From assembly GCF_021560035.1 (NCBI RefSeq), contig NZ_CP074373.1, positions 554,001-618,000 of the forward strand: a stretch of 64,000 nucleotides of DNA, given 5' to 3'. The notes under the pieces were generated by a model that worked only from the letters and a program-made list of their open reading frames with translations, was not told where the DNA came from and ran no database searches. Positions 1-64,000 of this stretch are shown one piece after another; within the stretch, counting starts at the first letter, position 1; each line of letters opens with the position of its first letter. The position numbers and the translations under genes are program-made. Source of the DNA: Virgibacillus sp. NKC19-16. GTDB taxonomy: Bacteria > Bacillota > Bacilli > Bacillales > Amphibacillaceae.

Positions 1-196
1 TTAGCGAAGTACCGCGAAATACTTCCACATAAAAACCGGTGAATTTTCGTAGTACTATATTATTTGAAAGGCGGCATAATCCGGCAACAAATGCCATTAA
101 ATATCCAAAAAAGGCCGCAGCAAGAAGGACAGTAATTGTAATCGTAATCCCTTGCATTAATACTGGGAATATCTCCATCATCGCATTAATTGTCAT
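1..196 (-). CDS. ehuC: Ectoine/hydroxyectoine ABC transporter permease (5'-part only)
   Basis: The reading frame starts at ATG 196 behind an AAAGGAG ribosome site and stays open to base 1, so only the first 65 residues are seen. They contain a hydrophobic segment (residues about 14-33) and then the polar stretch FYVEVFRGTSL, the EVFRGTP-like sequence typical of polar amino-acid ABC permeases (HisM/GlnP class). The gene lies directly downstream of an EhuB-like binding protein on the same strand, which is the usual ehu order, so ectoine or hydroxyectoine uptake is the likely role. Family membership is fairly safe. The substrate is inferred from the neighbour. Confidence 0.8.
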   Translation of the reverse strand, partial: MTINAMMEIFPVLMQGITITITVLLAAAFFGYLMAFVAGLCRLSNNIVLRKFTGFYVEVFRGTSL

Positions 197-254
197 CACT
201 CCTTTGTATTATTGATTCACTTAACGTTAACAACACTCCGAAGTCAAGTTGTAA

Positions 255-299
255 AAAATATAGGGTCAGCTCCCCTTGGGCGAGGAGCTAGACCCTATG
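255..299 (-). terminator. Intercistronic terminator-like hairpin between ehuB and ehuC
   Basis: ATAGGGTC-A-GCTCC pairs with GGAGCT-AGACCCTAT around a short loop. On the minus strand a run of T follows (TATATTTTTTAC). It sits after the ehuB stop and before the ehuC ribosome site, so it probably terminates part of the transcripts or protects the 3' end, leaving more binding protein than permease. Confidence 0.7.
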
Positions 300-329
300 G
301 AGTAACTATTTTAGTACTTCTAATGTGAA

Positions 330-1256
330 TTAATAATTTTCTCCGCTACATACTGATTCTGCTGTAACTTCTCCTGCAGCTACGAAATTACTCTCTGGAT
401 CAAATCCATTTGCCTCTAGGAGTTCAGCTACTGTACCATCTTCTTTTAATCCTTGAAGTGCTTCGTTGTAGGCATCACGAAGTTCGGTGTTATCTGGATG
501 AAACGCTGGTGCACCATAGCTTGGCACGCCCTCAATATCCGGTTGTTCAAAGTTCTCTACGAATTCAATCTGTGATTCATCAGAAGTTTCCATTGCTAGT
601 CTAAGCGTCATTTCTGTTGCTGTTGTAACGTCGGCTCTATCTGCTTGAACAGCAGAGAATGTTGCTGGAATATCCGGAGCAGTTGTTACTTGGCCGTCGC
701 TTACACCCATTTCTTCTAAATAACCAACTTCTGTCGCTCCAGACATTACCGAGACCCTAATATCAGGGTTATTAGCAATGTCTTCATAGCTCTCTATACC
801 TAATGGGTTTCCTGCCTGAACAACAAGCCCTTCCCCATATACCATTTCCGGTTCAGCAAATATTGCATTTTCACAACGATCAGGTGTGATTGCCATCCCT
901 GCCGTAACAAGATCATATTGTCCTGCGTTTAGTCCAGGAATTAATTGGCCGAAATCCTGTAGTTGGGCATCCATTTCATCAACCCCAAGCTCAGCAAAAA
1001 CGGCTTTCGCTATATCAACCGCTGCCCCTTTTAGTTCTCCGTCGTCTCCTTGATATCCGTATGGTTCTTCATTCGCAAAACCAACTGTTACCGTACCGGA
1101 TTCCTGTAATTCTTCTAGTTTACTACCTGAATCAGAGCTACTTTCCCCGTCTCCATTATCTCCACTTTCGCCGCCTGCCTCTTCATCAGATCCCCCACAA
1201 GCTGCTAGTACAACAACGGCTAGCAAAAACACGAAACTAAGTAATAATTTTTTCAT
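330..1256 (-). CDS. ehuB: Ectoine/hydroxyectoine ABC transporter substrate-binding lipoprotein
   Basis: A 308-residue solute-binding protein (SBP_bac_3 type). It has a lipoprotein signal peptide with lipobox LAAC (Cys20), an acidic Gly/Ser linker (residues about 21-45), and a two-lobe amino-acid-binding domain. The segments TVGFANEEPYGY, AGMAITPDRCENAIFAEP and YGEGLVVQAGNP are characteristic of EhuB rather than of general glutamine binders. It would sit on the outer face of the membrane and feed compatible solutes to the EhuC/EhuD permeases; ehuC follows on the same strand. The start is ATG behind GGAGGTCATTTAGAA. Uptake of ectoine fits a halotolerant host. Confidence 0.86.
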   Translation of the reverse strand: MKKLLLSFVFLLAVVVLAACGGSDEEAGGESGDNGDGESSSDSGSKLEELQESGTVTVGFANEEPYGYQGDDGELKGAAVDIAKAVFAELGVDEMDAQLQDFGQLIPGLNAGQYDLVTAGMAITPDRCENAIFAEPEMVYGEGLVVQAGNPLGIESYEDIANNPDIRVSVMSGATEVGYLEEMGVSDGQVTTAPDIPATFSAVQADRADVTTATEMTLRLAMETSDESQIEFVENFEQPDIEGVPSYGAPAFHPDNTELRDAYNEALQGLKEDGTVAELLEANGFDPESNFVAAGEVTAESVCSGENY

Positions 1257-1312
1257 TTCTAAATGACCTCCCTTTATAATTTGAAAAAATGTAAAACCTT
1301 TCTCTTGGCATT

Positions 1313-1387
1313 AAAGAAAGTATAAAACTTTCTTTAATGCATAAGTGCAACTAAGCCTTTTGCCATAAAAGCTTAGAAAAAGCCAAG
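1313..1387. repeat. Structured intergenic repeat, copy 1 (hairpin - GCATAAGTGCAACT box - hairpin)
   Basis: CATTAAAGAAAG pairs with CTTTCTTTAATG. It is followed by the box GCATAAGTGCAACTAAGC and a second short hairpin (CTAAGC...GCTTAG), and the whole is bounded by CTTGGC and GCCAAG. The same order of parts, with the near-identical box GCATAAGTGCAACTTAGGC, occurs at 33205-33277. It lies upstream of ehuB, in a 576-bp gene-free region. Confidence 0.6.
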
Positions 1388-1469
1388 TTTTTAATGAAAA
1401 ATGACTTTTATACTAGGTATAAATCACCTATGAAACTCGAAAAAAAAACTGCAGGATAGAAGGGGATTA

Positions 1470-1553
1470 TCTTGGCAAATGGGGCATTCTAAAATGGCTT
1501 GCATTCCAAAGTATAAAATTGCAAAAAACCCCTTTAGTGAATGCCAAGATTCT
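1470..1553. repeat. Second CTTGGCA...TGCCAAG bounded inverted repeat
   Basis: ATCTTGGCA with GGGG nearby pairs with CCCC and TGCCAAGAT about 80 bp further on. It shares the CTTGGC/GCCAAG ends with the element at 1313 and may be a related copy. The rest of 1257-1832 is AT-rich; apart from these two elements I see only the presumed ehuB promoter region and no gene. Confidence 0.45.
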
Positions 1554-1832
1554 AACGAGCAATCATAATATAATGTTATAGGTAAATTATAATTCATACA
1601 AACCCAGTATTTTTAGATTATTTGTAAAATAACTGCAAATTCTTTTATTAAATGAGTTATAAATACGTATACCGAAAAATACTGCGTTTTATTGCAATTT
1701 CCTTTTAGATACGCAAAATATGCATAAGTACATTGTATTTTTTAGAATTTTAAAATATTAATTCATAGATAGACAGAATGGTAGCAAACAAGATATTATT
1801 GCAGTGATATTGCGTAAAGTGAGGGCTTGAAA

Positions 1833-1991
1833 ATGGGAGATTATATTATTGTGGTAATTGTTTCCATTATAGTTGTGATAGGAGTTTTGTTGTTGTCACT
1901 GTTGACGCTGTCCAAGGGATATGCATACAAGCATTCGGTCGATCCGCTTCCGGATGATGATAAATCAAACGAATCACAGGAGAAGGAGTGA
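1833..1991 (+). CDS. ytzI: YtzI-like small membrane protein
   Basis: A 52-residue protein from ATG 1833, preceded by GTGAGGG. One N-terminal membrane segment (residues about 4-25, almost only I, V and L) is followed by the short conserved LSKGYAYKHSVDPLPDD stretch and an acidic tail. That layout and the KGYAYKHxVDPL motif match the Bacillus YtzI family, whose function is unknown. It ends 6 bp before the yulF-like start, so the two genes are probably co-transcribed. It is too short for most ORF cut-offs. Confidence 0.75.
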   Translation: MGDYIIVVIVSIIVVIGVLLLSLLTLSKGYAYKHSVDPLPDDDKSNESQEKE

Positions 1992-1997
1992 TTTAGG

Positions 1998-2981
1998 ATG
2001 AAGTTTTCTACAATTGGAACAAGCTGGATAACTAAAAGCTTCATCGCAGCTGCTAATCAGTCAGGAAAAGCAAACCTTACATCTGTATACTCACGCTCAG
2101 AAGAAACAGCGAAGAAATTTGCAGCGAAAAATGCAGCACAAAAGTGGTACACGAATCTTGATGCAATGCTGGAAGAAGACACAGATTTCGTTTATATTGC
2201 TTCACCAAATAGCATGCATTTTGAACATATAGTAAAGTGTATGGAATATAAAAAGCATATTTTTTGTGAGAAACCGATGGTGTATACGCGTCAGCAATTA
2301 GATGAAATTAAAACGCAAGCAAAGAAGCATAGTGTGTTTATTTTTGAGGGATATAGGCATTTATTTTCTCCTAATTATAAAATGTTAAAAAGTACATTAC
2401 CAAAAGTGGGACAGGTTCGCAGTGTGTTGTTGCAGTTTATACAATATTCTTCCCGCTATGATGCTTATAAAGGCGGAAGTGTTCCAAACGTATTTTCCAA
2501 GGAATTTGCGGGCGGGGCATTAATGGATTTGGGCGTCTATCCGTTAAGTATGGCAATCGATTTATTTGGTGAGCCCAAGGATGTTGCCTATTTTCCTGTG
2601 TTATTATCAAACGGGATTGACGGAAGCGGGACGTTAATTGTCACGTATGATGGTTTTCATGTAACCATTATGTGTTCGAAAATCGCTCAGGGAACCATTC
2701 CTTCTGAAATTCATGGAGAGAATGGGACATTAACCATGGATCATCTTGCCCCAATTCAATCATTGCAATTGTATGATCTAACATCGAAAGAAACGCAAGA
2801 GCTAGGACAGACGCAACATGATTTAGACATGGTATATGAAGTTGAAGCCTTTGTGAAAATGATTGAAGCGAATGATAGCTCGTACCATGATTGGTTATTG
2901 GAAAGAAGCAGGCAAGTTGTAGATGGATTGGAGAAAGCCAGGAAGGAGCAGAGGATTTTATTTCCTGGAGATTCGGTCTAG
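1998..2981 (+). CDS. yulF: Gfo/Idh/MocA-family oxidoreductase, YulF-like
   Basis: A 327-residue NAD(P)-dependent oxidoreductase. It has an N-terminal Rossmann fold beginning KFSTIGTSWI, the signature CEKPMVYT (catalytic Lys about residue 91), and a C-terminal substrate domain with FEGYRHLFSP and GGALMDLGVYPLSMAIDLFG. The family oxidises or reduces hydroxyl groups of sugars, inositols or bile pigments. Bacillus YulF is the closest recognisable relative and its substrate is unknown to me. The start ATG 1998 has the ribosome site AGGAGTGATT. It forms a two-gene unit with the upstream ytzI-like gene. Confidence 0.8.
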   Translation: MKFSTIGTSWITKSFIAAANQSGKANLTSVYSRSEETAKKFAAKNAAQKWYTNLDAMLEEDTDFVYIASPNSMHFEHIVKCMEYKKHIFCEKPMVYTRQQLDEIKTQAKKHSVFIFEGYRHLFSPNYKMLKSTLPKVGQVRSVLLQFIQYSSRYDAYKGGSVPNVFSKEFAGGALMDLGVYPLSMAIDLFGEPKDVAYFPVLLSNGIDGSGTLIVTYDGFHVTIMCSKIAQGTIPSEIHGENGTLTMDHLAPIQSLQLYDLTSKETQELGQTQHDLDMVYEVEAFVKMIEANDSSYHDWLLERSRQVVDGLEKARKEQRILFPGDSV

Positions 2982-3008
2982 CCTGGTGACGTGTAAACAA
3001 TAAAGTAT

Positions 3009-3040
3009 GAAAAGGGCTACTAGTTTGTAGTCTTTTTTGT
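3009..3040 (+). terminator. Rho-independent terminator after yulF
   Basis: AAAAGGGCTAC, a 6-base loop, then GTAGTCTTTTTTG. The stem is short but is followed by a T tract, 30 bp past the yulF stop. Confidence 0.65.
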
Positions 3041-3084
3041 TGTATAAATGGGGATATAAACCACACAGCGATAGGATCAACCAT

Positions 3085-3225
3085 ATAGTGAGAGCACAAC
3101 GTGCAAAACCGGGAGATCCGAGCGTCAAATCGGGAGAGCGCGACACTAAATCGGGAGAGAACTCCTGGAAACCGGGAGAGCGCGACACCAATTCGGGAGA
3201 GCACAACACCAAACCGAAAGAAACA
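3085..3225. repeat. 21-bp-period array 1 (CGGGAGAG units, about 7)
   Basis: CGGGAG or a degenerate form starts at 3089, 3110, 3131, 3152, 3173, 3194 and 3215, exactly 21 bp apart. Units read roughly AAACCGGGAGAG plus a variable 9-base part often containing CGACACC. All reading frames are open through it because 21 is a multiple of three, but no ribosome site or known protein is associated, so I treat it as non-coding. It lies between the yulF terminator and csbB. See also 13070, 50145 and 62475. Confidence 0.9.
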
Positions 3226-3334
3226 ACACCTCGTATTGCAATACTCCACATCCAGCAAGTTTGGATCTTTCAAAAGCAGGGTAATCTAATACCATAATAA
3301 AAATTTCATTGTAATAGTCGGTCGGAGGTACAGC

Positions 3335-4276
3335 ATGAGCAATTCCAAAGTTTCCATCATTATCCCAGCATACAACGAAGAGGAGAATATCTATCCAGTA
3401 AATGAAGCGTTGGAGGAAGAGTTTGCTGGTCTTTCTTATTCCTATGAGGTTATTTTTGTGGACGACTGCAGCCAGGATGATACGCTGCAGACAATCCGTA
3501 CGCTTGCAAATACATATCCAAACGTGAAATATGTTTCTTTTACGCGTAATTTTGGCAAGGAATCCGCTCTGCTTGCGGGGCTTCAGCATGCAAAGGGGGA
3601 AGCGGTTATTATTATGGATGCGGATATGCAGCATCCCCCCTCGCTGATTCCCAAGCTTCTGGAAGGATACCAAGAAGGGTATCAACAGGTGGTCGCAAGA
3701 AGGGATCGGAATGGTGAGGCCAAATCACGTTCCTTCCTTTCTTCCCTCTATTATAAGGTGATCAATAAGGTCGTGCAGGTGGAGTTGAAAGACGGGGAAG
3801 GAGATTTTCGGTTACTGGGAAGGCAGGCAATAGAAGCAATATTGGAACTAAGTGAGGGAAACCGTTTTTCAAAAGGGCTGTTTTCCTGGATTGGTTTTGA
3901 GAAAAAGACGGTGTATTTCGAGAACGTCGAGCGGCAGAACGGGGTATCCCACTGGTCTTTTAAGCAGCTGCTTAATTACGGGGTAGAAGGGATTCTTTCC
4001 TTTAATCAGCGGCCGCTTCGTGTTGTGCTTTATTGCGGTTTGATTAGTCTTCTTCTTGGGTTGATCTATATTTTCTCCATGTTTTTGATGATCATTTTAC
4101 AAGGCGTGGATGAACCAGGTTATTTCACGGTTATTTCTTCTATTCTATTCCTTGGCGGGGTGCAGCTCGTGAGCCTTGGTGTGATCGGGGAATATGTGGG
4201 AAGAATTTATTCTGAAACCAAAAACAGGCCCCATTATCTGGTAAAGGAAAGTAATACGGAAAGGGAAGAAAAATGA
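3335..4276 (+). CDS. csbB: Polyprenyl-phosphate glycosyltransferase, CsbB/YkoT/YkcC type
   Basis: A 313-residue GT2 enzyme. The cytoplasmic catalytic domain begins VSIIIPAYNEEENI, carries VDDCSQDD and the metal-binding DAD (residues 95-97, MDADMQHPP), and is followed by two C-terminal membrane helices (about 228-255 and 265-285). The family loads a sugar onto undecaprenyl phosphate at the inner face of the membrane. In B. subtilis CsbB makes C55-P-GlcNAc for lipoteichoic acid decoration. Its stop overlaps the next start (ATGA) and a YfhO protein follows, which reproduces the three-component glycosylation set. The start is ATG behind CGGAGGTACAGC. Base composition from here to 7246 looks more GC-rich than the surroundings. 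Confidence 0.88.
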   Translation: MSNSKVSIIIPAYNEEENIYPVNEALEEEFAGLSYSYEVIFVDDCSQDDTLQTIRTLANTYPNVKYVSFTRNFGKESALLAGLQHAKGEAVIIMDADMQHPPSLIPKLLEGYQEGYQQVVARRDRNGEAKSRSFLSSLYYKVINKVVQVELKDGEGDFRLLGRQAIEAILELSEGNRFSKGLFSWIGFEKKTVYFENVERQNGVSHWSFKQLLNYGVEGILSFNQRPLRVVLYCGLISLLLGLIYIFSMFLMIILQGVDEPGYFTVISSILFLGGVQLVSLGVIGEYVGRIYSETKNRPHYLVKESNTEREEK

Positions 4277-4647
4277 AACGACTGAACAACGAATTTTTTA
4301 GGTTTGTGATTGTAGGCGGATTGAATACCGCGAATTACTATATTTTCTATGTTACTTTTTATAATCTGCTGGATTGGCATTATCTCCCTTCCCACCTCCT
4401 TGGCTTTCTTATCAGCATGCTCATATCATTTTTCCTGAACGTGTATTTTACCTATAAGGTGAAGCCCACGTTGTCCAAATTCCTTCTGTTCCCTTTCACA
4501 CAGGTGGTCAATATCTCGGTTTCTTCCCTGTTGATCTACATCTTTGTCGATCTGCTAAATTGGAATGGGAATATTGCGCCGCTTGCTGCAGTAATATTCA
4601 CCGTGCCGATCACATTTTTCATTACCAGTAAAATTTTGAAGAGGTAG
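4273..4647 (+). CDS. gtcA: GtrA/GtcA-family membrane protein (lipid-linked sugar flippase)
   Basis: A 124-residue protein with four predicted membrane helices. Typical GtrA features are the N-terminal FFRFVIVGGLNTANYYIFY and the central FLISMLISFFLNVYFTYK. GtrA-family proteins are thought to move polyprenyl-phosphate sugars across the membrane. In B. subtilis and Listeria, GtcA serves teichoic-acid glycosylation. It overlaps csbB by 4 bp (translational coupling) and is followed 13 bp later by the yfhO-like gene. Confidence 0.85.
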   Translation: MKRLNNEFFRFVIVGGLNTANYYIFYVTFYNLLDWHYLPSHLLGFLISMLISFFLNVYFTYKVKPTLSKFLLFPFTQVVNISVSSLLIYIFVDLLNWNGNIAPLAAVIFTVPITFFITSKILKR

Positions 4648-4660
4648 GGCGTGAACAATC

Positions 4661-7246
4661 ATGACGAACAAACAATGGATCCTGCTGGTGGGTGCCAGCC
4701 TATTCATCGCGATCTTGGCGCATGCCTTTTTCCTCTATCAGTGGACACAGGGCGTCTATATGGCAGGGCCGAATGACGGCTTGTCCCAGATGGTTCCTCT
4801 TCGCGCGATGCTTTATGAACAGTTCACCAGCGGAAACTTCTTCTATTCCTTTGAATTCGGTCTGGGAGGTGGCACTTACACACAGCTTGCCTATTATTAT
4901 GGAATCAATATCTTTTTCTTTTTGATTACAGCGGTGGTCTTCGCTCTGGAATCCCTGTCGGCCATCCACGCACCGGATGTGCTGTTCTGGGCCCAAGCGA
5001 CCGTGTTCATCAGCATCATTCGTCTCACCCTGATACTAATGATCACTACATATGTCTTTCGCTATATGAACATGCGATTGATTCCTTCGTTCATCGGTGC
5101 GATTATGTATGGAGTGTCCGCCATGTATTTCCGGCATGTGACGTTCTGGGAATTTTTCGGAGATGCTTTCCTGTGGCTACCACTACTGATTTTCGGGGTG
5201 GAAAAGATCATCCGGGAGAAAAAACCAGGCTGGCTCATTGCCGCGACTGCTATTTCCTTTTTTGACAATTTCTACTTTGCCTATATCAATGGTTTTTTTA
5301 CAGGGTTGTATATCATCGCCAGGTGGCTATTCCCTCTGAATGCAAAAGAGATCGCAAAACGCATACAGATAAAATACTTTAGCATATCTGTACTCCTTGG
5401 GTTCGGTATTGGCTCGGTCGGATTTATCCCTGCCGTATGGGGGTTCCTGCAGAACGTTCGGCCACCATATGATGCCGAGATCCCGATATTGTCGTCAACG
5501 AGCAACATTCTGTATGACAGTGCGTATGTGATTGTTCCAGCAATCTTCGTGTTGATGCTCGGGCTCTTTTTCCTGTACAAAAAACCGCAGTTCCGGCTGT
5601 TTGTGGTATTAAGCCTGTTTATGCTTATTCTCCATTTTATTCCGTGGGCGGCAAGCTTCTTTAACGGCCTTTCCGCCCCACAGCAACGGTTTGAATACCT
5701 AGCCACCTTTACGATGGGCGGTGCAGTCGCTGCCGGTCTACCATACTTACAGAAATTGAAGCCCAAACAGGTGATTCAATTGGGAATATGGTTGGCAGCC
5801 GTTTATGCGTTATTTTATTTTGCAGATCCTACGTATGAAATCACCAGTCTGGCATCAGCTTCCTTTCCGATATTAGCAGCTCTGGTTCTGCTGTTGGTAT
5901 ATCTGCAAACGAAATTTGGAAAGCTGGCGTGGTATGGCCTGCTTACAGTCATTGTCCTGTCACAGCTGATTATCATGAACCAATACCAGTTCCACAAACT
6001 GTACGTAGACGGTGGGGTTCATACTACCACCAAGGACTACATTGTAAGCGACCAGTATGATTCAAAGGAGCAGCAGGAATTGATGGATAGAGTACTTGAA
6101 TCGGATCCATCCGCCCTGTCTAGGGTGAGCTGGGTGACGGACTCCAGGAATAACACGCCGATCATCCAGGAGTTTCCTGGTACAAGTGTGTATTCAAGCA
6201 TTCTCAACCAGCATCTTCTTAACTTTTATTATTACGATCTCGAAATTGATATGAAGCGGGAGAGTGTCAGCCGTTATTCCGGATTCGGGGACCGAGCAAA
6301 TCTTCACAGCATGTGGCGTGGGAAGTATGCCATGTTTGAAAAAGGGGAGGAAGTAAATATCCCGTACGGTTTTGAACCCTATATGGATAGCGAAAATTAT
6401 ATCGTCTATGAGAATACCAATGTCCTGCCATTTGTTCGGACTTCTGATCAGATCTACAGTGAGGCGGCGCTCGAAAATAGTCACGTCCTTGACCGGGAGC
6501 AGGCAATGTTGCAGGGGCTTGTGGTCAAAGGCAGTACCAGTGCGGCGGAGGATGTTCCACAAAATGGCAACCTGATCGATCAGGCTACTGTAGAATCTGT
6601 CGGTGGGACCTATACTGATGGTCGCCTGCTGATTACGGAAAAAGAAGGCGGCCTGGACATTACGATCCCAGAAGATGCACAGGACACAGATACCGAGGAT
6701 TATTATGTATCCTTTCATCTGCTAAATAATGTTGAAGACGCGCCAGGCTTCGGGCTGCATGTCAACGAATTCCAGACGAGCCGGAAATCGCGGACATCCA
6801 TCTACAAGACAAATGTAAATGATATCACCATCCGCATTCCAAAGGATGAGACCATTTCCATACGGTTGCCAAAGGGGGATTACACCCTCACGGATCTTGA
6901 GCTTTATGCGGAAGATTATGAGACATTAGAACAAGTACACGAAGAATCAGAAGACGAGCAGAAGCCTGAAATAACCATGGATGGAAACAACATAACCATC
7001 GAAAACCTGCAATCGGATTCCCATGGCTATATGGCCATTCCGGTTCCTTATGAAAAAGGCTGGCAGGTCGAGGTGAACGGTGAGAAGCGGGATATCGAAC
7101 AGGTGAATTATGCCTTCCTCGGCACCTCCATCCAGCCTGGGGATCATACGGTGGAATTTACCTATATGCCGCCCTATTTCAAGACGACCTTAGTAGTAAT
7201 GGCAATTTCACTGCTTGTGGGTGTGATTTGGGTGCGGAGGGCTTGA
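4661..7246 (+). CDS. yfhO: YfhO-family GT-C type membrane glycosyltransferase
   Basis: An 861-residue protein. About a dozen membrane helices fill residues 8-440, followed by a large extracytoplasmic domain (about 445-835) rich in beta-type sequence and one last helix (about 838-857, VVMAISLLVGVIWV). GPNDGLSQMVP in the first outer loop carries the acidic residue expected for GT-C enzymes. YfhO of B. subtilis transfers GlcNAc from the lipid carrier onto lipoteichoic acid outside the cell. It is the third gene of a csbB-gtcA-yfhO unit, so it is the probable acceptor-side transferase. The sugar and the acceptor cannot be read from sequence. Confidence 0.85.
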   Translation: MTNKQWILLVGASLFIAILAHAFFLYQWTQGVYMAGPNDGLSQMVPLRAMLYEQFTSGNFFYSFEFGLGGGTYTQLAYYYGINIFFFLITAVVFALESLSAIHAPDVLFWAQATVFISIIRLTLILMITTYVFRYMNMRLIPSFIGAIMYGVSAMYFRHVTFWEFFGDAFLWLPLLIFGVEKIIREKKPGWLIAATAISFFDNFYFAYINGFFTGLYIIARWLFPLNAKEIAKRIQIKYFSISVLLGFGIGSVGFIPAVWGFLQNVRPPYDAEIPILSSTSNILYDSAYVIVPAIFVLMLGLFFLYKKPQFRLFVVLSLFMLILHFIPWAASFFNGLSAPQQRFEYLATFTMGGAVAAGLPYLQKLKPKQVIQLGIWLAAVYALFYFADPTYEITSLASASFPILAALVLLLVYLQTKFGKLAWYGLLTVIVLSQLIIMNQYQFHKLYVDGGVHTTTKDYIVSDQYDSKEQQELMDRVLESDPSALSRVSWVTDSRNNTPIIQEFPGTSVYSSILNQHLLNFYYYDLEIDMKRESVSRYSGFGDRANLHSMWRGKYAMFEKGEEVNIPYGFEPYMDSENYIVYENTNVLPFVRTSDQIYSEAALENSHVLDREQAMLQGLVVKGSTSAAEDVPQNGNLIDQATVESVGGTYTDGRLLITEKEGGLDITIPEDAQDTDTEDYYVSFHLLNNVEDAPGFGLHVNEFQTSRKSRTSIYKTNVNDITIRIPKDETISIRLPKGDYTLTDLELYAEDYETLEQVHEESEDEQKPEITMDGNNITIENLQSDSHGYMAIPVPYEKGWQVEVNGEKRDIEQVNYAFLGTSIQPGDHTVEFTYMPPYFKTTLVVMAISLLVGVIWVRRA

Positions 7247-7389
7247 AGGAAAGTATAGAAAGTATGAAAGACCCTTTGCTCGGTGGACCCTTGGGGGGCT
7301 GTTGTTGGTGTGTTCGGAATTACAGAGTGTTAAAATAAGGCTCTTTTCGTAAGCATTGTTCTTCGGAGTTGATATAAACTGCGACGTAA

Positions 7390-7730
7390 TGTGCAATATT
7401 TGCCGCCGTCCAGGATCGTTCCGGGCAGTCGCTTTTCGCGGCAATTAGAACGCCTCTAGGTTACCGGTATTCGGATAATACTGTCTAAGCGGGCACGTAG
7501 AACCATTCCAATAATCTGGATGAAAAGACGATCCACTTCATACAAAGGACATCAATCGTTCGCCCGACGGTCTTGTAACTCGGCATGATCATGCAGGATA
7601 ATATCCACTTTGCACCGATGCTGTCCTTAGCGAATTTATGGATTCACGGTGCCGAATAATAAGCGTGATGCATGGCGTAAAAGATTATGCCCGTCAATAC
7701 ACGGTGGGTGTAAGGCTGTGCCTCAAAGGA
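7390..7730 (-). pseudogene. Decayed IS1182-like transposase N-terminal fragment
   Basis: Reading the minus strand from about 7724, a frame gives RVLTGIIFYAMHHAYYSAP, a stop, then IHKFAKDSIGAKW and PSYKTVGRTI. This follows the N-terminal IS1182 transposase pattern (LYAY...YSSRKI...A..NI.A.WL...PSYRTI.RFR) with a stop where Arg is expected and later frame changes. Downstream, fragments such as EVDRLFIQIIGM lie in another frame. No intact transposase or clear terminal repeats are visible. The rest of 7247-7861 shows no gene. The family assignment comes from pattern recognition only. Confidence 0.5.
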
Positions 7731-7861
7731 ATGGTTCATAGTAGGTCAAGAATTAGCCTGTGTTTGCAAAAGAATTGTCACTGTTTCGCATTCTATATCT
7801 TATGTGTCCAAAGCAATAATCTTTTAGAAAACAGTCTAAAATAAAGGAGGAGGCGATTCGT

Positions 7862-8032
7862 ATGAAAAAAGTTGATGTTCAAGGTGCAACGTTTTTAGAT
7901 GAAAACGAAATTGAAACAAAGGTAGAGGAAGATGTTGAAGATGACACAGCGTTAAAAGAAAGTTTGTTACAGGCTAAAAAAGATATAGAAGAGAATTACT
8001 TTACTTCGGATGAAATGCGAGAAATGATATGA
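7862..8032 (+). CDS. Small acidic protein, possible orphan antitoxin-like
   Basis: A 56-residue ORF with a strong ribosome site (AAAGGAGGAGG) before ATG 7862 and a terminator 14 bp after its stop. It is strongly acidic and predicted helical, ending KKDIEENYFTSDEMREMI. The size, charge and C-terminal pattern resemble the toxin-binding part of RelB/Phd-type antitoxins, but there is no DNA-binding domain and no toxin gene beside it. I do not recognise a family. The expression signals make it likely to be real. Confidence 0.55.
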   Translation: MKKVDVQGATFLDENEIETKVEEDVEDDTALKESLLQAKKDIEENYFTSDEMREMI

Positions 8033-8045
8033 AGCGGGAGAATAT

Positions 8046-8084
8046 AAAATAGCCTAGTTCAATCTCCTAGGCTATTTTCCTTTT
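8046..8084. terminator. Bidirectional terminator between convergent genes
   Basis: AAAATAGCCTAG, a 9-base loop, CTAGGCTATTTT, then CCTTTTTG. The perfect 12-bp stem has A and T runs on both sides, so it can serve the small ORF on the plus strand and mhqO on the minus strand. Confidence 0.85.
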
Positions 8085-8127
8085 TGCTAGCAAAGGCACC
8101 ACACTTTTAGATATTCCGTTAGCAGCC

Positions 8128-9105
8128 CTAATGCTCTCTCTCCGTTTCCAAAGGTTTTAACTTACCCTCGATTTCCTCGCGCTGATCCTCAAAATAAGGC
8201 GGTAAGGCCAGTGATTCTCCAAGGTATTCAACATCCTCATCTGTAGCAAAACCTGGGCCATCTGTTGCTAATTCAAATAGAATTCCATTAGGCTCACGGA
8301 AATAAAGAGATTTGAAATAAAACCGCTCCACTAAGCCGGAATTAGGTAGCCTGAATTCCTGCAGACGGTCCCTCCAAAGAGTCAATTCTTCTTCATTAGC
8401 TACACGAAATGCAACATGGTGAACACTTCCACGCCCAGGTCTTTCACGCGGCAAATCATTACGCACCTCAAGATGGATCTCTGCACCAGTACCACCTTCA
8501 CCGGTAGAAAAAACGAGAATATCTTCTTGGCCGCCAATTTGAGATGGGTAGCTGCCAACTTGTTTAAATGTAAGAAGTTCTGTCAACACGTTGATCGTTG
8601 GTCCAGGATCTTGTACGGTTAATTTACTCGGTCCGAGTCCAATAATTCCTTTTTCCACTGGAACGCTGCTATGCTCCCAGACCTTCCCACCTGCTACGCC
8701 TGCGTTTGTTTCATCAGAAATCAAAGTTAAACGCTGTCGTTCAGGGTCACGGAAATGAATGACTTTTCTCTCGCCTTGATTTGAGATCCCGTCATGATCA
8801 ATGTCATATTCATTGAAATGATTTTCAAAGTAGTCTAATGCAGCATCATTTGGTACACGTAAGGAAGTACCGGAAATACTGCTAATTCCTTGATAGGTTG
8901 TTCCTGCATGCGGAATTTCGAAAAAAGTTAAGTCAGTCCCGGGATTTCCAACTTCGTCTGCGTAAAACAGGTGATAAACAGATGTGTCATCCTGATTAAC
9001 TGTTTTCTTGACGAGACGCATTCCTAATAGTTCTGTATAAAAGTGATAATTATTTTTTGCATTTGCCGTAAGAGCCGATACATGGTGAATCCCTTTTAGC
9101 TCCAT
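8128..9105 (-). CDS. mhqO: Ring-cleaving dioxygenase, MhqO/MhqA type
   Basis: A 325-residue protein made of two vicinal-oxygen-chelate modules. GIHHVSALTANAKNNYHFYTELLGMRLVKKTVNQDD opens the first; GSVHHVAFRVANEEE and GILFELATDGPGF in the second supply the His and Glu metal ligands. In Bacillus the MhqA/MhqO enzymes are induced by quinones and catechols and open the aromatic ring using Fe(II). The start is ATG 9105 behind AAGGAGG. It appears monocistronic, with its own terminator downstream. The family is clear; the quinone role comes from B. subtilis. Confidence 0.85.
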   Translation of the reverse strand: MELKGIHHVSALTANAKNNYHFYTELLGMRLVKKTVNQDDTSVYHLFYADEVGNPGTDLTFFEIPHAGTTYQGISSISGTSLRVPNDAALDYFENHFNEYDIDHDGISNQGERKVIHFRDPERQRLTLISDETNAGVAGGKVWEHSSVPVEKGIIGLGPSKLTVQDPGPTINVLTELLTFKQVGSYPSQIGGQEDILVFSTGEGGTGAEIHLEVRNDLPRERPGRGSVHHVAFRVANEEELTLWRDRLQEFRLPNSGLVERFYFKSLYFREPNGILFELATDGPGFATDEDVEYLGESLALPPYFEDQREEIEGKLKPLETEREH

Positions 9106-9187
9106 AGAAAACTCCTCCTTAGCAGGTAACTATAAGATTATCCTGAATTCAATATAAAATTAGTATAAACCAATTGTAGTAATTCGT

Positions 9188-9766
9188 CTACTTGTCTGCT
9201 TCATCTCGAGTCCCATCAGGAGTTGGCCGCATGCCTCTTTGGAGTTGGTTAATGCTTAATCCGAAATCCATTTGCAGGTGTGGGTAATCTCTGAAATTCT
9301 CCCAGTCGCCGCCCCATTCAAATCCTAATTCCTTAGCAAGACCAGCGACTTCAAACCAGTCTGCATCCCCGTTATCATTTCCGTCATAATGAATATCCCA
9401 AATAATATCACCATTATCATCAACAAGTGCATAATCTATGGCCAGTCCATAATTATGATACGATTCGCCACCTCTTGCATTTGTAACAATGTTTCCACTT
9501 GTCGATCTTCCTTGCTCATATAATTCATTTTGTCTTTCAATAGAACGCGTTTCATCCGTAATAACAACATCAATATCTATAGCTGCTGCTTGATCCAGCA
9601 GCTCATTTTTCTTTTCCTCAACAATTGGATGCAGTTCAGTTGGAAGGTCTGCATCTTCACCCATATCTATATAGTTATCTTCCATGCGATTATAGAAAAC
9701 GAATATAATGATTAAAAATAAAATAATAATCATCCATGGAAAGAGTATTTTTTTAATGCCTTTCAT
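9188..9766 (-). CDS. Membrane-anchored M15 peptidase, CwlK/VanY-like
   Basis: A 192-residue protein with an N-terminal membrane anchor (residues about 9-26) and an extracellular peptidase M15 domain. The zinc motif SYHNYGLAIDY supplies the first His and the Asp, and YPHLQM supplies the last His. These match the L-Ala-D-Glu endopeptidase CwlK and the D,D-carboxypeptidase VanY/VanX group, with ESYHNYGLAID favouring CwlK. It would trim wall peptides outside the membrane. It is a single gene with start ATG 9766 behind GAGAGGATC. Confidence 0.8.
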   Translation of the reverse strand: MKGIKKILFPWMIIILFLIIIFVFYNRMEDNYIDMGEDADLPTELHPIVEEKKNELLDQAAAIDIDVVITDETRSIERQNELYEQGRSTSGNIVTNARGGESYHNYGLAIDYALVDDNGDIIWDIHYDGNDNGDADWFEVAGLAKELGFEWGGDWENFRDYPHLQMDFGLSINQLQRGMRPTPDGTRDEADK

Positions 9767-9974
9767 GTTGTTAGATCCTCTCTTCTAGAACATTACTGAT
9801 ATCTATTTTATCACTTCATTGCGGGTGACTTCGAGCTTTTTATCCTGAGAGCTTCTCATAATTACTATCGAAATGAAATCGTAAAAAGGGGCATGGAATT
9901 CCAGAAAATTTTGCGTTATAATAAGGTCAAGCCACCTTGAGATAACGGTTTTCCTAAAAAATGAACTTTTCCAC

Positions 9975-10003
9975 TTGAAAAATAAAACGTTTACATATAT
10001 GAT
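9975..10003 (+). promoter_or_regulatory. uxaC-gnd promoter with an overlapping cre-like site
   Basis: TTGAAA (9975-9980), a 17-bp spacer, then TATGAT (9998-10003). The spacer contains AAAACGTTTACA, which matches 12 of 14 positions of the CcpA cre consensus TGWAARCGYTWNCW. The same TTGAAA-17-TATGAT arrangement, with a cre-like spacer, recurs at 41570. Confidence 0.7.
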
Positions 10004-10021
10004 AATAGTATATGAGATCGA

Positions 10022-10044
10022 TAGTTTGTTTAGTAAACAAATTA
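10022..10044. promoter_or_regulatory. XylR-type (ROK) operator upstream of uxaC
   Basis: The core TTTGTTTAGTAAACAAA spans 10025-10041 inside a longer dyad (TAG...TTA). It lies 19-22 bp past the -10 box, where a bound repressor would block transcription. It matches B. subtilis XylR operators and the six other sites in this window (14684, 29413, 34843, 34881, 41614, 43245). Confidence 0.8.
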
Positions 10045-10067
10045 AAACATAAGAGGAGGAGACATAA

Positions 10068-10076
10068 ATGAAATAG
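10068..10076 (+). other. Two-codon leader ORF (Met-Lys-stop) with strong ribosome site
   Basis: GAGGAGGAGA (10053-10062) is followed by ATG AAA TAG. A near-optimal Shine-Dalgarno here serves only this minimal ORF, 50 bp before uxaC. Comparable leader ORFs follow the operators at 29413, 34881 and 43245. Confidence 0.5.
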
Positions 10077-10126
10077 TTTTAACCGGAAAATCAAAGACTA
10101 CTACACACAAAAATGAAGAAAGGTTG

Positions 10127-11530
10127 ATGAAATTGAAAACATTTATTACCGATGATTTCCTATTATATAATGAAACAGCAAAAGACCTCTATCATAATAC
10201 AGCAAAACATTTACCGATCATAGATTACCATAATCACCTGAACCATGATGAAATTCTGCAGGATAAAAATTACAATAACTTGTCTGAAATTTGGCTTGCC
10301 GGTGATCATTATAAATGGAGAGCGATGCGGGCGAATGGTGCGGATGAAGCTTATGTTACCGGAGACAAGAGTGATTACGAGAAATTTCTAGCATGGGCTA
10401 AAACAGTGCCAAATACATTCGGTAATCCGTTGTACCACTGGACGCATCTGGAATTATTACGTTATTTTGATATAGATGAAGTGCTCAATGAAGAATCAGC
10501 ACCGGCCATTTGGGAGGAAGCAAATCGAAAGCTTCGTGCACCGGAGCTGTCAGTAAGGTCTATGCTTAAAAAAGACAATGTGGAATTTGTCGGAACAACA
10601 GATGATCCAACAGATGACCTCGCAAACCATATTCAATTAGCGAAGGAAGGCTTTTCTCCTAAAGTGTCACCATCTTTCCGTCCGGATAAGGGATTGGGCA
10701 TTGAAAAAGATGACTTCCTGCCATGGGTGGAAAAGTTAGGTCAGGTCACGAGCGCTACGATTGAAACCTATGATGCTTTCCTTGATGCATTAGCCAAACG
10801 CGTAGATTATTTTGATGAGCATGGCTGCAGAAGCTCGGATCACGGGATCAATGTGTTATATTATGAAAAAGCATCAAAAGATGAAGTTGCCTCTGTTTTT
10901 GCAAAACGCTTAAAAGGGGAAGAGCTTTCTGCAAAAGAAGTGGATCAATTTAAAACATATACATTGCTCTCGCTCGGAGAATTATACGCAGATAAAGGCT
11001 GGGCTATGCAACTTCACATCAGCCCACTCAGAAATAATAATACGAAAATGTTTAAAAAACTTGGACCTGACAGTGGTTTTGACTCCATTAACGATCCGCA
11101 AATTGCTGAAAAGCTGGCAGCGTTACTGGATGCACTAGAAGAAAGAGATAAACTACCAAAAACAATTTTGTATAGCTTAAATGCGAATCATTATGATGTG
11201 CTCGGGGCAATGGCAGGTAATTATCAGAACGCTGAAATCCCTGGAAAGGTTCAGTTTGGAACTGCATGGTGGTTTAATGATACAATTGATGGCATGGAGA
11301 ACCAAATGAAGACATTGGCAAACATCGGACTAATCAGTAATTTCATTGGAATGCTTACTGATTCGAGAAGTTTCCTGTCATTCTCCCGTCATGAATACTT
11401 TAGAAGAATCCTGTGTAATTTGCTGGGGTCCTGGGTAGAAGAAGGGAAAGTACCAAAAGATATGGCACTACTTGAGAAATACGTTCGCGGAATTTGCTAC
11501 GAAAATGCGAAGCGGTATTTTTCCATCTAA
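10127..11530 (+). CDS. uxaC: Glucuronate (uronate) isomerase
   Basis: A 467-residue member of the UxaC branch of the amidohydrolase superfamily. It converts D-glucuronate to D-fructuronate, or D-galacturonate to D-tagaturonate, in the cytoplasm. The N-terminus IIDYHNHLNHDEI carries the metal-binding His pair; WLAGDHYKWRAMRANG and MQLHISPLRNNN are family hallmarks, and SFLSFSRHEYFRRILCNLLG lies near the C-terminus. Length is normal. The start could be ATG 10127 or TTG 10133; the TTG is better spaced from GAAAGG and gives the family-like beginning MKTF. It forms an operon with gnd (33 bp apart) under a XylR-type operator. Confidence 0.92.
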   Translation: MKLKTFITDDFLLYNETAKDLYHNTAKHLPIIDYHNHLNHDEILQDKNYNNLSEIWLAGDHYKWRAMRANGADEAYVTGDKSDYEKFLAWAKTVPNTFGNPLYHWTHLELLRYFDIDEVLNEESAPAIWEEANRKLRAPELSVRSMLKKDNVEFVGTTDDPTDDLANHIQLAKEGFSPKVSPSFRPDKGLGIEKDDFLPWVEKLGQVTSATIETYDAFLDALAKRVDYFDEHGCRSSDHGINVLYYEKASKDEVASVFAKRLKGEELSAKEVDQFKTYTLLSLGELYADKGWAMQLHISPLRNNNTKMFKKLGPDSGFDSINDPQIAEKLAALLDALEERDKLPKTILYSLNANHYDVLGAMAGNYQNAEIPGKVQFGTAWWFNDTIDGMENQMKTLANIGLISNFIGMLTDSRSFLSFSRHEYFRRILCNLLGSWVEEGKVPKDMALLEKYVRGICYENAKRYFSI

Positions 11531-11563
11531 GAACTGAAACTATAGGTAAGGAAGGTAATGAAT

Positions 11564-12970
11564 ATGGCACAACAAATTGGCGTTATTGGTTTAGCGGTTA
11601 TGGGAAAAAATCTGGCTCTCAATATTGAGAGTAGAGGCTATTCCGTTTCTGTATTTAATCGTTCTCCCGAAAAAACAGAAGCTTTTTTGGAGGGCGAGGC
11701 AAAAGGTAAAAATTTTGTAGGAGCTACCAGTATTGAAGAATTCGTTAATTCATTGGAAAAGCCACGCAAAATTTTATTAATGGTTAAAGCAGGTCCTGCA
11801 ACAGATGCAACCATCGAGTCACTGCAACCATACTTGGCAAAAGGTGATGTTCTGATTGATGGTGGAAACACATTATTTGAGGACACCATTCGCCGTAATA
11901 AAGAACTTGAAAAAACAGGCATCCATTTCATTGGAACCGGGGTGTCCGGTGGGGAAGAGGGCGCTCTGAATGGTCCCTCGATTATGCCTGGTGGTCAAAA
12001 GCAAGCTTATGATCTTGTAGCACCTATTTTCGAAGCTATTTCAGCAAAAGTGGATGGCGATCCTTGTACAACTTACATCGGTCCTGATGGTGCCGGCCAT
12101 TTCGTGAAAATGGTTCATAATGGAATTGAATATGGCGATATGCAATTAATCTCTGAAGCGTATTACATTCTAAAACATGTGCTTGGCCTTGATACACAAG
12201 AACTTCACGAGGTATTTTCCGAGTGGAATAAAGGTGAATTGGATAGCTACCTGATTGAAATCACGGCAGACATCTTTACAAAAACAGATGACGAAACAGG
12301 CAAGCCGCTTGTTGATGTGATTTTAGATACAGCAGGTCAAAAGGGCACCGGAAAATGGACGAGCAAGAATGCCTTGGATTTAGGCGTACCACTTCCTTTG
12401 ATTACAGAATCTGTATTTGCCCGTTTTATTTCTGCGATGAAAGAAGAGCGTGTAAAAGCAAGCAAGGTATTAAGCGGCCCGGTAGTTTCAACATTTGAAG
12501 GTAATAAAAATGAATTAATTGAAGCGGTACGGAAAGCACTGTACATGAGTAAAATTGTGTCTTATGCGCAAGGATTTGCTCAAATGCGTGCACAATCGGA
12601 AGAGAATGACTGGAATCTGCGTTATGGGGATATTGCAATGATTTGGCGTGGAGGCTGCATTATTCGTGCCAACTTCCTGCAAAAAATCAAAGAAGCATAT
12701 GACCGTGAACCAAGCTTAACGAACCTATTGCTGGATCCTTATTTCAAGGAAATTGTGGAAGGTTATCAGTCTGCATTGCGTGAAGTTGTTTCCGTAGCGG
12801 TGAAACATGGGATTGCTGTACCATCATTCTCTAGTGCAATCGCATATTATGACAGCTATCGCTCGGAAGATTTGCCAGCTAATCTATTGCAGGCACAGCG
12901 CGATTACTTTGGTGCACATACGTATCAGCGTAAGGATAAAGAAGGCGTCTTTCATACAAACTGGGTTTAA
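11564..12970 (+). CDS. gnd: 6-phosphogluconate dehydrogenase (NADP, decarboxylating)
   Basis: A 468-residue full-length enzyme that oxidises and decarboxylates 6-phosphogluconate to ribulose 5-phosphate. It shows the Rossmann motif [14 protein letters not shown] after beta-2 (NADP preference), the substrate-binding [24 protein letters not shown] with the catalytic Lys just before it (HFVKMVHNG), and [13 protein letters not shown] 11564 is chosen because AAGGAAGG lies 8 bp upstream; ATG 11558 is in frame but too close. Co-transcription with uxaC rather than with the oxidative pentose-phosphate genes suggests that its 6-phosphogluconate comes from uronate via gluconate (inference). Confidence 0.93.
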
Positions 12971-12973
12971 GGA

Positions 12974-13016
12974 TAAAAGAACTCCCCAATCTACATTGAT
13001 TGGGGAGTTCTTTTAT
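12974..13016 (+). terminator. Strong terminator after gnd
   Basis: AAAGAACTCCCCAATC, a 6-base loop, GATTGGGGAGTTCTTTTA. The perfect 16-bp stem begins 4 bp after the stop and ends the uxaC-gnd operon. Confidence 0.93.
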
Positions 13017-13069
13017 GATTCGGATGGGGCCATACTGCTATCCGAATACGTAAAGACAAGCGGGGCCGA

Positions 13070-13315
13070 GCTCGAGCGGGGAGTGTCTCAGGTCGAGCGA
13101 GAGGTAGCTCAACTCGAGCGAGAAGAGTATCAACTCAAGCGAGAGCGCAGTCCTCGCTCGGGCAGGAGTAGTTGTCGCTCGAATGAACCCAGTCCCCGCT
13201 CGAGTAGGAGTATCTGTTGCACGAGTGAGCCCTCTTCTCGCTCGAGTGATCGCGAACTTTTCCCGGTCGAGCACCAAGTTGATGAACTCGAGCGACAGCC
13301 CGTCCCCCGCTCGAA
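13070..13315. repeat. 21-bp-period array 2 (TCGAGCGAGA units, orientation switches)
   Basis: TCGAGCG-type cores start at 13072, 13093, 13114 and 13135 in one orientation. The inverted core CGCTCG then starts at 13155, 13176, 13197, 13218 (degenerate) and 13239. Forward cores return at 13267 and 13288, and an inverted one at 13308. Spacing within each block is exactly 21 bp. The inverted blocks could pair with the forward ones in RNA. It lies in the convergent gap between the gnd terminator and the 3' end of the ROK gene. Confidence 0.9.
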
Positions 13316-13348
13316 TAGTAGAACTCCTGTCCTTCTACAGGCTAAAAC

Positions 13349-14554
13349 CTATTGCACTGATTGCCCCATCTTCCTATCTGACGGGATATGATTTTCTGCT
13401 ATATTTAAAAATAGCTCGGGAACTTCCAGGAATCGCTGAATCGCTAATGCACTTGCTCCCATTACACATGCTTTACTTCCAAGCTCAGATAGCGTGATTT
13501 CACGGTACTGACTCATGTTTGAGGTAAGATTGTTTTTAATTTCATTTATGACATTTGGAAATATTTGCAGGACTTCACAATTCAGGACAATTGTTTCCGG
13601 ATTGTACAAATTGATCGTATTATTCAGCCCGATGGAGAGATAGGCGATATAATCATCCATCTGTTCAAAGGTGGCTGGATCCTGATTTGCGATTAATTTT
13701 TTCATATCTTTATGTGTGATTGTCGGCCTATTAAGTCTTTCAGCTAATTGCGCAAATAGACTGGGCTCTGAATTATACATTTCCCAACAACCGTGATTGC
13801 CGCATCTACAAGCCTTGCCACCTGGTGAAATAATCATATGTCCCATTTCACCCGCATACCCATGGTAACCCTTGTGAAGCACGCCATCTAGCATCATCCC
13901 GGCACCAATACCTGAGGATAAATTGATCGCAAGCAAATTATCGCTTTGATGATGTTTATATACTCTCTCCGCATATGCTGATAGGTTAGCACTGTTTTCA
14001 ATTGAAATGTTTATATTTACTTCCTTTTCCAGATCGGCTTTGATGTTTTTATTATGCCATTGAAATTTCGGGACAAAATTAATATGCTCATCAATATTCA
14101 CTGTTCCATGAATCCCGATCATGACACCAACCAATCCATAGCGGCTGTCGGTACATTTCTTGTTATATATGTTGATTTGCTTGGCCAGGGTTTGAACAAT
14201 TTGGTGATAGTCTTCCGTCTTCGGGATAGCTATTTCACTGTGGACAGGATAGCCTAGTAAATCGGATACCGTATATTGTATTTTTGTATAATCAAGATCG
14301 ATGCCAAGCACATATCCAGCTTTTCGATTAATGGATAGCATAATTGGTCTTCTGCCGATCGCATTATGCTCCTGCTGTGTTTCATAAATTAATTCTTCTT
14401 CTAATAAATTAGCAACCTGAACAGAGATTGTTGCCTTATTTAAGCCGGTTAGCTTAGATAAATCTGCCCGTGAAATCATCCCATGTTCAATAATCCGTTG
14501 TAAAATAACACTTCTGTTGATTTTTTTTATATAAGCCCCATCGCCTGTAACCAT
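13349..14554 (-). CDS. ROK-family (XylR-like) transcriptional repressor
   Basis: A 401-residue protein. An N-terminal winged helix-turn-helix (residues about 13-60, ISRADLSKLTGLNKATIS) is fused to a ROK sugar-kinase-like effector domain. The latter has GIDLDYTKI, GIHGTV, NLSSGIGAGMMLDG and the zinc motif CRCGNHGCWE. This is the architecture of XylR and NagC. The gene is divergent from larC1, with a XylR-type operator in between (14684), so it probably controls itself. Seven such operators in the window make it the likely master repressor of the uronate genes. The inducer may be a uronate or an intermediate such as fructuronate (inference). Confidence 0.88.
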   Translation of the reverse strand: MVTGDGAYIKKINRSVILQRIIEHGMISRADLSKLTGLNKATISVQVANLLEEELIYETQQEHNAIGRRPIMLSINRKAGYVLGIDLDYTKIQYTVSDLLGYPVHSEIAIPKTEDYHQIVQTLAKQINIYNKKCTDSRYGLVGVMIGIHGTVNIDEHINFVPKFQWHNKNIKADLEKEVNINISIENSANLSAYAERVYKHHQSDNLLAINLSSGIGAGMMLDGVLHKGYHGYAGEMGHMIISPGGKACRCGNHGCWEMYNSEPSLFAQLAERLNRPTITHKDMKKLIANQDPATFEQMDDYIAYLSIGLNNTINLYNPETIVLNCEVLQIFPNVINEIKNNLTSNMSQYREITLSELGSKACVMGASALAIQRFLEVPELFLNIAENHIPSDRKMGQSVQ

Positions 14555-14683
14555 TTGTATCCCCCTTAATTTCCATCGTGCATTTGTGACTTTAGGTAAC
14601 CGTTGTCATTTCGTTTGCGTACGCAGTAGATTTATTGACGCTAATGTACAACAGTGATATTCTTACATTAATTATAACCTTAA

Positions 14684-14700
14684 TTTGTTTGGTGGACAAA
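14684..14700. promoter_or_regulatory. XylR-type operator in the ROK gene / larC1 divergent region
   Basis: TTTGTTTGGTGGACAAA, flanked by TAA and TTA. It lies 130 bp upstream of the repressor start and 140 bp upstream of larC1, so it can act on either direction. No convincing -35/-10 pair was picked in this 286-bp region. Confidence 0.75.
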
Positions 14701-14840
14701 TTAAATAAATTAAGTTAAGAAATAGCCTACGTAACCTTGTGTATAACATGTAGTGAAAGGGTTTGCAAAATAACATAGGTATAAAATAAATGCAATATTT
14801 TATTGGTATATACATTATAACAGAAAAAGGGGATTTTGAA

Positions 14841-15686
14841 ATGAAAATTCTTTATTTTGATTGCTTTTCTGGGATCAGCGGCGATATGGTCATTGGTTCT
14901 CTGATTGATGCAGGAGCAGATATGACTGTATTGGAGAGTGAATTAAAGAAGCTTCAAATAGATGACGAGTATGAACTGAAACAGAAAATAGTTGTGAAAA
15001 ACGGCATCACCAGCACGAAATTTGATGTGGTATTGTTGAATGAGGAGCCTTCTCATCATGACTACGGGCACGAGCATAGTCATGAGCATCATCATGATCA
15101 CGGTCATAAGCACAACCACGAACACCATCATGACCACAGTCATGAGCATAACCATTCGCATGATCATCATCACCATGATCATCGTTCCTACCGCGACATC
15201 GTACAGCTCATTGAAGCAGCAGATTTCCCGGAGCGGGTAAAGGATACAGCATTGAAAATTTTCAAGAAGATAGGAGAAGCGGAAGGAAAAATTCATGGGA
15301 TGCCGCTTGAGGATGTCCATTTTCATGAGGTTGGAGCAGTTGACTCCATTATTGATATCGTTGGAGCGGCAATATTAATTCACGATCTCGAAATAGAAAC
15401 ATTCAAGGCGTCCCCAATTCCAGTAGGCTCCGGGAAAATTCATATTGACCATGGTGTTTATCCAGTTCCCGCACCAGCGACGCTCGAAATTTTACAAGGT
15501 GTACCATTAGCGCACAGTGATTTGAAAGCCGAGCTGACGACACCAACAGGAGCGGCTATTATAGCAGTTCTTGCAGAGGAATTTTCCAATACGCCATCCA
15601 TGAAAGTAAATCGAATAGGCTATGGGGCCGGGACAAAGACATTTAAAGATCATCCAAATGTGCTTCGCGTTATGATAGGTGAATAA
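14841..15686 (+). CDS. larC1: Nickel-pincer cofactor nickel insertase, N-terminal part (LarC1)
   Basis: A 281-residue protein from ATG 14841 (ribosome site AAAAAGGGG). [19 protein letters not shown] opens the LarC domain. A long His-rich loop (residues about 68-114, His alternating with Asp, Glu, Lys and Asn) is a likely nickel store, and [16 protein letters not shown] follows. LarC uses CTP to insert nickel into the pyridinium bis-thioacid cofactor precursor of LarA-type enzymes. The protein ends where the C-terminal LarC2 domain should start; LarC2 is encoded alone at 34107. No frameshifted continuation exists here, because mgsA starts 25 bp downstream. Expression is probably under the ROK repressor. 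Confidence 0.88.
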
Positions 15687-15711
15687 TTTTTACGAAAAGA
15701 GGGAGAAAAAA

Positions 15712-16122
15712 GTGAAAATTGCTTTGATCGCGCATGATAAAAAGAAAGATGACATTGTTCAGTTTGCCGGGGCCTATAAATACAGCCTGAAAAAACATGA
15801 ACTCTATGCGACAGGTACAACTGGACTGAGAATTGCAGAAAATACAGGATTATCACTTCATCGGTTTCAATCAGGGCCGCTCGGCGGGGACCAGCAAATC
15901 GGTTCCATGGTAGCGGAGAATCAAATGGACATGATTATCTTCTTTCGTGATCCGTTGACTGCACAACCGCATGAACCGGATATTTCTGCGTTAATGCGGC
16001 TTTGTGATGTGTATAACATACCTTTGGCAACGAATATGGGGTCTGCGGAGGTTTTAATTCATGCATTGGAGCGCGGAGATTTGAAGTGGAGAGAAATTAT
16101 TCATGAAAAGAAAGATACATAG
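15712..16122 (+). CDS. mgsA: Methylglyoxal synthase
   Basis: A 136-residue enzyme of normal family length, starting at GTG 15712 (ribosome site AGAGGGAG). It shows the MgsA landmarks in order: [28 protein letters not shown] (catalytic Asp) and [14 protein letters not shown] (catalytic His). MgsA converts dihydroxyacetone phosphate to methylglyoxal and relieves phosphate-starved sugar overload. It directly follows larC1 and is probably co-transcribed. Methylglyoxal detoxification yields D-lactate, a classical LarA substrate, which gives a possible metabolic link to the pincer cofactor gene (inference). Confidence 0.9.
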
Positions 16123-16313
16123 ATTTGTAGAAATGGGATTAATAAAGCGAGGGCAGACCTTGCATTATTAGTCCTATTTTTGCAATTAAAATCCTATTTT
16201 ATAACAGGTTATTTTCTTATAATAGAAATGCAAACACTTACATCGCAAATTAATTCATAAACAAATGAAAACGGATTCGAAATCGTCAAAAAATATACAA
16301 GGGAGAGTTGAAT

Positions 16314-17459
16314 ATGCAAAAAGTACGATTAGGTATTATAGGTTTTGGTGCACAAGGTGGCGCATACGCAGGGTTTATCATGGAAGGAAGAGTACCAAAC
16401 ATGGAGGTCGCTGCTATTTGCGACATTGATCCAGAGAAAAAAGCAGCAGCCGAAGAAAAGTATCCGGATGTTCCATTTTACGATAACTATATCGATATGC
16501 TGGAAAGTGGCAACATAGATGCAGTGGTTACTTGTGTACCGCACTATCTGCATCCGGAAATGGGTATTGAATCATTAAAGAGAGATATCCATGCGTTAGT
16601 TGAAAAGCCAGCTGGTGTTTATACAAAACAGGTCAAAGAATTAAATGAATTTGCGGTAACAAAGCCGGAAGTAACGTTCGGCATTATGTTCAACCAACGA
16701 ACAAATGAACTCTATCAAAAAGTGAAAGAAGTTATTGATAATGGGGAAATTGGGGCTATCCGCCGGACAAACTGGATTATTACCTCGTGGTGGAGACCAC
16801 AAGGCTATTATGATCAAAGCGCATGGAGAGCAACATGGGAAGGTGAAGGCGGCGGTGTACTTGTGAATCAGGCGCCACATCAGCTTGACCTGCTTCAATG
16901 GATTGCCGGCATGCCGAAGAAAGTATATTCCAATGTGAAATATGGTTATCAAAGAGATATTGCTGTAGAAGATGAAGTAACCGCAATGCTTGATTATGGC
17001 AATGGCGCAACAGGCGTATTTATTACCGCCACACACGATGTGATGGGTACAGACCGATTCGAAATCCATGGAGATAAAGGGAAAATTGTTGTTGATGATA
17101 GTAAGACTGTAACTATTAAACGGCTTAAAACACCGGAATCCGAAATGAGTGCAACGATGAGTATGCAGGATGTAGCGAGCATTTTCATGGGTGGTGACAC
17201 AGGCGATATTTATGAGGAAGAAGTACTGGAGTTTGAAAGTGTATGGGGCGCACAGCACACAGCTGTTATGGAAAACTTCGCAGCAAATGTTTTAGATGGA
17301 ACGCCACTACTTGCTCCTGGTAGTGATGGTATTAATGGTGTTGCATTGGCGAACGCTATTCATCTATCAAGCTGGTTAGGCAAAGAAGTCGATCTCCCAG
17401 TAGATGAGGATTTATATTTAGAGGAATTGAATAAGAAGATTGCAGAAGAGAAAAAATAA
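16314..17459 (+). CDS. Gfo/Idh/MocA-family oxidoreductase 1
   Basis: A 381-residue NAD(P)-dependent dehydrogenase beginning at ATG 16314 (ribosome site GGGAGAG). The Rossmann part has LGIIGFGAQGGAYAG and ICDIDPEKK, the family signature is VEKPAGVYT (catalytic Lys), and the substrate domain has WWRPQGYYDQSAWR and GGGVLVNQAPHQLDLLQW with the catalytic-type His. It is similar to the next dehydrogenase (WFRPKAYYD...GGGVMINQAIHTLDL), so the pair probably arose by duplication. It opens a four-gene operon with two further Gfo/Idh/MocA proteins and a TIM-barrel isomerase. The substrate is unknown; glycosides, uronates and inositols are candidates. Confidence 0.85.
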   Translation: MQKVRLGIIGFGAQGGAYAGFIMEGRVPNMEVAAICDIDPEKKAAAEEKYPDVPFYDNYIDMLESGNIDAVVTCVPHYLHPEMGIESLKRDIHALVEKPAGVYTKQVKELNEFAVTKPEVTFGIMFNQRTNELYQKVKEVIDNGEIGAIRRTNWIITSWWRPQGYYDQSAWRATWEGEGGGVLVNQAPHQLDLLQWIAGMPKKVYSNVKYGYQRDIAVEDEVTAMLDYGNGATGVFITATHDVMGTDRFEIHGDKGKIVVDDSKTVTIKRLKTPESEMSATMSMQDVASIFMGGDTGDIYEEEVLEFESVWGAQHTAVMENFAANVLDGTPLLAPGSDGINGVALANAIHLSSWLGKEVDLPVDEDLYLEELNKKIAEEKK

Positions 17460-17548
17460 TACGTCGTGGAGAGCGATAGAATCGATCGGTTGGGGGAGAA
17501 TTAACCGGAGAGCAATAAGAATCAACCCGAGAAAAAGGGGGCGAGTTA

Positions 17549-18559
17549 ATGCTGAACGTAGCTGTTATAGGTCTTGGAGATATATCTAAAATTCATCTTC
17601 CTGTTATTGAGAATAATCCGGATGCCCGATTAGTGGCGGTATGTGATAGTGATGAATCATTAAAAAACACTGCACCTGAAGCAACTTTTTACACCGATTA
17701 TCAGGACATGCTGGAGAATGAAGCATTGGATTGTGTCCATGTTTGTTTGCCACATCACCTACATTATCCTGTGACAAAAGCTTGTGTTGAAAAGGGTGTA
17801 CATGTCCTTCAGGAAAAGCCATTGGCGAGGAACGCAGAAGAGGGCATGGCTTTAGTAGAATTGGAAGAAAAATACCCGGACGTGAAAATAGGTGTTGCTT
17901 TTCAAAACCGCCTCAATGAGACCTTCGAAAAACTGATGGAAATACTTGAAAGCGGAGAGTATGGGAAGGTTACTGGCTTGAAAGGCCTGGTAACCTGGTT
18001 TAGACCGAAAGCTTATTATGATGTGAAACCATGGCGGGGGCAAATGAGGTGTTCCGGCGGTGGCGTCATGATTAATCAGGCCATTCATACCTTGGATTTA
18101 ATGCAGCTTGTCGGCGGGGAAATTGAAACGATAAGAGGAACCGTTGATAATTTATTTGATTATGGGTATGAAGTAGAAGATACGGCTGTGGCCAATATTC
18201 AATTCAAAAGTGGTGCTACAGGTTTATTTTTTGCCACAAATACAAATGCGGCAAATTCCAGCGTGGAGTTTCAGGTTCTTTTGGAAAAAGGGAAATTAAC
18301 GATTAAAGATAGTATCTTAACGAAGAAGAATGAAGAGGGTAAGAAGGAAAAGGTTATTGAAGATGCGAAGTTGCCTGGCGCGAAATTTTATTATGGGGCA
18401 AGCCATTCGAAATTAATTAATCAATTTTATGATTGTATCGAAAATGACACCCGGGATTATATCCATGCGAAAGACGCACAAATATCGATGGAAATGATTA
18501 GCGCAATTCGTAGGTCATCTGAAATTAAAAAAGAAATAAAGATGGAGGTATACCAATGA
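17549..18559 (+). CDS. Gfo/Idh/MocA-family oxidoreductase 2
   Basis: A 336-residue dehydrogenase with the Rossmann motif VAVIGLGDISKIH, CDSDESLK, the signature QEKPLARN (Lys in the EKP motif) and the substrate-domain His in GGGVMINQAIHTLDLMQL. It shares the WFRPKAYYD...WRG pattern with the upstream gene, suggesting related substrates such as opposite redox steps on the same sugar. Its stop overlaps the start of the isomerase gene by 4 bp (ATGA), so translation is coupled. Start ATG 17549 lies behind AAAAAGGGGGCG. Confidence 0.85.
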   Translation: MLNVAVIGLGDISKIHLPVIENNPDARLVAVCDSDESLKNTAPEATFYTDYQDMLENEALDCVHVCLPHHLHYPVTKACVEKGVHVLQEKPLARNAEEGMALVELEEKYPDVKIGVAFQNRLNETFEKLMEILESGEYGKVTGLKGLVTWFRPKAYYDVKPWRGQMRCSGGGVMINQAIHTLDLMQLVGGEIETIRGTVDNLFDYGYEVEDTAVANIQFKSGATGLFFATNTNAANSSVEFQVLLEKGKLTIKDSILTKKNEEGKKEKVIEDAKLPGAKFYYGASHSKLINQFYDCIENDTRDYIHAKDAQISMEMISAIRRSSEIKKEIKMEVYQ

Positions 18560-19416
18560 GACAAGGCAAAATCGGCGTACAGATGATGATGTTGAAAGGG
18601 AAAGTGGAAGAGCTCGGCGCCTATGAAACAATGAAACAATTGAACAAGCTTGGCTTTGGTGCTGTGGAAGTTTCGCAAATTCCAATGACAGAAGACAATG
18701 TAGCAGAATTAAAACGGGCGAGTGAAGATTTTAATATTAAGATCGCAGCAATGTCTTCCCCTTTAGAGCCAATGTTACCTGGTGCTCCCGGAGAAACACT
18801 AACAGACGATTTTGATAAGATTGTTAATGATTGTAAAACACTAGATTGCAATTTCCTTCGTATTGGGATGCTTCCATTAAACATTATGGGCAACAAGGAT
18901 CAGATAATGGAATTTATCAAGCGAGCGGAAGCAATGGCAGCGCGCTTAGCAGAGCATGGAATCGAATTGTATTACCATACACACCATATCGAATTCCAAA
19001 AATACGACGGCGAATATTTACTTGACCTGATGAAAAATAATACGTCCAAGCTTGGCTTTGAATTAGATGTCCATTGGATTCAAAGGGCTGGCGAAGAACC
19101 TGTACAAATTATTAAAAACTATAAAGACAGAGTCTCCCTATTACATTTGAAAGATTATCGTATTGGTGAATTGGATATTCAAGAGGAAGATCTTCAAGAT
19201 ATGGGCAAATTTTTCGGTAAATTTACCGATCTGATTGAATTTGCGGAAATAGGCGAAGGAAATATTGATATGAATGCGGTAATTGACGCTGGCCTTGAAA
19301 GCGGCGCTCAGTATTTCTTAATCGAGCAGGATGATACGTACGGACGGGATCCGTTTGACTCTCTGAAAATATCTGCGGAGAACTTGAGAAAACTCGGATA
19401 TGCGGACTGGTTCTAG
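18556..19416 (+). CDS. TIM-barrel sugar isomerase/epimerase (AP endonuclease 2 superfamily)
   Basis: A 286-residue xylose-isomerase-like TIM barrel. Candidate metal ligands and catalytic residues lie in IELYYHTHHIEF, LGFELDVHWIQRAG, LLHLKDYRIG and EFAEIGEGNIDM, the usual strand-end positions of the IolE/IolI/DTE superfamily. It is encoded between Gfo/Idh/MocA genes and coupled to the upstream one by an ATGA overlap. Members in such contexts isomerise keto-sugars or act as lyases on 3-keto-glycosides. The exact reaction cannot be assigned from sequence. Confidence 0.82.
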   Translation: MRQGKIGVQMMMLKGKVEELGAYETMKQLNKLGFGAVEVSQIPMTEDNVAELKRASEDFNIKIAAMSSPLEPMLPGAPGETLTDDFDKIVNDCKTLDCNFLRIGMLPLNIMGNKDQIMEFIKRAEAMAARLAEHGIELYYHTHHIEFQKYDGEYLLDLMKNNTSKLGFELDVHWIQRAGEEPVQIIKNYKDRVSLLHLKDYRIGELDIQEEDLQDMGKFFGKFTDLIEFAEIGEGNIDMNAVIDAGLESGAQYFLIEQDDTYGRDPFDSLKISAENLRKLGYADWF

Positions 19417-19437
19417 AATGTTACAAGGAGTGATGAT

Positions 19438-20508
19438 ATGAGTAAAGACGGCATGAATTATGCGCCAAAAGGCAAGCCCAATCCGGTTGTTAAAGAAGGA
19501 GAATTTCAGGTTGCAGCAGCTGCACTTGATCATGGCCATATAAACGGCATGTGTAATGGATTAGTAGAAGCAGGTGCCACATTAAAATGGGTATATGATC
19601 CGGACCAGGAAAAGGTGAATGATTTTGTTGAACAATTTCCTGGAGTTGAAGTGGCAGACTCCCTCGAGCAAATTTTAAATGATGAATCTATCAAGCTAGT
19701 AGCAGCGGCAGCTATTCCATCAGAAAGAAGTGCGCTTGGCAATAAGGTGATGGAAGCGGGAAAAGATTATTTCACGGATAAAACTCCTTTTACAACCAAA
19801 GCACAACTGGAAGAAACGAAACGTGTCGTGGAGCGAACCGGCCAAAAATATATGGTGTATTTCAGTGAGCGCCTCCATGTCGAGGGTGCTGTATTCGCAG
19901 GTGACTTAATCAAAGATGGAGCAATTGGAAAAGTTATTCAGGTGACTGGCTTTGGGCCGCATCGTCTGAATGCGCCAAGTCGTCCGGATTGGTTCTTTAA
20001 TAAAGAACAATATGGTGGTATTCTATGTGATATCGGGAGTCATCAAATTGAGCAGTTCCTCTATTATGCAGGCTGTGAGGATGCGGAAATTCTGCATAGT
20101 AAAGTAGGTAATTATAATAATCCCGATCACCCGGAACTGGAGGATTATGGTGATGCGACATTAGTTGGTGATAATGGGGCAACACAAATTTTCAAAGTAG
20201 ATTGGTTCACACCGGATGGATTGAGCACATGGGGTGATGGACGTACCTTTATTACTGGAACAGAAGGAACGATTGAAATTCGTAAATACGTGGACGTGGC
20301 GCGCGAGGAATCAGGCGACCATCTTTATCTAGTGAACAAGGACGGGGAAAGGCATTACGCACTATCAGGTGAGGTAGGCTTTCCATTCTTCGGAGCATTT
20401 ATCAAAGATTGTATGAATCGTACCGAAAATGCAATGACGCAGGAGCATGCCTTTAAAGCTGCGGAATTGTGCTTGGAGGCGCAGGAGCAAGCTGTTGTTG
20501 TGACTTAA
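19438..20508 (+). CDS. Gfo/Idh/MocA-family oxidoreductase 3 (divergent DKTP motif)
   Basis: A 356-residue member of a different branch. The usual EKP signature is replaced by FTDKTPFTTK, which still provides a lysine at the catalytic position. The substrate domain has MVYFSERLHVEGAVFAG and GGILCDIGSHQIEQFLYYAG. It lacks the usual N-terminal GxGxxG start; instead it begins VAAAALDHGHINGMCNGL, a variant nucleotide-binding loop. It closes the four-gene operon, 21 bp after the isomerase, and is followed by a terminator. Substrate unknown. Confidence 0.82.
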   Translation: MSKDGMNYAPKGKPNPVVKEGEFQVAAAALDHGHINGMCNGLVEAGATLKWVYDPDQEKVNDFVEQFPGVEVADSLEQILNDESIKLVAAAAIPSERSALGNKVMEAGKDYFTDKTPFTTKAQLEETKRVVERTGQKYMVYFSERLHVEGAVFAGDLIKDGAIGKVIQVTGFGPHRLNAPSRPDWFFNKEQYGGILCDIGSHQIEQFLYYAGCEDAEILHSKVGNYNNPDHPELEDYGDATLVGDNGATQIFKVDWFTPDGLSTWGDGRTFITGTEGTIEIRKYVDVAREESGDHLYLVNKDGERHYALSGEVGFPFFGAFIKDCMNRTENAMTQEHAFKAAELCLEAQEQAVVVT

Positions 20509-20563
20509 GGTTGTAACAATAAGGTTTAGATTACTTACAGATATTTAAATTTGTAATGTGGTT

Positions 20564-20604
20564 GAGCATTGAATTGCAAAGCAATTTGATGCTCTTCTTT
20601 TTTA
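20564..20604 (+). terminator. Terminator of the oxidoreductase/isomerase operon
   Basis: GAGCATTGAATTGC, AAA loop, GCAATTTGATGCTC, then TTCTTTTTT. The 14-bp stem has one mismatch. Confidence 0.88.
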
Positions 20605-20654
20605 AAAAGCTAGTGATGTTATTCCATGTACCATGCTTCGAAACTAATCATTGA

Positions 20655-20688
20655 AAAAAGGACCGGGCGGGGTGTGCCCGGTTTTGCT
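20655..20688 (-). terminator. Terminator of the GntR gene
   Basis: AAAAAAGGACCGGGC, loop, GCCCGGTTTT. On the minus strand the stem is followed by TTTTTT, 12 bp after the GntR stop. It may also back up the plus-strand terminator. Confidence 0.75.
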
Positions 20689-20699
20689 TATATCCTAAA

Positions 20700-21365
20700 C
20701 TATAAATACAGTTCACTCCATCGTAATTTAGCTTCTTCCTTTAGGCTGTTAATATGTTCTGTTATTACATTTGAAAAAGCAGAAAAATCACGTTCCCTCA
20801 TTGCTTCGTATAAACGCCAGTGGTCTGTATGTCTTTTCGTTGTGCTTTCAAGCGAGGTAGAGTGGACGATACGGGACAAGGACACATGGGTGTTTAACGA
20901 GGAAAATAGTTCTTTTATTTTATTATTTCCTGTCCATTCTATTAAAGTCATGTGAAATTGCCGATCTATCTTATTATAGGTCTCAAAAGGAAAGGGAGTA
21001 GCTTCGAGGAGTGAATCCATCTCCTGGATGATTTGTCCCCAATTTTCCACTTTATTTGCTGGAATAGTTTGAATCACTTGCTTGGCAGCCCATAATTCAA
21101 TCATTAATCGAGCATCAAGCACCTCAATAAATTCAGTAAAATTTAGTTCTGTTACGTAAGTACCTTTACGAGGGATGATCTCTAGTAATCCATCATAGAC
21201 AAGTTGATTGATTGCATCTTTTACAGGAGAGCGGCTTACACCAAATCCATCTGCTAACTTATGAATATCTAACTTATCACCAGGTCTATGCTCTCCAGCA
21301 ATTATTTTACTACGTAGTACATCGTATACCTGACTAGTCAAAAGAGAAGTTTCGATTTTCGTCAT
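20700..21365 (-). CDS. GntR/FadR-family (FCD) transcriptional regulator
   Basis: A 221-residue regulator starting at ATG 21365 (ribosome site AAGGGGGAT). The N-terminal winged helix includes GDKLDIHKLADGFGVSRSPVKDAI. The C-terminal FCD effector domain has the metal/ligand residues in EVLDARLMIE, KIDRQFHMTLIEWTGN and VITEHI. FCD regulators often sense sugar acids such as gluconate or galacturonate. It is divergent from an alcohol dehydrogenase and GntP permease, with a 28-bp palindrome between them, so those genes are its likely targets. Confidence 0.88.
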   Translation of the reverse strand: MTKIETSLLTSQVYDVLRSKIIAGEHRPGDKLDIHKLADGFGVSRSPVKDAINQLVYDGLLEIIPRKGTYVTELNFTEFIEVLDARLMIELWAAKQVIQTIPANKVENWGQIIQEMDSLLEATPFPFETYNKIDRQFHMTLIEWTGNNKIKELFSSLNTHVSLSRIVHSTSLESTTKRHTDHWRLYEAMRERDFSAFSNVITEHINSLKEEAKLRWSELYL

Positions 21366-21479
21366 GATTTTATCCCCCTTCATCAATTTTAATACGTTGT
21401 TCCCGCTCAGATAACTCTATCAATACCAATTATTATATATTGTTTTATAAAAAAAGAAAATGCATCTTACTTAAAGCTG

Positions 21480-21510
21480 TTGACATCCTATTAATAAATA
21501 TTGTACTCTA
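21480..21510 (+). promoter_or_regulatory. Probable promoter of the dehydrogenase-gntP unit
   Basis: A consensus -35 TTGACA spans 21480-21485. The -10 is less clear; TACTCT (about 21505) with a 19-bp spacer is the best candidate. The operator palindrome begins 13 bp further on. Confidence 0.45.
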
Positions 21511-21522
21511 TTTAGTGTGATA

Positions 21523-21550
21523 TGTGAAATGTCACATGTTACATTTCACA
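21523..21550. promoter_or_regulatory. 28-bp palindromic operator for the GntR-family regulator
   Basis: TGTGAAATGT, 8 central bases, ACATTTCACA. Twenty-six of 28 positions are symmetric. It lies between the divergent gntR and dehydrogenase genes, just past the TTGACA promoter. Its position and length suit an FCD regulator dimer of dimers. Confidence 0.7.
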
Positions 21551-21738
21551 TTTAAAGAAAGCGATTTCGATAATATTATCCGTTTATTAAATGTCGCTTT
21601 GGACAGGGAGTACCAACGATAGAAGTCTTAATAATACAAGACAAGGAATGAGAGCCAATAATTTTTTTTACGAATAATTTCTTTGTTATGAATGAAAGGG
21701 ATTACAGATTCTATTAAAACGTAGGGGGTATAAATAAG

Positions 21739-22758
21739 ATGAAAGCAGCTTGTATTCCAAAAGCAAATACGATTGAATTATTAGATGTCCAAGAACCAAC
21801 TATAAATCAGGAAAACGAGGTAAAAGTAAAAATCAAAAGGGTTGGTATCTGTGGGTCAGATATGCATATTTATCATGGCACCAATCCGCTTGCAACCTAT
21901 CCTAGAATCGTTGGACATGAAGTAACAGGAGAGATAGTGGAAACAGGTAAGGATGTAACTGGTGTGACAGTTGGTGATCATGTAGTAATTGAGCCTATCA
22001 CCTTTTGCGGCAAATGCTATGCATGTAAAAATGGCAGTCCGAATGTATGTAAAGAAGTTTCCGTGTTTGGTGTACATGAAGATGGAGGAATGAGAGAGTT
22101 TGTTACTCTCCCAGAAATACAAGTGCATCAAGTAGATTCTGAGATTGAGTGGGATGAAGCAGTAATGGCTGAACCTTATACCATTGGTGCCCAAGCTACG
22201 TGGAGAGGTAATGTTAAGGAAGGACAAACAGTCTTTATCCAAGGTGCTGGTCCAATTGGTATAACTGTATTAAAAATGGCTAAATTACGCAGTGCGACTG
22301 TCATTATTTCAGATTTTACAAATGAACGCCTGGCGTTTGCAAAAGAAAATGGCGCTGATTATACAATCAATCCAAAAGAGGTTGATGCTGTGACGACAAT
22401 CAATGAAATAACAAATGATGAGGGTGCGAACGTTGTCATCGATGCAGTAGGAGCTCCTCAAACATTTGAATTGGCTGTTGAAGCTGCATCGCCAGCAGGT
22501 AATGTCGTAACACTTGGATTTAACGAAACGCCATCATCCATTGCCATGATGCATATTACGAAAAAGGAATTAACCATAACTGGATCAAGACTTCAAACCA
22601 ATCAATTTGGAAAAGTTGTTGAACTGATAAACACAAAACAATTAACACATAATGGTCTAGTGACGCATCGGTTCCATATTAACAACCTGAAAGAAGCATT
22701 CGAGTTTATTGAGAAAAACCCGGATAAAGTAAGAAAAGCAGTTATTGAATTTGAATAA
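21739..22758 (+). CDS. Zinc-dependent sugar-acid dehydrogenase (L-gulonate/L-galactonate/L-idonate 5-dehydrogenase-like)
   Basis: A 339-residue medium-chain dehydrogenase. It has the catalytic zinc ligands in [12 protein letters not shown] and [10 protein letters not shown], the four structural-zinc cysteines in [15 protein letters not shown], and the NAD-binding loop [11 protein letters not shown]. The closest families are RspB/LgoD-type enzymes that oxidise L-gulonate or L-galactonate at C5 to fructuronate or tagaturonate. The following GntP-type permease and the GntR regulator support a sugar-acid substrate. If it makes fructuronate, it feeds the uxuB-larA-gntK route encoded at 29578 (inference). 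The start has ribosome site GTAGGGGGTAT. Confidence 0.8.
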
Positions 22759-22890
22759 GGTTTTGATCAGGGCATTAATAGCGTTAGGGTTACAGATTAG
22801 AGGAAAATCGTAATCACAAAAACAATATTAAATCAATAGTAACCGCTATCAATATGAAAAATAATATCTTTATATAAAGGGGAGAGAAAG

Positions 22891-24243
22891 ATGCCATTAC
22901 TAATCGTCGCGCTCGGCGTTGTCTTATTACTAGTTTTAATAATGAAATTCAAAGTAAACACGTTCATTTCATTAGTTGTTGTTTCATTTGCCCTTGCATT
23001 GGCATTGGGCATGCCGATAAATGAAATTGTTGCCTCCATTGAATATGGTTTGGGCGATACGTTAGGTGGAATTGCATTAGTCTTTGGACTTGGTGCTATT
23101 TTAGGCAAATTAGTCGCCGATGCCGGGGGAGCCCAGCGTATTGCCATGACGTTGATTCATAAATTCGGAGAAAAACGCATTCAGTGGGCGGTTGTTGCTG
23201 GTGGTTTCATTCTAGGGATTGCACTATTTTTCGAAGTTGGGCTCGTATTATTAATCCCGATTGCTTATCAAATTGCTAAACAACTAAAAGTCCAGTTTTT
23301 CTGGTTAGGATTACCAATGACTACTGCTTTATCGGTAACCCATGCGTTCTTGCCTCCATCTCCAGGTATTACCGTTATTGCTCAGCAATATGGTGCCAAT
23401 GTGGGGTTGGTATTAGTATATGGAATTATCATTGGAATTCCAACAGTAATTATAGCAGGGCCATTATTTACGAGATTTGCACAAAAAATGGTTCCATCTG
23501 CATTTGAAAGAGAACCATCCGGCAGTATGGCCTCTATTGGGGAAGCAAAAGAATTTAAATTGGAAGATACTCCTGGTTTTGGGGTTAGTTTATTCACATC
23601 TTTATTTCCTGTAATTTTGATGGGGATTTCTACAATTATTTCGGTAATAAAAGACTCCATGGGAATTTCGGATAACGTATTCTTTGATATTGTTGCAATG
23701 CTAGGTGCTCCAACAACCGTTATGCTGCTATCTGTTTTACTTGCTATATATACCATGGGAGTAGCAAGAAAGATACCAATGAGCCAGCTTATGAAATCAG
23801 CGGAAAATTCTGTTGCTGCCATCGGTATGATGTTACTGATCCTAGGTGCAGGTGGTGCATTAAAACAAGTATTAATTGATGGTGGAGTAGGAGATTATGT
23901 TGCGCAGATCTTTGAAGGAAGTACCATTTCTCCAATACTATTAGCTTGGTTGATAGCTGCTTTGCTAAGAATTGCACAAGGGTCTGCAACTGTAGCTGCT
24001 CTAACAACAGCTGGGTTAGTAATCCCAATGATGCAGGGTTCAGATGTTAGCCTTGAACTAATGGTGCTTGCAACAGGTGCAGGAAGTATTATTGCTTCTC
24101 ACGTAAATGATACTGGATTCTGGATTGTTAAAGAATCCTTTGGCTTAACAATGAAAGAAACATTTGCAACGTGGACAGTGCTGGAAACAATTATTTCCGT
24201 ATGTGGACTTGTGTTTGTTCTGTTCTTAAGCTTGTTTATTTAG
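22891..24243 (+). CDS. GntP-family gluconate/sugar-acid:H+ symporter
   Basis: A 450-residue membrane protein with about 12-14 helices and typical GntP segments: GLGDTLGGIALVFGLGAILGKL near the N-terminus (TLG-rich), AVVAGFILG-like helices, HAFLPPSPGITVIAQQYGAN, RIAQGSATVAALTTAGL and SHVNDTGFWIVKESFGLTMK near the C-terminus. GntP proteins import gluconate, idonate, fructuronate or glycerate with protons. It follows the alcohol dehydrogenase by 132 bp on the same strand. The substrate is presumably the same sugar acid. Confidence 0.88.
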   Translation: MPLLIVALGVVLLLVLIMKFKVNTFISLVVVSFALALALGMPINEIVASIEYGLGDTLGGIALVFGLGAILGKLVADAGGAQRIAMTLIHKFGEKRIQWAVVAGGFILGIALFFEVGLVLLIPIAYQIAKQLKVQFFWLGLPMTTALSVTHAFLPPSPGITVIAQQYGANVGLVLVYGIIIGIPTVIIAGPLFTRFAQKMVPSAFEREPSGSMASIGEAKEFKLEDTPGFGVSLFTSLFPVILMGISTIISVIKDSMGISDNVFFDIVAMLGAPTTVMLLSVLLAIYTMGVARKIPMSQLMKSAENSVAAIGMMLLILGAGGALKQVLIDGGVGDYVAQIFEGSTISPILLAWLIAALLRIAQGSATVAALTTAGLVIPMMQGSDVSLELMVLATGAGSIIASHVNDTGFWIVKESFGLTMKETFATWTVLETIISVCGLVFVLFLSLFI

Positions 24244-24261
24244 AATGATAGATTGAGATTA

Positions 24262-24302
24262 GAACCATCGAATAGTGATTAGCGCTGTTCGGTGGTTTTC
24301 GT
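24262..24302 (+). terminator. Terminator-like hairpin after gntP
   Basis: AACCATCGAA, 15-base loop, TTCGGTGGTTTTCGTTG. It is 20 bp after the stop, with a modest stem and a short T run. The remaining bases up to 24537 contain no recognisable gene. Confidence 0.6.
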
Positions 24303-24537
24303 TGTACACAATTGTAAAAATCTCTCATGGGTCTAATAGGAAGGATGAATAGATGGAATAATGCTAAAATATAAATAAAGAGTAATGAAGTGAGAAAAAT
24401 GTTAGAGAATGAAAGTAAATATGCAAAAGATGATTAAGCACACTAAATAAATGAAACGATGCCTCTTACTGTTCATATGGATCAGAAACAGTTATGATAA
24501 ATAATTGTCTTAATAGATAGAAAGAGGTAGGTTTGAA

Positions 24538-24972
24538 TGACATCCCAAACTTATAACAGAAAGACAATTGTGGCCTTGTTATTGGCTGGGGCATTTATTT
24601 CAATTTTAAATCACAATGATTACAGCAATCCCTCCGATTATGGAAGAAATGCATGTTAGTGCCAACACAGCACAGCCCAGTTGGTTAACTACTGTTTTTA
24701 TGCTCGTCAATGGTGTGATGATTCCCGTTACAGCCTTCTTGATTGAACGTTTTACAACACGGCAGCTCTTTATTTCTGCAATGAGCATTTTTGCCTTTGG
24801 AACATTGATAGCCGGGATTGCGCCGAACTTTAGCGTTCTTTTACTTGGCCGAATTATTCAGTCAGCGGGTGCCGGAATTATGATGCCGCTGATGCAAACG
24901 GTCTTTTTATTAATTTATCCGATTCATAAGCGCGGTGCGGCGATGGGGCTCGTTGGCCTGGTTATCCAATTT
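24538..24972 (+). pseudogene. Truncated and frameshifted MFS drug-efflux transporter (DHA2 type)
   Basis: The N-terminus starts at ATG 24538 (YNRKTIVALLLAGAFISILN). The frame then breaks within a few bases, where several residues before MITAIPPIMEEM appear lost. The following frame gives four to five helices with WLTTVFMLVNGVMIPVTAF and LLGRIIQSAGAGIMMPLMQT, the LmrB/MdeA-type pattern. After VIQFSG the sequence joins an unrelated reversed HAD gene fragment. Only about 145 of the roughly 470 residues of an intact transporter remain, so it is not functional. Confidence 0.85.
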
Positions 24973-25234
24973 TCCGGTTTTACGTTCAACATCCGCTGTA
25001 ATTGTTCAACAGTCGTGCCTTTATGAACGTTCGCATCGGCTACGTCACTCTCAATCCAGGCTGCTTCAGATGCGACAATATAAGATGACTCGAAAAAGGG
25101 AGATAATTTTTAACAGAGCAAAAACAACGCCTTTTTTTCATTGTTTTTTTTACATCCTGATAAAGTTCCCTGTTAAAATCACCGCTATTATTTAGAAATG
25201 TTCCATCCATATCAGATAGCACTAATTTATTCAT
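24962..25234 (-). pseudogene. Truncated Cof-type HAD hydrolase
   Basis: The start at ATG 25234 gives MNKLVLSDMDGTFLNNSG, the DxDGT nucleophile motif of Cof-type phosphatases. The frame is soon broken. A second frame further along (IVASEAAWIESDVADANVHKG and TTVEQLQRMLNVKPEN) matches the later HKGTAL...LGI.PEE region. The middle of the protein and everything after KPEN are missing, and the end abuts the MFS fragment. Not functional. Confidence 0.8.
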
Positions 25235-25265
25235 GTGATTTACACCTTTAAATTTGAATTGAATG

Positions 25266-25301
25266 TAACGTAGTGCTGCTTTAAATGCCAGCACTACGTT
25301 A
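25266..25301. terminator. Perfect hairpin between two pseudogenes
   Basis: AACGTAGTGCTG, 10-base loop, CAGCACTACGTT. The 12-bp perfect stem follows the GH4 pseudogene stop on the minus strand and is a likely relic terminator, although no long T run follows. Confidence 0.65.
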
Positions 25302-25306
25302 AAGCA

Positions 25307-25990
25307 TTAATTCATTGTAACTTTGTCTTCTTGAAATTGAGGAAGATGCTCTTTATGTGCCTCCATCATTTCATCAACAATTTGTTTTGCAGTTGCGTCA
25401 CTTGGTGTTAGCGGATTAATCGTTAAAGGCAAGTACTGCTTTATTATAATCACCAGTCACAGCTGATTCTGCTGAAATGCGTTCGAATGACTTAATTTGC
25501 TGGACAAGTCCTCTTGTTGCCACTGGTAGATCTCCCATCGCCAACGGTATTGGACCATCTTTTGTAATCACACAACTGATTTCAACGGCTGATTCATGTG
25601 GGATACTTGGGATTGCACCACGATTGATCGTGTTTACCGGTTGAATGTCGCGTTTGTCGTTGTAGATAGATGTAATCAAACGAACCGCTGCATCGGAATA
25701 ATATGCGCCGCCCCGCTCTTCCAATTGAGGTGGTTTAATGTTGAGATTCGGATCTTTATAAAGCTCAAACAAATCATTTTCCAATTGTTGAACGACTTCA
25801 GCACGCGTACCTTCTGTCTTGGAACTTTCAATCGTCTTATCCAACATTTCCTTCGACTTGTAGTAATACATATGGTATGGACAAGTCAAAGCATTTAACG
25901 ATTGAATAAATTCAGGTTCCCAGCCCATTCCTTCTATAAAATATCTGATATAGACATCCCATATTATGTAACAGAGGAGTGGTTTGAAAA
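25307..25990 (-). pseudogene. Truncated, frameshifted GH4 6-phospho-glycosidase (LicH/CelF-like)
   Basis: About 225 residues of the C-terminal two thirds of a family-4 glycosidase remain. EGMGWEPEFIQSLNALTCPYHMYYY opens the remnant, ERGGAYYSDAAVRLITSIYND is the GH4 signature region, and PHESAVEISCVITKDGPIPLAMG and VTGDYNKAVLAFND follow. A frameshift near 25433 moves the end (INPLTPSDATAKQIVDEMM, then EAHKEHLPQF) into another frame. The NAD-binding N-terminus is absent. GH4 enzymes hydrolyse 6-phospho-glucosides using NAD and Mn. Not functional. Confidence 0.85.
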
Positions 25991-26066
25991 CGCAAATATT
26001 ACGACACAAGTACCTGTGATTTATATTCTGGAAGCACTGGCCCGTGAAATATATAAGCTTGGGTGA
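25938..26066 (+). pseudogene. Orphan C-terminal coding fragment of unknown family
   Basis: A plus-strand frame reads ISDIDIPYYVTEEWFENANI followed by TTQVPVIYILEALAREIYKL and a stop at 26064-26066. It looks like a genuine protein end, with amphipathic helix character, but has no start or ribosome site and meets the GH4 fragment at its upstream edge. I do not recognise the family. Confidence 0.35.
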
Positions 26067-26137
26067 ATAAGAGGCTGAGCTAGCTATAGAGCCCGAAAAT
26101 ACCCTTTATTGAAAACATTATCTTTATATCATTTAAA

Positions 26138-26178
26138 TAAAAAGGTGGATGTCTGCATAAGTGGACATCCACTTTTGT
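26138..26178 (+). terminator. Terminator-like hairpin
   Basis: AAAGGTGGATGTC, loop TGCATAAGTG, GACATCCACTTTTG. The stem is perfect over 9 bp. The loop contains GCATAAGTG, as in the repeat elements at 1313 and 33205. The bases up to the AbrB-type gene hold no other recognisable feature. Confidence 0.65.
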
Positions 26179-26381
26179 GCAAGAGAAAGCGCATTAGACT
26201 AATTTATTGTCGGCTCTCTAACTCATAAGGTTTCCAAAAAGATCTAGAATAAATTGATTACCATGGAGGAATTCTGTTGTCTGATTATTATCTAACAGAG
26301 TGGATGGATAAATAAATATGAATATGCTAAGATATAGGTAAGGAAATAATGAAGTAAGGAATACATGAAAGGATGAAAGAA

Positions 26382-26666
26382 ATGGAAATGTATAAAGCGA
26401 AATCAGCTCGTCTAACTTCAAAAGGTCAAATTACAGTCCCAAAAACAGTACGCCAAGCACTTAATTTGGAGGAAGGTGATCAAATTATATTCGAAGTGGA
26501 AGGCGATGGGAAAATGGTTGTGAAGAAAGGTGCATTAGTTGTTTTCGATGAATTTGCAGATTCGATTAGCCGGGAAGCCAAAGAAAAAGGGATCAGTGAA
26601 GAAGAATTGCTGGAGGACTTGAAACAGGTTCGAAAGGAGATGTGGGATGAACGAAACAGGAAATAA
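26382..26666 (+). CDS. AbrB/MazE-type antitoxin
   Basis: A 94-residue protein from ATG 26382, 9 bp past GAAAGG (ATG 26373 is a possible earlier start). The N-terminal SpoVT/AbrB swapped-hairpin DNA-binding domain reads SARLTSKGQITVPKTVRQAL and GDQIIFEVEGDGKMVVKK. The C-terminal acidic/basic helix would bind the toxin. It overlaps the PIN toxin gene by 20 bp, the usual antitoxin-first order of a type II system, and is expected to repress its own promoter. Confidence 0.88.
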   Translation: MEMYKAKSARLTSKGQITVPKTVRQALNLEEGDQIIFEVEGDGKMVVKKGALVVFDEFADSISREAKEKGISEEELLEDLKQVRKEMWDERNRK

Positions 26667-27072
26667 AATTCGAGTGTTTATTGACTCGAATATACTCATA
26701 TCGGCTTTACTTTCAGAGAAATCCCATTGCCGCCGATTAATAAGAGTGCTAATACAAGATCATATTCTTATCTTATCCAGCTACTCGATAGATGAAGTTT
26801 CTCGTGTTCTAAAAAGGAAATTTCCGGACAAATTAGTCGAATGGGATTACATGTTATCAAACATAGACTTTGAATTAGCCTATTCTCCCGAGGATATCTC
26901 TTTGTTTGATGTACCACACATTCGAGACGAAGAAGATTTACCAATATTATTATCAGCTTTAAATGTTAAACCAGATATCTTTGTGACTGGCGATAAGGAT
27001 TTTCACACGGAGGAAATTCAGGAATTCCTAGTCGTCTACACACCGGCGGATTTCCTTCGTGATTTTACATAA
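26647..27072 (+). CDS. PIN-domain toxin (ribonuclease) of a type II toxin-antitoxin pair
   Basis: A 141-residue PIN domain of the putative toxin-antitoxin PIN subfamily. The acidic active-site residues lie in VFIDSNILISALLS (first Asp), SIDEVSRVL (Glu), RDEEDLPILLSAL (Asp) and VTGDKDF (last Asp). These proteins cleave RNA with Mg or Mn when not held by the antitoxin. The start ATG overlaps the antitoxin end by 20 bp. The sequence is full length and apparently intact. The interval 27073-27360 shows no further gene. Confidence 0.88.
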   Translation: MNETGNKIRVFIDSNILISALLSEKSHCRRLIRVLIQDHILILSSYSIDEVSRVLKRKFPDKLVEWDYMLSNIDFELAYSPEDISLFDVPHIRDEEDLPILLSALNVKPDIFVTGDKDFHTEEIQEFLVVYTPADFLRDFT

Positions 27073-27360
27073 ATAGATAATCTCTTTTTGGGATGCAACA
27101 AGGCCTTTCTATTTGATAAAAAGCGTCCCATAATTTCTTTTCCTAGTATTTTTGGAAACAGCCCGGTTATGTTTTTGTGATTTTTTCCTGGAATATCGAC
27201 AACTGTATACTAATGGTTTATCCATTTATCGTATACGCTCAACAATTAATGAGACCAACGACAGCGCTACAGTAGCATGTCAAAGAAGTAAGCAGCTTGA
27301 TGACTTCTTACTTCTTCTGAGAATCAATTATAAATCAATTACTTTAATTCTATACAAGTT

Positions 27361-28500
27361 CTATAGAGCTAAAGAATCACTATAAAACTTTTCGGTATAA
27401 TAAGGCTGTGATTCGTCATTAAAAGCCACTCCTACTCCTAAATTTCTATAATTCTCCCGGAGGATGTTTTCCCTGTGTCCCAAGGAATTCATGAGCCCCT
27501 CGTGAGCAAAAATGCTGCTGTACTGGCCGTATGCAAGGTTTTCACCAGCGGTCGTAAAACCAATATCGTCTTCCTCCATACGATCAAATGGAGATTGGCC
27601 TTCTAAATTTACATGATCGAAGTATTGATTTTCCGCCATGTCCAAGCTATGATCCTGAGCAGTTTCTCTAACCTCATCATCCCATGTAAGAATAGGCAAA
27701 TCGTGTTTTGCTCTTGTGGCATTTGTTAAATCAAACAACTGATATTCTAAGCCTTCTTGCAGCTGCTCGCTAGGTTCTGCATAAAACGCATTTTTGTTTT
27801 GTTCGAGTTCTTCATCGATAACTTGGATGGCAGTAACTGTATTATTTTCGTGCTTATCATAAAACATAGTGACATAGTTGTTGTCGATCTGGAATACATC
27901 ATATTCTCCATTATCATTAATCTGATAGTTGACCAAACCTTTCCTCATGGACGATTCAGGAGTACCGAGATGCTCATCAACAGATTCTTTTGAGCTTCCG
28001 AGTTCTATTCCGGTTGGAGAGGCAATCAAATCTTGGTTGGTATAAAGGCCACGAACGGTATCTTCTTCGTCATAAGCAACCATAATGAAATTTTGATAGT
28101 TTTCATGATAGGCTTCCCAGTCCACACCATATTCATTTTCCGAAGTCCGCTGTGGTTCTCCGGTTTCCTGTTCAACTTCAGCTCTGGAATCACCTATTTC
28201 AATATTATGAACCGAAAATATTTGATCTGTGGGGTCTGTTAATTCCGGTGTTTCAATGTCCGTATCGTTTGATTCTGATTCTGGCGTTAGATCATCAATC
28301 GTCGCAAACAGAGAATTCAATTGCTGATTTAGACTGTCAATTGCAGCATCGATATCTGGATTATCCTGTGCCCAATCGACTGTAGATTGGATGGGATCCA
28401 TCACATATGAAGAAACAAATTGTTGAACTGGCTCTTCCCATAACGGCTTTGAAACATAGCCGATAAACACAATCATTAATAGTAGAATAAATCGTTTCAC
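27361..28500 (-). CDS. Secreted or anchored CAP-domain (SCP/PR1) protein, YlbC/YkwD-like
   Basis: A 379-residue protein taken from GTG 28500, 9 bp after GGAG (an in-frame TTG lies 15 bp earlier). An N-terminal signal or anchor (residues about 3-17) leads to two CAP-associated repeats (IEIGDSRAEVEQETGEPQ and IELGSSKESVDEHLGTPE). A C-terminal CAP domain follows with HSLDMAENQYFDHVN, AGENLAYG and GHRENILRENYRNLGVGV, including the His and Glu residues of the conserved pocket. Extracellular CAP proteins of bacilli are of uncertain function. It is a single gene with its promoter side toward 28730. Confidence 0.85.
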   Translation of the reverse strand: MKRFILLLMIVFIGYVSKPLWEEPVQQFVSSYVMDPIQSTVDWAQDNPDIDAAIDSLNQQLNSLFATIDDLTPESESNDTDIETPELTDPTDQIFSVHNIEIGDSRAEVEQETGEPQRTSENEYGVDWEAYHENYQNFIMVAYDEEDTVRGLYTNQDLIASPTGIELGSSKESVDEHLGTPESSMRKGLVNYQINDNGEYDVFQIDNNYVTMFYDKHENNTVTAIQVIDEELEQNKNAFYAEPSEQLQEGLEYQLFDLTNATRAKHDLPILTWDDEVRETAQDHSLDMAENQYFDHVNLEGQSPFDRMEEDDIGFTTAGENLAYGQYSSIFAHEGLMNSLGHRENILRENYRNLGVGVAFNDESQPYYTEKFYSDSLAL

Positions 28501-28732
28501 TGCTACACGCTCCAATTTTTATAAAATATACGGAATGTTCAGGGGGAACAATCCTCTTTAGGCATGGTTCTTTTTTAAGATCATAAAGTATTCTATTGCA
28601 AAAGTAAATGAATTGCTAGTGATCGTTGATAGTTGGACATTTTTGGCTAAAAGTGAAGGGAAAACTTGTTGAAGACAAAGGGACGGACTAAAATTTTAGT
28701 ACGTCGAACGAATAGTAAAATGCGATTAAAAT

Positions 28733-28960
28733 TTAATTAGTGAGCATGCTCTCAATCTGTTCATAACTAACACTTGGCTCTGGGTAAACAGCATCTATTT
28801 TAGCCAGATCCTCTTCTGTAAGCTTGATGTTTGCAGCTTTTACTTTATTTATAACGTGTTCAGCATTACTGAATTGTGATATAGCAATGGTGTTCCCATT
28901 TCTAACACACCACGCCAGTAAAATTTGAAAAACATTTGCATTATACTTTTTTGAAGAAAA
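28733..28960 (-). pseudogene. C-terminal fragment of an aldo/keto reductase
   Basis: About 70 residues ending at the 28733 stop: VFQILLAWCVRNGNTIAISQ, then EHVINKVKAANIKLTEEDLAKIDAVYPEP. This is the standard aldo/keto reductase end (ILLAWxxRxGNxxAIPxxxxxxHVxxNxxA). The catalytic N-terminal barrel is absent and no ribosome site precedes the fragment. The following 28991-29371 stretch is AT-rich and shows no convincing gene. Confidence 0.75.
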
Positions 28961-29371
28961 AATCTTAGAAGATATTGACAAAAAATGCAAAAGATAATGA
29001 TTGCTTTAATTGTGGCGGCAGGGACAGACGAAAAATATGAAAAAAACGTAGGTGTGAGTATATCCCATTTTTTGCAAGGGTAGTGTTTAATATGTATTAG
29101 AAGCTAATCGACCAATGGATGTGGATAAGCACAAAAAATTGGAATCGGCTAATGAACATCTCTTTAGGCCCTGCCATGATGGGGATCAAAGTATATTTAT
29201 CGGATGCGCCTTTAGCGAAGGGTCAATACTTCCAGGCCTAATAATCTTTATTTTTAACCATGAGAGCCAAGATTTGCACTGGATTAAATATGGTTTGGAA
29301 AGTCACCAGTTTTTTCGCTGATGTCGACGTATTTTTTAAAAATAAATTCAGACGAAACTCTCAAATTCTGA

Positions 29372-29400
29372 TTGACGAACAGTTAGAGAAATGCTATCCT
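29372..29400 (+). promoter_or_regulatory. Promoter of the larA-uxuB-gntK-larBC2 operon
   Basis: TTGACG (29372-29377), 17-bp spacer, TATCCT (29395-29400). The XylR-type operator begins 13 bp downstream. Confidence 0.65.
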
Positions 29401-29412
29401 TAAATTAGATAA

Positions 29413-29429
29413 TTTGTTTATCCAACAAA
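29413..29429. promoter_or_regulatory. XylR-type operator of the nickel-pincer operon
   Basis: TTTGTTTATCCAACAAA followed by CTAAAT. It closely resembles the B. subtilis xyl operator and lies just downstream of the -10 box. Confidence 0.82.
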
Positions 29430-29481
29430 CTAAATAATTTAACCTCAAACTTTATCTAAGCGTCTTTTTGGAAGGGATTAC

Positions 29482-29529
29482 ATGACTAAGGGTGATTTTT
29501 CTATTAACATGGTGTTAAGAATAGACTAA
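29482..29529 (+). other. 15-codon leader ORF upstream of larA
   Basis: GGAAGGGATT precedes ATG ACT AAG; the frame encodes MTKGDFSINMVLRID and stops 49 bp before larA. It is one of four leader ORFs that follow ROK operators in the window. Confidence 0.45.
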
Positions 29530-29577
29530 AGGGAAATATAAAAAATACGAACATATTCAAAAGGAGTGTGCATACGG

Positions 29578-30846
29578 ATGGGTATTCTTCAAGAACTTTT
29601 GCAGGACATTCCTGTTCCTAAAATGGCAAAAGTGAGTCAGGAATTTAAACCTGACAAGATAGATGACCTTGGCAGTGCGCTGCAATCTGAACTGGAAAAG
29701 GAACATATTAGAGAAACTGTTAAGCCGGGAATGGAAATTGCGGTGGCGGTTGGAAGCAGAGGTTTGGATCGTCTAGTTGAAATGACTGCTGTGACGGTTA
29801 AGTTCCTGCAGGATTTAGGTGCAAAGCCATTTATCGTACCATGTATGGGGAGCCATGGCGGGGCTACAGGTGAAGGTCAAAAAGCGGTACTGGAACATTT
29901 GGGCGTAACCGAGGAAAGTGTAAACGCAGAGATCCGATCTTCCATGGAAGTAATCAAAGTCGGGGAATTGTCGAATGGACTCCCTGTCTATATTGACGAA
30001 ATTGCTTCGAAAGCAGATGGAATTGTCGTTATTAACCGAGTGAAGCCGCATACAGCTTTCCGTGGACCGGTTGAAAGCGGGATTATGAAGATGATCAGTA
30101 TTGGACTTGGCAAACAAAAAGGTGCCGAAGCATGCCATCAGCTTGGCTTTAAACATATGGCGGAATACGTTCCGGCGATGGCAAAAATGACGATGGAAAA
30201 AATGCCAATTATCTTTGCGGTAGCGTCTGTTGAGAACCCATTTGATAAAGTGGCAAAAATAGAAGTACTGGCTCCTGAAGAAATCGAGGAAAGAGAAACA
30301 GAACTACAAAAGCTGTCAAAACAGTTATTACCGAAACTCCATTTTGACAAAATTGATGTACTTATCATTGATGAAATCGGCAAAAATATCAGCGGCGATG
30401 GGATGGATCCAAATATAACGGGGCGCTATCCAACACCTTATGCATATGGCGGACCAGATGTAACAAAAATGGTCGTGCTTGATTTAACCCCTGAAACAGA
30501 AGGGAATGCCAATGGGGTCGGAACAGCAGACTTCACCACACAACGTCTTGTTGACAAGATGGACCGGGAAGCAACATATGCCAACGGGTTAACATCAACG
30601 GTTGTGACGCCGACGCATATAGCCACAACCTTGCCTAATGATCGACAAACGATCCAGGCAGCCATTAAAACAAGTAATATTTTGGACTTTACAACAGTGA
30701 AAATGGTTCGCATTAAAAACACTTTGGAACTAAGTGAAATTGAGGTATCAGAAGGACTGCTTGATCATGTGAAGGACCATGAAAGCATTGACCAAATTTC
30801 AGACCTATATGATCTAGATTTTGATGACGTAGGTAATTTAACATAA
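29578..30846 (+). CDS. LarA-family nickel-pincer racemase/epimerase (probable sugar-acid C2 epimerase)
   Basis: A 422-residue DUF2088/LarA superfamily protein starting at ATG 29578 (ribosome site AAAAGGAGTG). PCMGSHGGATGEGQ and NRVKPHTAFRGPVESG correspond to the His-containing active-site loops of LarA. KMISIGLGKQKGAEACHQ offers the lysine expected to hold the nickel-pincer cofactor and a further His. It belongs to a branch clearly different from lactate racemase. The family includes racemases of lactate, malate and other 2-hydroxyacids and D-gluconate 2-epimerases. Because uxuB-like, gluconokinase and larB/larC2 genes follow, conversion of D-mannonate to D-gluconate is the most economical reading (inference). 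Confidence 0.82.
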   Translation: MGILQELLQDIPVPKMAKVSQEFKPDKIDDLGSALQSELEKEHIRETVKPGMEIAVAVGSRGLDRLVEMTAVTVKFLQDLGAKPFIVPCMGSHGGATGEGQKAVLEHLGVTEESVNAEIRSSMEVIKVGELSNGLPVYIDEIASKADGIVVINRVKPHTAFRGPVESGIMKMISIGLGKQKGAEACHQLGFKHMAEYVPAMAKMTMEKMPIIFAVASVENPFDKVAKIEVLAPEEIEERETELQKLSKQLLPKLHFDKIDVLIIDEIGKNISGDGMDPNITGRYPTPYAYGGPDVTKMVVLDLTPETEGNANGVGTADFTTQRLVDKMDREATYANGLTSTVVTPTHIATTLPNDRQTIQAAIKTSNILDFTTVKMVRIKNTLELSEIEVSEGLLDHVKDHESIDQISDLYDLDFDDVGNLT

Positions 30847-30874
30847 AAACATAGCGACTAGGGGAAGTAAAAAA

Positions 30875-31645
30875 ATGAGTAACTTATTCGATTTAACAGG
30901 AAAAACCGCCGTAGCAGTTGGCGGAAACAGTGTATTAGGTGGATCGATCGCGAAAGGATTGGCAGCACAGGGCGCACAAGTAGCGATCATCGGTCGTAAC
31001 ATGGAAAAAGCGGAAGAAGTAACAAAGGAGATCGAAGCTGAGGGCGGTGTCGCAAAATCTTTCCAAGCCGACGTAAGTGATCTTGAAACCATAGAGAAAG
31101 CGGCAAAAGATATCGAAGCATGGGCCGGTGGCTGGGACATTGTATTAAATGCACCTGGTAAAAACAGCTCTACCCCATTCATGGAATTAGATACAAATGA
31201 ATGGGATGACATTATGGATGTCAATTTAAGAGGACTCGTATTTACAACCCAAATTTTTGCGAAAAAAATGATTGAACAAGAACGAAAAGGCAGCATTATT
31301 AATATTTCATCCGTATCATCAGGACCGCCATTATCTAAAGTATTTACGTATTCAGCTTCAAAGGCAGGCGTAAATAATGTGACACAATTCCTGGCGAGAG
31401 AATTTGCTCCAAATGGAATTCGTGTAAACGCCATTATTCCAGGATTCTTCCCTGCAGAGCAAAATCGTAAAATCCTAAGTGAGGACAGGATCGCTTCCAT
31501 CATGAGCCATACACCACTCAATCGTTTCGGTGAGCCGGAAGAACTCCAAGGAGCAGCTGTATATCTTGCTTCTGATAAAGCATCAGGCTTTGTAACAGGA
31601 TCACTTCTGCGTGTCGATGGCGGATTTGGAAGTATGACAATATAG
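30875..31645 (+). CDS. uxuB: SDR oxidoreductase, probable D-mannonate oxidoreductase (fructuronate reductase)
   Basis: A 256-residue classical short-chain dehydrogenase. It has the cofactor motif GGNSVLGGSIAKGLA, NAPGKN in place of NNAG, catalytic Ser in ISSVSSG and the YSASKAG Tyr/Lys pair. The C-terminal stretch VNAIIPGFFPAEQNRKIL, then LNRFGEPEELQGAAVYLAS, follows the Bacillus SDR-type UxuB (YjmF) pattern rather than that of a generic SDR. UxuB reduces D-fructuronate to D-mannonate with NADH. It lies 28 bp after the larA homologue and is 20 residues shorter at the N-terminus than YjmF. KduD-like activity is the main alternative. Confidence 0.72.
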   Translation: MSNLFDLTGKTAVAVGGNSVLGGSIAKGLAAQGAQVAIIGRNMEKAEEVTKEIEAEGGVAKSFQADVSDLETIEKAAKDIEAWAGGWDIVLNAPGKNSSTPFMELDTNEWDDIMDVNLRGLVFTTQIFAKKMIEQERKGSIINISSVSSGPPLSKVFTYSASKAGVNNVTQFLAREFAPNGIRVNAIIPGFFPAEQNRKILSEDRIASIMSHTPLNRFGEPEELQGAAVYLASDKASGFVTGSLLRVDGGFGSMTI

Positions 31646-31650
31646 GAGAC

Positions 31651-31690
31651 AAAAGGCTTTGGGGAAGAGGCTCCAGGGCCTTTTTCTACA
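31651..31690 (+). terminator. Hairpin between uxuB and gntK (possible partial terminator)
   Basis: AAAAGGC, then a GC-rich interior, GGCCTTTTTC. A short stem with a T run follows the SDR stop. It probably only reduces read-through, since gntK, larB and larC2 continue on the same strand. Confidence 0.5.
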
Positions 31691-31720
31691 GAAATTAATT
31701 TGTGTGTAAAGGAAGAGATA

Positions 31721-33202
31721 ATGATGGGTAGAGAATTAGTCGCCGGACTTGACCTCGGGACAACAAGTGTGAAGGCCGTTTTGTTTGACCTTCGTGGAAA
31801 ATTAATTGCTGAATCGGAGAAAATGAACACCACCTATTATCCTCAAGCAGGATGGGTGGAGCAGGAACCAATGGAAATTGAGCGTTCTACAGCCCTTGCG
31901 ATGAAAGAAGTTATTGAAAAAGCTAGTGTAGAAGATGATGAATTACTAACGGTCGGAATCTCTTGTGCGATGCATTCGATTATTTGTGTAGATGACAGCT
32001 TTGAGCCTTTATCAAACATGCTCATCTGGTCTGATGGTAGAAGCAGCGCTCAGGCTCAGGAACTCATGCAATCAAATGGAATGGATATTTACGGAAGGAC
32101 AGGTACACCCATTCACCCGATGTCCCCATTGCTAAAATTGCGGTGGATGAAGGAAAATAATTATCCGTCCTATCAGAAAGCGACGTATTTCATGTCGATG
32201 AAAGAATTTTTGCTGCAAAAATGGTTCGGTGAGCGTATTGTTGATTATTCGATGGCATCCGCATCAGGCATGTTGAATGTCGAGGCTTTGGACTGGGATG
32301 AGGATGCGTTAGCGTTTGCGGGTGTAAAAAGGGAACAGTTATCAAAAATTGTGCCACCTACGGAAGTGCTGCCGGCTTTAAATCCATCAGTTGCTGAAGA
32401 AATTGGTATGGATTCACAAGTCCCTTTTGTTATTGGAGCAGCGGATGGACAGCTGGCAAACCTGGGGAGTGGTGCGATTTCTCCTGGAGAAGTGGCTGTT
32501 TCTGTTGGTACAAGTGGCGCGATCAGACAATTTATTAAAGGAGCAAGCGTCAATAAAAAGCATGAAACATTTACATATGCTTTTACCGATGATACTTCTA
32601 TAATAGGTGGACCTACAAATAATGGCGGCATTGCCCTGCAATGGTTAAAAGATCTGCTGGATTTTCAGGGAAGTCATGATGAACTGACTGCTATGGCGGA
32701 AAAAATCGAACCCGGGGCAGAGGGGATTATTTTTCTTCCGTATGTAAATGGGGAAAGAGCCCCGTTATGGAATCAGCATGCCAAAGGGAATTTTTACGGA
32801 TTGAGCATTGGTCATAAAAAAGAACATTTAGTACGTGCGGTGCTTGAAGGGATTACATTTAATATTTACCAAATTGGCAAATCACTGGAAGAGATAGCAG
32901 GCAAGCCTGAGAAGATCAGTGTCAATGGAGGGTTGGCCAAGTCGCCGTTATGGGTGCAAATCATGGCAGATGTATTCGGGCAAGAAATATATCTCTCAGA
33001 CACGCATCATAATGCAGCATGGGGCGCGGCTTGGACAGCCTTGGTTGGAATTGACAAGATTCGTTCCTTTGAGGCGATTAAAGAAAATATGCCGGCTGAG
33101 CAAGTCATTCAGCCGAATAGGGAGAATCATGCTAAGTATATAGAAATATATGAGAAGTACAAGAAGATCGCAAAAGATTTGTCGGTCAACTTTGGCAAAT
33201 AG
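31721..33202 (+). CDS. gntK: Gluconokinase (FGGY family)
   Basis: A 493-residue FGGY carbohydrate kinase from ATG 31721 (ribosome site AAAGGAAGAG). The N-terminal ATPase motif GLDLGTTSVKAVLFDLRG, TTYYPQAGWVEQEP, IWSDGRSSAQA, the catalytic-base region AADGQLANLGSGA and the C-terminal GTSGAIRQF and NGGLAKSPLWVQIMAD are all intact. The sequence follows the GntK/XylB group of bacilli. Gluconokinase makes 6-phosphogluconate for Gnd, and gnd lies in the uxaC operon under the same operator type. Xylulokinase-like substrates cannot be excluded by sequence alone. Confidence 0.85.
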   Translation: MMGRELVAGLDLGTTSVKAVLFDLRGKLIAESEKMNTTYYPQAGWVEQEPMEIERSTALAMKEVIEKASVEDDELLTVGISCAMHSIICVDDSFEPLSNMLIWSDGRSSAQAQELMQSNGMDIYGRTGTPIHPMSPLLKLRWMKENNYPSYQKATYFMSMKEFLLQKWFGERIVDYSMASASGMLNVEALDWDEDALAFAGVKREQLSKIVPPTEVLPALNPSVAEEIGMDSQVPFVIGAADGQLANLGSGAISPGEVAVSVGTSGAIRQFIKGASVNKKHETFTYAFTDDTSIIGGPTNNGGIALQWLKDLLDFQGSHDELTAMAEKIEPGAEGIIFLPYVNGERAPLWNQHAKGNFYGLSIGHKKEHLVRAVLEGITFNIYQIGKSLEEIAGKPEKISVNGGLAKSPLWVQIMADVFGQEIYLSDTHHNAAWGAAWTALVGIDKIRSFEAIKENMPAEQVIQPNRENHAKYIEIYEKYKKIAKDLSVNFGK

Positions 33203-33204
33203 GA

Positions 33205-33277
33205 AAGCATACAACTTTCCTATTTGCATAAGTGCAACTTAGGCATTCACCGAAAGGCATGGTGAACGCCAAGTTTT
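33205..33277. repeat. Structured intergenic repeat, copy 2 (hairpin - GCATAAGTGCAACT box - hairpin)
   Basis: GGAAAG pairs with CTTTCC; the box TTTGCATAAGTGCAACTTAG follows; then GGCATTCACC pairs with GGTGAACGCC, and CCAAG closes the element. It has the same order as the element at 1313-1387. It sits inside the operon between gntK and larB, where it may affect read-through. Confidence 0.65.
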
Positions 33278-33344
33278 CTAATATGATATAATTCCATCAG
33301 TAGATTATGCTGGTGGAATTTTTTAAAATGAGGTGAGCAAACGA

Positions 33345-34085
33345 ATGGAAGATATATTAAAGCAGGTCCAAGATGGTACGTTAAGTGTAGCAGAAGCCAA
33401 GGTAAAATTAGCTGGATATGAGGATTTAGGCTTTGCGAAAGTGGACCATCAACGGAAAAAACGCCAGGGTTTTCCGGAGATTATTTATGGAGAAGGGAAG
33501 TCACCTGAACAAATCACCTCTATCATTGAAGCGATTAAAGCAAAAGGTAATGATGTGCTGGCGACCAGGATTTCCGGTGAGAAGGCAGAAGTAATTCTCA
33601 AGTTACATCCTGAACTTATCTATTATGACGTCGCGGAAATTTTAACCTGGCAACAAACGGGAACCACCAACGAGTCTGATAGTTATATCGCAGTTGTTTG
33701 TGCCGGCACTTCTGATTTAAAAATAGCAGAAGAAGCTGCTGTTACAGCAGAGCTACTGGGTCGTAAAGTCAAGCGCTTTTATGATGTCGGTGTTGCCGGT
33801 ATCCATCGTCTGCTGGACAATGCTGAAGACATTCAAAACGCTACTGTGTCTGTAGTTGTAGCAGGTATGGAAGGTGCGCTGCCAAGCGTTGTCGGTGGCC
33901 TTGTTGCACATCCCGTAATCGCTGTTCCTACGAGCGTTGGGTATGGCGCGAATTTTCAAGGGTTGTCCGCCTTGCTTACAATGTTAAATTCCTGCGCATC
34001 AGGTATTAGTGTTGTAAATATAGATAATGGCTTTGGTGGCGCTTATAATGCGGTGTTGATTGATCAGCTAGCAAATAAAGCATAA
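33345..34085 (+). CDS. larB: Nickel-pincer cofactor biosynthesis carboxylase LarB
   Basis: A 246-residue protein from ATG 33345, 9 bp past GAGGTG (a GTG at 33333 is too early). LarB carboxylates and hydrolyses nicotinate adenine dinucleotide, the first step of pincer-cofactor synthesis. The C-terminal half is PurE-like: AVVCAGTSDLKIAEEAAVTA, FYDVGVAGIHRLL, VVVAGMEGALPSVVGGLV, AVPTSVGYG and NIDNGFGGA are LarB hallmarks. It sits 21 bp before larC2, in the same unit as the larA homologue that needs the cofactor. Confidence 0.92.
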   Translation: MEDILKQVQDGTLSVAEAKVKLAGYEDLGFAKVDHQRKKRQGFPEIIYGEGKSPEQITSIIEAIKAKGNDVLATRISGEKAEVILKLHPELIYYDVAEILTWQQTGTTNESDSYIAVVCAGTSDLKIAEEAAVTAELLGRKVKRFYDVGVAGIHRLLDNAEDIQNATVSVVVAGMEGALPSVVGGLVAHPVIAVPTSVGYGANFQGLSALLTMLNSCASGISVVNIDNGFGGAYNAVLIDQLANKA

Positions 34086-34106
34086 ACATTGAGAGGAGTT
34101 TTTGAG

Positions 34107-34577
34107 ATGGTTTCCTATCCACCTCCTGATTATGAGCATGTTGATGATGAAATGATTAAAATGGAAGTGAATCTCGATGACATTTCCGGCGAATGGCTTG
34201 GTTATGTAATGGATGTCTTATTTGAAGCTGGGGCAAACGATGTATTCTATACACCGATTTATATGAAAAAGAATAGACCGGGAATCTTACTTCAATTGCT
34301 TTGTCCCCGAAAAGATATGGATAAAATGAAAGAGATTTTGCTCAAGGAAACAACCACATTTGGCATTCGTTATTATCCATTGACTGTGCATCGCATGGAA
34401 CGAAATTTTGTTAAAGTAGAAACGGAGTGGGGCCCCTCCGTTACGGTGAAACAGGGAGTTTATAATGGTGAGGTTGTTCAGAGATCACCGGAATATGAGG
34501 ATTGTAAGGCGATTGCTGAGCAGTTTGATGTGCCGTTGAAGGAGGTTTATGAGAGGGTTTGGAGGAAAGTGGAATAG
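34107..34577 (+). CDS. larC2: Nickel-pincer cofactor nickel insertase, C-terminal part (LarC2)
   Basis: A 156-residue protein from ATG 34107 (ribosome site GAGAGGAGTTT). It equals the C-terminal domain of LarC: IKMEVNLDDISGEWLGYVMD, FEAGANDVFYTPIYMKKNRP, LCPRKDMDKM and TTTFGIRYYPLTVHRMER. LarC2 carries the CTP/metal site in L. plantarum LarC. There larC1 and larC2 are adjacent and joined by a programmed frameshift; here they are independent genes 18.4 kb apart. It closes the nickel-pincer operon. Confidence 0.9.
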   Translation: MVSYPPPDYEHVDDEMIKMEVNLDDISGEWLGYVMDVLFEAGANDVFYTPIYMKKNRPGILLQLLCPRKDMDKMKEILLKETTTFGIRYYPLTVHRMERNFVKVETEWGPSVTVKQGVYNGEVVQRSPEYEDCKAIAEQFDVPLKEVYERVWRKVE

Positions 34578-34727
34578 ATAAGTATTTTTATCTCAGTCTT
34601 TTTTCACGCATTGTTAGAAAATATAAATAGTACAAAAGATCTAAAACATAACCTATGTGCCTACATAATTTAGAGGCATATAGGTATTTTTTGTCATTTA
34701 TTGAAGAATATGACAAAAGGTATTGAA

Positions 34728-34744
34728 AATTAAACCGTTTACAT
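34728..34744. promoter_or_regulatory. cre-like site upstream of the GH3 gene
   Basis: TTAAACCGTTTACA matches 12 of 14 cre positions. It lies 100 bp before the operator pair, in the 516-bp region between larC2 and the GH3 gene. Carbon-catabolite control is plausible, not proven. Confidence 0.4.
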
Positions 34745-34842
34745 TTAAGATATATCTTAATAAAACATAAAATATTATTTTTCAATTATTTATGCTAATT
34801 CTGTTTATTTAAGTTTTAAGACCTTTGTTATCAGAAAAATAG

Positions 34843-34897
34843 TTTGTTTGCCAAACAATCAATTAATGTTAGCTTAATAGTTTGTTTGGCAAACAAT
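34843..34897. promoter_or_regulatory. Pair of XylR-type operators upstream of the GH3 gene
   Basis: TTTGTTTGCCAAACAAT (34843-34859) and TTTGTTTGGCAAACAAT (34881-34897), with centres 38 bp apart. Each is almost perfectly symmetric, and they are the only doubled operator in the window, which suggests looping or cooperative binding. TTTGTTTTCGCAATAAT near 34962 is a weak third match. Confidence 0.8.
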
Positions 34898-35020
34898 CAT
34901 TTAATATCTATTAATCCTTAAAAGGTAGTTTCGAAACTTACAACTAAATTGAAATTTTACAATTTGTTTTCGCAATAATAGTACAAGTTCGATGATTTGT
35001 GACTATTTAAGGAGGTGATT

Positions 35021-35038
35021 ATGTTCGTTAATTCATAG
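35021..35038 (+). other. Five-codon leader ORF with a perfect ribosome site
   Basis: AAGGAGGTGAT (35009-35019), the full anti-SD complement, precedes ATG TTC GTT AAT TCA TAG. It ends 55 bp before the GH3 start, which has its own ribosome site. Confidence 0.5.
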
Positions 35039-35093
35039 AGCTTCATTGTTGGTTGTTAATTTTTTCAGTCTTAAAAAAAGAGGAGGGAACGTT

Positions 35094-37385
35094 TTGAAAG
35101 TAGTATCAAATCACTTAAAAAAGGCTTTGATATTTTCACTCGTTTTGTTGTTGGCCTTTTCGCATGCTCCTTTCCAAGCAAGTGGAGATAGCAGCGGATC
35201 GGAAAGCGGAGAAAACGATATCCCGGATGTTGATACTCGAGTGAAAGATATCCTTGAAATTGATGGGGAGGAATTCAGAGATTTAAATGACAACGGAGAA
35301 CTGGATCCATATGAAGATTGGAGGCTTTCTGTTGACGCGCGAGTTGAAGATCTCATATCACGAATGACGCTTGAGGAAAAAGCAGGGATGATGCTTATTT
35401 CCACCCACAGTATGAATGAAGATCCGGATGATGGCCGATATGTAGATGAGAACGATGAGATGATTACCAAGAATGATATGCGGTATGTAATTTTCCGTCA
35501 AACTCCCCCTGCAGATGAACTGGCAACATATACAAATCAGCTACAAGAAGTGGCGGAAGAAACACGATTAGGTATCCCAGTTGTTGTAACTTCAAACCCA
35601 AGAAATCATACATCAACGGACTATACTGATAATACTGTAGCAATGGATCAACACTCTTTTTGGCCGGGAACCTTAGGTCTTGCAGCAACGCGTGATGCAG
35701 ATCTTGTAAAGGAATTTGCTCAAATAGCCGCACAGGAATGGAGAGCTGCAGGAATTCATAAGATTTATGGGTATACGGCGGATGTCACAACAGATCCGTT
35801 ATGGTCAAGAATTGAAGATACATTCGGAGAGGATCCTCAACTCATCTCCGACATGATGACTTCACTTGTTGAAGGATTCCAAGGTGAAGAGCTTGGTTCA
35901 GATAGTGTTGCTCTGACGATGAAGCATTTCCCTGGTGGCGGAGCACGTGATGATGGGCAGGATCCTCATTTTGAAAATGGTAATTTCAATCCTTATCCAA
36001 CAGAAGGAAGCCTGCTAGAATATCACATCCCGCCATTTGAGGCCGCAATTGAAGCTGGTGTATCTTCCATCATGCCTTATTACGCATATCCAAGCAATGA
36101 GCACAGCGCGGATCAAGGATTGCCATGGTATAGTGAGGACCAGCAATTTGAAGAAGTTGGCTTTGCATTAAACGAAGGTATCATAACAGACTTACTGCGC
36201 GGTCAGCTTGGTTTCGAGGGTTATGTGAACTCTGACACCGGTGCGGTTACAGGTGAGGCCTGGGGTGCCGAAGATTTAACAACTGTGGAAAAATTTGCAA
36301 AAGCAATTAATGCAGGAACAAATATTATTTCTGGGGAAACTGATTCCACACCTATTATCAGGGCAGTTGAGGAAGGTTTACTGGAAGAAGAGAAAATTGA
36401 TGAATCGGTAGACTATTTACTCACAGAAATGATGCAATTAGGATTGTTTGAAGATCCGTATGTAGACCCGGGTCATGCTTTGGAAGTCTTCAATAATCAA
36501 CAATCACAGGAACTAGCTGACGAAGCACATCGCAAGTCCAACGTTCTATTGCGTAATGACGAAAATATTTTGCCGTTGGATGATGAAAAAATTGATGATG
36601 TTAAGCTTTATGTTGAGCAGTTCGGCACGGATGAAGATGATACTGAAAGCACTGAAAGATTAAGACAGACCATCCAAAATTATGATGACTCTATCAACAT
36701 TACGGATGATATCGAGGAAGCAACACATGCGTTTGTTTGGGTACAACCAGTAGTATCGAATTGGGATAATGATCCAGCGGTTCAAATAGGCCCTGACACA
36801 GGAATTGATCGGGTAGACAGAATCAATGAAATTCAGAATACGGTCCCGACTATTCTTGCGGTAAACATGACCCAACCGTGGGTAATGGATACAATTGAAC
36901 CGAATGCGGAAGCAGTCATCAACACATTTCACACGAAGCCTGAGTCGGTAGTGGATATTATTCGAGGGGAATTCAACCCTACAGGAACACTTCCATTTAC
37001 GCTTCCTGCTGATATGGAAGCAGTAGAAAATGAAGTCGGGGATATTCCTGGCTTTGAGGAAGATCCTTCTTATGTTTATCAGGCAGAAAGTGGAGATGAC
37101 TATGGTTATGGTTTTGGTTTGTCGTATATAGGTGCTGCCGATACGATGACCCTTGTTGATCAATTCGAGGAAAATGGCGAGTTTGAAAATGCTGAAGTTG
37201 TCCGTTCTTTAAACATGCATTTGACTACTGTAGATCGTTTTGAAAATCAAGAAGCAGCCGATAAAGTTGTCAAGCACATGGAAAGTTTTAAATTGCTGCT
37301 TGATCATCAAGAAGATTTGATATCTGAGAGAGCGTATAAGGCACTCAAGGATAATGCTGATTCTTTACTTGAGAACTGGCAATAA
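35094..37385 (+). CDS. Secreted glycoside hydrolase family 3 enzyme with C-terminal FIMAH domain
   Basis: A 763-residue protein taken from TTG 35094, 7-8 bp after AGAGGAGGG; an upstream ATG at 35046 lacks a ribosome site. A signal peptide (residues about 7-30) and an acidic linker precede a GH3 two-domain catalytic core: RMTLEEKAGMML, ATRDADLVKEFAQIAAQEWR, MKHFPGGGARDDGQDPH and the nucleophile region GFEGYVNSDTGAV (Asp). The C-terminus (LVDQFEENGEFENAEVVRSL to LLDHQEDLISERAY) is a FIMAH domain, found at the ends of secreted bacillar enzymes. It would act outside the cell on beta-linked sugars; the substrate is unknown. Two XylR-type operators precede it. Confidence 0.85.
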   Translation: MKVVSNHLKKALIFSLVLLLAFSHAPFQASGDSSGSESGENDIPDVDTRVKDILEIDGEEFRDLNDNGELDPYEDWRLSVDARVEDLISRMTLEEKAGMMLISTHSMNEDPDDGRYVDENDEMITKNDMRYVIFRQTPPADELATYTNQLQEVAEETRLGIPVVVTSNPRNHTSTDYTDNTVAMDQHSFWPGTLGLAATRDADLVKEFAQIAAQEWRAAGIHKIYGYTADVTTDPLWSRIEDTFGEDPQLISDMMTSLVEGFQGEELGSDSVALTMKHFPGGGARDDGQDPHFENGNFNPYPTEGSLLEYHIPPFEAAIEAGVSSIMPYYAYPSNEHSADQGLPWYSEDQQFEEVGFALNEGIITDLLRGQLGFEGYVNSDTGAVTGEAWGAEDLTTVEKFAKAINAGTNIISGETDSTPIIRAVEEGLLEEEKIDESVDYLLTEMMQLGLFEDPYVDPGHALEVFNNQQSQELADEAHRKSNVLLRNDENILPLDDEKIDDVKLYVEQFGTDEDDTESTERLRQTIQNYDDSINITDDIEEATHAFVWVQPVVSNWDNDPAVQIGPDTGIDRVDRINEIQNTVPTILAVNMTQPWVMDTIEPNAEAVINTFHTKPESVVDIIRGEFNPTGTLPFTLPADMEAVENEVGDIPGFEEDPSYVYQAESGDDYGYGFGLSYIGAADTMTLVDQFEENGEFENAEVVRSLNMHLTTVDRFENQEAADKVVKHMESFKLLLDHQEDLISERAYKALKDNADSLLENWQ

Positions 37386-37397
37386 TTTTTTAGCTTG

Positions 37398-37440
37398 ACT
37401 TTCCCCTATGGCAGGAACAAAACCTGTCTTAGGGGAACCT
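37398..37440 (+). terminator. Hairpin after the GH3 gene
   Basis: TTCCCCTATGGCAGG, 7-base loop, CCTGTCTTAGGGGAA. The stem is long with two interruptions, and there is no strong T run downstream, so it may be an RNA-stabilising end. Confidence 0.6.
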
Positions 37441-37548
37441 AAAAATAGTACCATACAATGCTACAGAGGTAAAAGTTAATTTTACACAAAGTCACCCTAA
37501 ATTAAGAGTTAGTGATGGGAGGCTACAATAATCAAAAAATATCAGAGT

Positions 37549-38049
37549 ATGAAAAAACGATTTACAATCAATTTTTTTCGATTATTCGCTATGGTATACC
37601 TGCTGTTTTGCATCGTCTTTCACTTAACTTCACCGACCACCGCATCTTTCAGTGATTCTGAAATTGTTGATGGAACGATTTCTACAGGCGTTACGTTTGG
37701 TGATGAGCTGCAGGAATCGGACAAAGGCTCAGATAGTGATTTGGGCGAAATTCAGTCAGAGGATGACCAAGAAGAGAACAGAAATAATAGTGCACAGGAA
37801 ATGAAACAAGAGGACAAGCCGGAAGAGACGAACAGTAATGATCAATATCGTGAAGAAGAGACTTCCGATCAGGCGGACAAGCAAAAAGATAAAACAACTT
37901 CATCCACTGATAGAAATGAAAGCAATAGTAACAACCAAATAAAAGAAGGAACCAATCAAACTGAAAACCCTGAATCACCCAACCCTTCTTCAAAAATGAA
38001 AAGCGATAAAACAGAAGAAGAGCAGGATGAAGAGGATATCTCAGACTAA
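37549..38049 (+). CDS. TapA-like secreted protein with hyperacidic disordered tail
   Basis: A 166-residue protein. The membrane-crossing signal (residues about 8-32) is followed by TTASFSDSEIVDGTISTGVTFG, the TASFSD-type start of SipW-processed TapA/TasA/camelysin proteins. From residue 50 on it is a low-complexity tail of Glu, Asp, Gln, Asn, Ser and Lys, presumably disordered. TapA anchors TasA fibres in B. subtilis, and a TasA-like gene follows. The ribosome site GGGAGG is 38 bp upstream of ATG 37549, with only in-frame ATA/ATC codons nearer, so the start is uncertain. No sipW gene is in the window. Confidence 0.65.
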   Translation: MKKRFTINFFRLFAMVYLLFCIVFHLTSPTTASFSDSEIVDGTISTGVTFGDELQESDKGSDSDLGEIQSEDDQEENRNNSAQEMKQEDKPEETNSNDQYREEETSDQADKQKDKTTSSTDRNESNSNNQIKEGTNQTENPESPNPSSKMKSDKTEEEQDEEDISD

Positions 38050-38124
38050 TGGCTCACAATGAAATTGAGAGAAATACTGAAGGTGGTTAACAGTACCACA
38101 ACATCGATACTATATAACAATTGC

Positions 38125-38140
38125 CCATATTATAATATGG
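38125..38140. promoter_or_regulatory. 16-bp perfect palindrome between tapA-like and tasA-like genes
   Basis: CCATATTATAATATGG is fully symmetric, flanked by GCC and CGA. It lies in the 285-bp gap before the TasA-like gene and may be an operator; it also contains TATAAT, so it could overlap a -10 box. Nothing else is recognisable in the gap. Confidence 0.4.
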
Positions 38141-38334
38141 CGAAGAAGTATTATTTATAAGTAAAAGAGCAAGAAAATTAATTTCTAAACTTATTATACG
38201 AGGCGGCTTATTACAATAGGACGTTCAATTACAAATTAAACTAGTTTAGTAATCTATAACGTTGGGATTAGTAGGAATCAAGTGGAAAAACAGTGTAATC
38301 TTAAAAAAAGAAGTATATAGAGGGGAGAATTTTA

Positions 38335-38922
38335 ATGGGTATTAAAAAGCAATTAGGTATGGGAGTTATGACAGCTGCACTCGGATTATCATTGATAGGT
38401 GGAGGGACGTTTGCATATTTCAGTGATAGTGAGACGACGAACAACACGTTTGCAGCAGGAACACTTGATTTAGGTGTTGAACCGACGGAAGTCATTAATG
38501 TTGAAAATATTCAACCTGGTGATTCCATGGTTCGCGATTTTGAACTTCAAAATAATGGTTCAGTGGATATTAACAAAGTACTCTTGGAAACGGATTATTC
38601 TGTAACAGATGCGGAAGGTGATAATACGGGTGACTTTGGAGAGCACATCCGGGTAGAGTTTTTATACAATGCGGATCAACTGAATGAAGTGATTTATGAA
38701 ACAACATTAGCAGATCTAAGAGGCATGTCACCTGAAGCTGTTAATGAGGAAGTATTCCTCCCTACGTTAGGTGAAGATGGGCTTGAAGCGGGTACTAGCG
38801 ATGACCTCGTTGTTCAGTTCACCTTCGTTGATAACGGAGAAGATCAAAACGAATTCCAGGGCGATGCTTTAAATCTGGAGTGGACATTTAATGCTCAACA
38901 AACAGCAGGTGATGAAAATTAA
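38335..38922 (+). CDS. TasA/camelysin (CalY) family biofilm matrix protein
   Basis: A 195-residue secreted protein with the classical TasA family start: signal peptide GMGVMTAALGLSLIGGGTFA, then YFSDSETTNNTFAAGTLDLG. The beta-sandwich body follows with IQPGDSMVRDFELQNNGSVDI and a C-terminal NLEWTFNAQQ. TasA proteins form extracellular fibres, and camelysin is a surface metallopeptidase-like relative. It is cleaved by SipW-type peptidase, which is not encoded here. It sits between two secreted glycosidase genes. The start has AGAGGGGAGAA. Confidence 0.85.
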   Translation: MGIKKQLGMGVMTAALGLSLIGGGTFAYFSDSETTNNTFAAGTLDLGVEPTEVINVENIQPGDSMVRDFELQNNGSVDINKVLLETDYSVTDAEGDNTGDFGEHIRVEFLYNADQLNEVIYETTLADLRGMSPEAVNEEVFLPTLGEDGLEAGTSDDLVVQFTFVDNGEDQNEFQGDALNLEWTFNAQQTAGDEN

Positions 38923-38944
38923 GATGAATTAGAAATATTTAGTA

Positions 38945-38976
38945 CTAAGGAGCAGGCTTATTCTGCTCCTTTTAAA
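38945..38976 (+). terminator. Terminator after the tasA-like gene
   Basis: AAGGAGCAG, 7-base loop, CTGCTCCTTTT, 24 bp past the stop. Confidence 0.85.
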
Positions 38977-39005
38977 AAACTTTTATATGGGGAGAGATAG
39001 AGTAG

Positions 39006-41489
39006 ATGACAAACCGTATTTTAAAATTTGTACCATTTCTATTAGCAATTCTTTTGTTAGTGCCAATCTTAACCGTTACTGCTACTGGCAATGATGGCGA
39101 TGAAAGTAATGGAGAAAATACAGTGGCCAATACGGGTAGAATTGTAGAAAACATTGATGATAATTGGAAATTTCACAAAGGAGCCCAAGGTGAAGAAGAG
39201 GATTTTAGTGCAGTTGAATTTAATGATAGTAATTGGGATGAAATAAGTCTTCCTCATACTTGGAATGCAGAAGATGGAGCTGACGGTGGAGACGACTATT
39301 ACATGGGTGATGGTTGGTATAGAAAACAATTAAATATCCCTGAAAGTTATGAGGGTAAAGAATTATTCTTGCAATTTGAAGCAGCGAATAAAGAAGCAGA
39401 AGTATTTATAAATGGTGAACCTGTAGATACGCACATTGGAGGGTATACTGCATTTGCAGTTGATATTGGCGAGCATGTAGATTTTGGACAAGACAATACG
39501 ATCGCTGTACGGGTAAACAATGAAGTGAAAGATTCGATGCCATTAAGTGGTGATTTTACTTTCTGGGGTGGAATTTATAGAAGTGTCAACCTAGTAGTGA
39601 CAGATAAGACTCATATCGATGTACAAGATAATGGCTCCAATGGTGTATATGTTTCCGTTCCAAATGATGAGTCCATTGAAGAAACGGCAGAAGTTACGGT
39701 TGAGGCACCGGTTGTTGTAGATGAGACGGATGCTGAGACAATAACAGTGGAAACTTCAATAAACAATGCAGAAGGTGAAGAAGTAACATCAACAGAAATG
39801 TCGGAAGAAAACGGGGTGTTTATGGGTGAAATGGAAGTAGATAACCCGCGCCTATGGAATGGCGTAGAGGATCCTTATCAATATACGGTTGAAGTAAATG
39901 TAACAAGAGATGGTGAAGTAATTGACCAAGTAACAGATGAAGTAGGTTTTCGGTATTTTTCCGTGGATCCAGATGAAGGATTCTTCCTGAATGGGGAAAG
40001 CTATCCGCTTCGTGGTGTAAATATTCACCAAGACAGAGAAGGCTATGGCAATGCTGTTCCTGAAGATGTCAGAGAAGAGGATTTTGAGCTTATTGAAGAA
40101 ATTGGCGCGAACACAATAAGAGTAGCCCACTATCCGCATTCACAGTATGTGTTTGACAAGGCTGATGAAATGGGACTTGTAGTTTATACGGAAATCCCGT
40201 TTGTGAACGAAATGACTTCCACTACGGAATTTGCAGAAAATGCGGAACAACAATTAACGGAAATGATTAAGCAGAATTACAATCATCCTTCTATTGTAAC
40301 CTGGGGAGTTCATAATGAAATCGGTTATAATGATTTTGTATTGGATTCAGATTTGACAGAGGAAGAACAGTATGAGATGGCAACTGAATTGGTTCAGCGT
40401 CTTAGTGAAACTGCAAAGGAATTGGACCCGGAAAGACTAGTAACGCAAGCAATTGTTCAATCGCAAATAGATGAAAATCTGGATTGGGGCTCCGATGAAT
40501 CCCAAAATGGAGGCAATGACGAAATTGATAAGTTTATAGATCTATCTTCTATGAATCTTTATTATGGTTGGTATAGTCCTAAATCAGCGACACCAGAATT
40601 GGATAATTTCTTGACTGACCTTCATGAAACGTATCCTGATGCTGTATTGGGAATTTCTGAATATGGAGCTGGTGGACATCCTCACCAACATGATATAGTC
40701 GATGAGGATTTTGAATGGAATGGAATGGAAGATAGCCGAAGTGATTGGCATCCAGAAGAATACCAGAATTTCTATCATGAAGAGAATTACAATATTATCG
40801 AAGACCATCCAGAATTATGGGCCACCCATGTATGGAATATGTTTGATTTTGGTTCGGATGATAGAGATGAGGGGAATAATCCAGGCATTAATGATAAGGG
40901 TCTCGTATCCTATGATCGCCAGCTGAAGAAGGATTCCTTCTATTTTTACAAAGCACAATGGAATGAGGAAGATCCATTTGTTTATATCACAAGCAGAAGA
41001 TACACGGAAAGACCGGAAAGCACAACACCTGTTAAAGTTTACTCGAACTTGGATGAAGTTACGCTTACTGTAAATGGCGTAGATTATGGCAAAGGTGAAA
41101 AACAACAAACAGGAGTATTTGTTTGGGATAATGTAGAACTAAATGCTGATGATAATGTTGTGGTTGCAACAGCCGATACAGCAGACGGAGAAAATGTAAC
41201 TGATAGTGTTAATAATTGGGGTATTATAAATGCAACCGATATAAAAACACTTGTGGATAATTTAGAAGAAGAGGGAGAATTTGCAAACGATGATGTTGCT
41301 CGTTCCTTAAACATTCACCTGAATGCTATAAATCGTTTCGAAGATGTAGGACAAGCAGATAAGGTTGTTAAACACATGGAAAGTTTCAACCACCTACTTG
41401 ATCATCAGAATGAAGATGATTTAATTTCCAAGAAGGCGTATAATAATCTCAAGTACAAGGCAGATACGTTGATAGAGAAATGGGAATAG
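39006..41489 (+). CDS. Secreted glycoside hydrolase family 2 enzyme with C-terminal FIMAH domain
   Basis: An 827-residue protein. A signal peptide (residues about 6-28) leads to the GH2 sugar-binding domain (WKFHKGAQG, LPHTWNAEDG, GWYRKQLNIPE, INGEPVDTHIGGYTAF). An immunoglobulin-like domain follows, then the TIM barrel: YPLRGVNIHQDREG, ANTIRVAHYPHSQYVFDKAD, TWGVHNEIGYND (acid/base Glu in NE) and GISEYGAGGHPHQH (nucleophile Glu in SEYG). Residues about 755-827 are a FIMAH domain like that of the GH3 enzyme (KVVKHMESFNHLLDHQ). Beta-galactosidase or beta-glucuronidase-like activity outside the cell is likely. It has its own terminators on both sides, so it is monocistronic. Confidence 0.87.
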   Translation: MTNRILKFVPFLLAILLLVPILTVTATGNDGDESNGENTVANTGRIVENIDDNWKFHKGAQGEEEDFSAVEFNDSNWDEISLPHTWNAEDGADGGDDYYMGDGWYRKQLNIPESYEGKELFLQFEAANKEAEVFINGEPVDTHIGGYTAFAVDIGEHVDFGQDNTIAVRVNNEVKDSMPLSGDFTFWGGIYRSVNLVVTDKTHIDVQDNGSNGVYVSVPNDESIEETAEVTVEAPVVVDETDAETITVETSINNAEGEEVTSTEMSEENGVFMGEMEVDNPRLWNGVEDPYQYTVEVNVTRDGEVIDQVTDEVGFRYFSVDPDEGFFLNGESYPLRGVNIHQDREGYGNAVPEDVREEDFELIEEIGANTIRVAHYPHSQYVFDKADEMGLVVYTEIPFVNEMTSTTEFAENAEQQLTEMIKQNYNHPSIVTWGVHNEIGYNDFVLDSDLTEEEQYEMATELVQRLSETAKELDPERLVTQAIVQSQIDENLDWGSDESQNGGNDEIDKFIDLSSMNLYYGWYSPKSATPELDNFLTDLHETYPDAVLGISEYGAGGHPHQHDIVDEDFEWNGMEDSRSDWHPEEYQNFYHEENYNIIEDHPELWATHVWNMFDFGSDDRDEGNNPGINDKGLVSYDRQLKKDSFYFYKAQWNEEDPFVYITSRRYTERPESTTPVKVYSNLDEVTLTVNGVDYGKGEKQQTGVFVWDNVELNADDNVVVATADTADGENVTDSVNNWGIINATDIKTLVDNLEEEGEFANDDVARSLNIHLNAINRFEDVGQADKVVKHMESFNHLLDHQNEDDLISKKAYNNLKYKADTLIEKWE

Positions 41490-41509
41490 AGGCGTAAGAA
41501 TCCACCTAC

Positions 41510-41556
41510 GCTAAGAAAGAAGCTGTCGTTATTTTGGCAGCTTCTTTCTTTTTTCA
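41510..41556 (+). terminator. Terminator after the GH2 gene
   Basis: AAGAAAGAAGCTG, 12-base loop, CAGCTTCTTTCTTTTTTC. A 13-bp perfect stem with a T tract. Confidence 0.92.
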
Positions 41557-41569
41557 AAAAACAATTATC

Positions 41570-41598
41570 TTGAAAAAATAAACGCTTACATATATGAT
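41570..41598 (+). promoter_or_regulatory. Promoter with cre-like spacer upstream of the orphan permease
   Basis: TTGAAA (41570-41575), 17 bp, TATGAT (41593-41598). The spacer contains AATAAACGCTTACA, 12 of 14 cre positions. It is nearly the same as the uxaC promoter at 9975. Confidence 0.7.
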
Positions 41599-41613
41599 AA
41601 AGGTGTTTGGCAA

Positions 41614-41630
41614 TTTGTTTGGCGCACAAA
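41614..41630. promoter_or_regulatory. XylR-type operator upstream of the orphan permease
   Basis: TTTGTTTGGCGCACAAA followed by CTAATTC, 15 bp after the -10 box. Confidence 0.78.
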
Positions 41631-41666
41631 CTAATTCACATTAATAAATAACCTAAGGAGGCACCA

Positions 41667-43031
41667 ATGAAAAACCATCCGATCTTTCGCTATCTATATA
41701 TCTTTTATTCTTTTGTATTTGTGATCCATATCATTAACGTATTTATAGAAAGTGATAATTTAAATTACATATTGGGTATTATGGCACTTATCATGTTAGC
41801 TGTATCGTTTGCAGGAGCTTCGAGATTATTTAAAATTCTTGGGAGTGCATTTATTTTGATAGGTGGTATTGTTTTTGCGACTTCAGGCCAATCAATTGCT
41901 ACTGTCCCAGCTTTATTAACATCAAACATGTCACTGTTGACTCTTTTAGCGATGCTACCATGGATGAACAGTGTGGTGAGGAGCGGAAGGTTTGATCAAA
42001 GTCTGAACAATCTATTGAAAGTAAATGTTTCTGACTTAGGTAAACTATATCCGCGCAGTTCCATAACGACACTCACATTGGCATCTTTTTTAAATTTATC
42101 AGCTGCTACCATATCCCAGGATGTTTTAAAGGAAAACTTAAGGCCACTTGATAAGAGATTACGGGATTCATTTATTGCTACTGCGACGTTAAGAGGTTAT
42201 TCGTTGGCTTTATTGTGGAGCCCATTAGAAATATTATTGGCTGTTTCCATATTTACAACCGGTGTTGATTACGTTTCCTTATTACCTTGGTTACTCTTGA
42301 TTGCGTTGATTACTTTTTTATTGGACTCGATTTGGGGTAGGTTTCATTATAAAAAATATGCTTATGCAAATACGAGTAAGCAATCTATTAATATGAAAGA
42401 AATGACCAAAAAAATTGTTCATTTACTAGTGGCACTTGTTCTATTTTTAACATTGGTTATTTCTCTTGGAAACCTGTTTAATTTAGATTTTATTTTCACT
42501 GTTACGATACTTATTTTTCCATTTGCTTTTATATGGTCCCTCATTATGAAGCGAGGACGTAGTTTCTGGATTATCGGATGGAGCACATGGAAAGCGAAGA
42601 CGAACACGATGCAAAATTTCATCGTATTGTTTATATCCTTAGCATTCTTTGCAAATAGCATTGATGGTACACCGTTTCTTGATTTTATCCAACAACCAAT
42701 TTTAGCTTTTTCTGATTATCCAATAGTCATATTTGTTATGATTCAGCTAATCTTTATATTTATGAGCATGTTTGGTATTCATCCAATAGCGACGATTGGG
42801 ATATTAAGTGGAGTTATTGCAACCTTACTTGAATTTATGAACCCGGTCAGCCTTGCCATTGTATTGGTCACAAGTTCGATTGCAACATTAACAGTAGGAA
42901 CTTATGGATTGGTTGTTCAATTAACTGCAGTAAATACCGGACAAAATCCGTATCGTATCACGATGAATAACCTGTTATATTCTTTGGCTTTTGGTGGAAT
43001 AGGAACAGTTATCGCATATTTACTTTTATAG
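41667..43031 (+). CDS. Unrecognised multi-spanning membrane protein, probable permease of the uronate regulon
   Basis: A 454-residue protein with about 11-13 hydrophobic helices. It has a likely re-entrant or substrate-binding region GIHPIATIGILSGVIATLLE in the C-terminal half and a similar polar break (TLASFLNLSAATISQD) in the first half. That two-fold layout recalls ion-transporter (IT) superfamily permeases such as DcuC/NhaD/DctM types, but I cannot assign a family. The ribosome site TAAGGAGG is ideal. It is controlled by the same promoter and operator type as uxaC and stands directly before the TRAP genes, so hexuronate or glucuronide transport is a reasonable guess. Confidence 0.6.
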   Translation: MKNHPIFRYLYIFYSFVFVIHIINVFIESDNLNYILGIMALIMLAVSFAGASRLFKILGSAFILIGGIVFATSGQSIATVPALLTSNMSLLTLLAMLPWMNSVVRSGRFDQSLNNLLKVNVSDLGKLYPRSSITTLTLASFLNLSAATISQDVLKENLRPLDKRLRDSFIATATLRGYSLALLWSPLEILLAVSIFTTGVDYVSLLPWLLLIALITFLLDSIWGRFHYKKYAYANTSKQSINMKEMTKKIVHLLVALVLFLTLVISLGNLFNLDFIFTVTILIFPFAFIWSLIMKRGRSFWIIGWSTWKAKTNTMQNFIVLFISLAFFANSIDGTPFLDFIQQPILAFSDYPIVIFVMIQLIFIFMSMFGIHPIATIGILSGVIATLLEFMNPVSLAIVLVTSSIATLTVGTYGLVVQLTAVNTGQNPYRITMNNLLYSLAFGGIGTVIAYLLL

Positions 43032-43186
43032 GAATGGTTAGAAGTGACATTTTTGTTCTATCTTAGCGAAAAAGAGAATAAAATTTAAAAAGAAAAATGA
43101 ATGGAGGTGAAAGTATTTAGAGCTGTTGACGCTCATCGAATCTATTGAGTTTGAAGATATATAGGAATTTTTCCTTATTTTTTAAA

Positions 43187-43261
43187 TGAAAACGCTTGAT
43201 TATTGTACCGCTTACAATTATAATAAAGATAATCAATTATTTAGTTTGTTTACTGAACAAA
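43187..43261 (+). promoter_or_regulatory. TRAP operon promoter with cre and XylR-type operator
   Basis: The cre TGAAAACGCTTGAT (43187-43200, 13 of 14) overlaps the -35 TTGATT (43196-43201). After 17 bp comes TATAAT (43219-43224), and the operator TTTGTTTACTGAACAAA spans 43245-43261. A second weaker cre-like sequence (TGTACCGCTTACAA) fills the spacer. This arrangement implies both catabolite repression and specific repression. Confidence 0.78.
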
Positions 43262-43290
43262 TAATATAAGGAGGGGTATTCGACATTAAA

Positions 43291-43332
43291 ATGTTGGTAC
43301 AAGATGTTGACACTCTACACAGGAACTCATGA
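43291..43332 (+). other. 13-codon leader ORF upstream of dctP
   Basis: AAGGAGGGG (43268-43276) precedes ATG 43291, with a long 14-bp spacing. The frame (MLVQDVDTLHRNS) stops 31 bp before dctP, which has its own site. It is the weakest of the four leader ORFs. Confidence 0.35.
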
Positions 43333-43363
43333 TTTTACAATAATATTTTAGGGGGAAAATAGG

Positions 43364-44386
43364 ATGAATAAAAAATTAGTAGCCTTATTCTCGATTCTGT
43401 TCTTTGTTGTAATCGTTTTAGCAGCATGTGGAGGCGAATCTGAAGATGCTGGATCAGAAGAAGGAAATGATGATGGATCATCAGAAGAAACAGTTACACT
43501 AACATTAGCTGAGAATCACCCGGAAGATTATCCTACTACAGTCGGCGACAAAGAATTTGCTAGATTGGTAGAGGAAAAAACGGATGGACGTTATGAAGTA
43601 GAAGTGTATTCCGGTGGGCAATTGGGTGAAGAGGCAGAAGTACTTGAGCAAGTACAACTAGGTACAATCGAGTTAGCAAGGGTTAATGCAATACCATTAA
43701 CTGAATTCTCAGAATCTATTGGTGTTCTGTCTATGCCTTATTTATTTGAGGATGAAGAAGCCAAATGGGAGAAGTTAAACGGTGAAGTTGGGCAAGAACT
43801 TTTAGGTACATTAGATGGCTCAGGCTTAGTAGGCCTTACATTCTATGATTCCGGCCAGCGAAGTTTCTATAACTCTGTTCGTCCTGTTGAAACACCAGAA
43901 GATATGGAAGGACTTCAGCTCCGTGTACAATCTTCTGATCTAGCGATATCTATTGTAGAGGCATTAGGTGCATCTGCAACTCCAATGGAATACGGAGAAG
44001 TGTATTCAGCGCTGCAAACAGGTGTCATTGACGGTGCGGAAAATAATTTTCCAAGTTACTACACGTCCAATCATTATGAAGTAGCAGAATATTTCACGGT
44101 AAATGGTTACCAAGGAACACCGGAAGTATTACTGGGATCCCAGGAATTATGGGATACGCTAAGTGATGAAGATAAAGAAGCATTTAGAGAGGCAGCGATG
44201 GAATCTGTTGAAGTGCAGCGTGAAGCTTGGGCAGAATTGACAGAAGAGTCTCGACAAGCTGTTGAGGAAAACGGAAATGAACTTATCGAAGTTGAGGATA
44301 CGGAAGCATGGAGAGAAGCTGTTCAACCTGTCTATGATGAATTTGGTGACCAGTACAGTGAATGGATTGATAGGTTAACAGAATAA
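43364..44386 (+). CDS. dctP: TRAP transporter solute-binding lipoprotein (DctP family)
   Basis: A 340-residue extracellular binding protein. The lipobox LAACGG (Cys about 21) and an acidic linker precede the DctP fold: LTLAENHPEDYPTTVGDKEF, YSGGQLGEEAEVLEQVQLG, MPYLFEDEEA, and LRVQSSDLAISIVEALGASA with the Arg that binds the substrate carboxylate. TP(M)EYGEVYSALQTGVIDGAE then follows. TRAP binders of this type take C4-dicarboxylates, sugar acids or uronates. The genetic setting and operator favour a hexuronate. The dctQ and dctM genes follow. Confidence 0.9.
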   Translation: MNKKLVALFSILFFVVIVLAACGGESEDAGSEEGNDDGSSEETVTLTLAENHPEDYPTTVGDKEFARLVEEKTDGRYEVEVYSGGQLGEEAEVLEQVQLGTIELARVNAIPLTEFSESIGVLSMPYLFEDEEAKWEKLNGEVGQELLGTLDGSGLVGLTFYDSGQRSFYNSVRPVETPEDMEGLQLRVQSSDLAISIVEALGASATPMEYGEVYSALQTGVIDGAENNFPSYYTSNHYEVAEYFTVNGYQGTPEVLLGSQELWDTLSDEDKEAFREAAMESVEVQREAWAELTEESRQAVEENGNELIEVEDTEAWREAVQPVYDEFGDQYSEWIDRLTE

Positions 44387-44456
44387 GTGATTTGAGGAGG
44401 AGAGGTGGGGCCCGTCCTCGGGTTCTTACTTCTCTTAATCTAAGGGAGGATTCATC

Positions 44457-44954
44457 ATGAAGGCTTTAAAGATGACCAAAAATGCTTTGGATCGGCTACT
44501 TTTAGTATCTTCCTTAATAATATTGGTAGTAATGGTTCTCGTAATTCTTTATCAAGTATTTGCCAGGCAAATTTTAGGCACGGCACCTGCCTGGAGTGAA
44601 GAATTATCCCGACTACTGTTTGTTTGGGTAAGCTTTTTTGGTATAGCATATGGATTTAAAGAAAAACTTCATATTGGTGTCGGGCTTGTTGTTAACATGT
44701 TTCCTGAAAAGGTTCAGGATATATTTGATTATCTGGCAAAAGTATTAGTTATCGGCTTTGGTATAGTTTTAATGTACTATGGATGGCAATTTACTATATT
44801 GACAAGCAGTTCAACGATGCCTGCAATTGGATGGCCTTCCAGTGTACTATATGCGTGCATGCCAATCACAGGAGTTTTCGTAACATTGAATGGGATAGAA
44901 CTACTATTTAGAAAAGGAATGCATCAAGAGCTAGACGATGTAAGTGAGGAGTGA
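44457..44954 (+). CDS. dctQ: TRAP transporter small membrane subunit (DctQ)
   Basis: A 165-residue protein with four helices. The family pattern VLYQVFARQILGTAPAWSEE, LSRLLFVWVSFFGIAYGFKE, LHIGV and IGWPSSVLYACMPITG is complete. It pairs with DctM in the membrane. It lies between dctP and dctM; the 70-bp gap after dctP contains a GC-rich stretch that may fold and uncouple binder from membrane-subunit expression. The start ATG has AAGGGAGGATTC. Confidence 0.9.
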   Translation: MKALKMTKNALDRLLLVSSLIILVVMVLVILYQVFARQILGTAPAWSEELSRLLFVWVSFFGIAYGFKEKLHIGVGLVVNMFPEKVQDIFDYLAKVLVIGFGIVLMYYGWQFTILTSSSTMPAIGWPSSVLYACMPITGVFVTLNGIELLFRKGMHQELDDVSEE

Positions 44955-44958
44955 GACG

Positions 44959-46239
44959 ATGGAAGTAGTAATATTAATAGGCAGCTTTTTACTAATGCTC
45001 ATATTTAGAATTCCTATTGCACTTTCACTTATATTATCTTCCTTGGCTACTGGTTTGTATATGGAGCTAGACCTATCAGCTCTTATACAACAAATGGTAG
45101 GTGGGTTAAATTCGTTTTCTTTACTAGCTATACCATTCTTTGTACTTGCTGGGGAAATAATGAATGAAGGTGGAATTTCACGAAGGTTGATCAACCTTTC
45201 TAATGTGATCATTGGAAAAATTAGAGGTGGACTAGCACTGGTTAACGTGCTTGCCAGTACCTTTTTCGGGGGAATATCAGGATCAGCGATTGCTGATACT
45301 TCTTCTGTAGGCTCTGTTATGATTCCAATGATGAAAAAACAGGGATATGATTCCGGATTTTCTGTTGCCACGACGGTTTCCAGTTCAGCGCAAGGGGTAA
45401 TGATCCCGCCAAGTCATAACATGATTATCTATTCAACGGCAGCTGGTGGTGTGTCTGTTGGTGCTTTATTTATGGGTGGACTTGTTCCCGGACTACTGCT
45501 TGGGTTGGCATTAATGATTATAGTCTATATTCTTTCGGTCAAAAGAAACTATCCTAAAGGGGAAGTAGTAGAGAAGAAAGACATTCCTAGAATCGTTTGG
45601 GAAGGCTTGTTGGGTTTACTTACTGCTGTTATCATCCTGGGCGGTATTATCAGTGGATTTTTCACTGTTACTGAATCTGCTGCTATTGGTACATTATATG
45701 CATTTATTATCACATTCTTTGTGTTCAGAGATATTGGTATCTCAAGAATGGGTGTAATTTTACAAAGAACCTTTAATACACTAGCAATGGTATTATTTCT
45801 CATCGCTGCTTCGTCAGCATTTGGCTGGTTATTAGCGCTACTTAGAGTACCTGCCATGGTATCAGATGCTTTAATAAGTATTTCACCGAATGATATAGTA
45901 ACAATTCTTATGATCGTTGCTATTTTATTACTTTTAGGGATGATCATGGATATGGCTCCACTTATACTAATTGCAACACCGATATTACTGCCTGTTGCAA
46001 CAAGTGTGGGCATGGATCCGGTTCATTTTGGAGTTGTAATGATTTTATGTCTAGGTATTGGATTAATCACACCACCTGTTGGGACCGTACTATTTGTAGG
46101 TTCGTCAATAGGAAGAATATCAATTGAACAAACAACCAAAGCGCTATTACCGTTTTATGGGATAATGATTGTAATATTAATAATTATAGCCCTTGTCCCG
46201 TCAGTTGTGCTATGGTTACCGCAAGTGCTAGGATTATAG
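44959..46239 (+). CDS. dctM: TRAP transporter large permease subunit (DctM)
   Basis: A 426-residue protein with about 12 helices, starting at ATG 44959 after GAGGAGTGA (GTG 44944 would overlap dctQ). Family features are PFFVLAGEIMNEGGISRRLI, STFFGGISGSAIADTSSVGS, SSSAQGVMIPPSHNMIIYS and HFGVVMILCLGIGLITPPVG. It forms the Na+-driven translocation pathway. It is the last gene of the dctPQM operon and is followed by a strong terminator. Confidence 0.92.
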   Translation: MEVVILIGSFLLMLIFRIPIALSLILSSLATGLYMELDLSALIQQMVGGLNSFSLLAIPFFVLAGEIMNEGGISRRLINLSNVIIGKIRGGLALVNVLASTFFGGISGSAIADTSSVGSVMIPMMKKQGYDSGFSVATTVSSSAQGVMIPPSHNMIIYSTAAGGVSVGALFMGGLVPGLLLGLALMIIVYILSVKRNYPKGEVVEKKDIPRIVWEGLLGLLTAVIILGGIISGFFTVTESAAIGTLYAFIITFFVFRDIGISRMGVILQRTFNTLAMVLFLIAASSAFGWLLALLRVPAMVSDALISISPNDIVTILMIVAILLLLGMIMDMAPLILIATPILLPVATSVGMDPVHFGVVMILCLGIGLITPPVGTVLFVGSSIGRISIEQTTKALLPFYGIMIVILIIIALVPSVVLWLPQVLGL

Positions 46240-46245
46240 ATTATC

Positions 46246-46288
46246 AACATCCCCATCACCAATTGGTGATGGGGGTGTTTTTTATTAT
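46246..46288 (+). terminator. Terminator of the TRAP operon
   Basis: ACATCCCCATCACC, AATT, GGTGATGGGGGTGTTTTTT. A strong GC-rich stem with a T tract. Confidence 0.93.
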
Positions 46289-46326
46289 GGGTAATTGTTG
46301 GAATGCTAAATTAATCCTTTTATTAA

Positions 46327-46956
46327 GCAGCGGGATATGATTATAATAAAAACCATCCGTCTGTCGTCATGTGGTCTGTAGCTAACGAACCAGCTTCCGA
46401 AGAAGAAGGTGCCTATGAATATTTCAAGCCACTTATTGAATTAACAAAAGAGCAAGATCCGCAGACCAGGCCGGTGACAATCGTTACGTATTTAGCAGCC
46501 ACGCCGGATAAAGATAAAATAGCGGAATTAATCGATGTTCTTGCATTAAATCGCTACTATGGCTGGTATGTTGACAGCGGGGACTGGGAAGTTGCGAAAG
46601 TACATTTGCGTCAGGAATTTGAAGAATGGAATAAACGTTGCCCAGGTAAACCGATAATGATGACAGAGTACGGTGCAGATACAGTTGCTGGCTTGCATGA
46701 CGTTGATCCGGTTATGTTCACAGAGGAATTTCAAGTGGAATACCTTCGTGCAAACCATGAGGTCTTCGATGAATTCGATAACTTTATCGGCGAGCAGGTA
46801 TGGAACTTTGCCGACTTTGGTACAAGCCAAGGCATTATGCGTGTACAAGGAAATAAAAAAGGTATCTTTACACGTGATCGCAAACCGAAATTAGCAGCAC
46901 ATGAATTTAAGAAACGCTGGAGTGAAATTCCGGATTTTGGTTATAAAGGGTACTAA
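46327..46956 (+). pseudogene. uidA: 5'-truncated beta-glucuronidase (GH2, UidA C-terminal part)
   Basis: About 209 residues aligned with the C-terminal third of E. coli-type Uid[21 protein letters not shown] (acid/base Glu in NEP), [30 protein letters not shown] (nucleophile Glu), [18 protein letters not shown] and [19 protein letters not shown] stop lies immediately upstream of 46327, there is no ribosome site, and the first 390 or so residues are missing. It is therefore a remnant, even though both catalytic glutamates survive. It was presumably once paired with the glucuronide-type transporter at 48345. Confidence 0.88.
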
Positions 46957-46994
46957 AAAATGGTCAGCTTCCTATGGAGGTGACCATTTTTTAT
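46954..46994. terminator. Bidirectional terminator between uidA remnant and araC-type gene
   Basis: AAAAAATGGTCA, 14-base loop, TGACCATTTTTT. Symmetric, with A and T tracts, between convergent genes. Confidence 0.88.
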
Positions 46995-46996
46995 GT

Positions 46997-48202
46997 TTAA
47001 GAAGAAGGCGCGGGTTCCCTATACTGAGAAGGCGTCTTCCCTGTTTCTTTCTTGAATACCCTGGAAAAATAGGACGAATCCTCATAACCTACTAACCATG
47101 CTATTTCTTCAATGGAAATGCTCTCATTTTTCAACAAATGTTTTGCCTTGTTGATTCGTATCATTTGCTGATAGCCTGTAATCGTCATGTCTGTTTCCTG
47201 TTTAAATTTTCGTGACAGGTGACTTGGATGTGTAAAGCAAAGTTCCGCAATTTCATTTTTGTCAATTGGCTTGTCACAATAGCTCACTAAATATTCAATT
47301 GCTGTGGAAGTAATGTTTGAGTAATTAGTTAATGAATTAGCGACCACCATATCAGTGTATTCGACTACCATATCCTCATATAGTTGCTGCAATTTGGATA
47401 ATTGCTTGGTAAATTCTATTTGATAGGCATACTTATCGGATACACGATGTACAAAAATTGCTGGGACATCACTTCTAATGACAGCAGATCGTAATAGCGT
47501 ACTTAAAACAATAGCCAGGTTTTTCACCCTTCGTAGTGGTTGATTGGGAAACCGCTCGGAAAAGGAGAACAGTATATCATTGGAATTCAATAGCCTCAGG
47601 GCTGTAGACTTGTCTCCTTGTTCAACAGCGTGCATAATATCCCCTTCTAATTTATATCGCATTGTTATAATTTTGGCATCTTCATCCATGCCGGCATCGA
47701 TTTCCTTCTTCTTGTATTTCTCGTTATTCTTTTGCAACGTGATTCTTATGGGTGTTGCTTCTTTATCTATCAGTATTTCAAATTGCTGAATAATACTGGC
47801 AAAACTAGTAACTTTATCCATTGTAAGTACTTGGATCTGATTGCATACCGTTCTTAGCTCTTCGCTTTCATTATTACTGAGATTATATTCCCTGGCTAAG
47901 CTATACATATCAGGTGTTAATTTCATAAATGGGCCGATGATTACAGCGAAGGGTTCGTTATTTGAAAAACGATAACCGATGTAATGCAAACCCCATTCGT
48001 TCGTGTAGGAATACACTTGATTATGTTGCATTTGTGCTTGCAGGTACACCACATCTTCTTCCTCGGCTCCGGGCATGAAAGCAGGTATTGAAATGTCTTC
48101 ATGATGATAGATAAAGTCGCTGTTTGAATCTAATACATATGTGTTTAAATTGGTAATTTGATATATTTTCATAGCCGCAGAAACAATACTGGACTGATCC
48201 AT
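46997..48202 (-). CDS. AraC-family transcriptional regulator
   Basis: A 401-residue regulator. The N-terminal two thirds is a sensor-like region (FVYL-rich, with YIGYRFSNNEPFAVIIGPFM). The C-terminal AraC domain (about 305-400) has two helix-turn-helix units: IAELCFTHPSHLSRKFKQET and IEEIAWLVGYEDSSYFSRVF, ending KKETGKTPSQYR. It is divergent from the GPH symporter gene, with cre sites and an inverted repeat between them, so it probably activates that gene in response to a glycoside. The start is ATG 48202 after GGGGGAG. Confidence 0.87.
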   Translation of the reverse strand: MDQSSIVSAAMKIYQITNLNTYVLDSNSDFIYHHEDISIPAFMPGAEEEDVVYLQAQMQHNQVYSYTNEWGLHYIGYRFSNNEPFAVIIGPFMKLTPDMYSLAREYNLSNNESEELRTVCNQIQVLTMDKVTSFASIIQQFEILIDKEATPIRITLQKNNEKYKKKEIDAGMDEDAKIITMRYKLEGDIMHAVEQGDKSTALRLLNSNDILFSFSERFPNQPLRRVKNLAIVLSTLLRSAVIRSDVPAIFVHRVSDKYAYQIEFTKQLSKLQQLYEDMVVEYTDMVVANSLTNYSNITSTAIEYLVSYCDKPIDKNEIAELCFTHPSHLSRKFKQETDMTITGYQQMIRINKAKHLLKNESISIEEIAWLVGYEDSSYFSRVFKKETGKTPSQYREPAPSS

Positions 48203-48224
48203 CTTTTTGCTCCCCCTCTTTTAT

Positions 48225-48251
48225 AGAAAGCGTTATCTGAAAACGCTATAT
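48225..48251. promoter_or_regulatory. Double cre / inverted repeat in the araC-GPH divergent region
   Basis: AGAAAGCGTTATCT (48225-48238) and TGAAAACGCTATAT (48238-48251) each match 13 of 14 cre positions. Together they form an AGCGTT...AACGCT dyad. The site lies just upstream of the AraC-type gene start and could be a CcpA or AraC-type regulator target. Confidence 0.65.
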
Positions 48252-48301
48252 TTATCCTTTAAATGTTGAATGAGTCCTTATAGAAATGCTGTGATTCTAT
48301 T

Positions 48302-48328
48302 ATAATAGAATAATGAAAACGATTGCAA
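48302..48328 (+). promoter_or_regulatory. -10 box and cre site of the GPH symporter gene
   Basis: TATAAT (48302-48307) is followed by the cre TGAAAACGATTGCA (48315-48328, 13 of 14), i.e. a roadblock position between the start of transcription and the ribosome site TAGGAGGA. The -35 is not obvious, which fits dependence on an activator. Confidence 0.65.
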
Positions 48329-48344
48329 CTAGGAGGAACTTCAA

Positions 48345-49718
48345 ATGGAAAATAAAATTGTAGAAGAAGAACCAGTAGTAAAAGAACATTTAGGTTTTAA
48401 AGAAAAACTTTCCTATGGACTCGGTGACACGGCAAACAATTTAACATTTTCGATGATTACAACTTATTTATTGGTGTTTTATACGGATGTTTTTGGAATA
48501 TCTGCTGCAGCCGTAGCTACATTATTTCTTGTGGCACGAATCTGGGATGCAATTAATGACCCAATAATGGGATCGATTGTTGACCGTTTTGGTAAAAATA
48601 ACAAACATGGACAATTCAGGCCCTATATGAAATGGGCGGGGGTCCCGGTTGTTATAATGGCTGTATTGGTATTCATTACGCCGGACCTTTCTGAAAGCGG
48701 TAAATTAATTTATGCCTATGTGACTTATATTTTATTTGGTATGGCTTATACGCTGATCAATATTCCATATGGGTCATTAGCTTCTGTCATGACCAGAGAC
48801 CCGGTAGACCGTTCTTCCTTGGCTTCTTTCCGTGGGTTAGGCTCACAAATAGGTGTGTTTTCAATCGGGATTCTAGTCGTTCCAATGGTAGCGCTTTTCC
48901 CTTCTGATCAAATAGGTTATCCCGCTGTAGTTGGTATGTTTGGGGTGATTGCCTTAATACTCTATTTCTTAGCCTATAAAAATACGAAAGAGCGTATTAA
49001 ACCGGTCAAGTCCGCAAACCCGGAGAAAATGAATTTAAAAATGTTTACGAGAATCTTGACAAATGGGCCATTTTTGGCACTTTCATTCATGTCATTCTTC
49101 ATCCTTTTGGCCATGCTAGTTAACCAATCTGTTGGACTCTATTTCTTTACCTATAATTTGGGAAATGAATTCTTATTCTCGGTTTATAATATGTTGAATA
49201 TTGGATCTGTTGTGTTACTCGTTATTTTTATACCGAAGCTGACAGCAAAATATGGCAAAAAAGCAATAACCTTAGCTGGACTTCTGATCGGGGCTGTAGC
49301 AATGGGAGTATTATTTATCCTACCCACCACCCCAATAACTGCACTTCTTTTCTTATGGGTGGGGATGCTTGGGATCAGTATTCCGAATATGCTTGTATGG
49401 GCCTTCATTTCCGATGTTATTGACTACGGGGAATGGAAAACAGGCGTCAGGCAGGAAGGGACAACCTATTCCATGTACAGCTTTATGAGAAAGTTGTCCC
49501 AAGCCATTGCCGGTTTTGCTGGTGCAACAGGTTTAGCAATTATTGGCTATGTTCCAAATGTTGTACAAACAGCTGAGACATTAATAGGTATTGAAGTCAT
49601 GATGATGCTCATACCAGCAATTGCCTGCATCATTTGTTTCGCTATCTTTAAATGGGGATACAAATTGAATGATAAAATGTTTGCTCAGATTTCTGCAGAT
49701 CTTGAAGCGAAACAATAA
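48345..49718 (+). CDS. GPH-family glycoside-pentoside-hexuronide symporter (UidB/YicJ-like)
   Basis: A 457-residue transporter with 12 helices and the GPH pattern: EKLSYGLGDTANNLTFSMIT at the start, ARIWDAINDPIMGSIVDR, YTLINIPYGSLASVMTRDP, DRSSLASFRGLGSQIG and ISDVIDYGEWKTGVRQEGTT. This family moves glucuronides, xylosides or melibiose with cations. Its position beside a uidA remnant and an AraC regulator favours glucuronides or aldobiouronic acids. It is monocistronic with a strong terminator. Confidence 0.9.
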   Translation: MENKIVEEEPVVKEHLGFKEKLSYGLGDTANNLTFSMITTYLLVFYTDVFGISAAAVATLFLVARIWDAINDPIMGSIVDRFGKNNKHGQFRPYMKWAGVPVVIMAVLVFITPDLSESGKLIYAYVTYILFGMAYTLINIPYGSLASVMTRDPVDRSSLASFRGLGSQIGVFSIGILVVPMVALFPSDQIGYPAVVGMFGVIALILYFLAYKNTKERIKPVKSANPEKMNLKMFTRILTNGPFLALSFMSFFILLAMLVNQSVGLYFFTYNLGNEFLFSVYNMLNIGSVVLLVIFIPKLTAKYGKKAITLAGLLIGAVAMGVLFILPTTPITALLFLWVGMLGISIPNMLVWAFISDVIDYGEWKTGVRQEGTTYSMYSFMRKLSQAIAGFAGATGLAIIGYVPNVVQTAETLIGIEVMMMLIPAIACIICFAIFKWGYKLNDKMFAQISADLEAKQ

Positions 49719-49732
49719 TAGGATCAGTTTAA

Positions 49733-49786
49733 TAGAGCGATTAACCATTTTAGAAAATAAGGTTAATCGCTCCTCATTTTTTGCAC
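49733..49786 (+). terminator. Terminator after the GPH symporter gene
   Basis: GAGCGATTAACC, 14-base loop, GGTTAATCGCTC, then CTCATTTTTT. A 12-bp perfect stem. Confidence 0.92.
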
Positions 49787-50144
49787 AAATCACAAAAAGT
49801 TCATATTTAAAGCTTGCCTTTCCCAGGGGGATATGTAAAATAGGGTAGAGTAGTAAATCACTCGTATATATCAACAGAAATTTATATCAACACCTAATCT
49901 ATTTTTCCTTCGTTAATCTACGAATGGGAAAATAGATAAACCTCTCTATTCGTTGTCCAGGAGATCCACTGTCTCCATCAACACACATTGAAAATGGATA
50001 ACACGAAAACTTACTTACATTTTTAAGAAAAAATTTAATTGTATCTAATCATCTTTTCATCGCTAACTATTACTTTGTTACTCATTTCACAAGTGGGTAA
50101 TTCTATTTCTAGTTGATTCATATAGGCTGATTTATTCAACACTC

Positions 50145-50370
50145 CGAAATCGGGAGAGAAGTACATCAAACCGGGAGGGAGGTTCATGTAATCGGGAGAA
50201 AAGCGTCTCGAACCGGGAGAGAGACAGGGGGAACCGGGAGACAGCGCTTCGAAATCGGGAGAGAGGCAGGCGGAACCGGGAGACAGCAGCTCCAAAATCC
50301 GACAACATCCGAAAATTGGTAGACCTTACCTCCAATTCGAGAGAGAACCCCGCCAAATCGGGAATGACTA
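50145..50370. repeat. 21-bp-period array 3 (CGGGAGAG units, about 8-10)
   Basis: CGGGAG starts at 50151, 50172, 50193, 50214, 50235, 50256 and 50277, exactly 21 bp apart. There is a degenerate unit at 50298 and two more at 50338 and 50359 after a small phase slip. Units alternate between AAATCGGGAGA and AACCGGGAGA starts, with a variable remainder. The core is the same as in array 1 (3085), 47 kb away. It lies between the GPH terminator and ureA, in a 780-bp gene-free region that also holds the unplaced urease promoter. Confidence 0.9.
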
Positions 50371-50497
50371 TATTTTATTTGCGTCGGTACTTTTAGTGTT
50401 TTTTCCATAACAAATATGGAGAAAATTGGTTTTAAAGCCCAAATTATGGAGAAACTTATCGTACAACAGACTATATTTTTAACGAGGAGGGTGAAAC

Positions 50498-50800
50498 ATG
50501 CAATTATTACCACGGGAGATTGATAAGCTTTTAATTGTAGTGGCTGCGGATGTTGCGAGGCGCAGAAGAGAAAGAGGACTGAAGTTGAATCATCCTGAAG
50601 CGATGGCACTGATTACAGATGAGGTAATGGAAGGTGCAAGAGATGGAAAAACGGTTGCTGAATTAATGGAATATGGGGCAACCATTCTATCGCGTGGGGA
50701 TGTAATGGAAGGTATACCAGAAATGATTGATGATGTGCAAGTAGAGGCTACGTTTCCGGATGGCACAAAATTAGTTACAATACACCATCCGATTCGCTAA
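50498..50800 (+). CDS. ureA: Urease gamma subunit
   Basis: A 100-residue protein of standard length. It starts [23 protein letters not shown] and shows [42 protein letters not shown] and [14 protein letters not shown]-like HHPI near the end. It forms the urease core with UreB and UreC. It opens the ureABCEFGD operon, behind AACGAGGAGGGTG. Two direct AAAT(T)ATGGAGAAA repeats about 40 bp apart lie upstream of it and could be regulatory. Confidence 0.95.
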
Positions 50801-50823
50801 ATTTGAAGGGAGTTTAACGATTA

Positions 50824-51141
50824 ATGAAACCAGGTGAAATCATTTTTAAAGAGGAAGTAATTGTGTGTAATGCTAATAGTAAGAGTTCCAAGGTTTCTGT
50901 GATAAATACAGGAGACAGGCCGATTCAAATTGGTTCGCACTATCACTTTTATGAGGTAAATAATGCATTACAATTTAATAGGGATGAAGGGTACGGGAAA
51001 CGATTAAATGTTCCTGCCGGTGCTGCGGTTCGTTTTGAGCCGGGTGATGAGAAAGATGTTGAGTTGATTGATTACGCTGGAAAACGAGAGGTTTATGGTT
51101 TTCATAATAAAGTAGATGGACCATTAGAAGGGCGGGATTAA
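50824..51141 (+). CDS. ureB: Urease beta subunit
   Basis: A 105-residue protein: [61 protein letters not shown] and [14 protein letters not shown] are all canonical. It is a structural subunit of the urease trimer. It starts 23 bp after ureA and its stop is adjacent to the ureC start. Confidence 0.95.
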
Positions 51142-51142
51142 C

Positions 51143-52861
51143 ATGAGTTTTAAAATGTCGAGAGATCAATATTCGCAAATGTATGGACCGACCACAGGTG
51201 ATTCTGTCCGTTTGGCGGATACAAATCTGTTCATTCAAATCGAAAAGGATTTTACAACATATGGTGAAGAAGTCGTATTTGGTGGAGGAAAAGTTACGCG
51301 TGACGGGATGGGGCAACATCCGCTAATCGCACGCGAGGACGATGAACGTGTAGCAGATACCATTATAACGAATGTCATTGTTCTTGATTATACAGGCATT
51401 TATAAAGCGGATCTTGCCATTCGTGATGGGCTTATTTCCGGGATTGGGAAAGCTGGGAATCCGCTAGTGCAGGATAATGTGGATATTATTGTTGGTACGT
51501 CAACGGAAGTGATCTCTGGAGAGGGTAAGATCATTACCGCTGGTGCGATAGATACACATGTGCATTTCATTAATCCAGCTCAAGTGGATGTTGCGTTGAC
51601 CGGTGGAACAACAACATTAATCGGTGGAGGTGCTGGGCCGGGAGCAGGGTCAAGGGCGACAACAGCGACGCCTGGAGCTTGGCATATGCATACCATGCTA
51701 AAGGCATTAGAAGGAATGCCGATCAACGTTGGACTGACAGGAAAAGGCCATGCCTCAGCCGAAAAACCTTTAGCTGATCAAATTCTCGCAGGTGGAATTG
51801 GCTTAAAAGTACATGAAGATTGGGGAGCAACACCTTCTGTCGTGGATTATGCTTTGCGTGTTGCCGATAAATATGATGTTCAGGTCGCACTCCATGCGGA
51901 TACGTTAAATGAGGGTGGATTTTTTGAAGACACGATGAAAGCAATAAACGGTCGCGGCATCCATATGTACCATACAGAAGGTGCTGGTGGTGGACATGCG
52001 CCGGATTTGATTAAATCTGCTGGAATGAAGAATGTTTTGCCAGCCTCAACCAATCCAACATTACCATACACCGTTAATACGATTGATGAACATCTGGATA
52101 TGGTCATGGTTGCACATAATTTAAATCCATCTGTACCAGAGGATATCGCATTTGCTGATTCACGTATTCGCAGTGAATCGATAGCAGCTGAAGATGTGCT
52201 GCAGGATATGGGTGTGTTTAGTATGACAAGTTCAGACGCCGAGGCAATGGGGCGTATTGGTGAGGTTGTACTGAGAACATGGCAAACAGCGGATAAAATG
52301 AAAATGCAGCTGGGTTCAATGGAAGGAGATAGCAAGCACAAGGATAATAATCGAGCGAGACGTTATGTCGCCAAATATACGATTAACCCTGCGATTGCGC
52401 ATGGAGTATCAGATTATATTGGTTCTATTGAAGTTGGCAAAATGGCGGACCTTGTTCTTTGGGATCCAAAATTCTTTGGCGCAAAACCGGAAATGATTCT
52501 TAAAAATGGCGTTATCGCAAGTACGTTAATGGGTGATGCAAATGCATCCATTCCAACACCACAACCAATGATTTACCGGCCAATGTATGCAACGCAGGGT
52601 AAAGGGTTATATCAGAGTTCGATTACATTTGTTTCGCAAGCAGCTTATGAGGCTAACATCAAGGATCAGCTTGGACTTGAAAAAATGGTTCGCCCTGTAC
52701 ATGGAATTCGTAATCTAACGAAAAAAGATATGAAGCTAAATTCAGAAACACCTGATATCGATGTAGATCCACAGACATATGAAGTAAAAATAAATGGAGA
52801 AGTAATTACATGTGATCCTGTTGATACCGTTCCAATGGGGCAACGTTACTTCTTGTTTTGA
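51143..52861 (+). CDS. ureC: Urease alpha (catalytic) subunit, flap cysteine replaced
   Basis: A 572-residue nickel amidohydrolase that splits urea to ammonia and carbamate. Nickel ligands are all present: H139 and H141 (DTHVHF), the lysine to be carbamylated K222 (GLKVHEDWG), H251 (VALHADT), H277 (MYHTEG) and D365 (SSDAEAMG). In the mobile flap the usual VCHHL reads VAHNL: catalytic His325 is kept but the conserved cysteine is Ala324 and the next His is Asn326. Flap-Cys variants are known to be active and less sensitive to thiol reagents. The start ATG 51143 lies 1 bp after the ureB stop. Confidence 0.95.
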
Positions 52862-52871
52862 GGTGAAGGAA

Positions 52872-53327
52872 TTGATTATAGATAAAGTTGTCACAAACAT
52901 AAATGATTTAGAGCAAGCTGAACTAGAAAAGCGCCATAGGGAAAAAGTGCTGCTTGAAAGTGCGCATCTGGTAAAACGAATCCAGCGGGTGGAGACCGAT
53001 CATGGTCGTGAACTGGGTATTCGGCTGAAGGAAGCCCGCGATCTTCAAGCTGGTGATGTGATCTATATGGATGATGAAAATATGATTATTATCGATGTCA
53101 TGTCAGATGATTTATTAGTCATTAACCCGCGCACGTTGAATGAAATGGGAACCATCGCGCATCAGCTGGGGAATCGTCATCTTCCGGCACAGTTTGAGGG
53201 AGATAGTATGCTTGTGCAATATGACTACCTGGTAGAGGAACTATTACAAGAGTTGGGAATTCCATTTAGCCGCGAAGACCGAAAAGTAAACCAAGCATTT
53301 CGTCATATAGGGCATAGTCATGAATAA
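52872..53327 (+). CDS. ureE: Urease accessory nickel chaperone UreE
   Basis: A 151-residue protein from TTG 52872, 5 bp after GAGGTGAAGG; an in-frame ATG at 52812 lies inside ureC. The UreE domains show [34 protein letters not shown] and [16 protein letters not shown], and the metal-binding tail ends RHIGHSHE. It delivers nickel to UreG/UreDF. Its last 8 bp overlap ureF, so translation is coupled. Confidence 0.9.
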
Positions 53328-54006
53328 CAACGTATTATCTTTGTTTCAGCTCTGTGATTCCAACTTTCCAACAGGTGCATTTAGTCATTCATTTGGACTG
53401 GAAAGCTATATGCAAGAAGGGGCAGTACACGACCAGGAGACATTTTCTGAGTGGCTACAGGTTTACCTGCAGGAACAGCTTGTATACGCTGATGGGCTAG
53501 CTGCAAGTTTGGTTTATGATGCACTTGAACAAGGTGATATTGAAAAAATTTGGGATCTTGATCGCAAATTAACCGTGCAAAGTCTTGCAAGGGAAACACG
53601 AGACGGTACGCAGCGTATGGGTGATCGTTTGTTGAAAATCGCGGCTACCCTTTATGAGGCACCGATTTTATCTGTTTATCAGAACCGGATAAAAAAGGGG
53701 CGAGCCTTCGGACATCCTGCCATTGTATTTACAATGGTTGGGCATTTTTTGGAGGTAGAAAAGGAAACGACAATTCTATACTATCTGTATTCTACGGTCT
53801 CCGGCCTCGTTCAAAATGCGGTACGAGCAATACCGTTAGGGCAAACGACAGGCCAAAAGATTATTTATGCATTCCAAGAACATTTAAGGGAAGCAACGGA
53901 TAAAATTATGCAGTTGAATGAAGAAGAATTTGGGATTGTATCACCGGGACTGGAGTTATCCCAAATGATGCATGAGCGTGTGGGAATTCGTATTTTCAGC
54001 AGTTAA
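53320..54006 (+). CDS. ureF: Urease accessory protein UreF
   Basis: A 228-residue all-helical accessory protein. The start [20 protein letters not shown] is diagnostic, followed by [36 protein letters not shown] and [14 protein letters not shown], ending FSS. It forms the UreDFG activation complex with UreD and UreG on apo-urease. It overlaps ureE by 8 bp. Confidence 0.94.
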
Positions 54007-54047
54007 GAAATCCTAACGAAATTTTAAATGAAAGGGAAGTGTTAGAA

Positions 54048-54668
54048 ATGGAACCGATCAGAATAGGAATAGGTGGCCCTGTTGGTGCAGGTAAAACCAT
54101 GCTCGTGGAAAAAATTACGCGTCAATTGGATAAAGAAGTGAGCATGGCGGTTATTACCAATGATATTTATACAAAAGAAGATGCCAAAATTTTAGTGGAG
54201 AACGGGATTCTTCCGGAAGATCGTATCATTGGGGTGGAAACGGGCGGATGCCCACATACCGCAATCCGTGAAGATGCGTCCATGAACTTTGCAGCCATGG
54301 AAGAGCTTGAGGAGAAACATCCGGACATTGAGCTTATATTTGTAGAAAGCGGAGGAGATAATCTTGCAGCTACATTTAGTCCGGAACTTGTCGATTTTTC
54401 TATCTATATTATTGATGTTGCCCAAGGAGAAAAAATCCCCCGTAAAGGTGGCCAAGGTATGATTAAATCTGATTTGTTTGTGATTAATAAAACGGATCTG
54501 GCCCCATATGTTGGTGCAAATTTGGACATCATGGAATCTGATACGAAGGTATTCCGCGGAAACAAACCATTTGTATTTACAAATTTAAAGGATAATACAG
54601 GTTTGGATGAGGTTGTTGACTGGATCAAGAAGCATGCATTGTTAAAGGGACTCGAACAAGATGTCTGA
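54048..54668 (+). CDS. ureG: Urease accessory GTPase UreG
   Basis: A 206-residue SIMIBI GTPase taken from ATG 54048, 9 bp after AAAGGGA (GTG 54039 is in frame but poorly spaced). The P-loop [29 protein letters not shown], the metal-binding [19 protein letters not shown] (CPH motif), [17 protein letters not shown] and [11 protein letters not shown] are all present. It couples GTP hydrolysis to nickel insertion. Its end overlaps ureD by 8 bp. Confidence 0.95.
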
Positions 54669-55482
54669 TTGGACAGGTATTCTCGAGCTTGATGCGGAAG
54701 ACCGGCAAGGCAGGACAGTTGCTAACAATGTATATTTCCGAGGGGCCTTTAAAGTTATGCGCCCCGTTTACCTTCATCAATCCCAGCCCTGTTATTATAT
54801 CTTAAACCCAGGCGGTGGATATTTGGATGGGGACACGTACCGAATGAAAGTATCGCTTCGTGAAAATGCGAAACTTACCTTGACGACACAAAGCGCTACA
54901 AAAGTTTATAAAACGCCAAATAGCCATGCATATCAGGAAACGGAACTTTTCCTTGGGAAGGGCAGTTATCTGGAATATTTGCCGGACCCTCTCATCGCTT
55001 ATAAGGACGCCCGCTACCACCAAAAGAATATTGTACACATGGAAAAAGGAGCAACATTACTTTATTCCGATATTTTGACACCGGGTTGGTCACCTGAGGG
55101 CGAACGTTTCAGTTACGATACCCTTCGTCTGGTTAATGAAATTTATATGGAAGATGAGTTAGTCGCATTTGATCATATAAAACTGACGCCAAAAGCACAA
55201 CATATGAATGGGCTAGGGATTATGGAAGGCTATACTCATTTAGGGTCATTCTTTGTTGTTGGGGAACAAGTCAATGCTGATCTTGTGGATCAATTGTATG
55301 AAACAATCAACAGGCAGGAAGGGGATTTTAAAGCAGGGATATCCAAGCTTGTAGTACCGGGCTTTACGATTCGAGTAATGGCTAACAAGACACAAGTGGT
55401 TGAAAGCATATTTACGGCCTGTCATAATGTAATAAGTGAGGCTTGGTTTCAATCTAAGCCGAGTTTTCTTAGAAAATATTAA
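54661..55482 (+). CDS. ureD: Urease accessory protein UreD (UreH)
   Basis: A 273-residue accessory protein. [73 protein letters not shown] and [20 protein letters not shown] are the UreD hallmarks. It binds apo-urease and channels nickel. It is the last gene of the urease operon. The order ABCEFGD is the usual Bacillus type. Confidence 0.94.
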
Positions 55483-55546
55483 GGATAACTAACCGCGATT
55501 AGGGGAAAAATATAACCATAAAAGCGATGGATTGGGAGGCTTTTCA

Positions 55547-55999
55547 GTGGCAGACGAAATGAAACCAGATGTGTTTGAAGAGGAACGGGTATTTAAGAAG
55601 CGTACGTATGAGCGGCGTCAATTTTCACTATCTGTAGATGGAAAAGAATATAAAGGATATTTTCACGATGGAGAAATTCAATGGTTAAATCCACATCCAA
55701 AACAGGATCTTGGAGATGAGCAATTAGATTCGCTTGAAACCGAGATTCATGAACTTATGGAGGAGCGTGGGGTTAAGGATGAAACAGATGATATTCAAAT
55801 CAAACCAATGTTTGATGATAAACCCCATGATGATCATGTATTTAAATTAACGATTCAGGGGAATGAATATACTGGCGTTTTCCGTGACGGGCAACTCCAA
55901 TGGCATGATCCAAAGCCAACACATAAACTGAAAGAGAAACGCGTGAAAAAGATAGAAGGAAAGATTTATGAAAAAGTGAAGGAGAAAAAGAAGGAGTAA
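55547..55999 (+). CDS. Small cytosolic protein with a duplicated YheE/DUF5342-like module
   Basis: A 150-residue protein from GTG 55547, after GGGAGG. Two similar segments occur: FSLSVDGKEYKGYFHDGEIQW, then NPHPKQD..., and FKLTIQGNEYTGVFRDGQLQ, then WHDPKPTHKL.... Each is followed by a charged helix ending in IHELMEERG or IYEKVKEKK. The pattern beta-hairpin (xGxxYxGxxxDGxxxW) plus helix resembles the single-module YheE family of bacilli. Function unknown; very charged and soluble. The family link is by eye and moderate. Confidence 0.6.
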   Translation: MADEMKPDVFEEERVFKKRTYERRQFSLSVDGKEYKGYFHDGEIQWLNPHPKQDLGDEQLDSLETEIHELMEERGVKDETDDIQIKPMFDDKPHDDHVFKLTIQGNEYTGVFRDGQLQWHDPKPTHKLKEKRVKKIEGKIYEKVKEKKKE

Positions 56000-56002
56000 T
56001 AT

Positions 56003-56036
56003 ATAATAGCACTCTCGTTAGGGTGCTATTTGCTTT
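56003..56036 (+). terminator. Terminator after the duplicated-module gene
   Basis: AATAGCAC, 10-base loop, GTGCTATTTGCTTT, 5 bp past the stop. It separates the urease side from the nickel-type ABC operon. Confidence 0.75.
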
Positions 56037-56173
56037 GGTAATTACCACACCACCTTCTGCGTTTAATAGAGCGTTTATAGGTGGTTATTTTAATTGTTCT
56101 TTCTATAACATATGTTGCCGGATCAAAAAATAAAATATAAAATAGGAAAAGAAGAATACAGGGGAGACGTAAT

Positions 56174-57772
56174 ATGAGATATAATAAACTATTATTAATT
56201 GTACTTTTACCATTCCTATTAAGTGCTTGTGCAGAAGATAGTGAAAATAATAATGCAAATAATGCAAATGAAACTCCAAAAGACGAACTGGTCCTGGCCA
56301 TCGGCGGCGAGCCGGAAGATGGGTTTGATCCTACAACAGGATGGGGACGATATGGATCGCCTCTGTTCCAAAGCACGCTGCTGAAGCAAGATCAGGATTT
56401 TAATATCCAACATGATTTAGCCAAAAACTATGAAGTTAGTGAAGATGGATTGGAATGGACAGTACAAATACGTGATGATGTGCAATTCTCGGATGGAGAA
56501 CCACTCACTGCAGACGATGTTGTTTTTACATTTGAAACAGCCGCTGATAGTGGTTCCATTATCGACTTGAATAATATGGAAAAAGTGGAAAAAATACAGG
56601 ATGATGAAGTAAAATTCACGTTGAAAGAACCGCAATCAACCTTTATTTACCTGCTTATTTCAACGGGTATTGTACCGGAACATGCTTATGATGAGACTTA
56701 TAATGAAAATCCGGTCGGTTCCGGGCCTTTTCAGCTTGAACAATGGGACAAGGGGCAGCAACTAATTGTAACTGCTAACCCCCATTATTACGGAGAAAAA
56801 CCCGCCTTTCAGCAGCTGACTTTTCTATTCCTGTCAGAGGATGCGGCATTTGCAGCAGCAAAAGCAGGAGAGGTCGATGTCGCATCGGTACCACCTGCAT
56901 TTGCAAAAGAGGATGTACCTGGGATGGAACTGGTCGAATTGAATAGTGTTGATAATCGGGGAATTATGTTCCCATTTGTGCGAGAAGGCGAAGAAACAGA
57001 TGAAGGCGCACCGATTGGTAATGATGTAACAGCTGACGAGACGATTCGCAAGGCGATCAATATTGCAGTGGATCGAGAAGCTCTAGTTGACGGCGTACTC
57101 GAAGGCTTTGGTACACCTGCGTACAGCGTTGCCGACGGGCTTCCATGGTGGAATCCGGACATTGTATTTGAAGATGATCAAATGGAGCAGGCGAAACAAA
57201 TGCTGGATGAAGCTGGCTGGGAAGAAAATGAAAATGGGGTCCGCGAAAAAGATGGAATGGAAGCCGCCTTTACCTTGCTTTATCCAGCTGATGATCAAAG
57301 CCGTCAGTCTTTATCGATTGCTTTTGCAGATATGATTGAGCCCCTTGGCATAGATGTAACGACAGAAGGAAAAAGCTGGAATGAACTAGGGACGCTCATG
57401 TATTCCCATCCGGTGATGATGGGTTGGGGAAGTCATGATCCGCTTGAAATGTATAATTTATACAGCAGTGAAACAAGAGGTATCGGCTATTATAATGCCA
57501 ATTACTATGCGAATGAGACTGTTGATGACTATATGAATCAAGCATTAAGTGCAACATCCCAAGAAGAAGCCAATGAATATTGGCAAAAGGCACAATGGGA
57601 CGGCGAGACCGGATTTTCTGCAAAAGGAGATGCACCGTGGGCATGGTTAGTTAATCTGGAGCATCTGTATTTTGTAGACGAAAACTTGGAAATTGGTGAG
57701 CAAAAGGTTCAACCACATGGACATGGATGGCCGGTTACGGACTTTATTGAACAGTGGCATTGGAAAGAGTAG
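56174..57772 (+). CDS. nikA: Nickel/peptide-type ABC transporter substrate-binding lipoprotein (NikA-like)
   Basis: A 532-residue family-5 binding protein. The lipobox LLSACAEDS (Cys19) precedes LVLAIGGEPEDGFDPTTGWG, QIRDDVQFSDGEPLTADDVV, VGSGPFQLEQWDKGQQL, IRKAINIAVDREALVDGVLE and QWHWKE at the end. SBP_bac_5 proteins bind peptides, nickel or nickel chelates. The GEPEDGFDPTTGWGRYG start resembles the nickel binders of staphylococci and bacilli. Position directly behind urease supports nickel. It leads an operon with two permeases and a fused ATPase. Confidence 0.82.
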   Translation: MRYNKLLLIVLLPFLLSACAEDSENNNANNANETPKDELVLAIGGEPEDGFDPTTGWGRYGSPLFQSTLLKQDQDFNIQHDLAKNYEVSEDGLEWTVQIRDDVQFSDGEPLTADDVVFTFETAADSGSIIDLNNMEKVEKIQDDEVKFTLKEPQSTFIYLLISTGIVPEHAYDETYNENPVGSGPFQLEQWDKGQQLIVTANPHYYGEKPAFQQLTFLFLSEDAAFAAAKAGEVDVASVPPAFAKEDVPGMELVELNSVDNRGIMFPFVREGEETDEGAPIGNDVTADETIRKAINIAVDREALVDGVLEGFGTPAYSVADGLPWWNPDIVFEDDQMEQAKQMLDEAGWEENENGVREKDGMEAAFTLLYPADDQSRQSLSIAFADMIEPLGIDVTTEGKSWNELGTLMYSHPVMMGWGSHDPLEMYNLYSSETRGIGYYNANYYANETVDDYMNQALSATSQEEANEYWQKAQWDGETGFSAKGDAPWAWLVNLEHLYFVDENLEIGEQKVQPHGHGWPVTDFIEQWHWKE

Positions 57773-57784
57773 GGGGAGGCCTGA

Positions 57785-58774
57785 ATGGGTAAGCATATTT
57801 CTTTTTATATTGCAGGTAAGTTTATCAAACTTGTCACATTGTTAATCGCAATCAGTATTCTATCCTTTGCGCTTGTAAGCTACTCACCAATTGACCCTGT
57901 TCAGTCGTATATCGGCGCTGATATGACGCGGGTAAGCCCAGAACAAAGGGAAAATATTGCTGCGCATTGGGGCCTGGATGAATCGAAAGCCCAGCAGTTT
58001 TTAAACTGGGGGGGAAATATTCTCCAAGGGGACATGGGCACATCCCTTATTTTCCGGAGTCCTGTAGCTAGTGTCATTGCTGAACGATTTCTTGCTTCCG
58101 TGTCTCTAATGGGTGTGGCCTGGGTTCTCTCAGGCCTTTTTGGTTTTGTACTTGGAATCATTTCCGGCATGAAAGAGGGAACATGGATTGACCGTGTAAT
58201 AAAAAGCTATTGTTTTACACTTGCTTCAACGCCTGCATTTTGGCTAGGTTTATTATTATTAATGCTATTTTCCGTGTGGCTGGGCTGGTTCCCGATTGGA
58301 CTTGGTACACCAGCTGGGATACTAGCTGAGGATGTTTCATTCCTAGAGCGGTTGAGACATTTGATTTTACCGGCATTGACATTAAGCATCGTTGGTGTTG
58401 CAAATGTGGCATTGCATACAAGGGAAAAATTGATTGACGTGCTAAACTCGGAGTATGTGCGATTTGCAAAAGCGAAGGGTGAGCGTGGATTTATGCTTCT
58501 TTGGCGGCACGGCTTGCGTAATATTTCGCTTCCGGCTATTTCCATTCATTTTGCTTCATTTGGAGAACTCTTTGGTGGAGCTGTACTGGCGGAACAGGTC
58601 TTTTCCTATCCGGGCCTTGGACAGGCTGTAGTACAAGCAGGCCTTGGGGGAGACGTTCCGCTACTGCTCGGGATCGTTTTATGTAGTACCGTATTCGTGT
58701 TTGTCGGGAATGTAATCGCTGATTTATTATATAAAATGGTTGATCCCCGTTTGAGAAGGGGGGAAGTCTTATGA
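57785..58774 (+). CDS. nikB: Nickel/peptide-type ABC transporter permease 1 (NikB-like)
   Basis: A 329-residue permease of the DppB/NikB type. The N-terminal helix is followed by SPIDPVQSYIG and LDESKAQQFLNWGGNILQGDMGTSL, and the EAA loop region AKAKGERGFMLLWRHGLRNI contacts the ATPase. It has about six helices. It starts 13 bp after nikA with GGGGGAGG, and its stop overlaps the next gene (ATGA). Confidence 0.88.
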   Translation: MGKHISFYIAGKFIKLVTLLIAISILSFALVSYSPIDPVQSYIGADMTRVSPEQRENIAAHWGLDESKAQQFLNWGGNILQGDMGTSLIFRSPVASVIAERFLASVSLMGVAWVLSGLFGFVLGIISGMKEGTWIDRVIKSYCFTLASTPAFWLGLLLLMLFSVWLGWFPIGLGTPAGILAEDVSFLERLRHLILPALTLSIVGVANVALHTREKLIDVLNSEYVRFAKAKGERGFMLLWRHGLRNISLPAISIHFASFGELFGGAVLAEQVFSYPGLGQAVVQAGLGGDVPLLLGIVLCSTVFVFVGNVIADLLYKMVDPRLRRGEVL

Positions 58775-59601
58775 GGATAGGAAGAATGAATCTAAGACAA
58801 CGTACACTAGCGGCGATTATTATTTCGATTACCTTACTTGTAGGGATGGTCGTGAGTGGTTTATTAATCGGTGATGAAAAGCTTGGTGTAAACCTGGAAG
58901 CGAGAAATAACAGTCCTTCTCTCAGTAATCTTTTTGGTACAGATTGGCTGGGACGTGATATGCTTGCACGTACGTTAAAAGGGCTTACTTTGAGCCTTGG
59001 TGTTGGCATTCTTGCGGCTTTTTCGAGTACGGTTATTGCACTTATTCTTAGCTTGCTAGCGTCCTGGAATAGGGTAATAGATTACATCGTTACATGGCTC
59101 ATCGACCTTTTTCTCAGCGTACCGCATATCGTGCTACTGCTTTTAATTTCTTTTGCAATGGGTGGTGGATTTACTGGAGTCGTTATTGGTTTGGCGTTAA
59201 CCCATTGGCCAAGCCTCGCGCGTGTGCTTCGTTCCGAGATGCTTCAAGTAAAAACAGCTGAATATGTTGGTGTCACGCGTAGACTTGGCAAATCAAGGCT
59301 GTGGATTGCCAGGAATCATTTGGTCCCACATTTGATCCCACAGCTTGTAATCGGCTTTATTTTACTTTTTCCACATGCGATCTTGCATGAAGCGGCGATT
59401 ACGTTTCTCGGATTCGGGTTATCAACAGAGCAACCGGCGATTGGCATTATTTTATCCGAATCGATGCAATATTTATCAACAGGAATGTGGTGGCTGGCAT
59501 TCTTCCCAGGTCTATCGCTTTTACTGATGGTTGCTATTTTTGATGTACTTGGGAAAAATGTGAGCAGATTTATTGATCCGTTTCATGGACAGAAGGGATA
59601 G
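58771..59601 (+). CDS. nikC: Nickel/peptide-type ABC transporter permease 2 (NikC-like)
   Basis: A 276-residue DppC/NikC-type permease. LFGTDWLGRDMLARTLKGLT is the class motif, and the EAA loop is VGVTRRLGKSRLWIARNHLVP followed by HEAAITFLGFGLSTEQPAIG. It has about six helices. It overlaps nikB by 4 bp, and the ATPase gene follows after 11 bp. Confidence 0.9.
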   Translation: MRIGRMNLRQRTLAAIIISITLLVGMVVSGLLIGDEKLGVNLEARNNSPSLSNLFGTDWLGRDMLARTLKGLTLSLGVGILAAFSSTVIALILSLLASWNRVIDYIVTWLIDLFLSVPHIVLLLLISFAMGGGFTGVVIGLALTHWPSLARVLRSEMLQVKTAEYVGVTRRLGKSRLWIARNHLVPHLIPQLVIGFILLFPHAILHEAAITFLGFGLSTEQPAIGIILSESMQYLSTGMWWLAFFPGLSLLLMVAIFDVLGKNVSRFIDPFHGQKG

Positions 59602-59612
59602 GATAGGATAGG

Positions 59613-61046
59613 ATGACGATACAAAAAAAACCACTGCTTGAAGTGAAGAATCTTTCGCTATTCTTTCGCCAATATAAAAAAGGGTTGCGTGAAACGACGA
59701 TGCAAGTGATTCGCAGGTTGGATATGACGATTCATGAAGGCGAGATTGTTGCGGTTATTGGAGCAAGCGGATCAGGGAAAAGTCTGCTTGCAAATGCTGT
59801 GCTTGGGGTCCTTCCTGAAAATGCCGCGCTTTCTGGTGTGTTGAATTATAAAGGGGAGCAGCTTACGAGTGAAAAAAGCGGCGAGCTACGTGGAAAAGAG
59901 ATTTCGCTTATCCCGCAATCGGTCAATGCCTTGGATCCACTGATAAAAACGGGGAAGCAGGTGCAGGCGTCTATTCATCGTGGTGATAAAAAAATGAAGC
60001 AGCGTGCTGTTTTTCAAAAAATAGGATTGCCTGAAGAAGCTGAAAATCGGTATCCCTTTGAATTATCCGGGGGGATGGCGAGAAGAGTTTTAGCTGCAAC
60101 AGCCATGGTCAGTAGTGCAAATTTAATTATTGCCGATGAGCCGACGCCTGGACTGGACACGCAAGTCTTGTATGAAACGGTTTTGCATCTGAAAAGTTTG
60201 GCTTCGGAGGGTAAAGGGGTCATGTTTATCACACATGATATTGATACTGCATTACAAATCGCTGATAGGGTTGTAGTTATGAATGACGGAGAAACGGTTG
60301 AAACTGCAAATGCGAGTGATTTTACCGGAAAGGGTGAGAAATTAGCTCATCCGTATACGCGAGCATTATGGAACGCATTGCCGCAGAATGATTTTGTGAC
60401 ATTACCGTCGAAAGCGGAAGCACAAGAGACCGGTGGAATGCTTGAAGTGCAGGGCATGACGTATCACTATCCGAATGAATTGAACCTGTTTGAAAAGCTC
60501 AATCTTAGCATAAACGCTGGTGAAGTCGTCGGATTATTCGGCTATAGCGGCTCCGGGAAAACAACGATGGCCCGTCTTATTGCAGGATATTTGAAGCCAA
60601 TTGCGGGTAGGATTAACGTGAATGGGGAGAATGATTTTCGCGCAGGCATGCATCCCGTGCAATTAGTATGGCAGCATCCGGAAAAAGCAATCAATCCAAA
60701 ATGGAGAATGAGGAAGATGCTTTCAGAAGCGCAAATCATGGATCATGAATTACTGGAAGCGCTTGGAATTAAGCAAGAATGGCTCTCGCGCTACCCAAGC
60801 GAATTATCAGGCGGAGAATTGCAACGCTTTTGTGTTGCACGGGCCCTTCATGAAAACACGAAATACCTGATTGCTGATGAAATGACGACAATGCTTGATG
60901 CGATTACACAAGCAATTATTTGGCAATCCGTGTTAAAATTAGCAAAACAGCGTAATATCGGTATACTAGCAATAAGCCATGATCATCAATTACTTCAAAA
61001 AATTAGTGATCGGGTTGTCGATTTTGAAGCTATCGTAAATATGTGA
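59613..61046 (+). CDS. Fused two-domain ABC ATPase (NikD-NikE-like)
   Basis: A 477-residue protein with two complete ATPase domains, replacing the usual separate NikD and NikE. Domain 1 (about 8-265): Walker A GASGSGKS, signature LSGGMARR, Walker B LIIADEPTPGLD. Domain 2 (about 275-475): Walker A GYSGSGKT, signature LSGGELQR, and Walker B YLIADEMTTMLD, in which Met replaces the usual Pro of DEPT. Both switch His residues are present (THDIDTA, SHDHQLL). The start lies in a GGATA tandem repeat that also forms the ribosome site. Confidence 0.88.
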   Translation: MTIQKKPLLEVKNLSLFFRQYKKGLRETTMQVIRRLDMTIHEGEIVAVIGASGSGKSLLANAVLGVLPENAALSGVLNYKGEQLTSEKSGELRGKEISLIPQSVNALDPLIKTGKQVQASIHRGDKKMKQRAVFQKIGLPEEAENRYPFELSGGMARRVLAATAMVSSANLIIADEPTPGLDTQVLYETVLHLKSLASEGKGVMFITHDIDTALQIADRVVVMNDGETVETANASDFTGKGEKLAHPYTRALWNALPQNDFVTLPSKAEAQETGGMLEVQGMTYHYPNELNLFEKLNLSINAGEVVGLFGYSGSGKTTMARLIAGYLKPIAGRINVNGENDFRAGMHPVQLVWQHPEKAINPKWRMRKMLSEAQIMDHELLEALGIKQEWLSRYPSELSGGELQRFCVARALHENTKYLIADEMTTMLDAITQAIIWQSVLKLAKQRNIGILAISHDHQLLQKISDRVVDFEAIVNM

Positions 61047-61062
61047 ATGAATGGAGGATAAC

Positions 61063-61548
61063 ATGCTGGATATTCTTATATGGATCGCGATTGTTGTATT
61101 ATTTATTTTAAGTTTTGTTGGTGTACTTTTTCCTATTATTCCTTCCGTACTTGTGCTATGGGTTGGATTTTTGTTGTATCATTTTGTCTTAAATGCAAAT
61201 GAGCTCACCACTTTCTTTTGGATTATAATGGGTGTGTTTACGGTTATTCTCTTTGTTGCGGATATCATTGCTAATAGTTATTTTGTGAAAAAATTCGGTG
61301 GAAGCAAATGGGGAGAAAGAGGCGCGGCAGTAGCGGTTATCGTTGGTTCCTTTATTACACCTCCATTTGGGATTATCTATGTGCCATTTATCGTTGTTTT
61401 CCTTATTGAAATGACGCAGAAGCGGACTGGACAAGAGGCGCTTCGTGCATCAATTGGTTCGCTTATCGGATTTTTAGGCGGCGCAGTGGCAAAAGTCGTT
61501 GTGCAATTTATTATGATTATTTGGTTTTTTGTCGTAGTATTATTTTAA
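61063..61548 (+). CDS. DUF456 (YqgC-like) membrane protein
   Basis: A 161-residue protein from ATG 61063, 6 bp after GGAGG. It has four to five hydrophobic helices with glycine zippers: LSFVGVLFPIIPSVLVLWVG, FGGSKWGERGAAVAVIVGSF, PPFGIIYVPFIVVF and ASIGSLIGFLGGAVAKVVVQ, all typical of DUF456. Function unknown; some members affect stress resistance. It starts 17 bp after the ATPase gene and may ride on that operon. Confidence 0.82.
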   Translation: MLDILIWIAIVVLFILSFVGVLFPIIPSVLVLWVGFLLYHFVLNANELTTFFWIIMGVFTVILFVADIIANSYFVKKFGGSKWGERGAAVAVIVGSFITPPFGIIYVPFIVVFLIEMTQKRTGQEALRASIGSLIGFLGGAVAKVVVQFIMIIWFFVVVLF

Positions 61549-61581
61549 TAGATAATTTGGAAAAAGGAAGGATTTTAGGAT

Positions 61582-62412
61582 ATGAATTTCCCATCACGAG
61601 TAATCACCATTGCAGGTTCAGCAGCTGGTGGAAGCGCTGGGATTCAAGCAGATTTGAAGACGTTTCAGGAACTTGATGTTTATGGGATGAGTGTCGTAAC
61701 AGCCATCGTTGGTAGACATCCAGAGACGGATAAAAATGTGCATCCGCAGACGCTGGAAGCCATTGAAGCGCAATTTGCTACAGCAATGAAACAGGTAGGT
61801 GCGGACGGGCTTAAAACAGGGATGTTATTTTCAAAAGAAGTAATAGAAACCGTTGCTGCATTAATCAAGGATTCTTCGATTAAAAATATTACTGTCGACC
61901 CTGTCATGATTGGGAAACTGGATTCCAAACTTTTGAGGGATGATGCGATTGATGCATTAATAAATAGCCTGATCCCGAGGGCCACGATTATTACGCCAAA
62001 TGTACCGGAAGCTTCCTTATTATTGGGTGGAAGAGATTTGGCTAGTGTCGATGATCTGAAGCGTGCAGCGATAGATCTATATGCCTTAGGTGCAGATAAT
62101 GTATTGGTAAAAGGGGGCAGATTAGAAGGCCCGGCAATTGATGTATTGTACGATGGGGAGACGATCTCGACGTTCGAAGCGCCACGTATTGATACAGTTA
62201 ACACGAGTGGGGCAGGGTGTACGTATTCGGCAGCAATTGCAGGAAATTTAGCCAAGGGCGAACCTATCGCAGAAGCAGTTCGACTGGCAAAGAGTTTTGT
62301 TACAACCGCGATTGAGCATGGATTTTCGTATACAGATGTTGTAGGCCCGACGTATCATGCAGCGATGCGTAGGTTTGATGAAGCACATAAGATTAAGGTT
62401 AGCAAAGAATAA
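61582..62412 (+). CDS. pdxK: Pyridoxine/pyridoxal (or HMP) kinase, Bacillus PdxK/ThiD type
   Basis: A 276-residue ribokinase-fold kinase. TIAGSAAGGSAGIQADLKTF, KTGMLFSKEVIE, VDPVMIGK, TPNVPEASLLLG and the anion-hole TVNTSGAGCTYSAAIAGNLA are conserved. The GAGCT active-site form and the C-terminal VVGPTYHAAMRR follow Bacillus PdxK, which salvages pyridoxine, rather than classic ThiD (GTGCT). HMP kinase activity remains possible. Ribosome site AAAAAGGAAGG. Confidence 0.85.
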   Translation: MNFPSRVITIAGSAAGGSAGIQADLKTFQELDVYGMSVVTAIVGRHPETDKNVHPQTLEAIEAQFATAMKQVGADGLKTGMLFSKEVIETVAALIKDSSIKNITVDPVMIGKLDSKLLRDDAIDALINSLIPRATIITPNVPEASLLLGGRDLASVDDLKRAAIDLYALGADNVLVKGGRLEGPAIDVLYDGETISTFEAPRIDTVNTSGAGCTYSAAIAGNLAKGEPIAEAVRLAKSFVTTAIEHGFSYTDVVGPTYHAAMRRFDEAHKIKVSKE

Positions 62413-62421
62413 GGATGATCT

Positions 62422-62455
62422 AGCACCAGATGAGCGGGGGCAGTGTTCCTGTTCC
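62422..62455. repeat. Dispersed AGCACCAG repeat, partial copy a
   Basis: AGCACCAGATGAGCGGG followed by GGCAGTGTTCCTGTTCC. It matches the second half of the copies at 63057 and 63691 and forms the left flank of the 27-unit array. Confidence 0.65.
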
Positions 62456-62474
62456 ATTTTGTATCACGAAGGTG

Positions 62475-63041
62475 CAAACCGATCGAGAGCCGAAGCAAAC
62501 CGATCGAGAGCCGAAGCAAACCGATCGAGAGCCGAAGCAAACCGATCGAGAGCCGAAGCAAACCGATCGAGAGCCGAAGCAAACCGATCGAGAGCCGAAG
62601 CAAACCGATCGAGAGCCGAAGCAAACCGATCGAGAGCCGAAGCAAACCGATCGAGAGCCGAAGCAAACCGATCGAGAGCCGAAGCAAACCGATCGAGAGC
62701 CGAAGCAAACCGATCGAGAGCCGAAGCAAACCGATCGAGAGCCGAAGCAAACCGATCGAGAGCCGAAGCAAACCGATCGAGAGCCGAAGCAAACCGATCG
62801 AGAGCCGAAGCAAACCGATCGAGAGCCGAAGCAAACCGATCGAGAGCCGAAGCAAACCGATCGAGAGCCGAAGCAAACCGATCGAGAGCCGAAGCAAACC
62901 GATCGAGAGCCGAAGCAAACCGATCGAGAGCCGAAGCAAACCGATCGAGAGCCGAAGCAAACCGATCGAGAGCCGAAGCAAACCGATCGAGAGCCGAAGC
63001 AAACCGATCGAGAGCCGAAGCAAACCGATCGAGAGCCGAAG
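62475..63041. repeat. 21-bp tandem array 4, 27 units
   Basis: The unit CAAACCGATCG-AGAGCCGAAG repeats 27 times. CGATCG occurs from 62480 to 63026 in steps of 21, and I saw no difference between units. Five long overlapping ORFs cross it in both directions only because 21 is divisible by three and the unit has no stop in those frames. It is bracketed by two copies of the AGCACCAG repeat and lies between pdxK and pncA, both on the plus strand. Confidence 0.96.
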
Positions 63042-63056
63042 CAACGAGGGGAAAAG

Positions 63057-63110
63057 GGACAGGTTCACCGTCCCAGCACCAGACGAGCGGAGACAGTGTC
63101 CCTGTCTCCA
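63057..63110. repeat. Dispersed GGGACAGG/AGCACCAG repeat, copy b
   Basis: GGGACAGGTTCACCGTCCC forms a hairpin, then AGCACCAGACGAGCGGAG and ACAGTGTCCCTGTCTCC form a second one. It lies on the right side of the 27-unit array, 30 bp before pncA. Confidence 0.75.
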
Positions 63111-63139
63111 GCAAAAGAATAGAACAAGGAGGATAACAA

Positions 63140-63691
63140 ATGGGGAAGCGTGCATTACTGAATGTGGATTACACAAATGATTTTGTAGCAGAGGATGGAA
63201 AGCTGACAAGTGGGGGACCTGGGCAGGCGATTGAATCCAGGGTAGTGGATTTGACTAGGGAGTTTATTGAAGGGGGCGATTATGTTGTGTTTGCTATTGA
63301 TGCCCATGAAGAAGGAGACGAACTACATCCGGAATCTGATTTATTTCCACCGCATAATATTATCGGTACGCCAGGTCGCGATTTGTATGGAGAGCTGGCA
63401 AATGTGTACGAGGAAAACAAGGATAAAGCGAATGTCTATTATTTTGACAAAACACGGTATAGCGCATTTGCCGGCACTGACTTGGAGATAAAATTACGTG
63501 AGCGAGGAATTGATGAGGTTCATATCATAGGCGTGGTTACAGATATATGTGTACTGCATACAGCCGTGGATGCATACAACAAAGGTTTTAAAATTGTGGT
63601 ACATAAAGATGCGGTAGCAAGCTTCAATCAGGCAGGCCATGATTGGGCATTGGGACATTTTACGGACACATTGGGTGCGAGAGTTTTATAG
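63140..63691 (+). CDS. pncA: Nicotinamidase-type cysteine hydrolase
   Basis: A 183-residue isochorismatase-fold hydrolase that would convert nicotinamide to nicotinate. The catalytic triad is visible: Asp in LNVDYTNDFVAEDG, Lys in YFDKTRYSAFAGTDL and Cys in VVTDICVLHTAVDAY. The metal site includes AIDAHEEGDELHPESDLFPPH. Start ATG with AAGGAGG. Nicotinate adenine dinucleotide is also the substrate of LarB, so NAD salvage supplies the pincer cofactor as well (inference). Confidence 0.88.
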   Translation: MGKRALLNVDYTNDFVAEDGKLTSGGPGQAIESRVVDLTREFIEGGDYVVFAIDAHEEGDELHPESDLFPPHNIIGTPGRDLYGELANVYEENKDKANVYYFDKTRYSAFAGTDLEIKLRERGIDEVHIIGVVTDICVLHTAVDAYNKGFKIVVHKDAVASFNQAGHDWALGHFTDTLGARVL

Positions 63692-63756
63692 GGACAGGTT
63701 CCTTGTCCCAGCACCAGTTGAAAGGGGACGGTGTTCCTGTCGTCCTCCGTCCCTCT
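63691..63756. repeat. Dispersed GGGACAGG/AGCACCAG repeat, copy c
   Basis: GGGACAGGTTCCTTGTCCC (hairpin), AGCACCAGTTGAAAGG, then GGACGGTGTTCCTGTCGTCC (second hairpin). It begins at the last base of the pncA stop and may act as its transcription end. Confidence 0.75.
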
Positions 63757-63804
63757 ATTAGACTCGTAAATAATTTTTCTAATCTTTTACAAGGAGGAGG
63801 CCTT

Positions 63805-64000
63805 GTGGGACAGTTATTTAGGCCATTATTACTTATTATTTCCAATCACCGTTTAACTACCAAAGAAGGTATATCTCAATTTCTGCCTTTCTATGTTGAA
63901 ACCGACCAGCATCATTATAATGTGAAAAATCATTATGGAGATCTGACAGCAAGCATATTTGTGGATGACCAGGAAGAACTCCTTCGAGGAGAAAGGTCGT
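63805..64000 (+). CDS. Hypothetical protein, N-terminal 65 residues (cut by window end)
   Basis: A frame open to the end of the window begins at GTG 63805, behind the strong site AAGGAGGAGG (TTG 63804 would be out of frame). The visible sequence (GQLFRPLLLIISNHRLTTKE, then FYVETDQHHYNVKNHYGDLT) has no signal peptide and no motif I recognise. The ribosome site and the uninterrupted frame support a real gene. No function can be offered. Confidence 0.55.
   Translation, partial: MGQLFRPLLLIISNHRLTTKEGISQFLPFYVETDQHHYNVKNHYGDLTASIFVDDQEELLRGERS

Follow-up and report, generated by a model that had tools for sequence, protein, structure and literature searches.

The DNA analyzed here (the window) is a stretch of 64,000 nucleotides from Virgibacillus sp. 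NKC19-16. In it, a pdxK/thiD-like kinase gene (61582..62412, + strand; PF08543, exceeding the TIGR00097 cut-off) is separated by a homogeneous tandem array from a gene for an isochorismatase-family hydrolase (63140..63691, + strand; PF00857), which is pncA-like and was named pncA in the original prediction. The array consists of 27 exact tandem copies of the 21-bp unit CAAACCGATCGAGAGCCGAAG at 62475–63041. The period-21 run as a whole, defined by TRF, unit matching and core alignment, covers 62474..63044 on the + strand (571 bp, 27.19 copies) and has the leading-strand orientation. TRF gave 100% matches, no indels, a score of 1142 and 27.2 copies, and a 19-mer of the unit, with up to three mismatches allowed, matched 27 times in the window versus 0.02 times expected from shuffles. 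Hence the 27 units between pdxK and pncA that had been called apparently identical are exactly so. The exact unit was found nowhere else in the 3.83-Mb genome of this strain (G000; 16-mer, ≤2 mismatches), nor was the unit found in 40 relatives (≤1 mismatch). By the pdxK protein, the nearest named relatives belong to Virgibacillus, Oceanobacillus, Paucisalibacillus and Lentibacillus.

Another repeat surrounds the array. It is a two-hairpin-like element of ∼55 bp (AGCACCAG...), present as a partial copy without its left half at 62422..62455, as a complete copy (GGGACAGGTTCACCGTCCCAGCACCAG...) at 63056..63109, and as a third copy 3' of pncA at 63691..63745, all on the + strand. These three, all around pncA, are its only close matches in the genome. 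The original prediction of a separate dispersed repeat with two copies flanking the array was thus right about the flanking copies, though the left one is partial, and the word dispersed is too strong. Growth of the array inside this repeat, also proposed, is possible, and deletion between flanking copies in an array-free sister species fits equally well.

We compared the pdxK–pncA gap among relatives. In one sister species (G001), this interval contains the unit GAAACGCTCGAATGCCGAAGC in 11.3 copies that are 99% identical. In another (G002), it is 94 bp long, has no array and includes a single copy of the flanking element. Copy number at the site across the species is therefore 27, 11 and 0, figures that rest on one assembly per species. 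Ungapped, the G000 and G001 units are identical at 16 of 21 positions and differ at five; rotated shuffles gave a mean of 10.4 identities and a maximum of 16 in 5000. The left border TTTTGTATCACGAAGGT (62454..62473, + strand) is partly kept at the left border of the G001 array (ATTACGAAGGTGCAAA), with ATYACGAAGGTGCAAA common to both. Flanking genes are 83–87% identical in DNA between the species, a divergence of 13–17%, versus 0% within the 27-copy array. The lack of any difference in 571 bp, compared with 5 of 21 between the species' units, indicates that, well after the species had separated, each array was homogenized or else expanded from one or two units. These data bear out the earlier suggestion of very recent expansion or homogenization. 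They show that the arrays at this site were homogenized separately in the two sister species after their split, to different units, which is concerted evolution. A period-21 signal was also evident at the pdxK–pncA site of two Lentibacillus species (lag-21 identity 0.45 and 0.38, with none of 200 shuffles as high) and was marginal in a third. Near the pdxK homologue of Bacillus methanolicus and Robertmurraya siralis lie arrays of 52-bp period with a related unit (CTTATTCGGACTGAA...; L106:5173–5286 and L108:5201–5905), seemingly of a different repeat class.

Besides the 27-copy array, the G000 genome contains at least 29 older arrays of the same architecture, in which a 12-bp core, RAAHCG-nnn-GAG, and a 9-bp near-random spacer recur with a period of 21. 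The core AAHCGGGAGAG was matched 105 times in this genome versus 4 for the reversed control, and similar comparisons gave 69 versus 1 in G001 and 41 versus 1 in G002. Neighboring cores were 21 bp apart in 146 pairs, 20 bp in 10 and 22 bp in 2. Information content was mostly 1.5–1.8 bits at core positions and ∼0.05 at mid-spacer; units were collected by core similarity (≤2 mismatches), which inflates the absolute core conservation and leaves the spacing of 21 bp and the orientation unaffected. Spacer identity was 0.38–0.40 within arrays (0.38 for adjacent units) versus 0.34 between arrays. This small difference indicates that spacers are close to saturated, while the core and its spacing persist.

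Two of the aged arrays lie in the window, at 3106..3216 and 50147..50299 (both + strand; TRF and core alignment). Both have the core triplet GGA and a period of 21, and the second has a 42-bp higher order. The original prediction set the 27-copy array apart from these degenerate arrays (placed at 3085 and 50145), a contrast that misses their kinship. They share its 21-bp period, core frame and orientation, and so appear to be arrays of this kind at a more advanced age. A further 21-bp-period array in the window, at 13071–13320, has another core type (AACTCGAGCGAGA...), and its second part is reversed; this inverted pair is an exception to the rule of a single orientation.

In the core frame, the 27-copy unit reads AAACCG-ATC-GAG plus the 9-bp spacer AGCCGAAGC, and the G001 unit reads GAAACG-CTC-GAA. 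Aged units with ATC cores were seen in G001, ∼2.6 kb beyond the homologous array. The ATC triplet is a minor one, off the class consensus of GGA, and the spacer of the 27-copy array is as homogeneous as the core. For these reasons, the 27-copy array by itself gives no sign of selection on the core.

The arrays turn over. Orthologous arrays in G000, G001 and G002 differ in copy number, and at some sites an array present in one species is missing from another. For example, G001 has a 15.5-copy array of 42-bp units (2 × 21; L166:13452–14101) that are ∼85% alike, and the ∼850-bp stretch holding it is absent from the orthologous site in G000. Unit identities across arrays are graded (100%, 99%, ∼85%, 60–80%). 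Together, the copy-number differences, the filled and empty sites and the graded identities form an age series of birth, ageing and loss.

To see how the arrays lie with respect to replication, we assigned replichores from GC skew, which changes sign between 1.76 and 1.93 Mb in G000. Of 30 mapped GGA arrays, 29 are on the leading strand, as are 99 of 105 individual AAHCGGGAGAG cores. Part of this bias is expected, since composition alone places permuted cores on the leading strand at a fraction of 0.69–0.71 (∼0.7). Flanking genes, 41 of 60 of which are on the leading strand, predict 0.68, against which 29 of 30 arrays gives P ∼1e-4. Moreover, no more than 39 of the 60 flanking genes run in the same direction as their array, the settings being tandem-sense (12), convergent (9), divergent (6) and tandem-antisense (3). 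A complete Lentibacillus genome with TGC cores (G415), its replichores likewise assigned from GC skew, provided an independent check: 44 of 46 cores are on the leading strand. In G310, 37 of 38 TGC cores are on one strand, in positive-skew stretches. Since array direction is that of the leading strand in nearly every case, regardless of the flanking genes, a reader of these sites should be connected with the replication fork or with a process that tracks along DNA in an oriented way, not with transcription of the neighbors.

Arrays are sparse near the skew switch of G000 and form their densest cluster at 3.13–3.19 Mb, where the neighbors checked are unrelated metabolic, regulatory and transport genes. 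Dense clusters of about ten arrays in 30–60 kb occur at 3.12–3.20 Mb in G000 (L181–L183) and at 3.11–3.15 Mb in G002 (L184–L185), amid a mixture of genes that includes capsule synthesis, response regulators, alkaline phosphatase and transporters. Cores are unevenly split between the chromosome arms; counted by strand, the numbers are 31/74 in G000, 18/51 in G001, 13/28 in G002 and 3/43 in G415. Rpn-like PD-(D/E)XK nucleases were considered as a linked protein and rejected: both strong matches of G000 (G000:C1:3137081–3137806 and 3181571–3182179) fall within the densest cluster, but such a location is not shared by two of the three in G002 or by the sole strong match in G415.

We then searched 397 genomes of the order for a pattern of two units at an exact 21-bp period, leaving the triplet free. 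It was found in 18, mostly as lone matches outside the family. The genomes with multiple matches have other core triplets, namely TGC (G310, where a homogeneous 7-unit array is included), GGC (G003), AGC (G330) and ATA (G241). The extended profile is alike in the GGA and TGC lineages: pyrimidines ahead of the core, R-A-A, A/C/T, CG, the triplet, GAG and A. At the third core position, G000, G310 and G415 frequently have A, C or T and almost never G; in GGA-core lineages, G here would create AGCGG, the Chi sequence of B. subtilis. TRF also detected intergenic arrays of 20–21 bp with other unit sequences at the relatives' loci in many species. Among 2.9 million viral contigs, nearly all of those with the pattern had single matches, which by our own estimate is chance level. 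No published description of such arrays was found in the literature searched, which covered the field in part and few subscription journals, and this is weak evidence of novelty.

The main rival to a functional reading is that the arrays are neutral minisatellites, unselected products of slippage or unequal exchange that owe their common orientation to base skew and to slippage that differs between strands, no protein being bound. Perfect identity and copy numbers of 27, 11 and 0 are just what slippage yields; the age series, with unit identity falling from 100% to ∼60%, fits as well; and purine-rich motifs are leading-biased anyway, as the permuted cores attest. Yet cores and 21-bp spacing persist in ∼30 arrays whose spacers are saturated, several genera have a common core frame in which the triplet alone is swapped, and a common period of 20–21 bp in many species is unexpected of random slippage. 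Taken alone, the 27-copy array is accounted for by the neutral reading; the aged arrays are not, and for the class we consider that reading rather unlikely.

An action at the level of RNA or coding, with the array transcribed together with pdxK and pncA and working as mRNA, small RNA or repeat peptide, is improbable. Long open frames do run through the array, and a six-unit RNA gives a better fold than its shuffles do (z = -3.8) via CGAUCG pairing. But neither the sister unit nor GGA cores have the palindrome, nothing in the window matched Rfam at the gathering score, and array direction tracks replication rather than flanking genes, several arrays being convergent, divergent or antisense to these. 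We discarded a repeat peptide, for a unit of 21 nt, or 7 codons, without a stop gives such open frames trivially, and took two sub-threshold eukaryotic Rfam matches to be chance.

That the array is cargo of the AGCACCAG element or grew within it, the element having mobilized it, is more doubtful still. The element does have partial and complete copies on either side of the array, and array-free G002 retains one copy between pdxK and pncA. The G001 array, however, lacks complete flanking copies, and other arrays of the class lack the element, given its confinement to the surroundings of pncA.

CGATCG, and with it GATC, is present in all 27 units, as originally described; the array accounts for 27 of the window's 273 GATC sites. 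A density of 27 sites in 571 bp could suggest a cluster for methylation or SeqA/Dam-like binding, and the genome encodes one D12-class adenine methyltransferase. This enzyme, however, reaches 60 bits where the Dam-family cut-off is 115, the homologous G001 unit has no GATC, and neither do the cores of GGA arrays. The weight earlier placed on GATC is not supported, since the middle triplet that creates it varies between lineages. GATC is incidental, and we regard this explanation as highly improbable. Equally hard to credit is an assembly artefact in copy number or identity: arrays of 570 bp are beyond short-read resolution, but the 3.83-Mb assembly is a single contig, 99.77% complete, and independent homogeneous arrays are present in G001 (same site) and in G310 (another site).

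Several known systems resemble the arrays in part. Like bacterial VNTR or minisatellite loci, the 27-copy array is intergenic and head-to-tail, with near-identical units (27 exact, 100%) and a copy number that differs between relatives; unlike them, it is one of dozens that share period, core frame and replication orientation, with a 20–21-bp period across genera. Plasmid iterons, the direct repeats bound by Rep, are also ∼20–22 bp long and two helical turns apart, a spacing at which bound protein is expected on one face. The arrays, however, occupy at least 30 scattered chromosomal intergenic sites, with no adjacent rep gene or origin seen among the neighbors checked in the densest cluster. 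Chi sites are likewise oriented with the leading strand, and the third core position nearly lacks G, but the arrays differ in being arrays, intergenic and endowed with a lineage-specific triplet. Eukaryotic satellite DNA shares their concerted evolution, homogeneous within a locus and different between sister species, whereas the present arrays are bacterial, intergenic and hundreds of bases long, and keep a conserved core when aged. CRISPR was rejected on repeat layout: its identical repeats, accompanied by cas genes, alternate with unique spacers of ∼30 bp, whereas the 27-copy array has no spacers of this kind and aged arrays consist of 12-bp cores and 9-bp gaps. KOPS and SRS, the orienting sequences of FtsK and SpoIIIE, are short, purine-rich and strongly leading-biased like the cores, KOPS by >90% near dif and SRS by up to 85% (PMC5357621). 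They are single 8-mers rather than 12-bp cores in phased arrays, and the arrays of G000, densest at 3.13–3.19 Mb, show no KOPS-like rise in density toward the terminus/dif. GAGAAGGG is separately present, 9 to 1 on the leading strand in the sample.

Homogenization after speciation, a class-wide 21-bp period, the contrast between core and spacer, leading-strand polarity and triplet differences between lineages are all observed. We consider it moderately likely that the 27-copy array is the most recent addition to a genus- and family-wide set of intergenic 21-bp-period arrays, which are helically phased, replication-oriented sites in a cycle of birth, ageing and loss and are probably bound by a putative protein. 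An array would grow by slipped-strand replication or unequal recombination within it. With age, spacers would drift to randomness while the core and its 21-bp spacing are retained, and the end stage may be loss by deletion, as in the array-free sister. Selection on core and phase would act through binding on one helical face: ∼3–10 cores, two helical turns apart on the same face of the helix, could be bound cooperatively by a putative sequence-specific protein. Such a protein would have changed its middle-triplet specificity between lineages, and the reader of the sites may be associated with the fork or with oriented tracking along DNA. With its ATC triplet, the 27-copy array may be either a second specificity class or one amplified outside current selection.

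Bacterial chromosomes are already known to contain short, oriented motifs that serve in segregation and repair. Arrays in their dozens, helically phased, constant in period, oriented with the leading strand and differing between lineages in their recognition triplet, point to an undescribed DNA-reading system. More tentatively, in a proposal that is plausible though on balance doubtful, halophilic Bacillales may have an undescribed class of chromosomal element, phased 21-bp arrays read replication-wise by a putative protein whose lineage-changed triplet specificity would drive array birth and turnover genome-wide; the 27-copy array would then have been sampled shortly after its birth. This array and its sister counterpart constitute a natural experiment in array birth and homogenization, and a ready bait for the protein.
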